In this document: positions 1 through 51,877 of the stretch, piece by piece | Layout of the letters: every line of letters starts with the position of its first letter | Numbering within the stretch: the stretch's first letter is position 1 | IMG/VR virus record: IMGVR_UViG_3300027976_000053 | Span: 1 to 51,877 of that record | Source of the DNA: a virus | Strand: one strand, 5' to 3' | Length of the DNA: 51,877 bases | Made by a program: the position numbers and the translations under genes | Notes under the pieces: model-generated | What the model was told of the DNA's origin: nothing | Seen by the model: the letters and a program-made list of their open reading frames with translations, nothing else | The model's database searches: none

Positions 1-2
1 TT

Positions 3-3000
3 AATGAAATACTAAACACTTTTGGTAATAGAGGGGGAATAATATCAGCACCTCTATTATGGGCAGCTTTTATTGGTGGTCTTCTTTGGAGAGCTGATGA
101 TACTAGTGAACCTATCGACCCAATAACTTTTGGGGTTTTTGATTCAGAAGTGGAAATTAGTTCAATCTACACCACCAATTATATACCAAATTTAACATAT
201 GTAGTATCAAAACCAAGTAGGTTAAGTTATTTACGTTCAAATATTGGTTATGAAATTACCAAAAATTATGGTATGTCTTTTAATGAAAACCCCAATGCTC
301 ATTATCTCCCAATTGAAGATATGTTACTACAACTTCCAGACCAAGTTAAAAATGAATTTAAAAAAGCTTTCTTTGATTTTGTTATTAGTTCTAAATGGAA
401 AGATGTTAAAAACTCATTAGAAATAATAACAGGTGATGACGCTACTTGGGTTAATAAATGGCATTTAACACCTACTTATACCACAATTAATGATGAAAAA
501 GCTATTTTTAAAAATACGATAAAAACAAATTATAAAACTGAAAACTATTCAATAATAACAAGAGTTGGTAATGGCGATATCGATACAAAATATAATTATG
601 TAACTGAACTTAAAGATAATTCTGCTGCTGTAAATTTTATTTTAGGGTTGATAAACGAAGAAGTTTTAATATCAAACAATACGTATAAAATTTGGAACCA
701 AGAAAGAGTTGCAAATAACGAGACAACTAGTCGTGGTGCGGTTAGCTTTTCTAAATCTGATTTTGAACTTTATATAAATAAAGTTAAAAGTCTTCTACAG
801 GTAGATACTAGAACACAGGAAGAAAAACAAAAAGAAAAAGCTAATAAAATTTTCGGAACTGATAAACAAAACGTCATCAAATTCCAATTATATAGAACAT
901 GTAAAAATATTTATGATAAATGGATTGGTGGTACAACCAGCCCTGATAAAATAATTTTCAGAAATGGTTTACCAAGAAGAAATGGTTTAGATGTTGAATT
1001 AGCAAAACAAAGAGCTATAACTAAAAATGGTAATTCGACACCTACTTTGATTGATAGCTTTAGATTTGTAACTAGGTCTTTTACAGATATCGGTGACGAT
1101 TTTTATGTAAACCCTAAAAATATAGTTAATAGCCTAAAAGAAAATCCAGGTTCAAGTTTTTATGACGTAGTAACGTCATTACTTTCTGACAATCAATTTA
1201 ATTTTATTGCTTTACCCAACTATATCAATTACGATGATTATAACGAATTAAAAACAATATTTGAACCAGTATCTACCATTGATTCGTTTGGTACTGGTAC
1301 AACTGGGCCAGCCTTTGTTTGTGTATATGTTGGCCAAACATCTAAACATTTAGATATGAGTAATTCTTATTATGAACAAGATGGAATTGATTTCCAATGT
1401 GATAAGGATAACAACTTGAAAAAAATAAACGCTAAAGATTTTCTCGAAGATAAAAAACCTTATGAAAACAATGTTGCTGTTTTTTCAGTTAATTATAGTC
1501 AACAAAACCAAAATATTTTTAAAGATATAACCTTAGACCAAAATGAATTTACTGAAACAAATGAATCACTAAAAGTTATTGACGAAATAGCTAACAAAGG
1601 TGCTGAAAATAGAACAACTATAGGTGGTCAAAACCTATACGATGTTTATTCTGTTAGAAGTTACACAGCAGGTGTTGAAATGATGGGTAATGCTATGATT
1701 CAACCTATGATGTATTTTCAATTAAATAATATTCCAATGTTTCATGGTGCTTATCTTATCACACACGTTAAACATGCTATCAAACCTAATAGTATGTTAA
1801 CTAACTTCACTGGGGTTAGGGTAAGAAATATAGAAACACCTATGTTGGATACATCGTTATTATATATGCCTTTATTAGATAGTTTATTAGCGAGTGAGTC
1901 ATACGGAACGAAATCAGTTGATTCTTCGGTTTTTTCAAATTCGCAATATCTAAATAAATCTTTTTTCCCTATTATAGCAACGTTGATTGAAAATGGTTCT
2001 ATAAACGGAAATATTGAACATGGTAATATAACTACTTCAAAAATAATAGTACCAACAGGTATTAAAATTACGATTAGCCCAGAAAGAAAAATTAAATTAA
2101 TAAAAGAAGCTTCAGATTCTTTGACTGAGATGTTAGGTGATTGGGTTGATTGGATGATTGAAAATCAATTTACAGGTAACAAGGGTTCTTTTGCTCATAT
2201 CACTAGTGCTTTTAGAACCCAACAAGACCAAAAAGAAGTTAGTCATCAACATGGTAAAAATGCGGCAAAAGAAGGTACTTCTAACCATAGTTGGGGTATA
2301 GCTATCGATTTTCAATTCTTTAAAAAGAATGGTGAGAAAATTGAAATGTATGATAATGGGGAACCAAACATTAAAGTCGGTTATGACTTAAATGAAAACG
2401 AATCTTTGGTTTGGTTATTAGAAAATTCATACACTTATGGTTGGATTATACCAGAAAAATTAAGAGATAACACTTTATTGGAAGAATTTTGGCATTTTGA
2501 ATATCATGGTAAATCAGCTAAGTGTATTCTTAACAACAAACCTGTAATCAAAGGTAAACAAATTGATACAACAAGAATTTATAACCCAATTGTTAAAAAC
2601 CCTAAAGATAAAGACGGGAAAGAGGCTGTTTATACTTCATGTACACCAGTAAAAATTAAAGGGCCGAAAAGATTAGACGGTACCGAACAAGATTTCTCAG
2701 ATTATTTTATTGGAAATTCGGCTGACTATTGGTCGTTGGTAGCTATATGTGCTTTAGAAAACGACTCAAATCAAGGGAGATGTGATGTTGCACAATCAAT
2801 TTATAATCGATTGGAATCAGGTGTTTATGGTTACTCAACAATCAAGGGGTTAATTTTAGCAAATAAGCAATACGAACCAGTTTCAAGAGCTAAAGAAGAA
2901 TTTAGATTAATAAAAGATAGACAAACAGCTATAAGAGCTTTTGCTAAAGCTAAAAATACAAGTACTCAAATTGCTGATGCTAAAATTTTGGAAACGGAAG

Positions 3001-3242
3001 TTGCTATAAATACTTCTAGTATGGTCCTTTCATCTAAAAATTTCGTTGGTGGGAGAACAGATTTCTACTCATCCTCTATTAAAAATCGTTATCCAGAAAA
3101 AGGAAGACTCGCAGCTGCTGTTGGAGTTAATGTTGAAAGGAATAATCAAATATTTGGGTGGTTTGTTGGTCCTGGGTCAAAGGAATATGGTAGTACCAAC
3201 CCACAACCAGCTAATGAACCAAACTTTGATGATATAACTTAA
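3..3242 (+). CDS. Baseplate hub / tail lysin with two cell-wall hydrolase domains (5' partial)
   Basis: The reading frame is open from the first bases of the window, so the start codon lies upstream; a GTG at 150 is only an internal Val codon. The visible part is 1079 residues. A segment around residues 560-620 (PMMYFQLN, YLITHVKHAI, RVRNIETP) resembles baseplate-hub (gp27/gpD-like) proteins; this is a pattern judgement. Residues about 690-840 form a VanY-like M15 peptidase: the SNHSWGIAID motif gives zinc ligands H762 and D769, and EFWH gives catalytic E828 and ligand H831. Residues about 905-1045 look like a SleB-type cell wall hydrolase (CALENDSNQG with E919, then VAQSIYNRLESG). The likely role is a virion-borne enzyme that cuts peptide and glycan bonds of peptidoglycan during tail penetration. 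Two hydrolases in one hub polypeptide is unusual compared with the single lysozyme domain of T4 gp5. The fold of the first 500 residues is not recognised. Confidence 0.75.
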   Translation, partial: NEILNTFGNRGGIISAPLLWAAFIGGLLWRADDTSEPIDPITFGVFDSEVEISSIYTTNYIPNLTYVVSKPSRLSYLRSNIGYEITKNYGMSFNENPNAHYLPIEDMLLQLPDQVKNEFKKAFFDFVISSKWKDVKNSLEIITGDDATWVNKWHLTPTYTTINDEKAIFKNTIKTNYKTENYSIITRVGNGDIDTKYNYVTELKDNSAAVNFILGLINEEVLISNNTYKIWNQERVANNETTSRGAVSFSKSDFELYINKVKSLLQVDTRTQEEKQKEKANKIFGTDKQNVIKFQLYRTCKNIYDKWIGGTTSPDKIIFRNGLPRRNGLDVELAKQRAITKNGNSTPTLIDSFRFVTRSFTDIGDDFYVNPKNIVNSLKENPGSSFYDVVTSLLSDNQFNFIALPNYINYDDYNELKTIFEPVSTIDSFGTGTTGPAFVCVYVGQTSKHLDMSNSYYEQDGIDFQCDKDNNLKKINAKDFLEDKKPYENNVAVFSVNYSQQNQNIFKDITLDQNEFTETNESLKVIDEIANKGAENRTTIGGQNLYDVYSVRSYTAGVEMMGNAMIQPMMYFQLNNIPMFHGAYLITHVKHAIKPNSMLTNFTGVRVRNIETPMLDTSLLYMPLLDSLLASESYGTKSVDSSVFSNSQYLNKSFFPIIATLIENGSINGNIEHGNITTSKIIVPTGIKITISPERKIKLIKEASDSLTEMLGDWVDWMIENQFTGNKGSFAHITSAFRTQQDQKEVSHQHGKNAAKEGTSNHSWGIAIDFQFFKKNGEKIEMYDNGEPNIKVGYDLNENESLVWLLENSYTYGWIIPEKLRDNTLLEEFWHFEYHGKSAKCILNNKPVIKGKQIDTTRIYNPIVKNPKDKDGKEAVYTSCTPVKIKGPKRLDGTEQDFSDYFIGNSADYWSLVAICALENDSNQGRCDVAQSIYNRLESGVYGYSTIKGLILANKQYEPVSRAKEEFRLIKDRQTAIRAFAKAKNTSTQIADAKILETEVAINTSSMVLSSKNFVGGRTDFYSSSIKNRYPEKGRLAAAVGVNVERNNQIFGWFVGPGSKEYGSTNPQPANEPNFDDIT

Positions 3243-3244
3243 CG

Positions 3245-3275
3245 TTGCTAATTAGTAAAAATATTGGTATCTTTA
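3245..3275 (+). promoter_or_regulatory. Bacteroidota-type promoter (TTG-N20-TATCTTTA)
   Basis: TTG at 3245-3247 and TATCTTTA at 3268-3275 are 20 bases apart, the spacing also seen at five other promoters of this window. The element starts right after the stop codon of the hub gene. The ATG of the next gene begins only 4 bases after the -7 box, so the transcript would be leaderless or nearly so. Confidence 0.55.
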
Positions 3276-3279
3276 CAAG

Positions 3280-3915
3280 ATGGTTGCCAATATTTTCTCA
3301 AAAACTAGTATAGATGTACCTTTCGACTTTAATGTTGTATCATCTTTTGATGATGCGATAGAAGGACTACCTACTTTGATAATTGGATATGATTATGTTA
3401 ATGAGCATTACCCAGATTTCGATATCACCAATATCCATTTAGGGGGTAATTTATATTGGACATTTAAAAAAAACGAGAAACGTGATAAATTAGAAAAAGA
3501 TTTAAGGTGGTTCATAACAAAAGTATATACTGATTTAATAAATGATTTATCTTACATTTTTATTGACCCTATCCAGTATAATAGAAAAACGTTGGTGAAA
3601 ATAATTAGAAAAATATATTCACTCGAATATAAGGTAAGTTATTTTAATGAAGAGATGGTGTACATTTATGGTGGTAAATTTATCTTTGGTGTTAACCTAA
3701 AACTGTTGAAATATATGGGTTTAGACGTGGAAAAAATTAAATTTAAAATTAAGAACATAAGTGACGTTTTTTTAGATGATAAAGAGATACTTATTGAATA
3801 TAAGAGCACAATATCTTCACTTGATAATAAAGTTAGATATATACCGTTTTTATACTTGATAAGAAATGGAAAAAACAATACTTCTAGCGTCTTTCATCTT
3901 TCCAGAGAGAGTTGA
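3280..3915 (+). CDS. Hypothetical protein, 211 aa
   Basis: I do not recognise this protein. It is 211 residues, lysine- and isoleucine-rich, predicted soluble, with no signal peptide, membrane segment or metal motif that I can see. The start is chosen at the ATG just downstream of the -7 box at 3268-3275; using it implies a leaderless message. The 3' end overlaps the next gene by 50 bases in another frame, which suggests translational coupling and a shared role. Its place just after the baseplate-hub gene makes a tail-assembly or chaperone job conceivable, but its own host-like promoter argues that it may be expressed earlier than the structural genes. Confidence 0.6.
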   Translation: MVANIFSKTSIDVPFDFNVVSSFDDAIEGLPTLIIGYDYVNEHYPDFDITNIHLGGNLYWTFKKNEKRDKLEKDLRWFITKVYTDLINDLSYIFIDPIQYNRKTLVKIIRKIYSLEYKVSYFNEEMVYIYGGKFIFGVNLKLLKYMGLDVEKIKFKIKNISDVFLDDKEILIEYKSTISSLDNKVRYIPFLYLIRNGKNNTSSVFHLSRES

Positions 3916-4267
3916 ATGGTTTCTTGGTTACCTTGAGGCTAGATTCTCTATTACCAAAGATAAAGTTTTTTGTTATAAAAACCTTGATGATGAATCAAAG
4001 GTTATTATAACATTTAAAATTGTTATGCAAGAAGGTAATAAGTTAAACCTTAAAGAATTATTTCCAAGTGCTGTCCCTATTCATAAAAAAGGTAATGCGT
4101 TATATACTATAAACGCTTTAAATAAACTGATTGATAAAACTCATGTTTCAGAAACTGGTATTATTGATTACAAATCAATAAAAATAAATTGGGATGAATA
4201 TCAGAATAAAATCATATTAATCGATAATAAAGAACTAGCCATTTTCAGTATAGAAAGGGTTTTTTGA
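3866..4267 (+). CDS. Hypothetical protein, 133 aa
   Basis: This small protein is not recognised. It overlaps the end of the preceding gene by 50 bases; the ATG at 3866 is the earliest usable start and gives a plausible folded protein of 133 residues (MEKTILLASF start). I see no membrane segment after the short hydrophobic N-terminus and no cysteine or metal motif. The long overlap favours co-expression with the 211-residue gene upstream. A late-like promoter box follows at 4277, so this gene probably closes a small transcription unit. Confidence 0.6.
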   Translation: MEKTILLASFIFPERVEWFLGYLEARFSITKDKVFCYKNLDDESKVIITFKIVMQEGNKLNLKELFPSAVPIHKKGNALYTINALNKLIDKTHVSETGIIDYKSIKINWDEYQNKIILIDNKELAIFSIERVF

Positions 4268-4276
4268 TAGTTCCAT

Positions 4277-4286
4277 TATATTTATA
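4277..4286 (+). promoter_or_regulatory. Late-like promoter box TATATTTATA
   Basis: TATATTTATA lies 30 bases upstream of the ATG at 4317. No TTG is present at the 20-base distance where the host-like promoters of this window carry it. The same 10-mer precedes other genes at 33840, 40427 and 50855. The background rate of such AT-rich words is high, so confidence is moderate. Confidence 0.4.
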
Positions 4287-4316
4287 TAAAAGATAACAAG
4301 ACTTTAAATATAAGTT

Positions 4317-4499
4317 ATGGAAAATAAAACCCCAATAGAAAAAAAAGAAGCTTTGAAAAAAGCTTTGAACTCTATGTTAGACGAAAATTCAGATGTGGAT
4401 TGTTCAACAGGTGTTTGTGTTATAAAAGGTGATAAAAGCCTAGTAGAACGCATTAACAAAAAAATAATAACAGAAGACGGTAGACAACTATTATTTTAA
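4317..4499 (+). CDS. Hypothetical small protein, 60 aa
   Basis: This short charged protein of 60 residues has a helical N-terminus and a central DCSTGVC motif with two cysteines five apart, followed by a basic C-terminal segment. I do not recognise the family. Its stop codon is directly followed by the ATG of the next gene with no spacer, so the two are almost certainly co-translated. With a late-like promoter box upstream, a minor virion or assembly role is plausible but unproven. Confidence 0.55.
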   Translation: MENKTPIEKKEALKKALNSMLDENSDVDCSTGVCVIKGDKSLVERINKKIITEDGRQLLF

Positions 4500-5294
4500 A
4501 TGAAAAAGAACTTTAACCAAGCTTTATTAAACGAAGAAATTAAAAAATTCATGTTTCTTACTGAATATGATTTTTATCAAGAAAAAAAAGAAACTCCAGA
4601 ATACAAAGACCTTCTTTTAGGTGATGAACCAATGATAGAAGCGGATGACGCACCTTCAGATTTAGAACCTGAAGACCAAGTTGATAGCGCAGCTGGAAAC
4701 ATCGCGTCAGATTTAGGTATAGACGATGCTAACCCTGAAGGTGGTGAAGAAGGTGGTGAAGAAATGGGTAACACCCCAGAACCTGATGCAAACGCTGAAG
4801 AAATTCCAGCACCAGAACCAACTCCACCGCCAATTCCAGAACCACAAAGTGATGATGTGGAAGTAGATGTTACATCTTTGGTACAAGGTTCTGAAGAGGC
4901 TAAAGAATCTGCTGATATTGCGGCTAAAAATAGCCAAATGCTTTTACAAAAATTAACCGATTTGGAAAATAGAATGGCAAAAATGGCTGTTCTTTCAGAT
5001 AAAATTGAAGGGCTTGAACAAGAAATTGTGAAAAGAAACCCAACACCAGTTGAAAAAATGGAAATGAGAACAGTTAGCTCTGCCCCGTTTAACCAAAAAT
5101 TAACTGATTATTGGGCAAACAAAGAAGGTGCTTATGATGTTATGAATAACGAGAAGAAACCTAAAGAGTATGTTCTAACAAAAGATGATGTAGATTCTTC
5201 ATATAGTGCTGCTGGAATTAAAAATAGTTTTTCAGTGGATAAAAACCCATACGAAGAAGAATCAACCGAAGATTATTACGAAGAAGAAATGTAA
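4500..5294 (+). CDS. Acidic, Pro-rich virion-type protein, 264 aa
   Basis: The family is not recognised. Layout: a helical N-terminus (residues 1-25), a very acidic low-complexity region with Glu-Gly and Pro-Glu runs (about 40-120), a predicted coiled coil (about 125-180), and a C-terminal part that ends in another acidic tail. Such long, acidic, coiled-coil proteins are often scaffolds or assembly factors, and a head-core or tail-assembly scaffold is my guess, not a demonstrated function. It starts immediately after the stop of the 60-residue gene and is followed within 10 bases by a strong terminator, so the two form the end of an operon. It is clearly translated in this frame; the antisense frames here are by-products of the repetitive codons. 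Confidence 0.6.
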   Translation: MKKNFNQALLNEEIKKFMFLTEYDFYQEKKETPEYKDLLLGDEPMIEADDAPSDLEPEDQVDSAAGNIASDLGIDDANPEGGEEGGEEMGNTPEPDANAEEIPAPEPTPPPIPEPQSDDVEVDVTSLVQGSEEAKESADIAAKNSQMLLQKLTDLENRMAKMAVLSDKIEGLEQEIVKRNPTPVEKMEMRTVSSAPFNQKLTDYWANKEGAYDVMNNEKKPKEYVLTKDDVDSSYSAAGIKNSFSVDKNPYEEESTEDYYEEEM

Positions 5295-5301
5295 ATTAAA
5301 G

Positions 5302-5323
5302 AACCCCAAATTGGGGTTTTTTT
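5302..5323 (+). terminator. Rho-independent terminator
   Basis: AACCCCAA and TTGGGGTT form a perfect 8-bp stem around a single central base, followed by a run of seven T. It lies 8 bases after the stop of the 264-residue gene and separates the structural-type genes from the gp32 operon. Confidence 0.85.
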
Positions 5324-5435
5324 GTTTTATATGGGTTTTTTTATTTGGTTTAGTTGTATCATAAATTAAATTTCGGTAAGTTTGAAAAAATAAATATTAT
5401 ACGAACTTTAATTCGTGAAATAGAGTAAATTTTAC

Positions 5436-5466
5436 TTGACTTTTCTCAGATTCTATAGTATATTTG
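5436..5466 (+). promoter_or_regulatory. Bacteroidota-type promoter of the gp32-like gene (TTG-N20-TATATTTG)
   Basis: TTG at 5436-5438 and TATATTTG at 5459-5466 are 20 bases apart and match the Bacteroidota vegetative consensus exactly at the -7 box. The start codon is 51 bases downstream, leaving an A/T-rich unstructured leader. T4 gene 32 is autoregulated by gp32 binding such a leader, so the same is conceivable here. Confidence 0.75.
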
Positions 5467-5517
5467 TAATATTAGAATTAAGAAAATAACAACTATATAT
5501 AAATAAAACAAACAAAA

Positions 5518-6426
5518 ATGAGTGTACAAAATAACGCTTTGGCGGCAATGCTAGAACAGTATGAAACCAATAACAAACCGAAGTATGAAAAGAGAACAGA
5601 TAAGGTTTTTGACCTTAAAAATTACTTCACAACTTACCTACCTAAAGGTACTGATTCATTAACAAAAACAATTAGAATACTACCAACAGCAGACGGTTCA
5701 TCTCCATTTGTTGAGATGTATGCACATAAAATCAAAATTGATGGTGAATCGAAAACATTCCCATGTTTAAAATATACGAAAAATGAACCATGTCCGTTTT
5801 GTGAAGCACGTGAAGCTTTATTGGCTACTGGTAGTGAAACAGATAAGGAATTGGCTAAAACATACAACACTAGGTTGATGTATATCGTTAAAGTAATTGA
5901 CCGAGATGATGAAGAACATGGTGTTAAATTTTGGAGATTTAATCACAATTACAAAAAAGAAGGTAATTTGGATAAAATTCAAGCTGTAATAAGGGCTATT
6001 AAAAAAGATATCACTAACCCAGAAATTGGACGTGACCTTTCTTTAACAATAAATAAAAACGATGACATCACTGTAGTTTCTGGTGTTGCATCTTTAGACC
6101 CTTCGCCATTATCTGAAGACCCAAAACAAGCTGCTGAATGGATGGCTGATGACAGAACTTGGAGAAGTGTGTATGCTGAAAAAAACTATGATTATTTATT
6201 AATAGTTGTAAAAGGTGGTGTTCCAGTTTGGGATAAAACCGCTAATTGTTTTGTTGACAAAAACAGTACAGCAGCTGTTAAAACCGAAACCAATGCTTTG
6301 GATACGGAATTAACTATGGGTGTTGAAAACGTAAAGTCTAACATTATCGCATCTACTACTGAAACAATCACTTCAAGTGTTGAATCAACTGTAGAGGATG
6401 AAGTTGATGACGATTTACCGTTCTAA
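5518..6426 (+). CDS. 32: Single-stranded DNA-binding protein, gp32-like
   Basis: This 302-residue protein is a T4 gp32-type ssDNA-binding protein that coats single-stranded DNA in replication, recombination and repair and recruits partner proteins. The zinc-binding signature is visible as H70-x12-C83-x8-C92-x2-C95, almost the spacing of T4 gp32 (H-x12-C-x9-C-x2-C). The N-terminal basic/helical part fits the cooperativity domain, and the C-terminus is a strongly acidic tail ending EVDDDLPF, the usual protein-interaction tail of SSBs. Length matches T4 gp32 (301). It heads the recombination operon, with UvsX directly downstream after a weak hairpin. It has its own strong promoter. Confidence 0.93.
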   Translation: MSVQNNALAAMLEQYETNNKPKYEKRTDKVFDLKNYFTTYLPKGTDSLTKTIRILPTADGSSPFVEMYAHKIKIDGESKTFPCLKYTKNEPCPFCEAREALLATGSETDKELAKTYNTRLMYIVKVIDRDDEEHGVKFWRFNHNYKKEGNLDKIQAVIRAIKKDITNPEIGRDLSLTINKNDDITVVSGVASLDPSPLSEDPKQAAEWMADDRTWRSVYAEKNYDYLLIVVKGGVPVWDKTANCFVDKNSTAAVKTETNALDTELTMGVENVKSNIIASTTETITSSVESTVEDEVDDDLPF

Positions 6427-6448
6427 ACTATTTAATGGTTTTAATAAT

Positions 6449-6476
6449 AAAAAAAGGTGAGAGATTGCCTTTTTTT
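6449..6476 (+). terminator. Probable terminator / attenuator after gp32-like gene
   Basis: Seven A plus GG (6449-6457) can pair with CC plus seven T (6468-6476) around a 10-base loop. Because the stem is mostly A-T, it is likely a leaky terminator that makes gp32 more abundant than the downstream UvsX. Confidence 0.6.
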
Positions 6477-6509
6477 ATTCCAAAATAATAAAAATTAAAA
6501 AGTGTAGTT

Positions 6510-7613
6510 ATGGCTAAAAAACCAGAAAAGAAACAAATTGAGAAAAAAGCGTTTGATGCTGAAAGTTTCTTACTATCAGAAGGATTAAATACTGAACCTG
6601 AAGATAAAGAATTAAGTTGGATACCGTTAAGTAAAGCTTGGCATGATGCTATTAAATTACCTGGGTTTCCTAGGGGTTATGTTTCTTTGGTTAGAGGTTT
6701 TTCAAATACTGGTAAATCAACGGCTTTCTATGAAGCGATTGTAGGTGCTCAAAAAATAGGTGACTACCCTATAGTTATTGAAACTGAAGGAAATTGGAAT
6801 GCTAACCACGCGAAAATGGTTGGTGTTAAATTTATAGAAGTTACTGACGAAGAAACTGGTGAAATTAAATTAAAACCAGATGGTTTTTTATTAATTAGAA
6901 ATCAAGATTTGTTTGCCAGATATAAAAATTACTGTCATAAAGAGAGTAAAATGAAAGCCACACAAACTCGTAACCAACCAGTTATAGAGGATGTAGCTCT
7001 CTTTATGGAAGAGATGATAAAAAAACAAACAGATGGTATTTTACCAAAAAATCTTTGTTTTCTATGGGATTCAATAGGTACTTTAAATGGTTATCAATCA
7101 GCAACAGCTAACGGTAGAAATGCTCAATGGAATGCTGGTGCTATGAATGTTTTTGGTACGATTGTTAATTTTTTAATTCCTTCATCAAGAGCGATAGATA
7201 GTGAATTTACCAACACATTCATTTGTGTTCAAAAAATTTGGTTAGATAACATGAACGGTAGTGTTATCAAACATAAAGGTGGTGAATTTATGTATTACAA
7301 TTGTCGTTTAAATGTTCACTTAGGTGGTGTGTTAACACATGGGACAACTAAACTTAAAGCAACTTCTTTAGGACAAGATTTCCAGTATGGTACTGAGGCT
7401 AAAATCAAATGTGATAAAAACCATGTTAATGGTATAGAAAAGATGGGTAAAATTGCGTCAACACCTTTTGGGTATGTTAACCCAGATGAGTTAGATGAAT
7501 GGAAAAAAACACATCGTCAATTTATTCATGATTCATTAAATGTAACTTATGAAGTTGATGTGAAGTTCGACCAAGAAGATGGAACGTTTGACTCTGACGA
7601 TATCAGAGTTTAA
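6510..7613 (+). CDS. uvsX: RecA-like recombinase UvsX
   Basis: This 367-residue protein is a UvsX/RecA-family strand-exchange protein that forms filaments on ssDNA, working with the gp32-like protein encoded just upstream. The Walker A motif is GFSNTGKST at residues 63-71, followed by the VIETEG segment near residues 89-94 that carries the usual catalytic Glu, and a Walker B-like FLWDSIG near residue 190. The C-terminus is acidic, as in RecA/UvsX. T4 UvsX is 391 residues. It lies in the same direction as the helicase, 5' nuclease and RNR genes, which together form a DNA-metabolism cluster. No separate promoter was seen, so it probably depends on read-through from the gene before it. Confidence 0.92.
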   Translation: MAKKPEKKQIEKKAFDAESFLLSEGLNTEPEDKELSWIPLSKAWHDAIKLPGFPRGYVSLVRGFSNTGKSTAFYEAIVGAQKIGDYPIVIETEGNWNANHAKMVGVKFIEVTDEETGEIKLKPDGFLLIRNQDLFARYKNYCHKESKMKATQTRNQPVIEDVALFMEEMIKKQTDGILPKNLCFLWDSIGTLNGYQSATANGRNAQWNAGAMNVFGTIVNFLIPSSRAIDSEFTNTFICVQKIWLDNMNGSVIKHKGGEFMYYNCRLNVHLGGVLTHGTTKLKATSLGQDFQYGTEAKIKCDKNHVNGIEKMGKIASTPFGYVNPDELDEWKKTHRQFIHDSLNVTYEVDVKFDQEDGTFDSDDIRV

Positions 7614-7642
7614 TATAGTATTAACCCTTTAATTTTGTTTAA

Positions 7643-8701
7643 ATGAACAAAAGACCACCAAGAACTGGTGAAGTAGTTCTTAAAAGAAAAAATACCTTGC
7701 TGGTTGATGGGTCAGCATTGTTTAAACAATCATTCAACGGTGCTAAAGACCAATACAACCATTTTGGTTGTCATATAGGTGGTCTATTAGCTTTCTTAAC
7801 AACATTAAGGATGGTGTTAGAGAATGATTTATACCATAGAGTTTACGTTTTTTGGGATGGAACTTTCAGTGGGAAACTTAGATATAATATTTACCAACCG
7901 TATAAAAGTGGTCGAGGTAAAGATTATATCAATGGCACACAACCTACTGACGAGAGTGAATTAAACCAAAGAAAACTTCTTTGGGAATACCTAAATGAAA
8001 TGTATGTAAGACAAATAAAAGATGAGGTCGTTGAAGGTGATGATTTTATAGCTTACTATTGTCTAAATAAAACCCCGAATGAAAGAATTACAATCATTTC
8101 AAATGACCGTGATTTTTTACAACTATTATCTGATGATATTCGAATCTATTTTCTAGATATGAAAGTTTATGTCACGATAGACAATTACCTTGAATACCCA
8201 AAGAAATTCAAATTTCATCAAAGCAATTCAGTTTTAATGAAAACAATGGTTGGTGATTCAAGTGATAGTATCAAGGGGATAAGTCGATTAGGTGAAGATA
8301 CATTAATTAAATATTTCCCAGAACTAAAAGAAAGAAAAGTTAGTTTAAATGAAATAATTGATAGTGCTAAAAAACAACAAGAAGAAAGGGTTAATAATAA
8401 AAAAAAACCACTTGCGGTATTTCAAAATATCATCAATGGTATTACTGATGGTCCTCAAAAGGAAAAAATTTATGAGATAAATGAATGTCTTGTCAATCTA
8501 AGTAAACCAATGATGACCAAAGATGCTATAGAGTCTTTAGAACAGTTAATGGAAGGGACTTTAGATTCATCGGGTCGCGAATTAAAAAACGTTTTCACTA
8601 TGATGAAACGAGATGGATTAAATCACGCTTTGGGAAATAGAAGATACGAAAGTTTCTTAGAACCATTCAAGAAGCTAATACCAAGAGAAATTAATTTTTA
8701 A
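7643..8701 (+). CDS. 5'-3' exonuclease / flap nuclease (T4 RNase H-like)
   Basis: This 352-residue protein has the acidic residues of the FEN/PolI-type 5' nuclease fold in order: D22 in LLVDGSA, the VFWDG strand, EGDDF, SNDRDF and GDSSDSIKG, the last leading into a helix-hairpin-helix/H3TH region (SRLGEDTLIKYF). The family removes RNA primers and flaps from lagging-strand fragments, as T4 Rnh does (305 residues). The first 17 residues are a basic extension. It lies between UvsX and an unknown gene in the replication cluster, consistent with primer removal and end processing. No polymerase domain is attached, so this is a stand-alone nuclease. Confidence 0.88.
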   Translation: MNKRPPRTGEVVLKRKNTLLVDGSALFKQSFNGAKDQYNHFGCHIGGLLAFLTTLRMVLENDLYHRVYVFWDGTFSGKLRYNIYQPYKSGRGKDYINGTQPTDESELNQRKLLWEYLNEMYVRQIKDEVVEGDDFIAYYCLNKTPNERITIISNDRDFLQLLSDDIRIYFLDMKVYVTIDNYLEYPKKFKFHQSNSVLMKTMVGDSSDSIKGISRLGEDTLIKYFPELKERKVSLNEIIDSAKKQQEERVNNKKKPLAVFQNIINGITDGPQKEKIYEINECLVNLSKPMMTKDAIESLEQLMEGTLDSSGRELKNVFTMMKRDGLNHALGNRRYESFLEPFKKLIPREINF

Positions 8702-8723
8702 ACAAACAAATAAATAAACAAAC

Positions 8724-9215
8724 ATGGAAACAAAAACAACATCATTTGATTTTAAGAAAATGGAAGAACAACGTTTTGAATTTATCTTATATATCAATAA
8801 TCACATTATTTGTCAAAGATTCTTTCATATAAGAGACTTTAATGAAGCGTCACCTAAATCACTTGAAATAAAACATTTAATGGATTCTATTTGTGGGACA
8901 AATATAAACGAATTCGGACAAATGGGTATCATTCCAAACCACTTAAAAAAGAAATCAGTAGATTACGTGTGGGATACTTATAACCCATATGCTGAGGGTG
9001 AAGACCGTATACAAAGAAATGGAGGCGATAAAATTGATAACTTTCAATTTGAGTTAAGAATTGATAAGAAAATGGTTGGTAAATCAATCTTCTCTGGAAA
9101 TTTATTTCCACCAAAGGTTAGGTACGCTGTGGATATCAAGGAAATTATTCCTTCTATAATGAGCGAAATTAGAGCTTATTTAAGTCAAAAAAATTATACA
9201 AATGTGGTCGCTTAA
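8724..9215 (+). CDS. Hypothetical protein, 163 aa (replication cluster)
   Basis: I do not recognise this protein. It is 163 residues with a mixed alpha/beta pattern, no membrane segment and no obvious catalytic motif; a YVWDTYNPYAEG segment and two FxFEL-type strands stand out. It sits between the 5' nuclease and the replicative helicase in the same operon, so an accessory role in replication or recombination is possible by context only. Its last codons and stop lie inside a terminator hairpin. Confidence 0.65.
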   Translation: METKTTSFDFKKMEEQRFEFILYINNHIICQRFFHIRDFNEASPKSLEIKHLMDSICGTNINEFGQMGIIPNHLKKKSVDYVWDTYNPYAEGEDRIQRNGGDKIDNFQFELRIDKKMVGKSIFSGNLFPPKVRYAVDIKEIIPSIMSEIRAYLSQKNYTNVVA

Positions 9216-9229
9216 GCGACCATTTTTTT
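9205..9229 (+). terminator. Rho-independent terminator overlapping a stop codon
   Basis: TGGTCGCTT and AAGCGACCA form a perfect 9-bp palindromic stem followed by seven T. The TAA stop of the 163-residue gene (9213-9215) is at the centre of the hairpin, so translating ribosomes would cover it and could suppress termination. Confidence 0.85.
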
Positions 9230-9273
9230 AGTGTTAAAATAACATTTTTTAAAAATGACGAGGTAAAAATTGA

Positions 9274-10710
9274 ATGGCAAAAATAAATAAAGATACATTA
9301 GAATACCTTGGGAATGATTATCAATATAGGTTGATAGCTCAAATATTATCGGATTCAAAATTTGGTAACTCTATAATTGATATTGTAGACCCAAATTATT
9401 TTCAAGAACCATATTTAAGGGTTGTTGCCGCTATAATAAAAGAAGCTAAGGAAAAAGATGATATCATTCCAGACATTGGTGGTCTTAGAATTCGTATTCT
9501 TGATGATGTGTCAAATGACATGCAACAAAAGTATGCTATTAGAGAATTAGAGAAGATAAGTCAAGCTAGTTTACAAGATACTTTCAAAGTTCAAGATATT
9601 GCTATGAAATTTTGTAAGCAACAAGAATTAAAAAAATCTATCAAAGAAATCCAAAGTATTATTGATAAGGGTGATATTAATGACTATGATGAATGTGAAG
9701 CTATTTTAAAGAAAGCACTTGAATACGGCCACGTAAAAGACGAGGGTATGGATATCTTTGATAATATCAAAGATGTGTTACGTGAAGATTTTAGAAACCC
9801 AATTAGAACAGGTATTAATGGTTTAGATGAATACATGGATGGTGGTTTATCTAAAGGTGAGTTAGCTGTTATCTTAGCACCTTTTGGTACTGGTAAAACC
9901 ACGATGATAACCAAAATAGCTAACACAGCTATGAACGATGGTTATAAAGTACTTCAAATATTTTTCGAAGATAACCCAAAAGTTATTCAACGAAAACACT
10001 TGGCTTGTTGGAGTGGTATTGAATTGAATTCTTTATCGCAACACCAAGCAGAAGTTTTCGAGTTATGTCAAGAAAAAATGTCATTACCTAAAGAAGGTAA
10101 AGGTATTCTTAAGCTTAAAAAATTCCCAAGTGATGGTACTACAATACCAATGATTCGACAATATATTAGAAAACTAATAGCACAAGGTTTTAAACCAGAT
10201 ATTGTTTTATTAGATTATATTGATTGTGTACAACCATCAAAAACTTTTGCTGATGCAAACATTGGTGAAGGAAGTGTTATGAGACAATTTGAATCGATGT
10301 TGGATGAGCTGGATATGGCTGGTTGGACTGCGATTCAAGGTAATAGAAGTTCGATAGGTGCAGCGGTTGTTGAAGCCAATCAAATTGGAGGTTCTATTAA
10401 AAAGGGTCAAATTGGCCACTTTATTGTTTCAATAGCAAAAACGTTAGACCAAAAAGAAGATGGAACCGCTACCATGGCAATTCTTAAATCAAGATTTGGT
10501 AAAGATGGGGTTATTTTTGAAGATATAACTTTTGATAACGCTAAAATACAAATAGATATGGGTCAAAGTAGAGGTCCTAGAACAAGAGGTGAATTTAAAC
10601 AAGACATTAAAGAATCAAATCAAGCAAGAGTTAATTCGGTTCTAGATGCAATGAAAAATAGAAAAGAAACTTTAATTTCCGAAGTTCCTAAAGAAACTGA
10701 TAATCTCTAA
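9274..10710 (+). CDS. 41: Replicative DNA helicase, gp41/DnaB-like
   Basis: This 478-residue protein is a RecA-fold hexameric replicative helicase of the DnaB/gp41 family, which unwinds DNA ahead of the fork and works with the primase. An N-terminal helical domain (residues 1-140) is followed by the motor domain: [11 protein letters not shown] leads into the Walker A motif APFGTGKTT at residues 202-210, and DIVLLDYID is the Walker B segment. The length equals that of T4 gp41 (475). The partner primase is encoded far downstream, at 44562. The C-terminal 40 residues are charged and probably flexible. Confidence 0.92.
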
Positions 10711-10732
10711 TAATTATATTAAACAATTAAAA

Positions 10733-11686
10733 ATGTACGAACCAATTTTAACACCAAATGAAGACAGATTTGTTATATTTCCGATTCAACACCAAGATTT
10801 ATGGGCCTATTATGACCTAGTTAAAGAGGCTATGTGGACAGAAAAAGAAATTGACTTATCTAAAGATTTAGACCACTGGAATAATAAGCTAACTGATAAC
10901 GAAAGGTTTTTTATTAAAAACGTTTTAGCATTCTTTGCGGCTTCTGATGGAATTGTAAACGAAAACTTAGCTGAAAATTTTTTAAAAGAAGTTCAATATA
11001 CTGAAGCAAAATTTTTCTATGGTTTCCAAATTATGATGGAAAACATACATAGTCATATGTACTCATTGTTAATTGACACATATATCAAAGATACCAAAGA
11101 AAGAAATGAGTGTTTTAAAGCTATTGAGTTTATGGCACCAGTAAAGAAAAAAGCTGAGTGGGCCTTGAAATGGATTGAATCTGAATCTTTTGCTGAAAGA
11201 CTAGTTGCTTTTGCTGCTGTTGAGGGTATATTTTTCTCTGGGTCTTTTTGTAGTATTTTTTATCTTAAGTCAAGAGGTTTAATGCCTGGACTTTGTGATA
11301 GTAATGCCTTTATTTCTAGGGACGAAGCTTTACATTGTGATTTTGCTATTCATTTATTGAACAACCATATTGTTCATAAACCATCATCAGAAAGAATTAG
11401 AGAAATTCTTTTATCGGCTTTAGAAATTGAAAAAGAATTCATCACTGAATCTTTACCTGTTTCACTTATTGGGATGAATTCAGAATTAATGAAACAATAT
11501 CTGGAATTTGTTGTTGACGGTTTATTACATCAATTAGAATGTGAAAAAGAATTCAACACTAAAAACCCGTTTGATTTTATGAATCAAATCGCTTTAAAAA
11601 CAAAACAAAACTTTTTTGAGGGTCGTTCAACAGAATATAAATCAGCTGATTTAAGTGGTGCGATATCGTTCGATGAGGAAATTTAA
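10733..11686 (+). CDS. nrdB: Ribonucleoside-diphosphate reductase, beta subunit (class Ia)
   Basis: This 317-residue protein is the radical-generating subunit of class I ribonucleotide reductase. All di-iron ligands are present: D72, E103, H106, E164, E198 and H201, with the radical tyrosine at Y110 (ENIHSHMY). The offsets from E. coli NrdB (D84, E115, H118, Y122, E204, E238, H241) are constant within each half, which makes the assignment firm. It makes deoxynucleotides for phage DNA together with the NrdA subunit encoded 13 bases downstream. The beta-before-alpha order is the reverse of the usual nrdAB order in bacteria. Confidence 0.96.
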
Positions 11687-11699
11687 TAAAATATAAAAT

Positions 11700-13844
11700 A
11701 TGAAAATAACGAAAAGAAACGGTAGTAAAATTGATTTCAACCCAAATAAAATTTTAACTAGAATAAAAAAACAATCCGAAGGGTTAAAAGTAAATGCGGA
11801 TGAGGTGTTCATTAAAGTAACACAAGGTATAGCTGATGAAATGACAACGAATGAATTAGATGATTTGATTTCAGTGGTTTCCGAATCGTTGGCGATGAAT
11901 CATCCAGATTATTCAAAATTAGCTGCGAATATATCAATTTCAAAACTTCATAAAGAAACAGAGGATTCTTTCATGAAAGCAACTAAAAAATTATACAACG
12001 CTGGGTTGTTAAACAATTTTTATTATAATAAGGTAAAAGAGAATATTGAATTGATTGAATCAGTGATTAATTATAAGAGAGATTTTCATTTTGATTATTT
12101 TGGTTGGTCTTCATTGAAAAATATTTACTTGTTAAAACTAAAAGATGGTGTTATAATTGAAAGACCTCAACATATGTATGTTAGGGTCGCGCTTATGGTG
12201 ACAAATACACCAGAAGATTTTATTGAAAAATACAATGATTTGAGTTTCCAGAGAGAAAGCCCAGCAACACCACTTAAAATGAATGTTGGGACAAATATAG
12301 GTCAAATCGCTTCATGTAATTTATCCATAGTTACCGATGATTCAACAGAAGGGTTACTAGATATTTTAGGAAGAATAGCTATTTCTTCATCAAAGGCTGA
12401 GGGTATTGGATTAGCTGTATCTAATATTCGTTCAAAAGAAAATAACGTAGGGAATTCAGATGGTAAAGCTGGTGGCGTTTTAAAATATCTTAAGGTTGTT
12501 AACGAAACACTTAGATTTTGGAACCAACGAGGTAAAAGACCAGGTTCAGCCGCTGTCTACATCGAACCATGGCACAAAGATATTTTTGATGTCCTAGATA
12601 TGAGGAAAAAAACAGGTGATGAAACACTTAGAGCTCGTGATTTATTTTCAGCTCTTTGGATTTCTGATAATTTCATGAAAGCTGTAGAAACGAATGGTGA
12701 TTGGTATCTATTTTGCCCTCACGACATCAAATCAGCTGGTTTAAAGCCTTTTTACGAGATTTATGGTGCTGAGTTCGAAAAAGAATATAATTTGGCCGTA
12801 GAAATGGGTTTAGGGGTTAAAATAAAAGCACATGACTTGTGGATAAAAATTATTGAATCACAAATTGAAACAGGTATGCCTTACATGTGTTTTAAGGACC
12901 ACAGTAATAGTAAATCAAACCAAAAAAACATGGGTATGATTCATTCTAGTAATTTGTGTGCTGAAATTATGGAAGTAACTGATTATGAAACTACTGCGAT
13001 ATGTACTCTTACTAGTATTCCAGTTCAAAAATTTGTAATAGATAAAAAATATAGTTTCTTTGAGTTAGGTAGGGTAACCCGTTCAATAACAAAGTCATTA
13101 AATATTGCTATTGAAATTAACGATTACTCAACACCAGAAGGTAGGAAAGGTGGGTTAGAGCAAAGAGCTTTAGGAATAGGCATTCAAGGTTTGGCTGATG
13201 TGTTTGCTATGTTAAGACTTCCATTTGTTTCAGAAGAAGCTAGAACTCTTAACAGAAATATTTTTGAGACGATATATTATAATGCTTTAAGACAGTCATG
13301 TGATTTGGCTAAAGAATCTGGTGAAACATATTCTGGTTATGAAGGTTCTCCTATATCTCAAGGTATCTTCCAGTGGGAAATGTGGGGGATAACAGAAGAT
13401 AAGTTATCTGGTATGTATGATTGGAATGAATTACGAGAAGATATATTAAAATATGGTGTTAGAAATTCATTAACAACATGTTGTCCCCCAACAGCGAGTT
13501 GTCAAGTTATTGACACTAGGATTCACACTGAAAATGGTGTGAAATCATTTAAAGATATGCTAAAAGAAAATGATATTAATTGGGAATCATTAGAGGGTAC
13601 TAACATACAACAATGGATAACCCTAAAACCATTTAATGTAAAAACAACTGATGGTTATGAAGAAGTTAATAAGATAAAATATAATGGATATTCTACAGTA
13701 TATCAAATTGAAATGGAAGATGGTTCTATTTTTGAAGCAACATCAAACCATAAATTCAAAGTAAAAAGAAATGATAAAGAAATATGGGTTGAGGTTAGTG
13801 ATTTAACCACCACGGACGATATATTAAATATTTTTGAAAAATAG
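11700..13844 (+). CDS. nrdA: Ribonucleotide reductase alpha subunit, N-terminal fragment fused to N-half of a split intein
   Basis: Residues 1-600 are the N-terminal four fifths of NrdA: an ATP-cone regulatory domain (about 1-90), then the catalytic barrel with C206 (ASCNL), the N418/C420/E422 triad (NLCAEI) and C435 (AICTL), which correspond to E. coli C225, N437/C439/E441 and C462. At residue 601 the extein stops after PPTAS and an intein begins with Cys (CQVIDTRIHTENG, block A), continues through block B (ATSNHKFKV) and ends at a stop codon after 114 intein residues. The remaining C-terminal 167 NrdA residues are encoded about 1.1 kb downstream behind the matching C-intein. Trans-splicing would give a normal 767-residue NrdA. 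This is not a frameshift: both pieces have proper intein boundaries. Confidence 0.95.
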   Translation: MKITKRNGSKIDFNPNKILTRIKKQSEGLKVNADEVFIKVTQGIADEMTTNELDDLISVVSESLAMNHPDYSKLAANISISKLHKETEDSFMKATKKLYNAGLLNNFYYNKVKENIELIESVINYKRDFHFDYFGWSSLKNIYLLKLKDGVIIERPQHMYVRVALMVTNTPEDFIEKYNDLSFQRESPATPLKMNVGTNIGQIASCNLSIVTDDSTEGLLDILGRIAISSSKAEGIGLAVSNIRSKENNVGNSDGKAGGVLKYLKVVNETLRFWNQRGKRPGSAAVYIEPWHKDIFDVLDMRKKTGDETLRARDLFSALWISDNFMKAVETNGDWYLFCPHDIKSAGLKPFYEIYGAEFEKEYNLAVEMGLGVKIKAHDLWIKIIESQIETGMPYMCFKDHSNSKSNQKNMGMIHSSNLCAEIMEVTDYETTAICTLTSIPVQKFVIDKKYSFFELGRVTRSITKSLNIAIEINDYSTPEGRKGGLEQRALGIGIQGLADVFAMLRLPFVSEEARTLNRNIFETIYYNALRQSCDLAKESGETYSGYEGSPISQGIFQWEMWGITEDKLSGMYDWNELREDILKYGVRNSLTTCCPPTASCQVIDTRIHTENGVKSFKDMLKENDINWESLEGTNIQQWITLKPFNVKTTDGYEEVNKIKYNGYSTVYQIEMEDGSIFEATSNHKFKVKRNDKEIWVEVSDLTTTDDILNIFEK
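13500..13841 (+). other. Split intein, N-terminal half (IntN, 114 aa)
   Basis: The intein starts at Cys codon 13500-13502, directly after PPTAS of NrdA. Block A (C-x2-IDTRIHTENG) and block B (T-x2-H in ATSNHKF) are both present. There is no endonuclease domain; the coding sequence stops after the Hint N-half, as in naturally split inteins. Its length is close to that of known IntN pieces (about 100 residues). Confidence 0.92.
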
Positions 13845-13853
13845 TTGGTGGTT
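13805..13853 (+). other. Inverted repeat around the IntN stop codon
   Basis: AACCACCA (13805-13812) is perfectly complementary to TGGTGGTT (13846-13853), with the stop codon of the NrdA N-fragment in the loop. There is no T-run behind it, so it is not a classic terminator. The right arm could also pair in part (TGGTG with CACCA at 13915-13919), extending the downstream hairpin, so the two structures may compete. Confidence 0.45.
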
Positions 13854-13857
13854 TATC

Positions 13858-13912
13858 GGTTTGGTTGGTATTTATAGCTAAAGAAAATTATGAAAAATTT
13901 ACCAACCAAACC
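13858..13912 (+). promoter_or_regulatory. Translation-blocking hairpin over the endonuclease start, with an embedded late-like promoter box
   Basis: GGTTTGGTTGGTA (13858-13870) and TACCAACCAAACC (13900-13912) are a perfect 13-bp inverted repeat. The 29-base loop holds the ATG of the homing endonuclease (13890). A TATTTATA box (13869-13876) overlaps the end of the 5' arm and lies 13 bases before the ATG. A transcript starting from that box would lack the 5' arm and could not form the hairpin, while read-through nrd mRNA would. This is the arrangement known for T4 intron endonuclease I-TevI. The repeat is directly seen; the regulatory role is inferred. Confidence 0.6.
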
Positions 13913-14951
13913 ATCACCATTCAAAATTGAGTATTGGTTAAAAAAAGGTTTTAGTAACGATGAATCTATTGAAAAAGTCAGGATACATAGGTTAAAATGT
14001 ATTAGAACTTTAGAGTCATTTATTTATAACCATGGAGAGATAAACGGGTTATTAAAATTTAAAGAATTTTGTGATAAAAGTAAACATACGTTAGAAAGTT
14101 TTATGAAAAAATATGGTAAGGAAGATGGTAAATTAAAGTGGGATGCTTATTTAAAAACTAAAGATTCGAATAGTGAAAAATGGGCCTTAAAGAAATCAAA
14201 TGGTGATGTTTATAAAGCTAATGAAATTTTAAAAGAACGTAAAAAAAATGTTATTGTGACGTTAGATAAATTAATAATAAAATATAATGATATTGAATTA
14301 GCTAAAGAAAAATTAAAAGATATAAATAAAAGAAAAGATAGTTCATCTCTAAAATATTTTATAAAAAAAACAAACGGGGATTTAAAATTAGCTACTATAT
14401 TATATAAAGAACGCTCATTAAAAAAAGATTGTATGAGTATTAATTTTTTCCTTAAAAAGACAAACGGGGATTTAAAATTAGCTAAAGACTTACAAGTTAG
14501 TGAGTTAAACAGAAGAAATATTAGTTTTTGTATAGCATCTAAAGAATCTTTAGTTTATTTTATACCACTATATAAATATTTACGTAAAAATGGTTTTAAG
14601 CGAAGTGACATATTTTTAGGTGTTAATGGTTCATATGAATATAAGTTACACGATGTTGATAAAAATATAACGTTCTCTTATGATTTTACAGTCCCATCAT
14701 TAGGTTTAATTATCGAATATCATGGTGAAAAATTTCATCCAAATATCAAAAAATATGGTGTTAATAAATTAAGGGAAAATAGATGGGGTAAACACTTTAG
14801 ATTAGATTTAGATAAAAGCATCTTAAAAGACAAAACTAAAAAAGAATTAGCTATAACAAATAACTTTGAATATATTGAGTTATGGTCATCTGATTCAGAA
14901 GAAATAAATAAAGAGAAAATAATTAAATTTTTAAAAATAAATAAGTTATGA
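13890..14951 (+). CDS. Free-standing homing endonuclease, Vsr/EDxHD-like, inside split nrdA
   Basis: This 353-residue protein lies between the two intein-bearing halves of nrdA. Residues 1-205 are a chain of short repeated helical units (YWLKKGFSNDE, ESFMKKYGKEDG, and three copies around KKxNGDxxxA near 101, 160 and 190) that look like DNA-binding modules of homing endonucleases. Residues about 240-345 look like a Vsr-type PD-(D/E)XK fold: E250, D265 in YDFTVPS, IIEYHG with E276 and H278, FHP with H283, later D306/D308, K313 and a FEYIELW strand. This matches the EDxHD family described from fractured phage genes carrying split inteins. It probably cuts an intein-less or unfractured nrdA near the insertion site and spreads the cassette. 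The exact assignment of catalytic residues is tentative. The TGA stop overlaps the next ATG (ATGA). Confidence 0.85.
   Translation: MKNLPTKPSPFKIEYWLKKGFSNDESIEKVRIHRLKCIRTLESFIYNHGEINGLLKFKEFCDKSKHTLESFMKKYGKEDGKLKWDAYLKTKDSNSEKWALKKSNGDVYKANEILKERKKNVIVTLDKLIIKYNDIELAKEKLKDINKRKDSSSLKYFIKKTNGDLKLATILYKERSLKKDCMSINFFLKKTNGDLKLAKDLQVSELNRRNISFCIASKESLVYFIPLYKYLRKNGFKRSDIFLGVNGSYEYKLHDVDKNITFSYDFTVPSLGLIIEYHGEKFHPNIKKYGVNKLRENRWGKHFRLDLDKSILKDKTKKELAITNNFEYIELWSSDSEEINKEKIIKFLKINKL
14371..14484 (+). repeat. Internal DNA repeat in the endonuclease gene
   Basis: An identical 24-base sequence encoding the core TNGDLKLA occurs at 14371-14394 and 14461-14484, exactly 90 bases (30 codons) apart, inside the helical-repeat region. 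A diverged third unit (KKSNGDVYKA) lies upstream near 14190. This points to recent unit duplication in the DNA-binding part. Confidence 0.8.
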
Positions 14952-15052
14952 AAATAAAAACTATAATTAAGGGTGATATAAAACCTACTTGGGATATTGA
15001 GGTTCCTAATGTTAATCATTATATCATGGAAAATGGGTGTGTAAGTCATAAT
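14948..15052 (+). other. Split intein, C-terminal half (IntC, 35 aa)
   Basis: It covers codons from the ATG to the Asn at 15050-15052, followed by Ser at 15053. The length of 35 residues equals that of well-known natural IntC pieces. All splice-junction residues are intact (Cys1 on IntN, His-Asn on IntC, Ser+1). Confidence 0.92.
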
Positions 15053-15556
15053 TCAGCTCGTGTTATTGGTTCAAACGAAGCTTTTGAACCGTTCACATCT
15101 AATTTATATGTTAGAAGAGTAACTGGTGGTGAATTTGCTATGGTAAACAAACATTTAGTTAGGGAATTGGAAAACGAGGGGTTATGGAATAGAGAGATGT
15201 TAAATGAATTAATTAAAAACGATGGTAGTGTTCAAAATATTCCATCAATAAGTCAAGAATTAAAAGATATTTTTAAAACAGTTTGGGAAATATCACAAAA
15301 ATCTCTTATTGAAATGTCTGCTGAAAGAGGTCCGTTCATCGACCAATCACAGAGTCTAAATATTTTCTTTCAAACACCAACTGTCGGTAAATTAACAACA
15401 TCACATATGTTGGGGTGGAAATTAGGTTTAAAAACAGGTCAATATTATTTGAGAAGTCAACCAGTTGAAATGAAGTCTAAACACTTGGCTATTGATTTAA
15501 CAACAAAACAAAAATCGATAGATAGTCAATTCGAATGTTTCGGTTGTTCTTCGTAG
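14948..15556 (+). CDS. nrdA: Split intein C-half fused to C-terminal fragment of ribonucleotide reductase alpha subunit
   Basis: The first 35 residues are an intein C-half: block F (TWDIEVPNVNHYIMENG) and block G ending CVSHN, with the penultimate His and terminal Asn needed for cyclisation. Residue 36 is the +1 Ser of the C-extein, and the remaining 167 residues are the end of NrdA: GSNEAFEPFTSN, the radical-transfer tyrosine pair in KTGQYYLR, and the redox-active C-terminal Cys pair CFGC. The gene starts in an ATGA overlap with the endonuclease stop, so its translation is coupled to it. Splicing with the product of 11700-13844 would join PPTAS to SARVIG. Without splicing the enzyme lacks its tyrosine relay and C-terminal thiols. 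Confidence 0.95.
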   Translation: MKIKTIIKGDIKPTWDIEVPNVNHYIMENGCVSHNSARVIGSNEAFEPFTSNLYVRRVTGGEFAMVNKHLVRELENEGLWNREMLNELIKNDGSVQNIPSISQELKDIFKTVWEISQKSLIEMSAERGPFIDQSQSLNIFFQTPTVGKLTTSHMLGWKLGLKTGQYYLRSQPVEMKSKHLAIDLTTKQKSIDSQFECFGCSS

Positions 15557-15599
15557 TCACAACTGAGATTACACCACGTTATAGTATAAGTTAAATATT

Positions 15600-15624
15600 C
15601 AAAGGCCCTAATAGGGCCTTTTTT
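15600..15624 (+). terminator. Rho-independent terminator after nrdA
   Basis: AAAGGCCCTA and TAGGGCCTTT form a near-perfect GC-centred stem with a short loop and a T-run. It closes the DNA-metabolism block 44 bases after the end of nrdA and precedes the tail genes. Confidence 0.88.
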
Positions 15625-15659
15625 ATTTGCGTATTTACTTACAAAAATAGTTTAGTACC

Positions 15660-15668
15660 ATATTTATG
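15660..15668 (+). promoter_or_regulatory. Possible late promoter of the baseplate block
   Basis: ATATTTATG lies 50 bases before the first baseplate gene and just after the nrdA terminator, where a new transcription unit must start. It resembles the TATATTTATA boxes before other structural genes, and no TTG lies at the 19-20 base distance. Confidence 0.4.
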
Positions 15669-15718
15669 TAAAAATAAAGAATATAAAACTTTTATATTCA
15701 AAACTAAAACAGAAAACT

Positions 15719-16105
15719 ATGGCTAATGGTCGTTTTATAAACATAAACTACCCCTTCAAAGATAGTAAACAAGGTTTTTTTATCGATTTAAACGCTGATG
15801 ATAAATCAGCGATAAAAGCTGACCTCATGCATTTAATCCTAACTATTAAAGGTCAAAGATTGTATAACCCAGATTTTGGTACAAATTTAATGAGGTTTAT
15901 TTTTGAACCAAGTGACGGTTTCACATTTGAAAAAATAAAAGAAGAAATAACTACTCAAGTAAAAAAATACTTACCAAACCTAGATATAACAGTTATATCT
16001 GTTGAGCAATCAACGGAAAATGATTATGCTGCGGTTTTAAGACTTGATTATACAATAACAGATGATGTGTTTACGACATCAGATTTCGTAATAATAAACA
16101 TTTAA
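15719..16105 (+). CDS. 25: Baseplate wedge protein, gp25-like
   Basis: This 128-residue protein is a GPW/gp25-family baseplate wedge subunit. The family signature is clear: a first strand region, then LTIKGQRLYNPDFGTNL, FIFEP and a helix followed by the repeated strands at the C-terminus. In T4 the 132-residue gp25 attaches the wedge to the sheath and baseplate core and nucleates sheath assembly. It is directly followed, one base apart, by the gp6/J-like gene, the usual order in contractile-tail phages, and shows that the phage has a contractile tail. Confidence 0.92.
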   Translation: MANGRFININYPFKDSKQGFFIDLNADDKSAIKADLMHLILTIKGQRLYNPDFGTNLMRFIFEPSDGFTFEKIKEEITTQVKKYLPNLDITVISVEQSTENDYAAVLRLDYTITDDVFTTSDFVIINI

Positions 16106-16106
16106 T

Positions 16107-17927
16107 ATGGCAAATACAGGTATAAACTACACGTCACGTAATTTCGCAGATATAAGAACTGACTTAATAAATATGGTTAAGAAATATTATCCAGATATTT
16201 TTAACGACTATAATGATGCATCTGTTGGTATGATGCTTTTAGAATTAAATGCTGGTGTTGGAGATATGTTGTCACTCAATACAGATAGAATGTTTCAAGA
16301 AACACAAATAGATTATGCTCAAGAAAGAAGTTCTATATTATCTATGGCTAGAACATTTGGTTTAAAAATCCCAGGAAAAAGACCAAGTGTAAGCATCGTA
16401 GATTTTTCGGTAATAATACCACCACTAGGTGATACTTTCGATATTTCTTATTGCCCAATTATAAGAGCTGGTTCTCAAGTAACTGGTGCTGGAAAAGTTT
16501 TTGAAACATCAAACGATATCGATTTCAGTGACCCATTTACAACAGGTGGGATACCAAATAGATTAGTTATACCTAACTTTAACGCCAATAGTATACTATT
16601 AAACTATACAATAACAAAAAGAGAAATCGTTATTAACGGATTTACAAAGATATTCAAAAGAGTTATTACTTCAAGTGACATAAAACCATTTTTAGAAATA
16701 ATATTACCAGATAATAACGTTATATCGGTTGATTCTATCATTAGTTTAGAAGGAACCAACTTTACACAAATACCCTCAGCTGATAATTTTATTAATTCAT
16801 CAATAAGATGGTATGAAATGGATGCTTTGGCTGAAAGCCAAGTTTTTATCCAAGATAATTTTACCATTAGTGACAATGCTGGTATAAAACCAGGAAAATG
16901 GATAACAACAACTAAAAAATTCATTAGAGAATATACAGATTTAGGTTTTACCAAATTAATTTTAGGTGGTGGTAGTCAAGACATAAGCAGTTTATGTGAT
17001 TTCGGCTCTAATAAAGCATTGGTTAATCAAATAGGTGATTTTATTAATAACATGTCACTAGGTGAAACACCAACAGCAAATACATCCATGTTTATTAAAT
17101 ATAGAGTTGGTGGGGGTGCTGATACAAATTTGGGTACTGGTGTATTAACAAATTTAGGTACCGTAGATATGTCGGTTAATGGATTAAATGTTGCGATAAA
17201 TAATGCTGTTAAAGCTTCTTTGGTTGTAAACAATAATTTCCCAGCTTTGGGTGGTAGAAATGAACCAAGCGTTGAGGAAGTTAGGAATTTAGTTCGTTAT
17301 AATTTCTCATCACAAAATAGATGCGTATTAATTAAGGATTATCAAGCTAGAATTAGTTTGATGCCTGGAGAATTTGGTGTACCTTTTAGATGTGGGGTGT
17401 TTGAAAACCAAAATAAGATTCAAATTTATATTTTAGGGTTAAATGCTGATACAAAACTTGATAACTCATCAACTAGTACCCTAAGAGATAATATAGCTAA
17501 TTATTTATCTGATTATAGAATGTTAAATGACTATGTTTTTGTCACAAACGGAAAGGTTATTAACCTTGCTTTTGAAATTGATGTGTATATCGATAAGAAA
17601 AGCCCTAAGTCACAAATAATAAGTCAAATAATTACTGATGTTCAGACTTATATGAACATAAATAAATTTCAAATGGGTGAAAATGTTTATTTATCACCAT
17701 TGGTTGAAACAATAAATAATGTTGGTGGTGTTTTAAACGTAATCGATGTGAGAATCTTCAATAAAGTAGGAGATGGTTATAGTTTAAATGAAATATCTCA
17801 ACCATATTTAGATGCGACAACTAGACAAGTAGATATTTCTTTTGACTACACACTTTACGGTGACCCGATAAGTATGTTTGAAATCAAATTCCCTAATGTG
17901 GATATCAAGGTTAGAGTTAAAGGGTAA
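16107..17927 (+). CDS. 6: Baseplate wedge protein, gp6 / baseplate J-like
   Basis: This 606-residue protein is the central wedge protein of a contractile baseplate (T4 gp6, 660 residues; P2 gpJ). The N-terminus GINYTSRNFADIRTDLI and ASVGMMLLELNAGVGDML are typical of the T4-type gp6 family, and the C-terminal half has the J-like fold with RNLVRYNFSSQNRCV and KDYQARI. It forms the ring that holds the wedges together and transmits the firing signal. It pairs with gp25 encoded immediately upstream. Confidence 0.88.
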   Translation: MANTGINYTSRNFADIRTDLINMVKKYYPDIFNDYNDASVGMMLLELNAGVGDMLSLNTDRMFQETQIDYAQERSSILSMARTFGLKIPGKRPSVSIVDFSVIIPPLGDTFDISYCPIIRAGSQVTGAGKVFETSNDIDFSDPFTTGGIPNRLVIPNFNANSILLNYTITKREIVINGFTKIFKRVITSSDIKPFLEIILPDNNVISVDSIISLEGTNFTQIPSADNFINSSIRWYEMDALAESQVFIQDNFTISDNAGIKPGKWITTTKKFIREYTDLGFTKLILGGGSQDISSLCDFGSNKALVNQIGDFINNMSLGETPTANTSMFIKYRVGGGADTNLGTGVLTNLGTVDMSVNGLNVAINNAVKASLVVNNNFPALGGRNEPSVEEVRNLVRYNFSSQNRCVLIKDYQARISLMPGEFGVPFRCGVFENQNKIQIYILGLNADTKLDNSSTSTLRDNIANYLSDYRMLNDYVFVTNGKVINLAFEIDVYIDKKSPKSQIISQIITDVQTYMNINKFQMGENVYLSPLVETINNVGGVLNVIDVRIFNKVGDGYSLNEISQPYLDATTRQVDISFDYTLYGDPISMFEIKFPNVDIKVRVKG

Positions 17928-17959
17928 GGTTTCCTTATACCGTTAAAACCTTATATTTA
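17925..17959 (+). other. Hairpin with late-like box between gp6-like gene and membrane-protein gene
   Basis: TAAGGTTT (17925-17932) pairs with AAACCTTA (17946-17953). No T-run follows, so it is probably not a terminator; it overlaps the TATATTTA box at 17952-17959, 14 bases before the next ATG. It could be a processing or attenuation site. Confidence 0.3.
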
Positions 17960-17973
17960 ATAAAAATTTTAAT

Positions 17974-18276
17974 ATGAGCTGCGATTGTAAAAACGAAACT
18001 GTTAATAAAACAGAAATCAAGTCAACAAAGACAATAAGTAATTATATATTGAAAACAATAATTTTCTTATTGTTTTTGGTTATTTTACCAATAGTTGTTG
18101 TTGCGATAATATGGATAGTATTTAAAATGTTAGTTTTAAGTGAATCAATTGATATAAAATCTATTTTGATGTCTCTATATGGTAAAATAAAAAAGACGCA
18201 AGACGATGATGATGAAGTATCTGAAGACGACTTATATATGGTGGATGTTGAGGATATAACAAATAAGAAATTTTAA
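17974..18276 (+). CDS. Small single-pass membrane protein, 100 aa
   Basis: This 100-residue protein has a polar N-terminus with two cysteines (MSCDCK), one long strongly hydrophobic segment at about residues 27-55, then a charged C-terminal tail with an acidic stretch (TQDDDDEVSEDD). It is not recognised. A membrane-anchored protein between two baseplate genes is odd; it could be a small virion protein that acts at the membrane during DNA entry, or an unrelated host-directed protein. It ends 3 bases before the next gene, so the two are co-transcribed. Confidence 0.65.
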   Translation: MSCDCKNETVNKTEIKSTKTISNYILKTIIFLLFLVILPIVVVAIIWIVFKMLVLSESIDIKSILMSLYGKIKKTQDDDDEVSEDDLYMVDVEDITNKKF

Positions 18277-18279
18277 GAA

Positions 18280-21200
18280 ATGTCAAATACAATAAGAATA
18301 AGAACAACACCTAACGGAAATGACAAATATTTAAAAGTTAATTTAGAACAAGATTTTGATTTTATTGAAATTCTTTCTTTAAATATTTCTCAGGAAGACG
18401 CATATCGACAATTCTGTTCAGATTATGGTGTTGTTGTTGGTAGGGTTCTAGTTAATAGCGGATTTGGTGTCCCAAACGCCAAGGTTAGTGTATTTATCCC
18501 TATTGATGAAGTTGATAAACAAAACCCAACAATTAGAGGGTTGTATCCTTACGAATTAATCACAGATAAAGATTATCGAGGGATTCGTTATAATTTATTA
18601 CCAAATCAATCTGAAACAAATAATAATTGTTTTACACCAGTAGGTACATTCCCAACAAAAAGGGGAGTCCTTGATAATGACATAGTAACAAATATTTATT
18701 GTAAGTATTATAAATTTACAACAACAACAAATTATGCTGGTGATTTTATGATTTTTGGTGTTCCAATTGGGACATATACAATTCATGTTGATGCTGATAT
18801 ATCAGATATTGGTATCGTTTCACAACGACCATATGATTTGGTTAGACAGGGCACACCAGAGAAATTATTCGATAGTCCGACTAAATTTATGGGTGGGACG
18901 AACATAGATAAATTACCCCAAATTAAAACAGCTAATATTGGTGTAAACGTACAACCGTTTTGGGGTGATTTAGAGAATTGTCAAGTAGGTATCACCCGTG
19001 TGGATGTTGACTTAAATTATTCAATCCAACCATCAGCTATTTTTTTCGGAAGTATCTTTGGAGACCAAGACAAGAATAGTGTGAGTAAAAACTGTAGGCC
19101 AAGAAAAGGTTTAGGTGAATTATGTGAACAAGTAACTAGTGAGGGTTCTGTTGAAATGATTAGATATTCTTTCGATGGTGAAATTGAAGATTTTTCAGTT
19201 CAAGGTGGTAGAGTTATTGATGAAGATGGTACTTGGGCTTATCAAATACCTATGAACTTAGATTATTTTGTTACAGCTGAAGATGGTACCTTTATTCCAT
19301 CAAATGACCCAAATATTGGACTCCCAACTAGGTCTAAAGTAAGATTTAGAATAGGTATGGATGAAACTGGTGGTGAAGGTAGGCTTAGAACTAGGGCGAA
19401 GTATTTGGTACCGAATAACCCAAAAATTGTTAGTGAGATTGATTATAATTTTAATGAAAAAACCAAAGATTCAAGTTTCAAAAATTTATATTGGAATAAA
19501 ATCTATAGTATTTCAAGTTTCATTCCTAGATATCAACCAAATAAAAGTGTTGGTAATAGAAATATAACTGCAATTAAAAATGTTGATGGGTGTGTCGGTG
19601 ATAAGAATCCGTTTCCTTACAACAGAGTTGATACAGATGTGAACCCTATATTCTCATATTTTTGTATTATAATATCAATAATAAACTATATAGTTTTTAT
19701 TATAAACGCTGTTATTATAGGAGCAATCAATGGTATAATTGGTGCGCTAAATCTTATTATAAATTTTGTTGGTGGAACACCTGTACCTTTGGTTGCTTGT
19801 ATTACGGTAGGGTGTCCTACGGATAACGGTGTGGTGCAATTTGCACCTGGGTGTGGTGTAGAATCCACAGCGTATTTTAGGGAAGGGTTGTCCGATTGTA
19901 TAGCTTTTAGTATGGCCAAATCTTTAAACATGTATAAATTTGATTTTTATAATGATTGGGTAAACGGTACATTGTATTCGTTTTTATTAAAATATAAAAA
20001 GAGAAAAAAGGGTAATGAAAAATTTTGTGAATATGATTGTGGAGACTTTTTAGGTTACCCTGATTATAGTGGGGTTGACGAAAATGAAAATAACATCCCA
20101 GATAATGATTGTAACAATCAATACTTGTTAGACACTATGTACCCAGTAGGTAGTAATAACAATCAAAATGAAGCTACTGTCACAGGTATAATTAGAGAGG
20201 GTTTAATAAAGAAATTAGATGATGAGTTTTATTATGCTTCAACAAATCACAAGGTAACACAAAAATTATTTGCAACTGATATTATTTGTCTTGGTTCAGT
20301 TTTTGAATGTGATTGGCAAGGCTTCCCTAATTTATACAAATTTTTAACACCTACAAGTTATAATTTACCGCCAGATATACAACAAATGAGTTCTGATGGT
20401 ACTCAAATATTAGAAACTGGTATTGTAGATGTTGGTGACGCTCCTGGTTTATTATTTTCAGTTAATTGTTTAGGTCTTCATGTTGATAACACACAAGCGT
20501 TAAATTTCAGACATATTTGTGAAATTTTAGTCGATTCAGACGCAGCGACTGAAGCACCTGACGGTACGATTATCTCCCAAGCAGATGGTGTTATTAGTTC
20601 TGATGAAATAAGTGTTGATGGAAAGTTTTTTAGAAATTCTTTTCTATATCTTAATAGTGACTCAACACCTGATAACGAATACATTCCACTAACAACATTA
20701 AATAGTGATTTTAACACATTCAATCTACCATTTTATGACTTTACATCGTTACAAAATAACCCACAAGATTACATAGATTTTAGAGGTTATCCTGAGTATG
20801 GTGGAAACTACACTTTTTATGACCAACCAGAACATTCATTTTTTATGTATTTTGGTTCTGTACCAGGAAAAAGTTCAGTTGAAAAACTTTTACAACGTTA
20901 TTTTGGTACTTGTAAATTGGTTAAAAAACAAACACTATTTTTAGATTTAATAGTAACTCCAGATTCAAACAATGATTCAAGTGGTGGTATTATATTCGAA
21001 ATAATTGGTGGCCATGGGCCTTACACATATACAGTTTTTTCATCTAATGGTTATTCTTTTGATGGAACTGTAGATACAACACCACCTATAGTTGAACTAA
21101 CAGGGTTAGCTGTTGGTACGTATATCATTACTATTGTTGATTTTTTCGGGTTCACAACGACTCAAACTGTTGTGGTTGCTGGTCCACCACCATTATTTTG

Positions 21201-22236
21201 TAATGTTTTTGTATCAAACAACTCTACATCATTGGTTTCATTTGATGGTCAAATAACAGCTAATATTGGTGGTGGTTTACAACCTTATTCTTATTCTCTT
21301 TTAAATTCTTTAGGTGGGCAAATTAGTTCTGGTATTATTAATTCAGCTCCGTTGATAATAGATGGTTTAGGTGTTGATTTAATTGGTTATACTCTAACAA
21401 TAACAGATGTAGAAATGAATTCTTGTTCAACAACAGGGTTATCGATTGTAGGTCAAGAGTCTTTAGTTGTACTATCTTCAAAAATAGATACCGATTGTTA
21501 TAACCAAGGGAATGGTCAGATATCTTTAAGTGTTTATGGTGGTGTAACACCATATACAATAACAACAACTGGACCTAATGGTTATTTTAGTGGTTTGTTA
21601 AATATGTTCAGTTTAGGCGGTGGTAATTACGTTACAACAGTTGTTGACAATGCTGGTTCTTCAGTATCAATAACAACAACAGTTAATTCATCAAACCCAC
21701 AACTGACTATAGTTCCAGCACCTTTAGAAGTTTTAAATAGGCAATGTCTTACCAATACACATAGAATCTCGTTTAATATTACGGCTGGTTTATCTTATGG
21801 TGATAATGCTTATATTTCATATAAATTAGATAATGATGCTTGGGAAAACGTTACTTTATTTTTTCCTGGGTCATCAAATGATATGGTTTTATCGATACCT
21901 AATGTAATGTTGTCTACAGATATTAAAATTAGATTTAGTAACACTCCAACATACGATTGTTATAGTAATACAATAACAATTACTAAACCTCAAGTAGCGT
22001 TACCAACACAAGCGTTAAATGGTAGTATTTTAACAACTGTTTTCAGCGGTGTATATAATCACACTATCACGGTAACTGGTGGAATTGGAGTTGTAACTAA
22101 TAATCCGCTTACAATACCGTTTACATATAATCAACCAACACAAACTTCGGTTGCTACTATAACAAATTCTCCATCACCAATAATAACAACAACAATAACA
22201 GATAGCGTTGGCTGTCAAATAGTAATAACAGGTTAA
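18280..22236 (+). CDS. Large baseplate/fibre virion protein with SprB-like repeats, 1318 aa
   Basis: The family is not one I can name, but modules are visible. Residues about 48-90 and 140-185 resemble carboxypeptidase-regulatory-like beta domains (VVVGRVLVNSGFGVPNAKV; GIPIGTYTIHVD-like FGVPIGTYTIHVDAD). Residues 458-498 are a continuous hydrophobic, Gly-containing stretch unusual for a virion protein. Residues about 530-600 carry a conserved YFREGLSDCIAFSMAKSLN segment. From about residue 889 on, three to five SprB-type repeats occur, each with a GG-x-PY-x-Y core and a TIxD end. SprB repeats are typical of Bacteroidota gliding adhesins. The role is probably a peripheral baseplate or fibre component that contacts the cell surface. 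It lies 3 bases after the membrane protein and 1 base before the next gene. Confidence 0.7.
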   Translation: MSNTIRIRTTPNGNDKYLKVNLEQDFDFIEILSLNISQEDAYRQFCSDYGVVVGRVLVNSGFGVPNAKVSVFIPIDEVDKQNPTIRGLYPYELITDKDYRGIRYNLLPNQSETNNNCFTPVGTFPTKRGVLDNDIVTNIYCKYYKFTTTTNYAGDFMIFGVPIGTYTIHVDADISDIGIVSQRPYDLVRQGTPEKLFDSPTKFMGGTNIDKLPQIKTANIGVNVQPFWGDLENCQVGITRVDVDLNYSIQPSAIFFGSIFGDQDKNSVSKNCRPRKGLGELCEQVTSEGSVEMIRYSFDGEIEDFSVQGGRVIDEDGTWAYQIPMNLDYFVTAEDGTFIPSNDPNIGLPTRSKVRFRIGMDETGGEGRLRTRAKYLVPNNPKIVSEIDYNFNEKTKDSSFKNLYWNKIYSISSFIPRYQPNKSVGNRNITAIKNVDGCVGDKNPFPYNRVDTDVNPIFSYFCIIISIINYIVFIINAVIIGAINGIIGALNLIINFVGGTPVPLVACITVGCPTDNGVVQFAPGCGVESTAYFREGLSDCIAFSMAKSLNMYKFDFYNDWVNGTLYSFLLKYKKRKKGNEKFCEYDCGDFLGYPDYSGVDENENNIPDNDCNNQYLLDTMYPVGSNNNQNEATVTGIIREGLIKKLDDEFYYASTNHKVTQKLFATDIICLGSVFECDWQGFPNLYKFLTPTSYNLPPDIQQMSSDGTQILETGIVDVGDAPGLLFSVNCLGLHVDNTQALNFRHICEILVDSDAATEAPDGTIISQADGVISSDEISVDGKFFRNSFLYLNSDSTPDNEYIPLTTLNSDFNTFNLPFYDFTSLQNNPQDYIDFRGYPEYGGNYTFYDQPEHSFFMYFGSVPGKSSVEKLLQRYFGTCKLVKKQTLFLDLIVTPDSNNDSSGGIIFEIIGGHGPYTYTVFSSNGYSFDGTVDTTPPIVELTGLAVGTYIITIVDFFGFTTTQTVVVAGPPPLFCNVFVSNNSTSLVSFDGQITANIGGGLQPYSYSLLNSLGGQISSGIINSAPLIIDGLGVDLIGYTLTITDVEMNSCSTTGLSIVGQESLVVLSSKIDTDCYNQGNGQISLSVYGGVTPYTITTTGPNGYFSGLLNMFSLGGGNYVTTVVDNAGSSVSITTTVNSSNPQLTIVPAPLEVLNRQCLTNTHRISFNITAGLSYGDNAYISYKLDNDAWENVTLFFPGSSNDMVLSIPNVMLSTDIKIRFSNTPTYDCYSNTITITKPQVALPTQALNGSILTTVFSGVYNHTITVTGGIGVVTNNPLTIPFTYNQPTQTSVATITNSPSPIITTTITDSVGCQIVITG

Positions 22237-22237
22237 A

Positions 22238-24010
22238 ATGGAGAGATTTATACAAAGATTAAACGCTGAAACGTCTAAGAAATTAGTTAATGTAGATACT
22301 TTTTTAAAATTAAATTTAGATGCTAAACAAAGATTGCTTCCACCGAGCTCAATAAATAAAGTGGTAAATGCTGATGAAAGATTTAATGAAGAAAGACAAA
22401 AGGGTAGTTTTTATAGAATACTAGGTACTATAAACTCAACATCAACAAACGCTTTGTTTAATCTTGCTGACGGTCAAATGGCTGATGAATTTACTTGGGC
22501 TGGATTTAATTATAGCAATGCTGAAAATGAATTTAGATTTTTAGACTCTATCTACCCAAATGTTGTTTCAAAATATTTAAAGGAAAAAGATGGTTGGTTC
22601 GGTTACTTTGAACCAGACGTTAATAAAGCTGATTTTTGCAATTTTTATGATATGGAACCAAAAAGAGAGCGTTTTTCATTTATTTCAGATATATCTCCTT
22701 TTCATGCGTTAGACAATTTACCAATTAAAAATTGGGAACTTACAATAACTTACCCAGTAAGTGTTGATAGTGGACATACTATGGTTAATAATGGTCTTAT
22801 GATAATTGATTCATCTCAAGCTGATGTTTCAAATAGACCTATGACAGCAATCGGAATGGGTTGTTTTCACAACTTAAATATTGGTGATATTGTTAATATA
22901 AGTGGAACGAATGGTTACGATGGTGAACACGTAGTTATTAGAACTGGTTTGGATAATGGTGATTTAAAAGCGTATTATTTTGTGATAGATGTCCCTCCAA
23001 TGGGTTCCGTTTCTTTTAATTCAAGGATGAAAAGAACATTTGGTGGTATTGAATCAATTTATTATTTTAGGAAATTTAGAAAAATAAAAACCAGAAACTC
23101 TCAATTCATAAAAGAAGGTGATTATGAATCTTACAAACTTGCTTTTAGTGAAAATTATTTTTCAGATGTTATTTCACAGTTTTCGTTTAATGAGGATATA
23201 GATATTAGTGAGTTAGTTGATAACTTAGGCCGACCTTTAAGTGAATTATATTTAACCATTATAAAGACTGATAGTAATAATCTTTTCAGTAATGTTTCTT
23301 CTGGAATAGAAACTCCTTTTATCCCAATATTAAACACTAGTGATTTTAATATTTACTTAGTAGATATACCAGTTATAAATAGAATCCATAATGGTGGTGC
23401 TTCACCATTTCAATCACACAACCCGTTAGAAAATGATGTTACGATTTCTGGTGGGATTACAAATAGTAATGAATTTTACGGGGATTTGGTTGAATACAAT
23501 TCAAATGAAGTAAAAGAAACTATTTTAGCAGATGTCTCTCATAGATTTAACACCGTTAACAGGGAAACACCTTCTCAAGTTATTACATACAACGTAACGA
23601 ACGGAACCAACGGAGTTGCCCCAACACTTCAAACAATCAATTTGGGACCAAGACAAGAAGGTTATATATATAAACCACATCATTTAATAAAGATAAGGGA
23701 ACTTTCTAGTTATGTTGAACAAGGTGACCAATTTACCGTTGGCATACCAAATTATGCTATTGATTTAAACGATGGTAGATTCCTGTGGCGAGATATGTTA
23801 GATATTGGGTTTAATCAAACGGATGAATTTCCTTTGGATTATCCTTTTTTAAATGGTTGTCATTATATGTATGATAATTATTGTTTTACAGTTAGAAGAC
23901 AAGACCCGTTTAATAATTGGGATTTGTACTATTCGAAATTTCCAGCAGACCCAATAGGGGAAAGAACAACAAACAAATTTGATTTTAATTCAGCAGAAGA
24001 TGTTTGTTAA
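22238..24010 (+). CDS. Virion structural protein (baseplate region), 590 aa
   Basis: I do not recognise this 590-residue protein. It has a charged helical N-terminus (ERFIQRLNAETSKKL), is predicted largely beta afterwards, lacks a signal peptide or membrane segment and ends in Cys. It starts 1 base after the stop of the 1318-residue gene, which implies translational coupling and a common assembly. Placement between gp6/J and the fibre genes suggests a baseplate or fibre-attachment component. Confidence 0.65.
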   Translation: MERFIQRLNAETSKKLVNVDTFLKLNLDAKQRLLPPSSINKVVNADERFNEERQKGSFYRILGTINSTSTNALFNLADGQMADEFTWAGFNYSNAENEFRFLDSIYPNVVSKYLKEKDGWFGYFEPDVNKADFCNFYDMEPKRERFSFISDISPFHALDNLPIKNWELTITYPVSVDSGHTMVNNGLMIIDSSQADVSNRPMTAIGMGCFHNLNIGDIVNISGTNGYDGEHVVIRTGLDNGDLKAYYFVIDVPPMGSVSFNSRMKRTFGGIESIYYFRKFRKIKTRNSQFIKEGDYESYKLAFSENYFSDVISQFSFNEDIDISELVDNLGRPLSELYLTIIKTDSNNLFSNVSSGIETPFIPILNTSDFNIYLVDIPVINRIHNGGASPFQSHNPLENDVTISGGITNSNEFYGDLVEYNSNEVKETILADVSHRFNTVNRETPSQVITYNVTNGTNGVAPTLQTINLGPRQEGYIYKPHHLIKIRELSSYVEQGDQFTVGIPNYAIDLNDGRFLWRDMLDIGFNQTDEFPLDYPFLNGCHYMYDNYCFTVRRQDPFNNWDLYYSKFPADPIGERTTNKFDFNSAEDVC

Positions 24011-24040
24011 ATACTTATAATAAATTAAAAACATTAAACG

Positions 24041-24892
24041 ATGGTTCTTAACAGATATCAAATAAATTTAAACACATTTCCTAGCGGTTCAACTACTACG
24101 TATTTTACTATACCTATAAATCTTGAATACCAACTAGTGGACCAGAATGATATTGTTAAAAGAATTTTTGTTGACGTTGAAACTGAAAAAGCTATAAACC
24201 CAATAATTGATTACGAAAAAATAAGATTTTCACCTTCTGGGTTAACTGATAATATAATTGACAAAATAGTTTACAACGTTATTTTAACTGGTGGAACAAC
24301 TTATGCTGATATAGGGTTTGATAATGATGATATAAAGTTTCAAAAAGAAACATTTAAACAAACGTTTTTAAAATTAAATTTCTATGATTCAGACAACCCA
24401 CTTAATCAAAATTTGGTTTCTAATGTTACATTATTTTCGGAATTAAAACCAGCTGATTTACATCAAATAAATAGTTCAATTGGTTTTATAGGCCAAACAC
24501 TCCCAGCGTCTCAAATACCTTTATCGTTTGTTTTAGGTAGTTCAATTTATAACCCGAATTCATTTGCACAAGGTTTTTTTCTTTATGATTATAAAGATGA
24601 AATAAATGTAGGTGATTCTAAATATCTATACATGAGAGCTAGTTTTAAAAACGCCAAAAATGGTGTGAGTACAAACTTAATGGTTAAATTAAACGCACAA
24701 CCTATAGATACCCTAATCCATGAATTGTATACTAGGTATGTAATGGTTAGGACTGATAATGGGTATTTTTATCAAATAGATGACACATACCAAGGTAATT
24801 TGGGTACTACGGGGTCAAATAACATAACCTATGACTATAATTCGATACTGAATTCAGTTACAGTCAACCTTTATCAAATATTAGCATTATAA
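24041..24892 (+). CDS. Virion structural protein (baseplate region), 283 aa
   Basis: This 283-residue, beta-rich protein is not recognised. There are many short polar strands and no cysteines, in contrast to its large neighbours. The stop codon overlaps the ATG of the next gene by one base (TAATG), so the two products are probably made in equal amounts and may form a complex. A baseplate-periphery role is inferred only from position. Confidence 0.6.
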   Translation: MVLNRYQINLNTFPSGSTTTYFTIPINLEYQLVDQNDIVKRIFVDVETEKAINPIIDYEKIRFSPSGLTDNIIDKIVYNVILTGGTTYADIGFDNDDIKFQKETFKQTFLKLNFYDSDNPLNQNLVSNVTLFSELKPADLHQINSSIGFIGQTLPASQIPLSFVLGSSIYNPNSFAQGFFLYDYKDEINVGDSKYLYMRASFKNAKNGVSTNLMVKLNAQPIDTLIHELYTRYVMVRTDNGYFYQIDDTYQGNLGTTGSNNITYDYNSILNSVTVNLYQILAL

Positions 24893-25767
24893 TGGAAGTA
24901 ATTAAACGTAAAATTTTACTAGAAAATAGTATTGATAGAACCAATAGTAAGACATGGGGTGCTTTAACAGCGGATACATTTTACATTAATGTTTTTTTAA
25001 CACAAACTATGGATGATGGAGGTATTTTTACCGACATTGAATACATTGATGCCGATATTTCTAACTCAACTTTAATAGATTATACAATTTTAACCGATAA
25101 ATTAACCTCTAGTGGTCTAACTTTTCCGTTTATGTATACACAAACACCATATTTAACATCTTCGGCTAATATGTTTGAAGATATAACACTTAGATTCCCT
25201 TCAAATAATGAAATAGATTATTATAATTCATTAAATTTAGTAATTACTGGGTTAACGGATAGTAAAATTGAAGATGTTAAATCATATGATGAAAATGAAA
25301 GGTATAAAATAGGTTTTGACATGCAAACCGAAGACTATATTAACTATAATAATATTAATGTCTCTAGTGTAAGTCGAGTTATATCAACAACTGAACCTAT
25401 GTTGTATGTTTTCGACACATCAAACGATATAAACATGGGGTTAGACACTCAAATACATGGGTTACAATACAAAGATTATTCGGGTAACACTATGGTTATT
25501 GGTATAGATGGAGTAAATAATGGTATACCCCTAACTACTCTTAGGTATATAGGTGAAGGTCAAAATGAAACAAACACTTCTTTATCAGCTTTAACCAAAG
25601 AAGAATACTTCTTTGGTATTATTTCCCCACCAGAAATTAAAAACGATGTATTTATAGAAAGAGGGGTTATTTCAGTATTGGAACCTCATTTAAGGTTATC
25701 AGAAATAAAGAACTTAGGTGAATTAAGTAGATATGGTAACGGGTATTATAATTTAATAAAACAATAG
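24892..25767 (+). CDS. Virion structural protein (baseplate region), 291 aa
   Basis: This 291-residue protein is not recognised. The start is fixed by the TAATG overlap with the preceding gene. It is acidic and beta-rich, with no membrane segment or metal motif. Its similar length, and its coupling to the previous gene, suggest the pair could be two subunits of one baseplate arm, although I see no clear sequence similarity between them. Confidence 0.6.
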   Translation: MEVIKRKILLENSIDRTNSKTWGALTADTFYINVFLTQTMDDGGIFTDIEYIDADISNSTLIDYTILTDKLTSSGLTFPFMYTQTPYLTSSANMFEDITLRFPSNNEIDYYNSLNLVITGLTDSKIEDVKSYDENERYKIGFDMQTEDYINYNNINVSSVSRVISTTEPMLYVFDTSNDINMGLDTQIHGLQYKDYSGNTMVIGIDGVNNGIPLTTLRYIGEGQNETNTSLSALTKEEYFFGIISPPEIKNDVFIERGVISVLEPHLRLSEIKNLGELSRYGNGYYNLIKQ

Positions 25768-25806
25768 ACTTTGGTTAAATCAAGGTTACATTAATAAATA
25801 AAAAAC

Positions 25807-26730
25807 ATGGCAACAGGAACATACGGAATAATTAGACCAGCGGATATAACACCAGAAGATGTGGAAATTTTTTATCATTTCACACCTTCTAGAGATAAAA
25901 TAGGAAATACTTCGTTGATTAAATTAAATTCAAATGAAGTATTATTCAAAATGGATAACCCCAATAAAACACAGTCTAATATAACTGGACCAGAATTATT
26001 TGGTGGGATGTATACTTTAAAATTACCAGTGGCCAATTTTGGGACAAAAGGGTTTTATACGATAATAATAAAACCAATAGAGATTAGAACCAAGATTGTT
26101 GATGTTGGTGTTTTATCGGCATTTCCAGATACAAACGGGCTTTTATTTGATTTAACTTTAATTCCTCAAAACCTTTTATCAAGATTTGAAAATAATGGTT
26201 TAGTTGGTTATAGAGTTGAATATTTAAATACAACATCATCAGCACCAGATGCCAAGATAAACAATTTTTTCAGGGTTATAACATCAAATAATAGGGCCGA
26301 ACCAGTGAATCAGAATTTAACAAATAGTAATCAAAAAGCTATTCGTTACAGGTTCAATGATAACTCATCGCTATCTTTTTGTACTGTTTCTCCGTCTTCA
26401 GCGTCAAACGTAAAACCTAACGCTTTACCGTTTATTGGCCAACCAAATCAAGAAGTGATAATAACAAACACATTCTTCAATCCTTTCATGTTAGAGGTGG
26501 AGATGGTTCAACACGATATAGAAACTTTAGCTTTTGCTATGTTCGGAAACCAAACAAAAAGTCTTGAAGATGGGATTTATACAATTTATAATTTCAACAA
26601 CGATATTTATAAACAATACGATTTATACGAAATAAAAGATAGATTCAGCGGAAAACCTTTATTTGAAGTAAGACAACAAAGAACAGCAATTGATTTTAAT
26701 AAAACATTTACAGCAGTAACAACAGTATAA
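25807..26730 (+). CDS. Virion structural protein (baseplate region), 307 aa
   Basis: This 307-residue protein is not recognised. It begins MATGTYGIIRPADITPEDVE and is predicted to be alpha/beta with a C-terminal charged helix. It lies 6 bases upstream of the 891-residue gene. Position in the run gp25, gp6/J, and other baseplate-type genes makes a baseplate or fibre-connector role likely. Confidence 0.6.
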   Translation: MATGTYGIIRPADITPEDVEIFYHFTPSRDKIGNTSLIKLNSNEVLFKMDNPNKTQSNITGPELFGGMYTLKLPVANFGTKGFYTIIIKPIEIRTKIVDVGVLSAFPDTNGLLFDLTLIPQNLLSRFENNGLVGYRVEYLNTTSSAPDAKINNFFRVITSNNRAEPVNQNLTNSNQKAIRYRFNDNSSLSFCTVSPSSASNVKPNALPFIGQPNQEVIITNTFFNPFMLEVEMVQHDIETLAFAMFGNQTKSLEDGIYTIYNFNNDIYKQYDLYEIKDRFSGKPLFEVRQQRTAIDFNKTFTAVTTV

Positions 26731-26736
26731 CATACA

Positions 26737-29412
26737 ATGAGTAGCAACAATAAGGTAAAGGTAGTAGGGTACGCACAAAAACTTTCTTTTAATAATGGTA
26801 TAGAATATTCAAATTTCTCACCAGATTTAGTGGGGTTACAATTAGCGAGTAATGGTGGCACACCATTATTTACTATGGGTAGTTTTTCTATTACAACCAA
26901 CTTGGACCCTAAGTTGGATAAATACTACAATGTATCTAAGTTTTCAAATTTTATTACCTTATCTGATTTAAACGTAAGTTTAAATGAAACAGCTACGTTG
27001 TTATCAGATAATGCTGGGGTTTATTTAAATTTAGATAAGCGAAAACTTGATTATTATGCTTTATTTGGTTCTTTGAGCGAATATATAAGAGTTGCTTTGG
27101 AGGAAATAATAATAAATTGGCCAGCATCTTTATATATAACACCAAATGCTCAAACAGCTGCTGGTCAAACATTCAATGGATATACAGTACGAGATTATAC
27201 ACATGATATTTTAACCAATACTTCTAAATTTAATCTAAATACCAATTTTATATTAAATAAATTCGGGATAAACTATACAACGACTGGAAGTTTATTAAAT
27301 ACTTTTAATGAATCAAATCCTCTAAGGAATTTAACACAAAATTACGAATCTTATGTTATTTTACATAACGGAACTGAATTCCCTATTGTTGGTTTTACTG
27401 CATCTACAAATAATATAAATGATTTTATTTATTTACAAGTAGATGGAGACCCATTTTCTGGTACTCAAGTAGATTTATATGTTAATTACCATATTAAACC
27501 AAACAAACTTAAAGAAGAACAGTTTTTTAATACATTACCAGATTTTCAAGCTTACTTATTGAATAGGCAAATAATACCTAGATATACAGCTACGTTTAAT
27601 TATCCGATTAAATCAGATAGTGGTATTATTTTATATATTTCAACTAATTTAACTTGGCCAGTATCTGATGGTTATAATATAGACTTCGACACTACAGAAT
27701 ACATTGATTATGCTTTTTCATTATCTGAACTTGCTGATTCAAACGACAATAATTCAAGTAAATTAATGAATAGATTCTTGGTTTCTGAATCAATATCGTC
27801 ATTTGATACAATTCCAATACATTTATCTGATTTACATCAAGATACCTCTGGTGGTAAAGTTAATAAAACACTACAAATTTATGGTGTTGAATTTGATGAG
27901 ATTAATCGATATATAACAGGTATTAAATTTGCCAACACAGTAACTTACAATAAACAAGATAACACCCCAGATATCTATTTAAAAAATATTGCTAGGGTGA
28001 TGGGTTGGGAGTTAGTTTCATCAGTTTTAGAGAACGATTTATTAGCTAATTACGTTACTTCAGCTCCATCCACATATTCTGGCTACACAGTAGGGTTAAC
28101 ACCTGTTGAAGCAGATGTTGAACTATGGAGACGAATAATACTTAACAGTCCTTGGTTATGGAAATCAAAAGGTGCTAGAAAATCTATTGAGTTTTTACTT
28201 AAATTTATAGGTGCCCCTCAAGGTCTTGTTAATTTTAATGAATATATTTATAAAGCTGAAGCACCTATTGATATTGAGTTATTTAAACAAATATTGGTGT
28301 TAAATGGTTTAGAAGATGATATTTCAATTTACCCAATTGATGAAGAAGGTTATCCAAGACCTTTACCGAATACACCAGATATGTATTTCCAAAACAACGG
28401 TTTATGGTATCGTGAAACTGGTGGTTCTGGTTCTACTGTAGATATTTTAGTTGGAAACAACCCACATGTTGGTCCTTACGATAAAGGATTTAAATATATT
28501 AATCAGTTTAATAAACTTATCCCGAATTTCTCAGCGGTTACAGTTAGTTCAATAACTACAACCATCAACACGACTAATTTATATACGAATTATGATTTAG
28601 GTAGTTTTAATGAAGGGGTATCGACTGAAACAATAGTTGATACTGTTGAAATTTTAAGTGATAGTGGTGAAAATTTTAGTGATTGTGTGGTGTTTATACC
28701 ATCAATTGAATTGGACCCTAACCCATCTCTAGTTTTAAATGATTGTGGTTGTGAAACACCAACCAGTGATAATATTTTAAGTCTTTGTGTTCAAACAAAT
28801 TCTGGTCAAAATATACCAGAACCACAACAATGTGATGATTTAGCGATACCCCCCACACCAAACACTTTTGATAGTGGAATGTACACTTTTAGTTATTTTC
28901 AATATAACCAAGATGGTTCTATTTTTACAGCCTCAAATTCATCACCTATGATAAATAAAACAATATATGGAAATCCAGAATGTTGTAAATTGGTTAACGG
29001 AATACCTTTTCTTTATGATGATATAGAAGATGGTGTTCTAATAAATTCAGGTTATATTTGTTGTGATACAACAGCTAATCGATGTGGGTGTGTAATTGCT
29101 TGTAATTGGGTAAATTCACTAAACCCGATTTACTTACCAGAATTATCAGATACATTTAGTGGACCACAAGAACAATATTTACAATTTACCAAAGAAAATG
29201 GTTCAATGGCTGTTGTAACACCAGATGGTTGTAACTGTGTTAGTGATTACACAGTTTCAGTTCCTAACGTTCTTGACCCGTTTACAGGTCAAATAGGTGT
29301 AGGTTGTCAGTTAACACAGTTAGGTATTCTTGCGTTGATAAATGGTAATGGAAATGCGTTATCAACAATCTATACGAATAGAAGTCTTGGTATATTATCA
29401 TGTTTTGATTAA
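26737..29412 (+). CDS. Large Cys-rich virion protein with tail-protein-I-like segment, 891 aa
   Basis: This 891-residue protein contains, at about residues 462-512, a segment (LWRRIILNSPWLWKSKGARK followed by a leucine-rich helix and FIGAP) that resembles the KGT-type motif of P2 gpI baseplate proteins, which link baseplate wedges to fibres. This is a pattern judgement. The last 240 residues are rich in cysteine (CGC, ECC, CC and CGC clusters), suggesting disulfides or metal binding in an extracellular virion domain. The context between baseplate and fibre genes supports a wedge-to-fibre connector. Confidence 0.6.
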   Translation: MSSNNKVKVVGYAQKLSFNNGIEYSNFSPDLVGLQLASNGGTPLFTMGSFSITTNLDPKLDKYYNVSKFSNFITLSDLNVSLNETATLLSDNAGVYLNLDKRKLDYYALFGSLSEYIRVALEEIIINWPASLYITPNAQTAAGQTFNGYTVRDYTHDILTNTSKFNLNTNFILNKFGINYTTTGSLLNTFNESNPLRNLTQNYESYVILHNGTEFPIVGFTASTNNINDFIYLQVDGDPFSGTQVDLYVNYHIKPNKLKEEQFFNTLPDFQAYLLNRQIIPRYTATFNYPIKSDSGIILYISTNLTWPVSDGYNIDFDTTEYIDYAFSLSELADSNDNNSSKLMNRFLVSESISSFDTIPIHLSDLHQDTSGGKVNKTLQIYGVEFDEINRYITGIKFANTVTYNKQDNTPDIYLKNIARVMGWELVSSVLENDLLANYVTSAPSTYSGYTVGLTPVEADVELWRRIILNSPWLWKSKGARKSIEFLLKFIGAPQGLVNFNEYIYKAEAPIDIELFKQILVLNGLEDDISIYPIDEEGYPRPLPNTPDMYFQNNGLWYRETGGSGSTVDILVGNNPHVGPYDKGFKYINQFNKLIPNFSAVTVSSITTTINTTNLYTNYDLGSFNEGVSTETIVDTVEILSDSGENFSDCVVFIPSIELDPNPSLVLNDCGCETPTSDNILSLCVQTNSGQNIPEPQQCDDLAIPPTPNTFDSGMYTFSYFQYNQDGSIFTASNSSPMINKTIYGNPECCKLVNGIPFLYDDIEDGVLINSGYICCDTTANRCGCVIACNWVNSLNPIYLPELSDTFSGPQEQYLQFTKENGSMAVVTPDGCNCVSDYTVSVPNVLDPFTGQIGVGCQLTQLGILALINGNGNALSTIYTNRSLGILSCFD

Positions 29413-29441
29413 AAAAAGAATAAAAAAGATATTTAATAAAA

Positions 29442-32400
29442 ATGGCAACAGTAAATCAATGTTATAGTAGCTCAGATATTTCTACACTTGGTGGGGTGAT
29501 AAACCAAAATCAAGATGGTAGTGTGTCTGTTTTCATACCAAATAATCAAGGTAATTTAATCCCCGTTATTTTAACAAAACCTTGCTGTTTAGGGTTAAAT
29601 AGTAGCTATACTTTTGATGTATTCAATCAGAAATGCCGTTGGTCAACATCAACAACGAATTGTGGGCTCGATGATGTGTTTAAAATTATTTTAAACCCAG
29701 AGGGTAATGACGGAACAATATTTAATTTTAATAGTGATAAAGATTGTGTTTTAAATGTTGAATTTGATTTTCTTTTTAAAATAAAATGTGAAACACTAAA
29801 CCAAATATTAATAGATGGTGCTAATTTAGATTATTCTAATATAGCACCAGAATTAGTTAGTCAAATATCTGATTTACAAATAACTATAGAACAAAAAAAT
29901 GTCGAGTGTCAAGGTATATCTAATCAAATAGTTTTATTGAACGAACAGATACTAAATTCAAGTTATTCAATAGCTTGTGATTTAGAGGATGAAACTAGTA
30001 CACCACCAACTAGTGGTAAAGTAATTTCTTTTGGTGAAACTGGTTTTGGACTTACAACAGACTTAGGAAGTGGTAAATTAGGTTCCAACACTACAGGTCG
30101 TTCTTCTGGTCTTATAACAAACGCTGGTTTATCAACAATATATTGTATTCAAGAACCAGATGGTTTATTAGCTTGGGCGAATATATTAGGACCTATAAAT
30201 TATCAAAATTTTTTGAACGGTGACTTAGATTCATATAGTTGTTCTCAAGTACAAGAATTAGTATTGTTAAACACATCGGTTATAAATAACGGTGGTCAAC
30301 CATTATTAATAATTTGTGAAACACCTTTAGGTGGTAAAACTAATTTAATTTCTCAATTGGATATTTTGTTAATTTCACAAATAAATTGTCAAACACAATT
30401 AGATGTTTTGATTTTTAATCTGGGTGTGTTACAAGATAATTTAAGTACTGAATTATCAAATTCATGTATAAGACCTATCGACATGTTTGAATCATTGAAT
30501 GTTTCAATGATTGTAGAAGTTTTAAGTGGGGCAACTTATGAAACAGTATATGAGGATGTAGACTTTTTTCCAGTGATAGGTTTTGGTTTATTATATAATT
30601 ATTTATTCCAAAATGAGCCTAGTGGTTTTTATGTATGTGGTGATTCAAATTGTGTTCCCATGTTTTTAAATGCTGAAGGTCAAGAGCAAAGCAATACAAA
30701 TATTTGTAATAATGTTGTAAATAGTCTTTATAATAGTTTATATGAAGAATCTAATTTAAGTGGTGTGACAAATGGTTCCGCAATTTTCCCAACAACTATA
30801 TCAAATAGTGCTTTCACCTCTACATGGTTACAATATCAAACAACGATAGAGGATGAATCAATATTATCGTTATTAAATGATAATAAGATAAAAATAGGGT
30901 TAAAAATAAACAATACTTGTGGTGATATTTGTATTTTATTAGATAACATAAAACTAAATAAAATTTGCACTACGGTAAAAGAACGAAAACTATTTGTAAC
31001 ATCATCACCTGGGTTTGAGTTAGATAAAATAAGAGATAATAAAAAATCTTGGGTTAGAAATGATACTTTGGTTAATAGAAATTTTGAAATTTTGAATGCT
31101 AATTCTTTTAACCCTATTAGACAAACAAATTATAACGTTGAAGACGATAGGTTAGTAATAAACACAAAAGAAATTGATTTAGATATTAGTTTAGCTTCAG
31201 CTATAGTTACAGATGTTTGGTGTTATTTAGTAGATAACCCTTGTTTATTAACTGGTTATACTTATTGTGACCCATGTTATCAATGTTCATATAAACAATT
31301 CCAAGATTTTGAATGTGTTGAGTTCCAAGATGACATACCTTATGAATTCCAAGATGGGGATACAAATTTTGGTGGTGGTAATTTAGTTGTTTTTCAAAAC
31401 TCAAATATTTGTCAATATATTAACACAATAAGCGCAACAACTTACGGTTCTTTTGATACAGCATACACAGGGTCTATTTCTTCTTCATATGGTATTTTAG
31501 GTACTTTATTTTATAAAAGCGGTTTAACTGGAAATCTACCATACACACAATACTCTAGTGGTATCTCGGACTCAACTAATGTTATTGTTTCTGAAAATAT
31601 TTTAGTTAATACAGGTACCCTTTGGGGTAATGGTAGGTTAAATAACGCTGGTATTTGGGCGACAGCTGGGGCTGCAAACCCTAATTTACCAACAAATGAG
31701 TGGATTGGTTTTTCTAAATGTATTGAATTACCAACATCAGGTGTTTATTCAATTGGTCTTGCAGCTGATAACAGGGTTAAGCTTAAGATTAATGGGGAGT
31801 TATTTTATTTTGCTAATGATGGTTTAATATCAACAAACTTTACTCACTGGAGAATATTTGAAGTAACACTTAGCGGTGGAACAAACGTAATTGAAATGGA
31901 AGGTTATAATGATAACTCAAACGCATCGTTCGCTGCCGAGATTTATCAAGCAGATATTAATACTTTAGCTGCTATGACTGGAACGACTCAATTATCAGGT
32001 GTTACGATATTTACAACAAGAGATTTCAGATATGAAACAAACGGAAATATACCTATTGAATTTGATTTGGGTGAAACTTCTGGTTATTCATGTCCAACAG
32101 GGTATTTCTTGAACACATGTGTTTTACCATATACTTGCGACCAAATAATATATTCTGCTTGCCCACCAACAGTTTCAGTTAGTTGTTGTGGTGATAATCA
32201 AATAAAATTTGATAATCTATTATCTCAACCATTATCTGGTATAACAGTAATTGAAGATTTCGAATATTATATTTCTTCAGAATTAATCGATGCTAAAAAT
32301 AGACAAACAATATCTTCTTACCCAACGCTTAGAGCACTGTATGAAAGATATATGAACAGTTCAGCTTATTGCGGTACACAAAGCTCAGGATTTGACTATT

Positions 32401-33494
32401 TTTCAATGGATAAATTTGCTAATTTAGTTGGTGATTATTGGGTTGATATTATTGAACAAGTTATTCCATCTACAACAATTTGGGGTAGTGTTAAAATATA
32501 TTCAAACAATATATTCGACCAACAAAAATTCAAATATAAAACTCACTCAACTTTATTGTGTGAAAACCCTTTCTTGGGTGTTTTAGTACCAAGCCCAATT
32601 AATTGGACCATTGGTCAAACACAATTTGTTGATGTTTCAATAACAAAACTACAAACACCTTTTGAAAACAATGTAAAAATTGTTTACGAATCACCAACAA
32701 TATGTAACGAATTACATGTTGTACAAATGAACTTTGGTTCTGAATTTATTGGGACTGTTAATGTTGTAGATTCAAACACTTATTTATGTGAAACACAAAC
32801 ATCAGTAATAACTGAGTGTTTCTTAACTGCATCAATATCATTAACTGGTTTTAGTGCGTCAGCAATTGTTATCGGAGCTAATGGCCCGATAAATTATCTT
32901 TGGAGCAACGGAGATACCAACCCAACAACTACATTTAGTAGTTTAGGTGTTTATTCTTTAGAGGTTACAGACGATAGTTGTTGTTCTTACATAGTGTCGT
33001 TTGAAATTCCAACACTTAAAGCTTGTTGGTATTCATTACCTGATACTATTAGTTGGTTAGAAAATGGTTTCAATGTGTTTGGTGTACCAAGCTATATCTA
33101 TACATTAGAGTCTATGGTTATTAACGGTACTGAACAAATGATTGGTACCCCACCAAGTTATACGTTAACTAGTGATATTTTAAACACCTTCTCAACTCCA
33201 ACTGGCCCATCATATACCAACTTTGTTGAGTTTTTAAACAACGCATTTGTTGAGTTAGGTTTGATAAATTACAGGGCCCAAATTTCATTATATAATACTG
33301 AAAACCCTTTTGATGACAACGAGTATAAAGGTTTCTATATAGTTAGACCAGAAGTAGATATCTTTAATTTGTATATTGGTGAAATTGGTAATGTCGATAC
33401 TATATTTACTGAAAGTGGTTTAGGGAATTTCCCAGCTTATAGGTTTAGTAATTGTGCTGGAATAAGATTAACAAATGGAATCGTTAATGAATAA
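29442..33494 (+). CDS. Very large Cys-rich fibre/adhesin-type virion protein with PA14-like and SprB-like modules, 1350 aa
   Basis: This 1350-residue protein is mosaic. The N-terminal 350 residues include two coiled-coil stretches (around residues 145-180 and 300-340). Residues about 650-890 are a beta module with CIELPTSGVYSIGLAADN and GTNVIEMEGYN, which resembles PA14-like carbohydrate-binding domains and is repeated in the 747-residue protein encoded at 38140. Residues about 1125-1187 form one SprB-like repeat (YLWSNGDTNPTT then SLEVTDDSCC). Cysteines are frequent throughout. Such a protein fits a receptor- or glycan-binding fibre component. Its stop overlaps the ATG of a nucleotidyltransferase gene (TAATG). 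Confidence 0.65.
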   Translation: MATVNQCYSSSDISTLGGVINQNQDGSVSVFIPNNQGNLIPVILTKPCCLGLNSSYTFDVFNQKCRWSTSTTNCGLDDVFKIILNPEGNDGTIFNFNSDKDCVLNVEFDFLFKIKCETLNQILIDGANLDYSNIAPELVSQISDLQITIEQKNVECQGISNQIVLLNEQILNSSYSIACDLEDETSTPPTSGKVISFGETGFGLTTDLGSGKLGSNTTGRSSGLITNAGLSTIYCIQEPDGLLAWANILGPINYQNFLNGDLDSYSCSQVQELVLLNTSVINNGGQPLLIICETPLGGKTNLISQLDILLISQINCQTQLDVLIFNLGVLQDNLSTELSNSCIRPIDMFESLNVSMIVEVLSGATYETVYEDVDFFPVIGFGLLYNYLFQNEPSGFYVCGDSNCVPMFLNAEGQEQSNTNICNNVVNSLYNSLYEESNLSGVTNGSAIFPTTISNSAFTSTWLQYQTTIEDESILSLLNDNKIKIGLKINNTCGDICILLDNIKLNKICTTVKERKLFVTSSPGFELDKIRDNKKSWVRNDTLVNRNFEILNANSFNPIRQTNYNVEDDRLVINTKEIDLDISLASAIVTDVWCYLVDNPCLLTGYTYCDPCYQCSYKQFQDFECVEFQDDIPYEFQDGDTNFGGGNLVVFQNSNICQYINTISATTYGSFDTAYTGSISSSYGILGTLFYKSGLTGNLPYTQYSSGISDSTNVIVSENILVNTGTLWGNGRLNNAGIWATAGAANPNLPTNEWIGFSKCIELPTSGVYSIGLAADNRVKLKINGELFYFANDGLISTNFTHWRIFEVTLSGGTNVIEMEGYNDNSNASFAAEIYQADINTLAAMTGTTQLSGVTIFTTRDFRYETNGNIPIEFDLGETSGYSCPTGYFLNTCVLPYTCDQIIYSACPPTVSVSCCGDNQIKFDNLLSQPLSGITVIEDFEYYISSELIDAKNRQTISSYPTLRALYERYMNSSAYCGTQSSGFDYFSMDKFANLVGDYWVDIIEQVIPSTTIWGSVKIYSNNIFDQQKFKYKTHSTLLCENPFLGVLVPSPINWTIGQTQFVDVSITKLQTPFENNVKIVYESPTICNELHVVQMNFGSEFIGTVNVVDSNTYLCETQTSVITECFLTASISLTGFSASAIVIGANGPINYLWSNGDTNPTTTFSSLGVYSLEVTDDSCCSYIVSFEIPTLKACWYSLPDTISWLENGFNVFGVPSYIYTLESMVINGTEQMIGTPPSYTLTSDILNTFSTPTGPSYTNFVEFLNNAFVELGLINYRAQISLYNTENPFDDNEYKGFYIVRPEVDIFNLYIGEIGNVDTIFTESGLGNFPAYRFSNCAGIRLTNGIVNE

Positions 33495-33838
33495 TGGAAA
33501 AGATAATTAGAAAAAACAGAGAACGAGAGAATAGAGGTGTTTTAAAAGATTTTTTTGATTTACCGATTTCAATACAAAACGATTTTTTTGTCATCAAAAA
33601 AACTTTTCAGGAAGAATTTGGTGATAGCTTAAATCTATGTGTTTTTGGTAGTTTTTATTGGGGCTTTTGGGATGATTTATCAGATTATGATTTAAAAATT
33701 GATTACGTATTCAACAATTTTAAACCAGATTCAAGAATTGAAAAAATAAAAGAAATAAAAGAAAAACTAGCTGAAATACTAAATAAAAAAATTGATGTGT
33801 TAATAATGCGTGGTGATAACGGAATTTTAATTCCTTAG
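33494..33838 (+). CDS. MNT-type nucleotidyltransferase domain protein, 114 aa
   Basis: This 114-residue protein has the minimal nucleotidyltransferase (Pol-beta-like) signature: G52-S53 in FGSFYWG, D64-x-D66 in SDYDLKI and a third Asp, D101, in KKIDVLIM. The fold transfers nucleotidyl groups to small molecules, proteins or RNA. MNT proteins are often the antitoxin half of HEPN/MNT pairs, but no HEPN gene lies next to it. It starts in a TAATG overlap with the 1350-residue virion gene and is followed by a late-like promoter and the giant repeat fibre. An MNT enzyme among tail-fibre genes is unexpected; it could modify a host factor (for example an RNA or a defence protein) late in infection, or be a moron gene. 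The function is unknown. Confidence 0.75.
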   Translation: MEKIIRKNRERENRGVLKDFFDLPISIQNDFFVIKKTFQEEFGDSLNLCVFGSFYWGFWDDLSDYDLKIDYVFNNFKPDSRIEKIKEIKEKLAEILNKKIDVLIMRGDNGILIP

Positions 33839-33839
33839 C

Positions 33840-33849
33840 TATATTTATA
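33840..33849 (+). promoter_or_regulatory. Late-like promoter box TATATTTATA before the repeat fibre
   Basis: TATATTTATA ends 12 bases before the ATG at 33862. No TTG lies 19-20 bases upstream. It is identical to the boxes at 4277, 40427 and 50855. Confidence 0.45.
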
Positions 33850-33861
33850 AATAAAAAGAAA

Positions 33862-36800
33862 ATGATTTTAACTAGCAGAGAAATTTATTCAGGTGCAAGT
33901 CGTTACGACTTAATTCATATTGTTGTAACTGGAGATACAACTCAAAACCCAAGCGGTAGTTCTTTTGCTATCCCTATTGGTTTTATTATAGATTTAATAC
34001 CACCAAACACTGGAACTACACTCCCAGATACTTATTGGGTATCAGGTTCTACTGGTGTTAATTCACTAAAAACAATAAATGATACATCGATAGATGCCAC
34101 GGGTGATTATTCATTAGCCGAAGGTAGTAACACAACAGCGATTGGTATGTCAAGTCATGCTGAAGGTAATAGCACAACAGCGGGTGGTATCAACAGCCAC
34201 GCTGAGGGTGATAGAACAACAGCTAGTGGTAACTCAAGTCATGCTGAAGGTAATTTATCGGTAGCGATTGGTGATGCAAGCCATGCTGAAGGTTTTGCAA
34301 CAAGAGCAAGCGGTGTTGGTAGCCATGCTCAAGGTTTTTCAACAATAGCTTCAGGTTCATCAAGTCATGCTGAAGGTACGAACACAAGAGCAATTGGAAT
34401 TGCTAGTCATGCTGAAGGTAACCATACAATAGCGAGTGGTGACAATAGTCATGCTGAAGGTGATAGAACAATAGCTAGTGGTGATTACAGTCACTCTGAA
34501 GGTAGTAATACAGATGCTTTAGGTAGGGCAAGTCATACTGAAGGTGCCAACACAATAGCTGGTGGTGATTATAGTCATGCTGGTGGTATTAGTTCTATTG
34601 CAAGTGGTAACACTAGTTTTGTACACGGTAGTGGTAGTACAGCTGTTGGTAATGGAACTATTGTTTTGGGTGATAACATAATAGGAAACACCCCAAATAC
34701 AACTTATGTTAATTTATTAAATATAAAGGAATTGGCTAGTGGTTCTAGTATAATTAATTTGGGGTTAGATATAAATGGATATGTGGTAGTTGGCTCAAGT
34801 GGTGGTACCTCAACTGGTAGTACAACATTTAGTGGTGGTACTATTAATGGCCCAACTATTTTCACAAATGGTCTAACTGCAAACACATTTAGCGCGACAA
34901 CATACTTAGGTTTGCCTCTGGATATAATGGTTACAGGTGGTACATATTCGGCTGGAACAGCCGTGTTTACTAACAATACAGGTGGTACCTTTGACGTTGC
35001 TGGATTTAGTACTGGTGGAACCTCATATTGGACATCTGGTTCAACTGGTAATTTCTCTTTGAAAACAATAAATGATACATCGGTAGATGCTACAGGTAAT
35101 TATGCGTTAGCTGAAGGTCGCGCTACGTTAGCTTCTGGTCCTATTAGTCATGCTGAAGGTAATAGTACACTAGCTTCTGGTCAATCAAGTCATGCTGAAG
35201 GTCAAGAAACAACAGCTAGTGGTTTAGCAAGTCACGCTGAAGGTGGTAACACAACAGCTATTGGTGTTACAAGTCACGCTGAAGGTCAGCTAACTATAGC
35301 CCAAGGTGATGGAAGTCATGCTGAAGGTAGTGGTACAACAGCGAGTGGTAATTTTAGTCATGCTGAAGGTAATTTTACAGTAGCCTCTGGGACAAGTAGT
35401 CATGCTGAAGGTCTTAACACAAGAGCTGGTGGTATAAGAAGCCATGCTGAAGGTAATAGTACAACAGCTAGTGGTATTAATAGCCACGCAGAAGGTGGTG
35501 GTTCAATAGCCTCTAATTTTAACTCCCACGCTGAAGGTGGCGACACGACAGCGAGTGGTATAGCAAGTCATACCGAAGGTGTTTTTACAGTAGCGTCTGG
35601 GATAAATAGTCATGCTGAAGGTTCGGGTACAACAGCTAGTAGTTTTCAATCACATGCTGGTGGTTGGGGGTCAATTGCTTCAGGGACAAATAGTTTCGTC
35701 CATGGAAGTGGTTCAACGGCTAGTGGTGATAATAGTTTTGCGGAAGGTAATACTACAACAGCTAGTGGTATTAATAGTCATGCAGAAGGTCAACTAACTA
35801 TAGCGACTGGCACCACAAGTCATGCGGAAGGGCTTTTAACACTAGCAACTAATCAAGCAAGCCACGCTGAAGGTACAGCAACAACATCTAGTGGGCAATC
35901 AAGCCACTCTGAAGGTCAATCTACAACAGCAAGTGGTAATTTTTCACACGCTGAAGGTAATTTGAGTATAGCTAGTGGTACGTCAAGCCATGCAGAAGGT
36001 AATAGAACAGTAGCTTCTGGGTTAAGAAGTCACTCTGAGGGACAACAATCAACAGCGAGTGGTTTAATAGCCCACGCTGAAGGTTTTACAACAACAGCAA
36101 GTGGTGATTACAGTCACTCTGAAGGTGGTTTTACATTAGCTTTTGGTCCTTTTAGTCATGCTGAAGGTAGTAGCACAACAGCAAGTGGTGACAATAGTCA
36201 CGCTGAAGGTGATGGTACTATAGCTAGTGGTAATTACAGTCATACTGAAGGTTTTTCAACAATAGCGAGTGGTAATACATCTCATGCTGAAGGTAATACT
36301 ACAACAGCGGGTGGTGATTTTAGTCATGCTGAAGGTAATTTTACAGTAGCTTCAGGTGCGTCAAGTCATGCTGAAGGTCAAGAATCAACAGCTAGTGGTC
36401 CTTTCAGCCATGCTGAAGGTGCTAACACAACAGCAAATGCTCAAGCAAGTCATGCTGAAGGTCAAGTCACGGTAGCTAGTGGCGATTACAGTCATGCTGA
36501 AGGTAATTTTACAGTAGCCTCTGGGACAAGTAGTCATGCTGAAGGTCTTAATACAATAGCAGGTGGTATAAGAAGTCATGCTGAAGGTACTAGTACAACA
36601 GCTAGTGGTACTAATAGCCACACAGAAGGTAGTGGTACAACAGCTAGTGGTATATCAAGTCATGCCCAAGGTAACCATACAATAGCTTCTGGTAATTTTA
36701 GTCACGCTGAAGGTCAATCTACTATAGCAAATGGTGATTTTACCCACGCTGAAGGTAATGCTACAATAGCTAGTGGTAACTTTAGTCATGCTGAAGGTAG

Positions 36801-37896
36801 TGGTACAACAGCGAGTGGTAACTCAAGTCATGCTGAAGGTAATTTATCGGTAGCTATTGGTGATGGAAGCCACGCTGAAGGTGATTTTTCGACAGCGATT
36901 GGTGAATTTAGTCACGCTGAAGGTGGTAGAACAACAGCGAGTGGTATCAGAAGTCATGCCGAAGGTAGTAGTACAACAGCGGTTGGTGATAGAAGTCATG
37001 CTGAAGGTAATAGAACGACAGCTATTGGTTTTGTTAGTCACGCTGAAGGTGGTAACACGATAGCGATTGGAGATGCTAGTCACGCTGAAGGTAGTCAAAC
37101 GATAGCGAGTGGAGAATCTAGCCATGCTGAAGGTTTTTCAACAGTAGCAAATGGTCCTGCAAGTCATGCTGAAGGTGATAGTACAACAGCGATTGGTGAT
37201 AATAGCCACGCTGAAGGTAGTAACACAACAGCGAGTGGTGTGTCAAGTCACGCTGAAGGGCAATTAACAGTAGCAAATGGTGATTTTACCCACGCTGAAG
37301 GTAATGCTACAATAGCTAGTGGTAACTTTAGTCATGCTGAAGGTAGTGGTACAACAGCGAGTGGCGATTACAGTCATGCTAGTGGTAATAAAACAACAGC
37401 TAGTGGTCTAGCAAGTCATAGTGAAGGTAGTAGTACAATAGCTTCTGGTAATTTTAGTCATGTTGAAGGTAATTTATCGGTAGCTATTGGTGATGGAAGC
37501 CACGCTGAAGGGCTCAATACAACAGCAAGTGGAATTGCTAGTCATGCTGAAGGTAGTGGTACAACAGCGAGTGGTAACAATAGTCATGCTGAAGGTAGTG
37601 GTACAACAGCAGTTGGTGTTGGAAGTCATGCTGGTGGTAGTGAATGTGTTGCGAGTGGTGATACTAGTTTTGTACACGGTAGTGGTAGTACAGCTCTTGG
37701 TGAATCTACAATAGTTTTAGGGGATGCTATAACAGGAACATCAGCGAATACAGTTTATGTAGCACCATTGGTTTTAGCAAGACTAACAACAGCACAAATA
37801 ACCGCATTAACAGCGGAAAACGGTATGATGGTTTACGATACAACAACTAATAAATTTAGGGGGTATGAAAACGGTGCTTGGGCAAATTTGATATAA
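33862..37896 (+). CDS. Giant tail fibre with about 75 YadA-head-like SHAEG repeats, 1344 aa
   Basis: The protein has a short N-terminal domain, then 13 tandem 14-residue units (residues 84-265; consensus SHAEGxxTxASGxx), an intervening segment (about 266-414), 62 further units (415-1282) and a C-terminal domain of about 60 residues ending TNKFRGYENGAWANLI. The repeat matches the head repeat of trimeric autotransporter adhesins (YadA, Hep_Hag), which folds as a left-handed beta-roll in a trimer. A homotrimeric, needle-like receptor-binding fibre is inferred, and the C-terminal piece resembles fibre tips. The segments flanking each repeat block are themselves duplicated. A very small protein encoded 1 base downstream may be its assembly factor. 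Antisense frames in this region reflect the repetitive codons only. Confidence 0.85.
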   Translation: MILTSREIYSGASRYDLIHIVVTGDTTQNPSGSSFAIPIGFIIDLIPPNTGTTLPDTYWVSGSTGVNSLKTINDTSIDATGDYSLAEGSNTTAIGMSSHAEGNSTTAGGINSHAEGDRTTASGNSSHAEGNLSVAIGDASHAEGFATRASGVGSHAQGFSTIASGSSSHAEGTNTRAIGIASHAEGNHTIASGDNSHAEGDRTIASGDYSHSEGSNTDALGRASHTEGANTIAGGDYSHAGGISSIASGNTSFVHGSGSTAVGNGTIVLGDNIIGNTPNTTYVNLLNIKELASGSSIINLGLDINGYVVVGSSGGTSTGSTTFSGGTINGPTIFTNGLTANTFSATTYLGLPLDIMVTGGTYSAGTAVFTNNTGGTFDVAGFSTGGTSYWTSGSTGNFSLKTINDTSVDATGNYALAEGRATLASGPISHAEGNSTLASGQSSHAEGQETTASGLASHAEGGNTTAIGVTSHAEGQLTIAQGDGSHAEGSGTTASGNFSHAEGNFTVASGTSSHAEGLNTRAGGIRSHAEGNSTTASGINSHAEGGGSIASNFNSHAEGGDTTASGIASHTEGVFTVASGINSHAEGSGTTASSFQSHAGGWGSIASGTNSFVHGSGSTASGDNSFAEGNTTTASGINSHAEGQLTIATGTTSHAEGLLTLATNQASHAEGTATTSSGQSSHSEGQSTTASGNFSHAEGNLSIASGTSSHAEGNRTVASGLRSHSEGQQSTASGLIAHAEGFTTTASGDYSHSEGGFTLAFGPFSHAEGSSTTASGDNSHAEGDGTIASGNYSHTEGFSTIASGNTSHAEGNTTTAGGDFSHAEGNFTVASGASSHAEGQESTASGPFSHAEGANTTANAQASHAEGQVTVASGDYSHAEGNFTVASGTSSHAEGLNTIAGGIRSHAEGTSTTASGTNSHTEGSGTTASGISSHAQGNHTIASGNFSHAEGQSTIANGDFTHAEGNATIASGNFSHAEGSGTTASGNSSHAEGNLSVAIGDGSHAEGDFSTAIGEFSHAEGGRTTASGIRSHAEGSSTTAVGDRSHAEGNRTTAIGFVSHAEGGNTIAIGDASHAEGSQTIASGESSHAEGFSTVANGPASHAEGDSTTAIGDNSHAEGSNTTASGVSSHAEGQLTVANGDFTHAEGNATIASGNFSHAEGSGTTASGDYSHASGNKTTASGLASHSEGSSTIASGNFSHVEGNLSVAIGDGSHAEGLNTTASGIASHAEGSGTTASGNNSHAEGSGTTAVGVGSHAGGSECVASGDTSFVHGSGSTALGESTIVLGDAITGTSANTVYVAPLVLARLTTAQITALTAENGMMVYDTTTNKFRGYENGAWANLI
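34111..34656 (+). repeat. Tandem 42-bp repeat array A (13 units)
   Basis: There are thirteen 42-base units encoding SHAEGxxTxASGxx-type 14-mers in one frame. The array ends in an SFVHGSGSTA cap unit. Confidence 0.9.
35104..37707 (+). repeat. Tandem 42-bp repeat array B (62 units)
   Basis: There are sixty-two 42-base units in register. SFVHGSGSTA cap units lie at unit 15 and unit 62. Long exact repeats occur at multiples of 42: 94 bases at 36725 and 37271, 62 bases at 35356 and 36490, and 48 bases at 36834 and 37464. Confidence 0.9.
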
Positions 37897-37897
37897 T

Positions 37898-38140
37898 ATG
37901 CCAGAATTAATTAAAAATATAGAAGCCTATTCAGTTGATATTTTATCAAATGATATTACATTGGTTAAAAGTGTCTCAGGGGAAATCCAACAGGAAGACT
38001 ATATAAATATGGGTGGTTTTATAGGTTATCTACAAAACTTAAGTAGAGCTGAAAAAACATCAGCACTAACAAAACCATTGTTATATGGTTTAAAAAACAC
38101 TAAATTTTTACCGATTAAAACTTTAAATATAGATTACTAA
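37898..38140 (+). CDS. Small protein after the repeat fibre, 80 aa (possible fibre assembly factor)
   Basis: This 80-residue protein is unrecognised. It is mostly helical in appearance, without cysteines or membrane segment. It begins 1 base after the fibre stop and its own stop overlaps the ATG of the following virion gene (TAATG). Small genes directly behind fibre genes are often fibre chaperones in T4-like phages, so this is the first guess, by position only. Confidence 0.55.
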   Translation: MPELIKNIEAYSVDILSNDITLVKSVSGEIQQEDYINMGGFIGYLQNLSRAEKTSALTKPLLYGLKNTKFLPIKTLNIDY

Positions 38141-40383
38141 TGAGGTACCAAGAACTGATATATATACAAAATGAACATAGTGGTGTTAGAAATAAAGATA
38201 TTTTAAATGTCAATATGAGTTCCGATATGTGTATTTTTCGCGCACCAGAATTCGAAATAAGTGGTGCTAGTAAAATAGATTGTAGTTGTAGTTGCACACC
38301 AGATTACACCTTATTAGAAGGTGGTATTTGTCAGTTTGTTGAAATAACTGGTGCAACTATAAATGGTACTATTTTAACCGCTTATACTGGTTCTGTGTCA
38401 ACTGGATACGATAATTTAGGTACCAAATTTTTTAATCAAGAATTAACAGGTGTTTTACCATACACCCTTACAAATGCAGGTGTGTTAATCGATGGTAATT
38501 TAACAACCATTTCTGAAGATATTTTAGTTAATACAGGTAACCTTTGGGATTCTAATGGTTCATCTAGTAATGGTAGGTTAAATAACACTGGTATTTGGGC
38601 AACAGCTGGAGCTCCATTATCAAACGAACCAGTTGGTTCGTGGATTGGTTTTTCTAAATGTATTGAGTTACCAACATCAGGTACTTATTCGGTTGGTCTT
38701 GCCGCTGATAACTTAACTAGATTTAAGATTAACGGTGAATTATTTTATACAGTAACTGGGTCAACTTCTACAGCTTTTCAATATTGGTCAATATTTGAGA
38801 TAACTTTAAGTGCTGGAACAAACGTAATTGAAATGGAAGGTTATAATATTAGTGGCCAAGCTTCGTTTGGTGCTGAAATTTACCAATCTACAATTAGTAA
38901 TTTAACTGGGTTAACAACAACTAGTGATTTAGATAGGTTTACTATTTTTACAACAAAAGATTTTAGGTATGAAACAAATGGAAATTTCCCTGTTGAATTT
39001 CAATTAGGAGATTTATCTGGGTATTCATGTCCAAGCGGGTATTTTTTAAATACTTGTGGTACTGGCTTTACTTGTTCTATTTTAATAGAAAGTGGTTGTA
39101 CAATTCCAACAGGTGAGTATTATGTAATAAATGACGAAACAACAATACCCTTTGATTTTAATTTTACTGGTAATGTGGAAACATTCTCAGCAAACAACGC
39201 GACTTTTAATTATGAAGTCTACAAATTTAATGCAAATTCTCAAACATTTACACTGCCACCTATTTATAAATCAGAAAATTTTGAATATTCTGGGTTTAGT
39301 AGCACAAGTGCAATAACACAAAACATCCCAGTTAATAGTTTAGGTTTAGATGGTCAATATTTGATAAAAGGTTATTATAAATTCAATGCTTGTACTAACT
39401 TTCTTAATAAATTAGGAAAAACTGTTAATACATTATCTTTTATCAAAGGAAAAGAATATGATTTATATGATGAAGATTTAGATTTTTATTTCACAGCTTT
39501 TAAAGGAGCTGATAAACCCATAATTTTAAATAACGGAACCAATTCTCCGTCAGCTAACAAACTTTTTCAACAAACAATTTTACCCGAAGATAACCAGACT
39601 AATATAATCATAACAAATAGTTATGATGGTTATTTTATTTTAACTTCAAATGGGATTGTTTTAACCCCAACATTAGATTTTACATTTACTGGTAATGTTG
39701 TCACTCTAATCACACCAGCTACAAGTGGCGATGTGATAACAGTTTCTTACACAACACTTGGTGGTGAAACAAGATTAATGGGTGATAACATCTACATTAC
39801 ATCACCTATAGTTAGTGGGGTAACAGGTAATCAAGGTTCTGGTTCTACGTATTTTAACACTGACGAAGGAAAATATGAAATATACACTTCAATAACACCT
39901 GAAGATGGTGGGGATATCCTAGTTATGATTAATGGTGTCGTGTTAGCGACTGGTATCGATTTTTATCAATCAATTTCTGACTCTAAGAGAATAATCCTTG
40001 TGGGTGACCTATTAATCGGTGATGAAATAGCTATTGTTTATTTTCCAATTACCAACACTGTGAACGGGTTACTAACTAATAGGCCAACTATTTCGTGGGA
40101 GATAGAAACAGAACCACAATTAGTTAATGGTTTGTTTACCCTAGAAGTAAGTACTGGTAACACTTTTACTACATTATATAGTGGTATGACCCAACCTTAT
40201 GTCGTTGGTCAAACGGGTTATTATGATAGATTTATTGCTCAGGGTGAAATAGGTACAATATTATATTATCGAGTCAAAAATGAAAAAAATTATATTAATT
40301 TATGTGGTAGTGTGATGAATGATATTAAATATAGTGATATCATTCCGATAACAATTCAAACTAATTCAATAAATTCTTATTAA
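38140..40383 (+). CDS. Virion protein with PA14-like module, 747 aa
   Basis: This 747-residue protein has a Cys-rich start (CSCSCTP at about residues 48-54), followed at about residues 60-308 by the PA14-like module that is also in the 1350-residue protein (CIELPTSGTYSVGLAADN, GTNVIEMEGYN, GYSCPSGYFLNTC). Two stretches of exactly matching DNA (26 and 33 bases) occur between the two copies. The C-terminal 350 residues are beta-rich with fibronectin-like strands. Probably a second glycan-binding fibre or baseplate appendage protein. The start is set by the TAATG overlap with the 80-residue gene. Confidence 0.65.
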   Translation: MRYQELIYIQNEHSGVRNKDILNVNMSSDMCIFRAPEFEISGASKIDCSCSCTPDYTLLEGGICQFVEITGATINGTILTAYTGSVSTGYDNLGTKFFNQELTGVLPYTLTNAGVLIDGNLTTISEDILVNTGNLWDSNGSSSNGRLNNTGIWATAGAPLSNEPVGSWIGFSKCIELPTSGTYSVGLAADNLTRFKINGELFYTVTGSTSTAFQYWSIFEITLSAGTNVIEMEGYNISGQASFGAEIYQSTISNLTGLTTTSDLDRFTIFTTKDFRYETNGNFPVEFQLGDLSGYSCPSGYFLNTCGTGFTCSILIESGCTIPTGEYYVINDETTIPFDFNFTGNVETFSANNATFNYEVYKFNANSQTFTLPPIYKSENFEYSGFSSTSAITQNIPVNSLGLDGQYLIKGYYKFNACTNFLNKLGKTVNTLSFIKGKEYDLYDEDLDFYFTAFKGADKPIILNNGTNSPSANKLFQQTILPEDNQTNIIITNSYDGYFILTSNGIVLTPTLDFTFTGNVVTLITPATSGDVITVSYTTLGGETRLMGDNIYITSPIVSGVTGNQGSGSTYFNTDEGKYEIYTSITPEDGGDILVMINGVVLATGIDFYQSISDSKRIILVGDLLIGDEIAIVYFPITNTVNGLLTNRPTISWEIETEPQLVNGLFTLEVSTGNTFTTLYSGMTQPYVVGQTGYYDRFIAQGEIGTILYYRVKNEKNYINLCGSVMNDIKYSDIIPITIQTNSINSY

Positions 40384-40396
40384 TATTGACTATTCG

Positions 40397-40436
40397 ATAT
40401 TTATAATTAAAATTAAGTTAAAACAATATATTTATA
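40397..40436 (+). promoter_or_regulatory. Two late-like promoter boxes before the 717-aa gene
   Basis: ATATTTATA lies at 40397-40405 and TATATTTATA at 40427-40436 in the 57-base gap before the ATG at 40441. The second is only 4 bases from the ATG and would give a leaderless message; the first would give a normal leader. No matching -33 TTG is seen for either. Confidence 0.4.
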
Positions 40437-40440
40437 AAAT

Positions 40441-42594
40441 ATGAGTTACATTATTAACAGCACAGACCCATTCGTTAGCATCAAGTTAACAGAAAAAGGA
40501 AGAGAACAATTGGCTCTAGGTCAACTTAATTTCGCGTTTTGGGGAGTTGGGGATTCTGAAATAAATTATGGTAGAGAAGCAATAGTTGATGCAAACCCAA
40601 CTGATGTAACACTTTCTGCTAGTAGTAAAGTTTTAAGACCAGTTGACCGACAACCAAATATTAAGTATTTTATCACACCTAGTAATTCTAATTCTCAGTA
40701 TCAATTAATTGATGCCTCAAATATGAACGTAGTTAAGGCTATAGTTAATAATGGAGCTATCGAAAGAGGGTTTTTTTCAGCTGGTACTTCAGCATATACA
40801 ACAAACTTAAGTGATGATTTAACACCATACAACCAAGTGATAAATAATTCTGGGATTACGGGTAGTACTGAAATAGTTGTAACTAATTCTGGTTTAATTT
40901 CAGTAGGAGATTATATTCTATTCAAACTTAGTAACGATGTCTTAGGACCTCTCCCAACTAATAATACGATAAGTGCTATACCAAATTTATGGTTTAAAGT
41001 ACAAGGTATCGTTGGTACTACTTTAACACTAGATAGAAATCTACCGAATTATTCATCGTTTACTGGAACATCGAGTTTTATTATTTATAAAGGTGGTGAA
41101 GTTTATGAAACAATTGGTTTAGGTAACACTACGGCTTATTGGGATTCTGGTACTTTATCCTTTAATTCAAATGTTAATGTTACATGTCATGATGTACCAG
41201 TTTGGAACATGAACAATGTTTGGTGTGAGAACATGGCTGGAATGAGCGCAGCTACACTTTATGAAGATTATACCAAGTTTGGTTCTTATCAATATTTAGG
41301 AACTAAAAACCCATATTTAGAATATTTGTGTGAAAACAGCGCAAATACGGTAAACTTCAACTGTAATGGTCCAGGTATAAGCTATCCCGATGAAGTAACC
41401 AAATCAGTTTCAATTATTCATTATACAAACAACACTATTTCAAATAATTATGGTGAATTTTTATTTGTCGATGCAACCAACGATAAAATAGTTAAAGTTC
41501 ATATACCAAACCTTATGTACCATAGAAGTGGTTTTGCCACTGGCAGTGGTACTACGATGGGTATGACATTTATAGCTTCAGGTGCAACACAATTTATCGG
41601 TGATAGTGATATCCAATATATCGATTTAATTGAACACCCAGATAATATTTTATCAGGTAATACTTCTTTGATTGTTGGTAAGGTATTACCACAATATAAG
41701 ATGGTTATTTTTGATGACGATGAAATAGTCGCTGCTATTTCATATAAATCTAACAGAAATTGGACTTTACCTGAATTAGCTGCAAATATTGTAGCTCCAA
41801 GCGGTGGAACATCAACAGGTGTTTTAGCACCTAATAAAACAATTTATTTAACATACAGTCTTGAAAATTCAGGAATAACTAGTGGGTTAACAAGTAGTTT
41901 ACCTTGTCAAAACTATGTAAAGGTGACAAATAATACATCAACTGGAAAGGATATAACTTTTAGAATAGCAACAACTGATTTACTTCCATACATGCGAAAA
42001 ATTGAAGATGTTTCTTATGATGGTTATGGTTTTTATGGTGATACATTTAGATTATTATATCAAATTGTTGATGATTCAACAACAAGACCAGATTCAGGTG
42101 CTTGGAAATCATATGATTTCACATCTACTGGTATAACAACGACTACAGGTGAAACAATCGACCCAATTTTATTAGAAAGTCAAACCCCAGGAGGTTTCGA
42201 TTGTGGTGTTTCAACTGGTTTCATATTAGATTTAATAAAAGATGGGTTATCAACACCGTTTAATTTAATCCCATTATTAAATATGGCCCCAAACAACCAA
42301 CCAAATAATTTACAATTTGGAGATGAAAGATTTTTTTATGGAAACATAGAAACATTCATTGGTGCTACAATTTATAAAACAATTTTCGATGTAAGGGTTA
42401 ATGGTAGTCAATTTGACACAACAACCAACCCTACTAGAAGTTCTGACCCAACAACCAACCCACCATTAATAAGAATTAGTGATGTGGGAATTTATGATAT
42501 AAGTCAAAATTTGGTTTGTATTGGTAAACTTAGCACACCAGTTAAATTGGTCGCTGGCAACACTATAATGCTTGAATTAAGCATGGATTTTTAA
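40441..42594 (+). CDS. Virion fibre/appendage protein, 717 aa (paralogue of next gene)
   Basis: The 717-residue protein starts with a domain (SIKLTEKGREQL, then FWGVGDSEINYGRE) that recurs in the next gene, and ends with a domain (RISDVGIYDISQNLVCIGKL) that also recurs there. The middle part is different. No catalytic motif is seen. Shared N- and C-terminal modules around variable centres are typical of fibre or appendage proteins that dock to the same site, so a baseplate-attached fibre is likely. It lies 10 bases before its paralogue. Confidence 0.65.
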   Translation: MSYIINSTDPFVSIKLTEKGREQLALGQLNFAFWGVGDSEINYGREAIVDANPTDVTLSASSKVLRPVDRQPNIKYFITPSNSNSQYQLIDASNMNVVKAIVNNGAIERGFFSAGTSAYTTNLSDDLTPYNQVINNSGITGSTEIVVTNSGLISVGDYILFKLSNDVLGPLPTNNTISAIPNLWFKVQGIVGTTLTLDRNLPNYSSFTGTSSFIIYKGGEVYETIGLGNTTAYWDSGTLSFNSNVNVTCHDVPVWNMNNVWCENMAGMSAATLYEDYTKFGSYQYLGTKNPYLEYLCENSANTVNFNCNGPGISYPDEVTKSVSIIHYTNNTISNNYGEFLFVDATNDKIVKVHIPNLMYHRSGFATGSGTTMGMTFIASGATQFIGDSDIQYIDLIEHPDNILSGNTSLIVGKVLPQYKMVIFDDDEIVAAISYKSNRNWTLPELAANIVAPSGGTSTGVLAPNKTIYLTYSLENSGITSGLTSSLPCQNYVKVTNNTSTGKDITFRIATTDLLPYMRKIEDVSYDGYGFYGDTFRLLYQIVDDSTTRPDSGAWKSYDFTSTGITTTTGETIDPILLESQTPGGFDCGVSTGFILDLIKDGLSTPFNLIPLLNMAPNNQPNNLQFGDERFFYGNIETFIGATIYKTIFDVRVNGSQFDTTTNPTRSSDPTTNPPLIRISDVGIYDISQNLVCIGKLSTPVKLVAGNTIMLELSMDF

Positions 42595-42604
42595 TTAAAA
42601 CAAT

Positions 42605-43807
42605 ATGGGATTTATTACATCAGCAAACACACTTTCATTAATAGCTAAACTAACGCCACTAGGAAGACAAAGAATTGTTTCAACAAACAATTCTTTGATA
42701 TCATCATTTTCTTTAGGTGATTCAGATGCAAATTATAACGTACCTTTATTTTTGATAAACGGGCAAATACCAACTATTTCTGGTAGTAGAGGTGCTACAT
42801 CATCTATTAGCAATAGTAGTTCACGAGCTATTTCTATGAAAAGTCAGTTGTTTGTAAACACCACTGGCTCTTTAAAAAAATCGGTAGAAAAACAATCTTC
42901 ATTTATTTCATTAGAAACTATACCAAATGGGGTGATAACTTTAGATTATAGAAATTTAACTAGAAATTTAATCGATAGAGATAATTTTAATTCAGATAGT
43001 TTGGTTAATTTATTCTATTCTTTTGGTTTACCATTAAACACAATTCAAGATACTATTTTTTCTGGTACCCCTTATTCAAATGGTGGGTATTCAGATACAG
43101 CATTAAGCGGTATTGCACAAACAAATATATTAGTCATTGGAATTAATAATTCAAACTACGGGGAAACTATTGATGGTAAAACAATAAGAGTCGAACTACC
43201 AACAACAGGTGGAACCTACACTATTTATAGTACTTTTCAAAATAAAGGTCTGTCAAGACAAACAGAAGATGCGAATATAAGAGATTCTTCAAGAATAACA
43301 TCACCATTTGGTGATAATATTGCGATGCTTGTTTCTGACGATATAATGAGACCAAATGGTGGTTCCCCTTCATTAAGTTGGAGTACTGGTTTTGGTACAA
43401 TCAAACCGTTCAGTGTAAACGCTAAAGAACTTTACAATTTACAAACAAACACAAACCTTGGTCTTACAGCTGATACAGTTGTTGGAATAGCTTATTTAGA
43501 TAAAGGATTTTTGGTTATTACTAACCAAGCAATTGTAAATAACTACACTCAAGATTTTAGCTCAGCAACTACGGTAACTCTTAATAGTGTTTCAACAGCT
43601 ATTTACCAAAACATTACATGTTTGGCCAATAGAGGTGAATTTGGTTCTTCATTAAATTCGACTTTTTCTAGTTCTGATACACCTAGAATTAGTGAAATTG
43701 GTTTATTTGACGATTTGGGTAATTTAATTGCTTTAGCTAAAACTGACCGTCATGTTACCAAGAACGTTAATGAATTTAAAGCTTTCAATATAAAAATTAA
43801 TCTTTAA
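42605..43807 (+). CDS. Virion fibre/appendage protein, 400 aa (paralogue of previous gene)
   Basis: The 400-residue protein shares with its upstream neighbour the N-terminal pattern (AKLTPLGRQRI, then FSLGDSDANYN) and the C-terminal pattern (RISEIGLFDDLGNLIALAK). The central region is shorter. It is probably a shorter version of the same fibre type, arisen by duplication. It is the last gene of the structural block; no terminator was recognised in the 46 bases before the RuvC-like gene. Confidence 0.65.
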   Translation: MGFITSANTLSLIAKLTPLGRQRIVSTNNSLISSFSLGDSDANYNVPLFLINGQIPTISGSRGATSSISNSSSRAISMKSQLFVNTTGSLKKSVEKQSSFISLETIPNGVITLDYRNLTRNLIDRDNFNSDSLVNLFYSFGLPLNTIQDTIFSGTPYSNGGYSDTALSGIAQTNILVIGINNSNYGETIDGKTIRVELPTTGGTYTIYSTFQNKGLSRQTEDANIRDSSRITSPFGDNIAMLVSDDIMRPNGGSPSLSWSTGFGTIKPFSVNAKELYNLQTNTNLGLTADTVVGIAYLDKGFLVITNQAIVNNYTQDFSSATTVTLNSVSTAIYQNITCLANRGEFGSSLNSTFSSSDTPRISEIGLFDDLGNLIALAKTDRHVTKNVNEFKAFNIKINL

Positions 43808-43853
43808 CCATTTACCTTTTACACTATCTAACTAGATTGATACAAAAAGAAAT

Positions 43854-44519
43854 ATGGAAAAATTAAATAAGGGTGCTATCGATAACGTAAGCTACATTCT
43901 TTCACTAGATGTTTCAACTTCAACAATAGGGATTTCATTATTTGAAGACTTAGGTGATAAAGGTGAATTAAAACTTTTACACCATGTTAGTCCTAAAGTA
44001 AAACCACAACCAGAAACCAAAATGGAAGAGTTGTTTAGGAAAGTTGAGATTTTTGAAAAAGAATTCCTTACTAATTATACTGATTTTGGTATTACCAAAG
44101 TGATAATTGAGGAACCTCTTCTTCAATCAAACAATGTTTACACAATAGCAACTCTTTTACGTTTTAATGGTATGATATCAAAATCTGTTTATGACACTAT
44201 TGGGGTTGTACCAGACTTCATATCTTCTTATGATGCTCGTAAGTATGCCTTTCCAGAATTAATGGGTGTTAGACGCTTTAAAAAAGACGGTACACCCTTA
44301 GCTGAAAAACAGATAGCAAAAAACACACCAGTTTTATTTGGGGAATATGATTTTACTGTAGATAAAAAATATGTGATTTTTGAGAAAGTTTGTGATTTAG
44401 AACCACAAATAACTTGGTTCTATGATAAACACAACAAACTTAAAAAAGAAAATTTTGATATGAGCGATGCATATGTTTGTGGATTAGCTTATATGAAAAA
44501 ACAAGGTCTTTGGAAATAA
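43854..44519 (+). CDS. RuvC-like Holliday-junction-type endonuclease, 221 aa
   Basis: The protein has an RNase H/RuvC-like fold pattern: D19 in ILSLDVSTSTIGIS, the acidic strand VIIEEPL and a C-terminal DMSDAYVCG with paired Asp residues. These are the metal-binding residues of RuvC-type resolvases. It likely cuts branched DNA during recombination or before packaging, the job done in T4 by the unrelated endonuclease VII. It heads the second DNA-metabolism block. Its substrate is inferred from the family only. Confidence 0.8.
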   Translation: MEKLNKGAIDNVSYILSLDVSTSTIGISLFEDLGDKGELKLLHHVSPKVKPQPETKMEELFRKVEIFEKEFLTNYTDFGITKVIIEEPLLQSNNVYTIATLLRFNGMISKSVYDTIGVVPDFISSYDARKYAFPELMGVRRFKKDGTPLAEKQIAKNTPVLFGEYDFTVDKKYVIFEKVCDLEPQITWFYDKHNKLKKENFDMSDAYVCGLAYMKKQGLWK

Positions 44520-44527
44520 GTTTAAAC

Positions 44528-44557
44528 TTGTGCTTTGAGAATTTTTTAGTATATTTG
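44528..44557 (+). promoter_or_regulatory. Bacteroidota-type promoter of the primase gene (TTG-N19-TATATTTG)
   Basis: TTG at 44528-44530 and TATATTTG at 44550-44557 are 19 bases apart. The primase ATG starts only 4 bases after the -7 box, so transcription would begin at or next to the start codon. Confidence 0.7.
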
Positions 44558-44561
44558 CGAT

Positions 44562-45524
44562 ATGTCACATGTGCTATTAGTCGATATTCTTGAAGGTTTC
44601 CTTGGTGAACATAGAAAACATAACGAAGATTCTGGTCAAGTTTCTTTTGATTGTCCAGCTTGTTCAGAAGATAAAGGTCTGATAGATAGTGGTGATGGAA
44701 AGGGTAATTTAGAAATAAATTATGATAAGGGGGTTTTTAGGTGTTGGAGTTGTCACGATGTTAACAACATGCATGGTCCAATACTTAAACTCCTTAAACG
44801 TTATGGTTCGCCTAAAAATACTAGGGATTACTTACTTGTTAAACCTGACGCTAATATTATATCGAATAGAGAACGAGAAAAAATAATAGTAGAAATACCT
44901 GAAGGGTATAAAGAGTTGTCAAAATGTACAGTTAAAGACTATAAATCAGATGTAGCTTTAGATTATTTACACAAACGTGGTATTACTGATGAAATAATTA
45001 AAGAATTTAAAATAGGGTATACGATAAATGGAGATTATAATAACAGAGTAATCATACCATCTTTTAGTTCAGACGGAGTTCTTAATTATTTTGTTGCGCG
45101 ATGGTTTTTAAATAAGAAAACTGGGTTAAAATATTTAAACCCGCAAGCTGAAAAAGAAGAAATTATTTTTGGTGAAAGTAAATTAAATTTCGATTCAACA
45201 ATATACATAGTTGAAGGTGTTACCGACCATATTGTTACACCAAATTCAGTTCCTTTATTAGGAAAATATATAAATGATAAATTAATAGAAATGCTACACG
45301 ATAACGCTATGGGTTTTATTGTTATAGTTCTTGATGGTGATGCTTTTGAGGATGCTAAAAATTTATACCAGAAACTAAACTTTGGTGATTTGATGGGGAG
45401 GGTGAAAATTGTTTCGTGCCCAGATGGTTACGACCCATCAAAAATTCATCAATTGTTAGGTGCCAAAGGAATTACTAAATTATTAATGGGTGCTAGGTTC
45501 CTAAAAGAGTCTGAGGAAAGATAA
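44562..45524 (+). CDS. 61: DNA primase, DnaG/gp61-like
   Basis: The 320-residue protein is a bacterial-type primase that makes RNA primers for lagging-strand synthesis and partners the gp41-like helicase. The N-terminal zinc-binding domain has C31-x2-C34 and C61-x2-C64 (CPAC and CWSC). The Toprim domain has E218 in IYIVEGVTD and D258-x-D260 in VIVLDGD. T4 gp61 is 342 residues. The next Met is inside or after the zinc domain (about residue 70), so the leaderless ATG at 44562 must be the true start. Confidence 0.92.
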   Translation: MSHVLLVDILEGFLGEHRKHNEDSGQVSFDCPACSEDKGLIDSGDGKGNLEINYDKGVFRCWSCHDVNNMHGPILKLLKRYGSPKNTRDYLLVKPDANIISNREREKIIVEIPEGYKELSKCTVKDYKSDVALDYLHKRGITDEIIKEFKIGYTINGDYNNRVIIPSFSSDGVLNYFVARWFLNKKTGLKYLNPQAEKEEIIFGESKLNFDSTIYIVEGVTDHIVTPNSVPLLGKYINDKLIEMLHDNAMGFIVIVLDGDAFEDAKNLYQKLNFGDLMGRVKIVSCPDGYDPSKIHQLLGAKGITKLLMGARFLKESEER

Positions 45525-45527
45525 TAG

Positions 45528-45558
45528 TTGCTAATTTTATCAAAAAAGAGTATCTTTA
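45528..45558 (+). promoter_or_regulatory. Bacteroidota-type promoter (TTG-N20-TATCTTTA) before the PD-(D/E)XK gene
   Basis: TTG at 45528-45530 and TATCTTTA at 45551-45558 are 20 bases apart. The ATG follows after 3 bases. The same -7 variant and close start is found at 3268. Confidence 0.6.
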
Positions 45559-45561
45559 GAT

Positions 45562-46344
45562 ATGTCTAAAATTCAACAATGGGTTGGGCCTGTATATTTA
45601 GAGCCTATCCAACATAAATACCATCATAGAGAAACAGGTAAGATATATAAATCTGTTACAACAACATTATCTTCGATAGAACCGCATTTTGACGTGGAGG
45701 GTGTTTCAATGGCTATATCTAAACAACCTGACAAGGTAAAACAAGAACGTTATATAGGTCTTTCCCAACAAGAAATAATTGACTATTGGCAAATGCTAAA
45801 TGATGATGCTAATATATACGGAACCAATGTTCATAATATAGTAGAAAATTATTTATTAGCTAATAAATGGTATTTTCCACCAGATAATGATGAAGGAGTT
45901 TTTGAACAAAAAGTTATTGATGGTTATGATGCCTTAAAAATAGATGAAGGGGTTGCTATGTGGCCTGAAAGAATCTTATTTTCAAGCGAATATGAACTGG
46001 CTGGAACATCTGATTTAATAATTGATATTAATGATATTTTCTTCGATGTGGGTGATTATAAAACAAACAGAGTGTTTAATTTTTTTAACCCATATGGTTA
46101 TGAAACATTGTTAAAACCTTTTGAACATTTACAAGCGTGTCAATGGTCTATTTATACGCTACAACTTAGCGTATATGCCTACTTATATGAACTAGAGTTT
46201 CCTAAAAGAAAATGTAGACAAATATACGTTTTATATTGGGATAAGACTTTAGAAGAATTCAAAAAGATACAAATTATGTATCTAAAAAAAGAAGCTAAAC
46301 AAATTATTGAAATGCATTATTACAATGTGATGAAAAATTCGTAA
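45562..46344 (+). CDS. PD-(D/E)XK nuclease, RecB/Cas4-like, 260 aa
   Basis: The motifs of the RecB/Cas4 nuclease branch appear in order: H91 in GTNVHN, an acidic strand with E143/E145, D151 in AGTSDLII, D165-x-K167 in VGDYKT, and Q201-x3-Y205 in QLSVYAY. The 260-residue protein likely is an exonuclease that processes DNA ends, working near the gp46/gp47 complex encoded next. Four cysteines for an iron-sulfur cluster, as in Cas4, are not visible. The next Met is about residue 50, so the ATG 3 bases after the promoter box is the probable start. Confidence 0.85.
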   Translation: MSKIQQWVGPVYLEPIQHKYHHRETGKIYKSVTTTLSSIEPHFDVEGVSMAISKQPDKVKQERYIGLSQQEIIDYWQMLNDDANIYGTNVHNIVENYLLANKWYFPPDNDEGVFEQKVIDGYDALKIDEGVAMWPERILFSSEYELAGTSDLIIDINDIFFDVGDYKTNRVFNFFNPYGYETLLKPFEHLQACQWSIYTLQLSVYAYLYELEFPKRKCRQIYVLYWDKTLEEFKKIQIMYLKKEAKQIIEMHYYNVMKNS

Positions 46345-46366
46345 AGAATCTGGTGTGTTAAACTTG

Positions 46367-46397
46367 TTGTGATTTTCGGTTTTTTTAGGTATATTTG
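46367..46397 (+). promoter_or_regulatory. Bacteroidota-type promoter of the gp47-like gene (TTG-N20-TATATTTG)
   Basis: TTG at 46367-46369 and TATATTTG at 46390-46397 are 20 bases apart. The ATG at 46412 follows a short A-rich leader. The promoter lies in the gap just after the PD-(D/E)XK gene. Confidence 0.75.
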
Positions 46398-46411
46398 TAA
46401 AAAAAACTAAA

Positions 46412-47326
46412 ATGCCAATAAAAAAGGTAATACATTTAGCTGATATCCATATCAGAACGTATAGAATGCATAGTGAATATAAAGAATCGTTTATAACACT
46501 ATTTGATGAAATAACCAAAGCTATTGAGGGTTATCAACGAGATGAAGTTCGTATAATAATAGTTGGTGATTTAGTTCATCAAAAAATTATCATATCAAAC
46601 GAGCAATTAATTTTGGGTACTTGGTTTTTAAGAAAATTAGAAGCTATAGCTCCTGTTGTAATAATTGCTGGTAACCATGATTTATTAGAAAACAATAAAG
46701 ACCGTATGGATAGTATAAGCCCAATGGTTCAATTCCTCCCAAATGAAAATATAAACTTTTTTAAAGAGTCTAAATGTTATCTTGATGATAATATAGTATG
46801 GTGTGTTTATTCAATATTTGAAGAAAACAAAACCCCGAACATAGAAAGTGCTAGATTAGAATTTGGTGACGACAAAACGTATATTGGGTTATTTCACGCA
46901 CCACTAATAAACGCCAAAACTGATATTGGTTATGAATTTGACCACGGAGCAGGGTTAGATATATTCGAAGGTTGTGATATGGTGATGTTAGGTGATATAC
47001 ACAAACGTCAAATTTTTATCCACAAACAAACCATGGAAGTTGATAAAGAAAACTTAGAAAGATATATAAAAATTGGTTGGGTTGTTGATGATGATAAGAA
47101 CTCTGCAAAAATTAACATTAAAAAAGTAATACCAATATGTTATAGTGGTAGCCTTATTCAACAAGATTTTGGTGAAAACGTTACCAAACATGGTTTTCTT
47201 ATGTGGGATATTGAAACCAAAACATTTACTGAGTATGATATCGAAAACAAATATTCTCTTTATCAATTTAAGATAAAGTCTTTAGACGATTTAGATGCTA
47301 ATGCTGAAAAAATAACAAATTTATAA
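46412..47326 (+). CDS. 47: Recombination endonuclease subunit, gp47 / SbcD-like
   Basis: This 304-residue calcineurin-like phosphoesterase has D11 and H13 (LADIHIR), D53 (VGDLVH), N88-H89-D90 (AGNHD), and later LFHAP and LGDIHKR. It is the nuclease partner of the gp46-like ATPase; the MR-type complex resects DNA ends and starts recombination-dependent replication. T4 gp47 is 339 residues. Two small genes separate it from gp46, as in T4. Confidence 0.92.
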   Translation: MPIKKVIHLADIHIRTYRMHSEYKESFITLFDEITKAIEGYQRDEVRIIIVGDLVHQKIIISNEQLILGTWFLRKLEAIAPVVIIAGNHDLLENNKDRMDSISPMVQFLPNENINFFKESKCYLDDNIVWCVYSIFEENKTPNIESARLEFGDDKTYIGLFHAPLINAKTDIGYEFDHGAGLDIFEGCDMVMLGDIHKRQIFIHKQTMEVDKENLERYIKIGWVVDDDKNSAKINIKKVIPICYSGSLIQQDFGENVTKHGFLMWDIETKTFTEYDIENKYSLYQFKIKSLDDLDANAEKITNL

Positions 47327-47336
47327 TAAAAATAAA

Positions 47337-47618
47337 ATGAGCGAAGAGACAACTGAAGGTAAGGGTGTTACAATAAAAGAGTTAAAAAATTTTTTAGCTA
47401 GTTTACCCAAAGAATTTGATAATTTCGGAATGGTAAATGGAGAATATGCTGGAACCGAAGACGATGGTTTTTATGTGAGATTGGATAAACCAATTACGCA
47501 TTTAGAAATAGATGAAAAAACTGGAGAATTTTTACTATTAAATCAATCAGCAGAAGAAGTAAATACAATTATCGATATCATAACTAAAACAGATGGAGAT
47601 TCCAAAGGAAATAAATAA
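47337..47618 (+). CDS. Hypothetical protein between 47 and 46, 93 aa
   Basis: The 93-residue acidic protein is not recognised. It lies 10 bases after gp47 and overlaps the next gene by 26 bases. T4 also carries two small genes (46.1, 46.2) at this place; similarity in sequence to those has not been shown. A GEYAG and GFYVRLD pattern suggests a small beta-containing fold. Confidence 0.6.
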   Translation: MSEETTEGKGVTIKELKNFLASLPKEFDNFGMVNGEYAGTEDDGFYVRLDKPITHLEIDEKTGEFLLLNQSAEEVNTIIDIITKTDGDSKGNK

Positions 47619-47913
47619 TGAAATCTGGGATTATTGTAGGGTAAATAACATCACCAACGTTGATGCTTTTATTTTAAAACTAATCAAACAAGGGTTTACC
47701 ATTGAAAAATTCGGTTCTGTTCCGATGACCAATGTTGTTGAGAAAATCATTGAAGTTGAAAAGATTATCGAAGTTCCGATTAACGTTAACGATAATGAGT
47801 GGTATAAAAAATTCAATGAGTTATTAGTTAGTAATGAAAAATTAAAAAATGATTATTCCTTATTATTAAAAAAAGGAGAAGAAACAAAAAAAGATTTATA
47901 TGGTGAAAGATAG
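47593..47913 (+). CDS. Hypothetical coiled-coil protein between 47 and 46, 106 aa
   Basis: The 106-residue protein begins with a helical segment (EIPKEINNEIWDYCR) like the start of some small DNA-binding proteins, then has a short repeat VEKIIEVEKIIEVP, then a charged coiled coil to the end. The family is unknown. It overlaps the genes on both sides (26 and 14 bases), so it is translated together with the gp46/gp47 pair. Confidence 0.6.
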   Translation: MEIPKEINNEIWDYCRVNNITNVDAFILKLIKQGFTIEKFGSVPMTNVVEKIIEVEKIIEVPINVNDNEWYKKFNELLVSNEKLKNDYSLLLKKGEETKKDLYGER

Positions 47914-50269
47914 TATAGAAACAAAAATAGAAGTTTCACAATATGGTAAAATTCGAGTTATTTGGGATGATAGACCTGAAAATTATTCAAAAGCGAATAA
48001 AATAAGAATCAGAAATCATTTTGCAAATAAATATAATATTAGTAAGGATGATGTTAATGTAATTTATCGGCCAGTCACATTTAACTCCAAAGGTGAAGCT
48101 ATTGAAATTACTGGTTCCAATATAGAAAATATAATGGATATCAACTACCAAAGAGCTTTAATGAAGGAGTTAATACTTAGAGATGGTAAACAGGTAGATT
48201 TCAATAGAATTATAGCCTTAGATGATAAAGTTAATAATGAATTAAATATCGATTTAACAATCTCTCAACATAAAAGATGGAGTGTAAAATGGATAATGGT
48301 TGATAATTTTTTATCATTTGGTGAAAACAATTTTTTATCTTTTAGCAAACTAAAAGGGCTTACGGTTGTTAATTCTATTCCTGGAAATCAGGGTGGGAAA
48401 ACAACAATAACCATTGATGCTATAAAATTTTTATTGCATGGAACAACAACAAAAACTGATAAAAATGAAGATGTTTTTAATATTTTCACGGATAAAAATT
48501 TGTTGGTCGTGAGAGGAATGATTGAAGTAGATAATGAGGAAATTATTATTGAAAGAAAATTGAGGCGTAGTGCCAATAAAAGCGGTGGGTGGACCGTAAC
48601 TAATAAAATAAACTACTTCAAGATATTACCTGACGGTGAAGAAGAAGTATTGAATGATGAAGACGCTAAAAAGACTACTATAAAAATAAAAGAAACTATT
48701 GGTAGTGAAAAAGATTTCGAGATGTTGGTTTTGGCAACTGAAGCAAATCTAGATGATTTAATTGGGTTAACAACAACTGAGTCTGGTAAGACCTTAACTA
48801 GAATGATTGGTTTGGAAGTTATCGAAATGAAAGAAGCGATAGTTAGAACCATGTTTAATGATTTTTCTAAAAAGAAGAAATCAAATGAATATGATGTTGT
48901 CTCATTAACCAATGATATAGTACAACATGAGGATAATATTTTAAAAGGTGAAAACCTTGAAGAGCTTTTAAGAACTAGATTATCTGAAACAAAAAATGAA
49001 ATTGGTGTTTTAAATCTAGAAAACGACAAGTTATTAAATAGCAAATCAAAAATCGATGTTGAAATCTCAACACTAAATCCTTCTAAATTAGAAGAAGAAA
49101 TTTCTGTTTTGATAACTAAAGGTATTGATTTGAAAAAGCAAATGGATGAGTTAGCTTTGAAGATTGCTGAAATTGGTTTAATAAATTTTGATGAAGACCT
49201 TCATCATTCATTAACGAAATCTTATTCAAAATCTCTTGGTGAAAAAATTGTGAAAGAATCTGAAATTAAACGTCTGGAGCTCGTGGTTCAAGGTTTAGTC
49301 GATGGGGGTGTTTGTCAATCTTGTAATCGTAAACTCGATGATGTTGATAACACTGAACATATTAATAAACATAATTTAGAAATTTCTAACGTAAATATTG
49401 AGTTAGTTAATGTAGAAACCCTTATAAATAATACCGAGATAGAGTTAAATAAGTTGAATCTTATAAAACAAAATGTTGATTCTAAAAATCGATTAGAGTT
49501 AAATAAAGACAGAATAGAAGTAGAGGTTAATGGTTTAAGAAATAATGTTGTTGGTAAAAAGAATGATTTAAAAAAATATAATCTTAATCTAGAGGGTATT
49601 GAGTTTAACAAAAGAGTTGAAATTGCCGTCTCTAAAGTTAAAACAGATTTAGTTGTTTTAGAACACACAAAAGATGAAACGATAACTAGAATTGAGCGAG
49701 TTGTTTCAGACACGAAAAACCAAAGGGATGAAATAGTTGTGAAAACAAAACTAATTGATGTTATTAAAAAAGAAGAAGAGGTTGATAGGATTTATAAAAT
49801 TTATATTGAATTAGTTGGTAAAAAAGGCATCAGTAAATTAGTGTTACGTTCAATTCTCCCGATAATAAATTCTGAATTATGTAGATTGCTGGAAGATGTT
49901 TGTGATTTTGAAGTTGAGATATTTATAGATGACAAAAATGACGTTAAGTTCTTATTAAATAAAGATAACACCTCTAAACTTCTTAAATCTGGTAGTGGAA
50001 TGGAAAAAACAGCCGCTAGTTTAGCTTTAAGAGCTGTTTTGGGTAAATTATCAACTCTACCTATGCCAAATTTCATAACTTTTGATGAGGTCCTTGGTAA
50101 GATAGCACCTCAGAACATTGATAAATTAAAAGGGTTATTTGATAAAATAAAAGACATGTATGATATTGTTTTTCTAGTAACTCACAATGATTTAGTCAAA
50201 GATTGGTCGGATAAAATAGTTACGGTTGTTAAAGAAAACAACGTTTCTAAGATTAATATATTTGGTTAA
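47900..50269 (+). CDS. 46: Recombination endonuclease ATPase subunit, gp46 / SbcC-like
   Basis: This 789-residue SMC/Rad50-type ATPase has Walker A GNQGGKTT at residues 162-169, long coiled-coil arms, a zinc hook C472-x2-C475 (CQSC), the ABC signature region LKSGSGMEKTAASLAL and Walker B FITFDEV. It forms the end-resecting complex with gp47. It is longer than T4 gp46 (560) because of longer coils and an N-terminal extension of about 130 residues before the usual start of the ATPase domain (VDNFLSFGENN). The extension is lysine-rich and of unknown role. Confidence 0.92.
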   Translation: MVKDSIETKIEVSQYGKIRVIWDDRPENYSKANKIRIRNHFANKYNISKDDVNVIYRPVTFNSKGEAIEITGSNIENIMDINYQRALMKELILRDGKQVDFNRIIALDDKVNNELNIDLTISQHKRWSVKWIMVDNFLSFGENNFLSFSKLKGLTVVNSIPGNQGGKTTITIDAIKFLLHGTTTKTDKNEDVFNIFTDKNLLVVRGMIEVDNEEIIIERKLRRSANKSGGWTVTNKINYFKILPDGEEEVLNDEDAKKTTIKIKETIGSEKDFEMLVLATEANLDDLIGLTTTESGKTLTRMIGLEVIEMKEAIVRTMFNDFSKKKKSNEYDVVSLTNDIVQHEDNILKGENLEELLRTRLSETKNEIGVLNLENDKLLNSKSKIDVEISTLNPSKLEEEISVLITKGIDLKKQMDELALKIAEIGLINFDEDLHHSLTKSYSKSLGEKIVKESEIKRLELVVQGLVDGGVCQSCNRKLDDVDNTEHINKHNLEISNVNIELVNVETLINNTEIELNKLNLIKQNVDSKNRLELNKDRIEVEVNGLRNNVVGKKNDLKKYNLNLEGIEFNKRVEIAVSKVKTDLVVLEHTKDETITRIERVVSDTKNQRDEIVVKTKLIDVIKKEEEVDRIYKIYIELVGKKGISKLVLRSILPIINSELCRLLEDVCDFEVEIFIDDKNDVKFLLNKDNTSKLLKSGSGMEKTAASLALRAVLGKLSTLPMPNFITFDEVLGKIAPQNIDKLKGLFDKIKDMYDIVFLVTHNDLVKDWSDKIVTVVKENNVSKINIFG

Positions 50270-50292
50270 TCCAATATAAGGTAGTACCTTTG
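50262..50292 (+). promoter_or_regulatory. Bacteroidota-type promoter (TTG-N20-TACCTTTG)
   Basis: TTG at 50262-50264 (inside the last codons of the gp46-like gene) and TACCTTTG at 50285-50292 are 20 bases apart. The next ATG is at 50309. Confidence 0.7.
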
Positions 50293-50308
50293 TATAAATT
50301 GATGTAAA

Positions 50309-50818
50309 ATGAAGTTTAGAAATTATTGTATAGTTATTATGGGGACCACCAAGGGTGTGCTTAGTGAAATCACTAAAATTAGTGAGGGTCAACCAAATGT
50401 ATTAGATGCCAAAGGTATTCTAATCGCCACATTTTCTTCAATCGCTAACGTGGGTGAATTAACTGAATGGTTTATAGAGAATAATAGGAATTTTTTGCTT
50501 TTCGAGTTAAATGAAAAAAATTCTGGTTTCAACATATCAAAAATTGATATTCATGAGGGGTTATTTGGTTTTTTAAAAAGCTTGGATACCGATGAAATGG
50601 ATAAGATGTTTACCCAAGGTTTGGAGGTGGAGTCAACAGTTGTTGAAAGTAAGTCTAAACCTTTACGTGATTCTTTAACAGAGAATAAATTAGATAGGGA
50701 GGAAATTGAAAAGATGGGGACCAAGGATAAGGAAAAGTTGTTGGATGAGTTGATAGAATCTGGGTTAGAAAATTTGTCGATAAAAGATAAAGAATTATTA
50801 CCATTATTAACGAAATAA
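50309..50818 (+). CDS. Hypothetical protein, 169 aa
   Basis: This protein is not recognised. The first 100 residues look like a small alpha/beta fold (CIVIMGTTKGV, ILIATFSS, FLLFELNEKN); the last 60 are charged and helical, ending LSIKDKELLPLLTK. It has its own promoter and lies upstream of the sigma-factor gene, from which it is separated by another promoter. T4 places small genes (45.2, 45.1) and then the sliding clamp after 46; no clamp is seen here. Confidence 0.6.
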   Translation: MKFRNYCIVIMGTTKGVLSEITKISEGQPNVLDAKGILIATFSSIANVGELTEWFIENNRNFLLFELNEKNSGFNISKIDIHEGLFGFLKSLDTDEMDKMFTQGLEVESTVVESKSKPLRDSLTENKLDREEIEKMGTKDKEKLLDELIESGLENLSIKDKELLPLLTK

Positions 50819-50831
50819 ACCTCTAAAACAC

Positions 50832-50864
50832 TTGACTTTTAGGGAAAAAAGAACTATATTTATA
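50832..50864 (+). promoter_or_regulatory. Promoter of the sigma-factor gene (TTG-N20-TATATTTATA)
   Basis: TTG at 50832-50834 lies 20 bases before TATATTTA (50855-50862), which extends to TATATTTATA, the late-like box. It therefore combines features of both promoter classes and could be read by the host sigma factor and by the phage one. The leader to the ATG is about 40 bases. Confidence 0.6.
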
Positions 50865-50903
50865 AAACAAAATAACGAAAAAGACGAATAGTATGTAAAA
50901 TTA

Positions 50904-51734
50904 ATGAGTAAAAAATATGTAAATTTCGATGTTGATGACAGCATTGCAAAATATTTTAAAGATGTAAGGAAATCAGTTATTTTAACTCCTTCTGAGGAAT
51001 TAGAATTAGCTATAAGAATTAAAAATGGGGAACAATCTGCTATAGATAGATTAGTCAATTCAAATTTGAAGTTTGTTGTTTCGATAGCGAAAGATTATCA
51101 AGGCCAAGGGTTACCATTATCAGATTTGATAAATGAAGGTAATTATGGTTTAATAAAGGCGGCAACTAGGTTTGACCACACCAAAGGTTTTAGATTCATT
51201 TCTTACGCTGTGTGGTGGGTTAGACAATCGATTATTCAAAGTTTAAACGACAACGCTAGAATAGTGAGGCTCCCAGCCAATATAATAAACAAATTATCAT
51301 ATTTAAACAAAGAAATTATTAAATTTGAAGTTGAAAATGAAAGAGAACCAGTTTATGGTGAAATTTTCGGAAAAGACAATGAGATTGTAACTCTTTTACG
51401 TTTTCCAAAATGTGCTTCATTAAACGATTTGATAAATGAAGATGGTGATGAGCTTATTGAATTAATACCTTCAGACACTGAAGGTGAAGACGCTATGATT
51501 GTTGATGAAAGAATCAAAAACGAAATAAATAAAGCCTTGTCAGTTCTCTCTGACAGAGAGAGGGAGATAATTGAATCTTATTTTGGGATAAATAGCCGTT
51601 TCGAATCGATGACTTTAGAAGCAATCGGTGAACGATATTCTCTAACCAAAGAAAGAATTCGACAAATAAAAGAGAAAGCAATAAGAAAATTAAGACATAA
51701 CGCCCATAATTTACATGGTTTGATTGATGAATAA
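50904..51734 (+). CDS. RNA polymerase sigma-70 factor, Bacteroidota RpoD-like, 276 aa
   Basis: All parts of a short primary-type sigma factor are present: region 1.2 (residues about 5-40), region 2 with LVNSNLKFVVSIAK, DLINEGNYGLIKAA and the -10-recognition helix GFRFISYAVWWVRQSI, region 3 (diverged), the 3.2 linker (SLNDLINEDGDELIELI) and region 4 with LSDREREIIESYFG and the helix-turn-helix LTKERIRQIKEKAIRKLR. The architecture and about 280-residue length match the RpoD of Bacteroidota. T4 instead uses gp55, a minimal sigma without a normal region 4. This protein probably directs phage RNA synthesis, perhaps at the late-like boxes; that role is inferred. Confidence 0.92.
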   Translation: MSKKYVNFDVDDSIAKYFKDVRKSVILTPSEELELAIRIKNGEQSAIDRLVNSNLKFVVSIAKDYQGQGLPLSDLINEGNYGLIKAATRFDHTKGFRFISYAVWWVRQSIIQSLNDNARIVRLPANIINKLSYLNKEIIKFEVENEREPVYGEIFGKDNEIVTLLRFPKCASLNDLINEDGDELIELIPSDTEGEDAMIVDERIKNEINKALSVLSDREREIIESYFGINSRFESMTLEAIGERYSLTKERIRQIKEKAIRKLRHNAHNLHGLIDE

Positions 51735-51761
51735 AAAAGGGTAATTACCCTTTTTTTTTTT
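51733..51761 (+). terminator. Rho-independent terminator after the sigma-factor gene
   Basis: A perfect palindrome with GGGTAATTACCC at its centre, flanked by A and T runs, starts at the stop codon of the sigma gene. The A-run and T-run make it effective in both directions. Confidence 0.85.
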
Positions 51762-51787
51762 ATTTTAGATATTTAATTAATACTTAT

Positions 51788-51877
51788 ATGAAGATAAAAT
51801 TTAGTTATATAATGCTAGTTCTAGCGTTAGTTGTTGCTGGCTGTGCTGGTTATTTTTCTGTTTGGGGTTTAAGTCAA
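51788..51877 (+). CDS. Membrane protein or lipoprotein, 3' truncated by the window end
   Basis: Only the first 30 codons are in the window. They encode MKIKFSYIMLVLALVVAGCA followed by GYFSVWGLSQ: a basic start, a hydrophobic core and a lipobox-like VAGC. This fits either a lipoprotein signal (cleavage before Cys19) or a single N-terminal membrane anchor. The gene lies downstream of the terminator at 51733. Nothing can be said about the rest. Confidence 0.5.
   Translation, partial: MKIKFSYIMLVLALVVAGCAGYFSVWGLSQ

Follow-up and report, generated by a model that had tools for sequence, protein, structure and literature searches.

A phage nrdA in two pieces, probably rejoined by a split intein whose halves flank a putative homing endonuclease gene

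In the uncultured virus of bacteria recorded as IMGVR_UViG_3300027976_000053, NrdA is encoded as two separate ORFs. In our opinion it is very likely, judging from sequence and modelled folds, that a split intein rejoins the protein in trans and that the gene between the intein halves encodes a homing endonuclease of the EDxHD type. The phage would then make two polypeptides, NrdA 1-600 fused to IntN and IntC fused to NrdA 601-767. Once associated, IntN and IntC would fold as a single Hint domain and carry out trans-splicing: an acyl shift would take place at Cys1, followed by transfer to Ser+1 and cyclisation of the Asn. The product would be a seamless NrdA of class Ia, 767 residues long, which would partner NrdB and which the phage presumably needs. 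We regard the copy in the window (the whole stretch of DNA analysed, 51,877 nucleotides) as a clean, well-delimited natural split intein in a conserved ribonucleotide reductase loop.

The features of the locus are collected in Table 1. A preliminary description, made from the letters of the sequence, had claimed a fractured nrdA, a split intein and an intervening gene, with nrdB visible upstream; our coordinates agree with it to the base, and nrdB is identified by its Pfam match. The ORF calls are 11700-13844 (714 aa), 13890-14951 (353 aa) and 14948-15556 (202 aa). The IntN stop is separated from the IntC start by 1,103 nt, nearly all of which is the endonuclease gene, and the ATGA overlap suggests that translation of the IntC half is probably coupled to that gene. 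The stretch from helicase to gp25 is repeated with 100% protein identity in two other contigs (L005 and L006), and a third (L007) holds the endonuclease, IntC, NrdA-C and gp25 only, at 99-100% identity; the three are possibly not independent samples.

Table 1. Features of the broken nrdA locus and its neighbours (positions in the window)
Feature	Position	Strand	Evidence or remark
DnaB-type replicative helicase, uninterrupted in the window	9274..10710	+	Pfam DnaB_C/KaiC; broken in several relatives
nrdB, ribonucleotide reductase small subunit, 317 aa	10733..11686	+	PF00268, E 1.2e-103
N-extein, NrdA residues 1-600, ending PPTAS	11700..13499	+	Pfam/NCBIfam; alignment to human R1 2-606
IntN (putative), 114 aa, Cys1 to NIFEK, stop TAG 13842-13844	13500..13844	+	TIGR01445; homologues
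Spacer, 45 nt, with second IntN-frame stop TAG 13875-13877	13845..13889	+	
Putative EDxHD/Vsr-like homing endonuclease ORF, free-standing, 353 aa	13890..14951	+	phrog_9084; fold
Predicted nuclease domain of the endonuclease, residues 215-353	14532..14948	+	3r3p_A and 1cw0_A folds; 11-row conservation
ATGA, endonuclease stop overlapping IntC start by 4 nt	14948..14951	+	
IntC (putative), 35 aa, ending GCVSHN	14948..15052	+	TIGR01443 above cut-off
C-extein, Ser+1 with the last 167 NrdA residues and stop	15053..15556	+	Pfam/NCBIfam; human R1 alignment
gp25-like baseplate wedge gene	15719..16105	+	PF04965; adjoins the locus also in L005-L008, L010, L011 and L013

The two NrdA parts add up to a complete protein (600 + 167 = 767 residues). 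According to Pfam and NCBIfam, the first piece carries the ATP cone, all-alpha and barrel domains and the third piece the C-terminus of the barrel. The N-piece holds the cysteine motifs IASC, SSNLCAE and ICTL, and the C-piece holds YY and CFGC; these motifs have catalytic roles in NrdA, and the earlier claim that the catalytic residues are intact across both pieces is upheld. In the HMMER alignment the junction corresponds to Ser606/Thr607 of human R1, in a loop which presumably binds substrate phosphates.

In all the pairs that were tested, purifying selection acts on every part of the locus. The dN/dS values are 0.10-0.14 for NrdA_N (3 pairs), 0.07-0.16 for NrdA_C (10 pairs), 0.11-0.38 for IntN (15 pairs), 0.04-0.25 for IntC (10 pairs) and 0.16-0.24 for the endonuclease (3 pairs). 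These values bear on the idea that nrdA is a decaying pseudogene and that the phage relies on its host or on another supply of dNTPs. The similar nrdA of Campylobacter phage CPt10 is indeed labelled a pseudogene in PMC3653736. However, dN/dS is 0.07-0.16 on either side of the break, the motifs and nrdB are intact, and in the CPt10 gene itself we read one split intein and, in addition, a mini-intein; outside a 1371-nt insert, it is identical to CP220 at 2613 of 2697 bases. We reject decay because of the purifying selection and consider it extremely improbable; the published pseudogene of CPt10 is, from its sequence, probably a trans-spliced gene.

As to the intein halves, TIGR01445 (intein_Nterm) matches residues 604-686 of the first piece with 28.6 bits (cut-off 24.5) and TIGR01443 (intein_Cterm) residues 16-36 of the third piece with 22.7 bits (cut-off 15.6), each model having a single match across the whole record; Pfam Intein_splicing (PF14890) stays under its cut-off, at 22.8 against 35.8. 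The splice residues, previously described as complete, are all found: Cys1, T-S-N-H as the T-x2-H of block B, the terminal His-Asn, and Ser+1. Among solved chains a 5-row IntN profile matched inteins, some of them split, weakly (best E 0.0023). The Hint fold was modelled from a contiguous homologue, L028, whose IntN is 46% identical to that of the window; the predicted structure (pLDDT 92) compares with Npu DnaE at Z 17.9, gp41-1 at 17.4 and NrdJ-1 at 16.8, the best Z being 19.6.

It may be argued that the gene simply works in pieces, its polypeptides assembling non-covalently and the intein halves being relics. Ribonucleotide reductase offers a precedent: Friedrich in 2007 reportedly found the nrdA of Aeromonas phage Aeh1 split by a homing endonuclease gene, with the two polypeptides forming an active enzyme. 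A figure legend in PMC3653736, for its part, ascribes the Aeh1 split to an intein. Against such an assembly here, the intein halves are complete, with splice residues present and purifying selection in the tested pairs, and dangling halves in the loop equivalent to human R1 Ser606/Thr607 would be expected to do harm. We therefore find this explanation quite improbable and prefer trans-splicing.

A single precursor splicing in cis could in principle arise if an RNA intron were removed, if ribosomes shifted frame or read through the stop, or if the sequence contained an error, and the endonuclease does share the IntN reading frame. However, such a precursor would have to pass two stops (TAG at 13842 and at 13875) and a change of frame. 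Readthrough and sequencing error are rejected, given the second in-frame stop and an IntC frame different from that of IntN; other contigs repeat the layout, and the suggestion that one error at 13842-13844 might explain the break falls, because no one change restores a continuous ORF. For an intron there is no room in five relatives, where only 8-53 nt lie between the halves. In 12900-15700 the 9 Rfam matches with an E value of 5 or less include no intron family, group I or group II, and 7 relatives gave no match at the gathering score. We give a single precursor almost no credence beside the split intein.

The 353-aa ORF between the halves matches phrog_9084, a homing endonuclease, at E 5.6e-7. 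We place it by fold comparison only, since Pfam and structure-sequence searches named no nuclease: the window's protein has no Pfam match at E 0.01, 11 homologues gave three unrelated Pfam families with one member each (E 0.007-0.01), and against solved structures the protein alone matched a single designed ankyrin (E 0.48) and the 11-row profile nothing. The predicted fold of residues 215-353 resembles I-Bth0305I (3r3p_A: Z 9.0, 94 residues, 2.6 A) and Vsr (1cw0_A: Z 9.0, 115 residues, 3.8 A), where a Z of 9 is moderately over the tool's stated best-Z background of 7-8; the Foldseek E values are weak, 0.14 to Vsr and 1.0 to 3r3p. E250, D265 and H283 are invariant and D314 nearly so in the 11-row alignment, one row of which is short; these are candidates for the E, D, H and D that give the EDxHD family its name. 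The C-terminal fold bears out the EDxHD-like nuclease proposed earlier. Unlike I-Bth0305I, the window's endonuclease is not intron-encoded, and its N-terminal part is helical, with no Pfam match.

Related phages with an unbroken nrdA, which the preliminary description proposed for comparison, do exist. At least 598 relatives were matched, and the 80 best of them were considered; 84 loci were scanned for the state of the junction, and after 6 without a C-half were dropped, the NrdA parts are joined directly in 68 of the 78 scored (the window counted), at PPTAS^SAR or an equivalent position and without an insert. Among 48 empty loci the junction DNA is not exceptionally conserved, the bins 30-120 nt downstream being more so. 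Alongside empty alleles, the relatives show a contiguous mini-intein and split inteins with a nuclease, with a remnant or without a nuclease; in some of them nrdA is broken into three pieces and a helicase is fractured as well. Of the 29 IntN/IntC pairs located at the window's junction or no more than about two residues from it, 6 are contiguous inteins, and two of these six come from Campylobacter phages CP220 and CPt10 (in L049 the extein end is unmatched). No endonuclease ORF lies between the halves in 8 of the 23 split pairs (two near-copies included), so intein halves are kept without it.

The endonuclease would cut intein-free nrdA at the PPTAS^SAR codons or close to them, and repair would then copy the entire IntN-endonuclease-IntC block into a rival phage. 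The proposal that it mobilises the whole break is supported indirectly. Filled and empty alleles are interspersed, with 5 changes on a tree on which gain and loss are indistinguishable (a first version dropped 7 loci without a C-half), and placing the six filled rows in a single clade is rejected (p-AU 1e-7). The close relatives L027 and L130 are identical at 2972 of the first 3000 aligned nrdA bases and at 460 of 480 in the four right-hand bins, while L027 alone carries one 818-nt insert at the junction, between matching stretches that both share; an element at another nrdA site has, from its DNA profiles, apparently moved recently. On the other hand, a recent transfer of the window copy is unsupported, since no near-identical donor or recipient was found in the scans made and synonymous divergence (pS) is lower for IntN than for NrdA_C in just 6 of 10 pairs.

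It is tempting to see the window as one frame of an ongoing cycle which breaks phage replication genes into self-welding, separately translated pieces, although we are a little readier to doubt this wider picture than to believe it. An intein with an endonuclease gene would invade nrdA, and the endonuclease gene would later shrink or disappear; the split intein would stay fixed while more elements accumulate, so that in the end two trans-splicing events are required for nrdA and another for a helicase, all in one cassette of ~10 kb. Translational coupling to the endonuclease ORF, which would persist even with a 90-aa remnant, may help to retain the parasite. Steps between close relatives could be represented by the pairs L027/L130, L021/L023, L045/L031 and CPt10/CP220. 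Several of the new, predicted split inteins are co-resident in one phage, which means that cross-reaction must be avoided.

Other phages show similar arrangements. The contiguous mini-intein of CP220 and CPt10 shares the window's NrdA junction by tblastn and has no endonuclease, while the CPt10 split intein sits at another nrdA site. In Klebsiella phages phiKp_21 and KP13-7, nrdA likewise carries a split intein whose halves enclose an ORF, but the junction is one residue upstream (PGE^TSS) and the ORF, without a Pfam match, looks by eye like an HNH nuclease; KP13-7 has an extra intein C-half at an SSNL^C-type site. PMC3322345 describes an nrdA broken by two inteins in Campylobacter phage IBB_35, and PMC3653736 mentions ocean data in which inteins interrupt 7 nrdA and 2 nrdJ genes. 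In the part of the open-licence literature searched, no account of two split inteins within one native gene was found.

The window's nrdA has intein halves on both sides of its break, unlike the Aeh1 gene, in which an endonuclease gene likewise separates the coding sequences of two polypeptides but which reportedly has no intein sequence. Its closest counterpart is the class of fractured genes that Dassa et al. are said to have reported in 2009 (NAR), in which EDxHD endonuclease genes lie between the halves of split inteins. In the window, each NrdA half is fused to an intein half and a free-standing endonuclease gene lies between them. The locus is a further example of that known class, as the preliminary description had anticipated, so far as the class can be judged from papers citing that work: a host gene broken at an intein site, intein halves attached and an endonuclease gene between. 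Compared with those cases, as the citing papers present them, the sequences differ and the window shows the phage context. Its relatives in turn supply a matched set of alleles, some empty or contiguous, others lacking the endonuclease or broken more than once; with empty, contiguous, endonuclease-bearing and endonuclease-free forms side by side, the order of intein splitting and homing becomes testable.

NrdA, the large subunit of ribonucleotide reductase, is spread in two parts over three consecutive ORFs of this virus record of 51,877 bases. In the first ORF, NrdA residues 1-600 run directly into a 114-residue intein N-half (IntN); the third opens with a 35-residue C-half (IntC) with a terminal HN, and 167 NrdA residues follow from Ser+1. 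The NCBIfam models of intein N- and C-termini exceed their curated cut-offs at IntN and IntC and match nowhere else in the whole record, and the Pfam intein model scores below its cut-off at this intein. The junction aligns to Ser606/Thr607 of human R1, in a loop that binds the phosphates of the substrate. Three cysteine motifs (IASC, SSNLCAE and ICTL) belong to the first NrdA piece; the second has the YY pair and the cysteines at the C-terminus. These motifs have catalytic roles and are divided between the two pieces, so neither half would be expected to function without the other.

Positions of the nrdB gene and the broken nrdA gene in the window
Feature	Position
nrdB, upstream of the three ORFs	10733-11686
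NrdA 1-600 and IntN	11700-13844
ORF between the intein halves (endonuclease)	13890-14951
IntC and C-terminal part of NrdA	14948-15556

The preliminary description had allowed for a sequencing error at 13842-13844 as the cause of the break. We can rule this out: two stops in the IntN frame precede the next ORF, IntC is in a different frame, and other contigs agree, the whole stretch being repeated in two of them and its second part in a third. The layout also recurs in different phages (L-numbers denote other contigs or phage records with related loci), with an endonuclease ORF in L008 (IntN 65% identical) and L013 (51%) and with an endonuclease remnant in L010 (77%); the contig of L009 (76%) terminates within the endonuclease. 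Nine Rfam matches up to E 5 in 12900-15700 include no intron family.

A comparison with unbroken nrdA genes, which had also been proposed, bears the break out. A search with NrdA 1-600 matched at least 598 relatives, of which the top 80 were returned; 84 loci were then examined, namely L079-L157, three phage-collection records, the window and L009. Both flanks are present in 78, and in 68 of these the NrdA parts are fused, without a gap, at the window's codon junction; the other 10 are filled there, several being copies of one contig. Between L027 and L130, 2972 of the first 3000 aligned nrdA bases are identical, as are 460 of 480 in four right-hand bins, and an 818-nt insert at PPTAS^SAR in L027 is absent from L130. 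A tree was built from 56 close NrdA proteins, of which 50 are empty and 6 filled at the junction, and three outgroup rows. It requires five or more changes of state, gain and loss being not distinguishable there, and a single grouping of the filled rows is rejected (p-AU 1.0e-7).

Both intein halves occur in 29 of 30 loci, a set that retains near-duplicates such as L023/L024. Where exteins can be matched, the halves lie at the junction or no more than about two residues from it (the exteins of L049 are unmatched beside it). Six of the 29 inteins are contiguous and 23 split. Between the split halves lies an endonuclease-sized ORF in 13 loci, a remnant or broken one in two (L027, L038) and none in eight. 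These 13 ORFs are of more than one kind: that of L035 matches DUF7487, with MTES_1575 below its cut-off, and a Pfam search with that of phage phiKp_21 returned no match. Per 100 nt, identity between the nrdA genes of L021 and L023 is 96-100%, but the endonuclease block is in L021 only, so the endonuclease can be gained or lost while the split intein stays. In 10 of the 15 rows with an ORF between the halves, its stop overlaps the IntC start by 4-23 nt, even for the 90-residue remnant of L027; the overlap is absent in L035, L038 and L039, and IntC lacks a recognisable ATG start in L041 and L049. Judging from the sequence, translation of the IntC ORF would be coupled to that of the preceding ORF. 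In L038 (5382-5999) the endonuclease query is 34% identical over residues 149-353, yet the ORF has just 109 aa; this copy appears broken and decaying.

As a stand-in for the window's joined halves we modelled the contiguous intein of L028, which adopts a Hint fold (pLDDT 92.1; Z 17.9 to Npu DnaE, 17.4 to gp41-1 and 16.8 to NrdJ-1). In the pairs tested, purifying selection acts on IntN, IntC, the endonuclease and the two NrdA parts; the ratios are rough, as some pairs approach saturation at synonymous sites.

The window's endonuclease matches phrog_9084, 'homing endonuclease', at 5.6e-7. Pfam at E 0.01 finds nothing in it, and over 11 homologues gives just three unrelated matches, each in one member. 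Its AlphaFold2 model (mean pLDDT 76.5, pTM 0.41) is helical to about residue 233, with an alpha/beta domain in 215-353. As modelled, this domain resembles I-Bth0305I (3r3p_A, Z 9.0, 94 residues, 2.6 A) and Vsr (1cw0_A, Z 9.0, 115 residues, 3.8 A), with the putative endonuclease 3hrl tied with both; Foldseek places Vsr first, at a weak E of 0.14. In the 11-row alignment E250, D265 and H283 do not vary and D314 hardly does, which would suit the EDxHD name. EDxHD enzymes are described as multi-domain with long targets (PMC3943268), and a large outgroup of EDxHD/Vsr nucleases is described in PMC12350094. The helical N-terminal part (13890-14534), which has no Pfam match, contains repeated motifs, HGEINGLLKFKEF / YGKEDGKLKWDAY, and KKTNGDLKLA twice; by eye, similar stretches occur in ORFs of L002 (phiKp_21) and L129.

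Some relatives are broken more than once. The nrdA genes of L010 and L013 consist of three pieces each. A second split intein stands there before the cysteine of SSNL^C (site 421) and encloses a GIY-YIG ORF, which PF22945 matches above its cut-off in both. L010, L027 and L129 are one contig, IMGVR_UViG_3300023242_000004, whose nrdA has two split inteins (L027 2249-6591), one with the GIY-YIG ORF and the other with the 90-aa endonuclease remnant; a third, enclosing a DUF559/MTES_1575 nuclease ORF, splits the adjoining helicase (L129 1991-4994). Among these three inteins, 25-31 of 87-90 aligned residues are identical in the N-halves and 12-17 of 32-34 in the C-halves. The site-421 element of L045 (about 2204-3803; L045 is the contig of L013) is 98-100% identical per 100 nt to that of L031, whereas the flanking nrdA bins are 63-86% identical; such a near-identical element within diverged genes makes recent horizontal transfer the simplest and probable reading. 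At MIS^C, L031 carries a further intein, contiguous and of the LAGLIDADG kind, and the helicase of L119 (the contig of L008) has a contiguous LAGLIDADG insert. In L134 (2097-9243) such an insert, starting with Ala and ending with HN, lies in the Walker A motif of the helicase, an additional split intein lies near the helicase end, and nrdA follows as three pieces. L134 has no endonuclease gene in any of its split inteins. In L037 (519-3787) and L039 (3-2662) a further break follows VDQ: after an intein-like N-part comes a short ORF that reads HN-GGGK just before its stop, and NrdA restarts at MKRKGS, surrounded by ORFs that look nuclease-like by eye. Rfam gave no match at this break. Given the Gly at +1, it may be an intein, an intein with an adjacent intron, or neither of these.

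The fractured-gene arrangement was reportedly defined by Dassa et al. 2009, and the window fits that definition as it is generally cited. How its system would splice and cut we infer from its anatomy. In PMC3653736, Dassa et al. 2009 are credited with seven nrdA and two nrdJ intein-interrupted genes from ocean data, and the NrdA-2 split intein was chosen from the same source in PMC7090010. Two inteins are reported in nrdA of Campylobacter phage IBB_35 (PMC3322345). The nrdA of Campylobacter phage CPt10 (L001) is called a pseudogene in PMC3653736; we read in it a split intein located at the SSNL-type cysteine, whose halves enclose two hypothetical ORFs, and a contiguous mini-intein downstream. 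CP220 is without the split intein, and 2613 of 2697 bases are identical between the two phages outside a 1371-nt insert (L001 4299-5669). The Klebsiella phages phiKp_21 and KP13-7 have an nrdA arrangement of the same kind. In KP13-7 (L163 2841-5356) nrdA is broken into several pieces. The SSNL^C-type site holds an intein C-half, which phiKp_21 lacks, and one residue off the window's junction lies a split intein that encloses an ORF. What the present case adds to these systems, in our opinion, is a matched allele series and relatives with multiple breaks.
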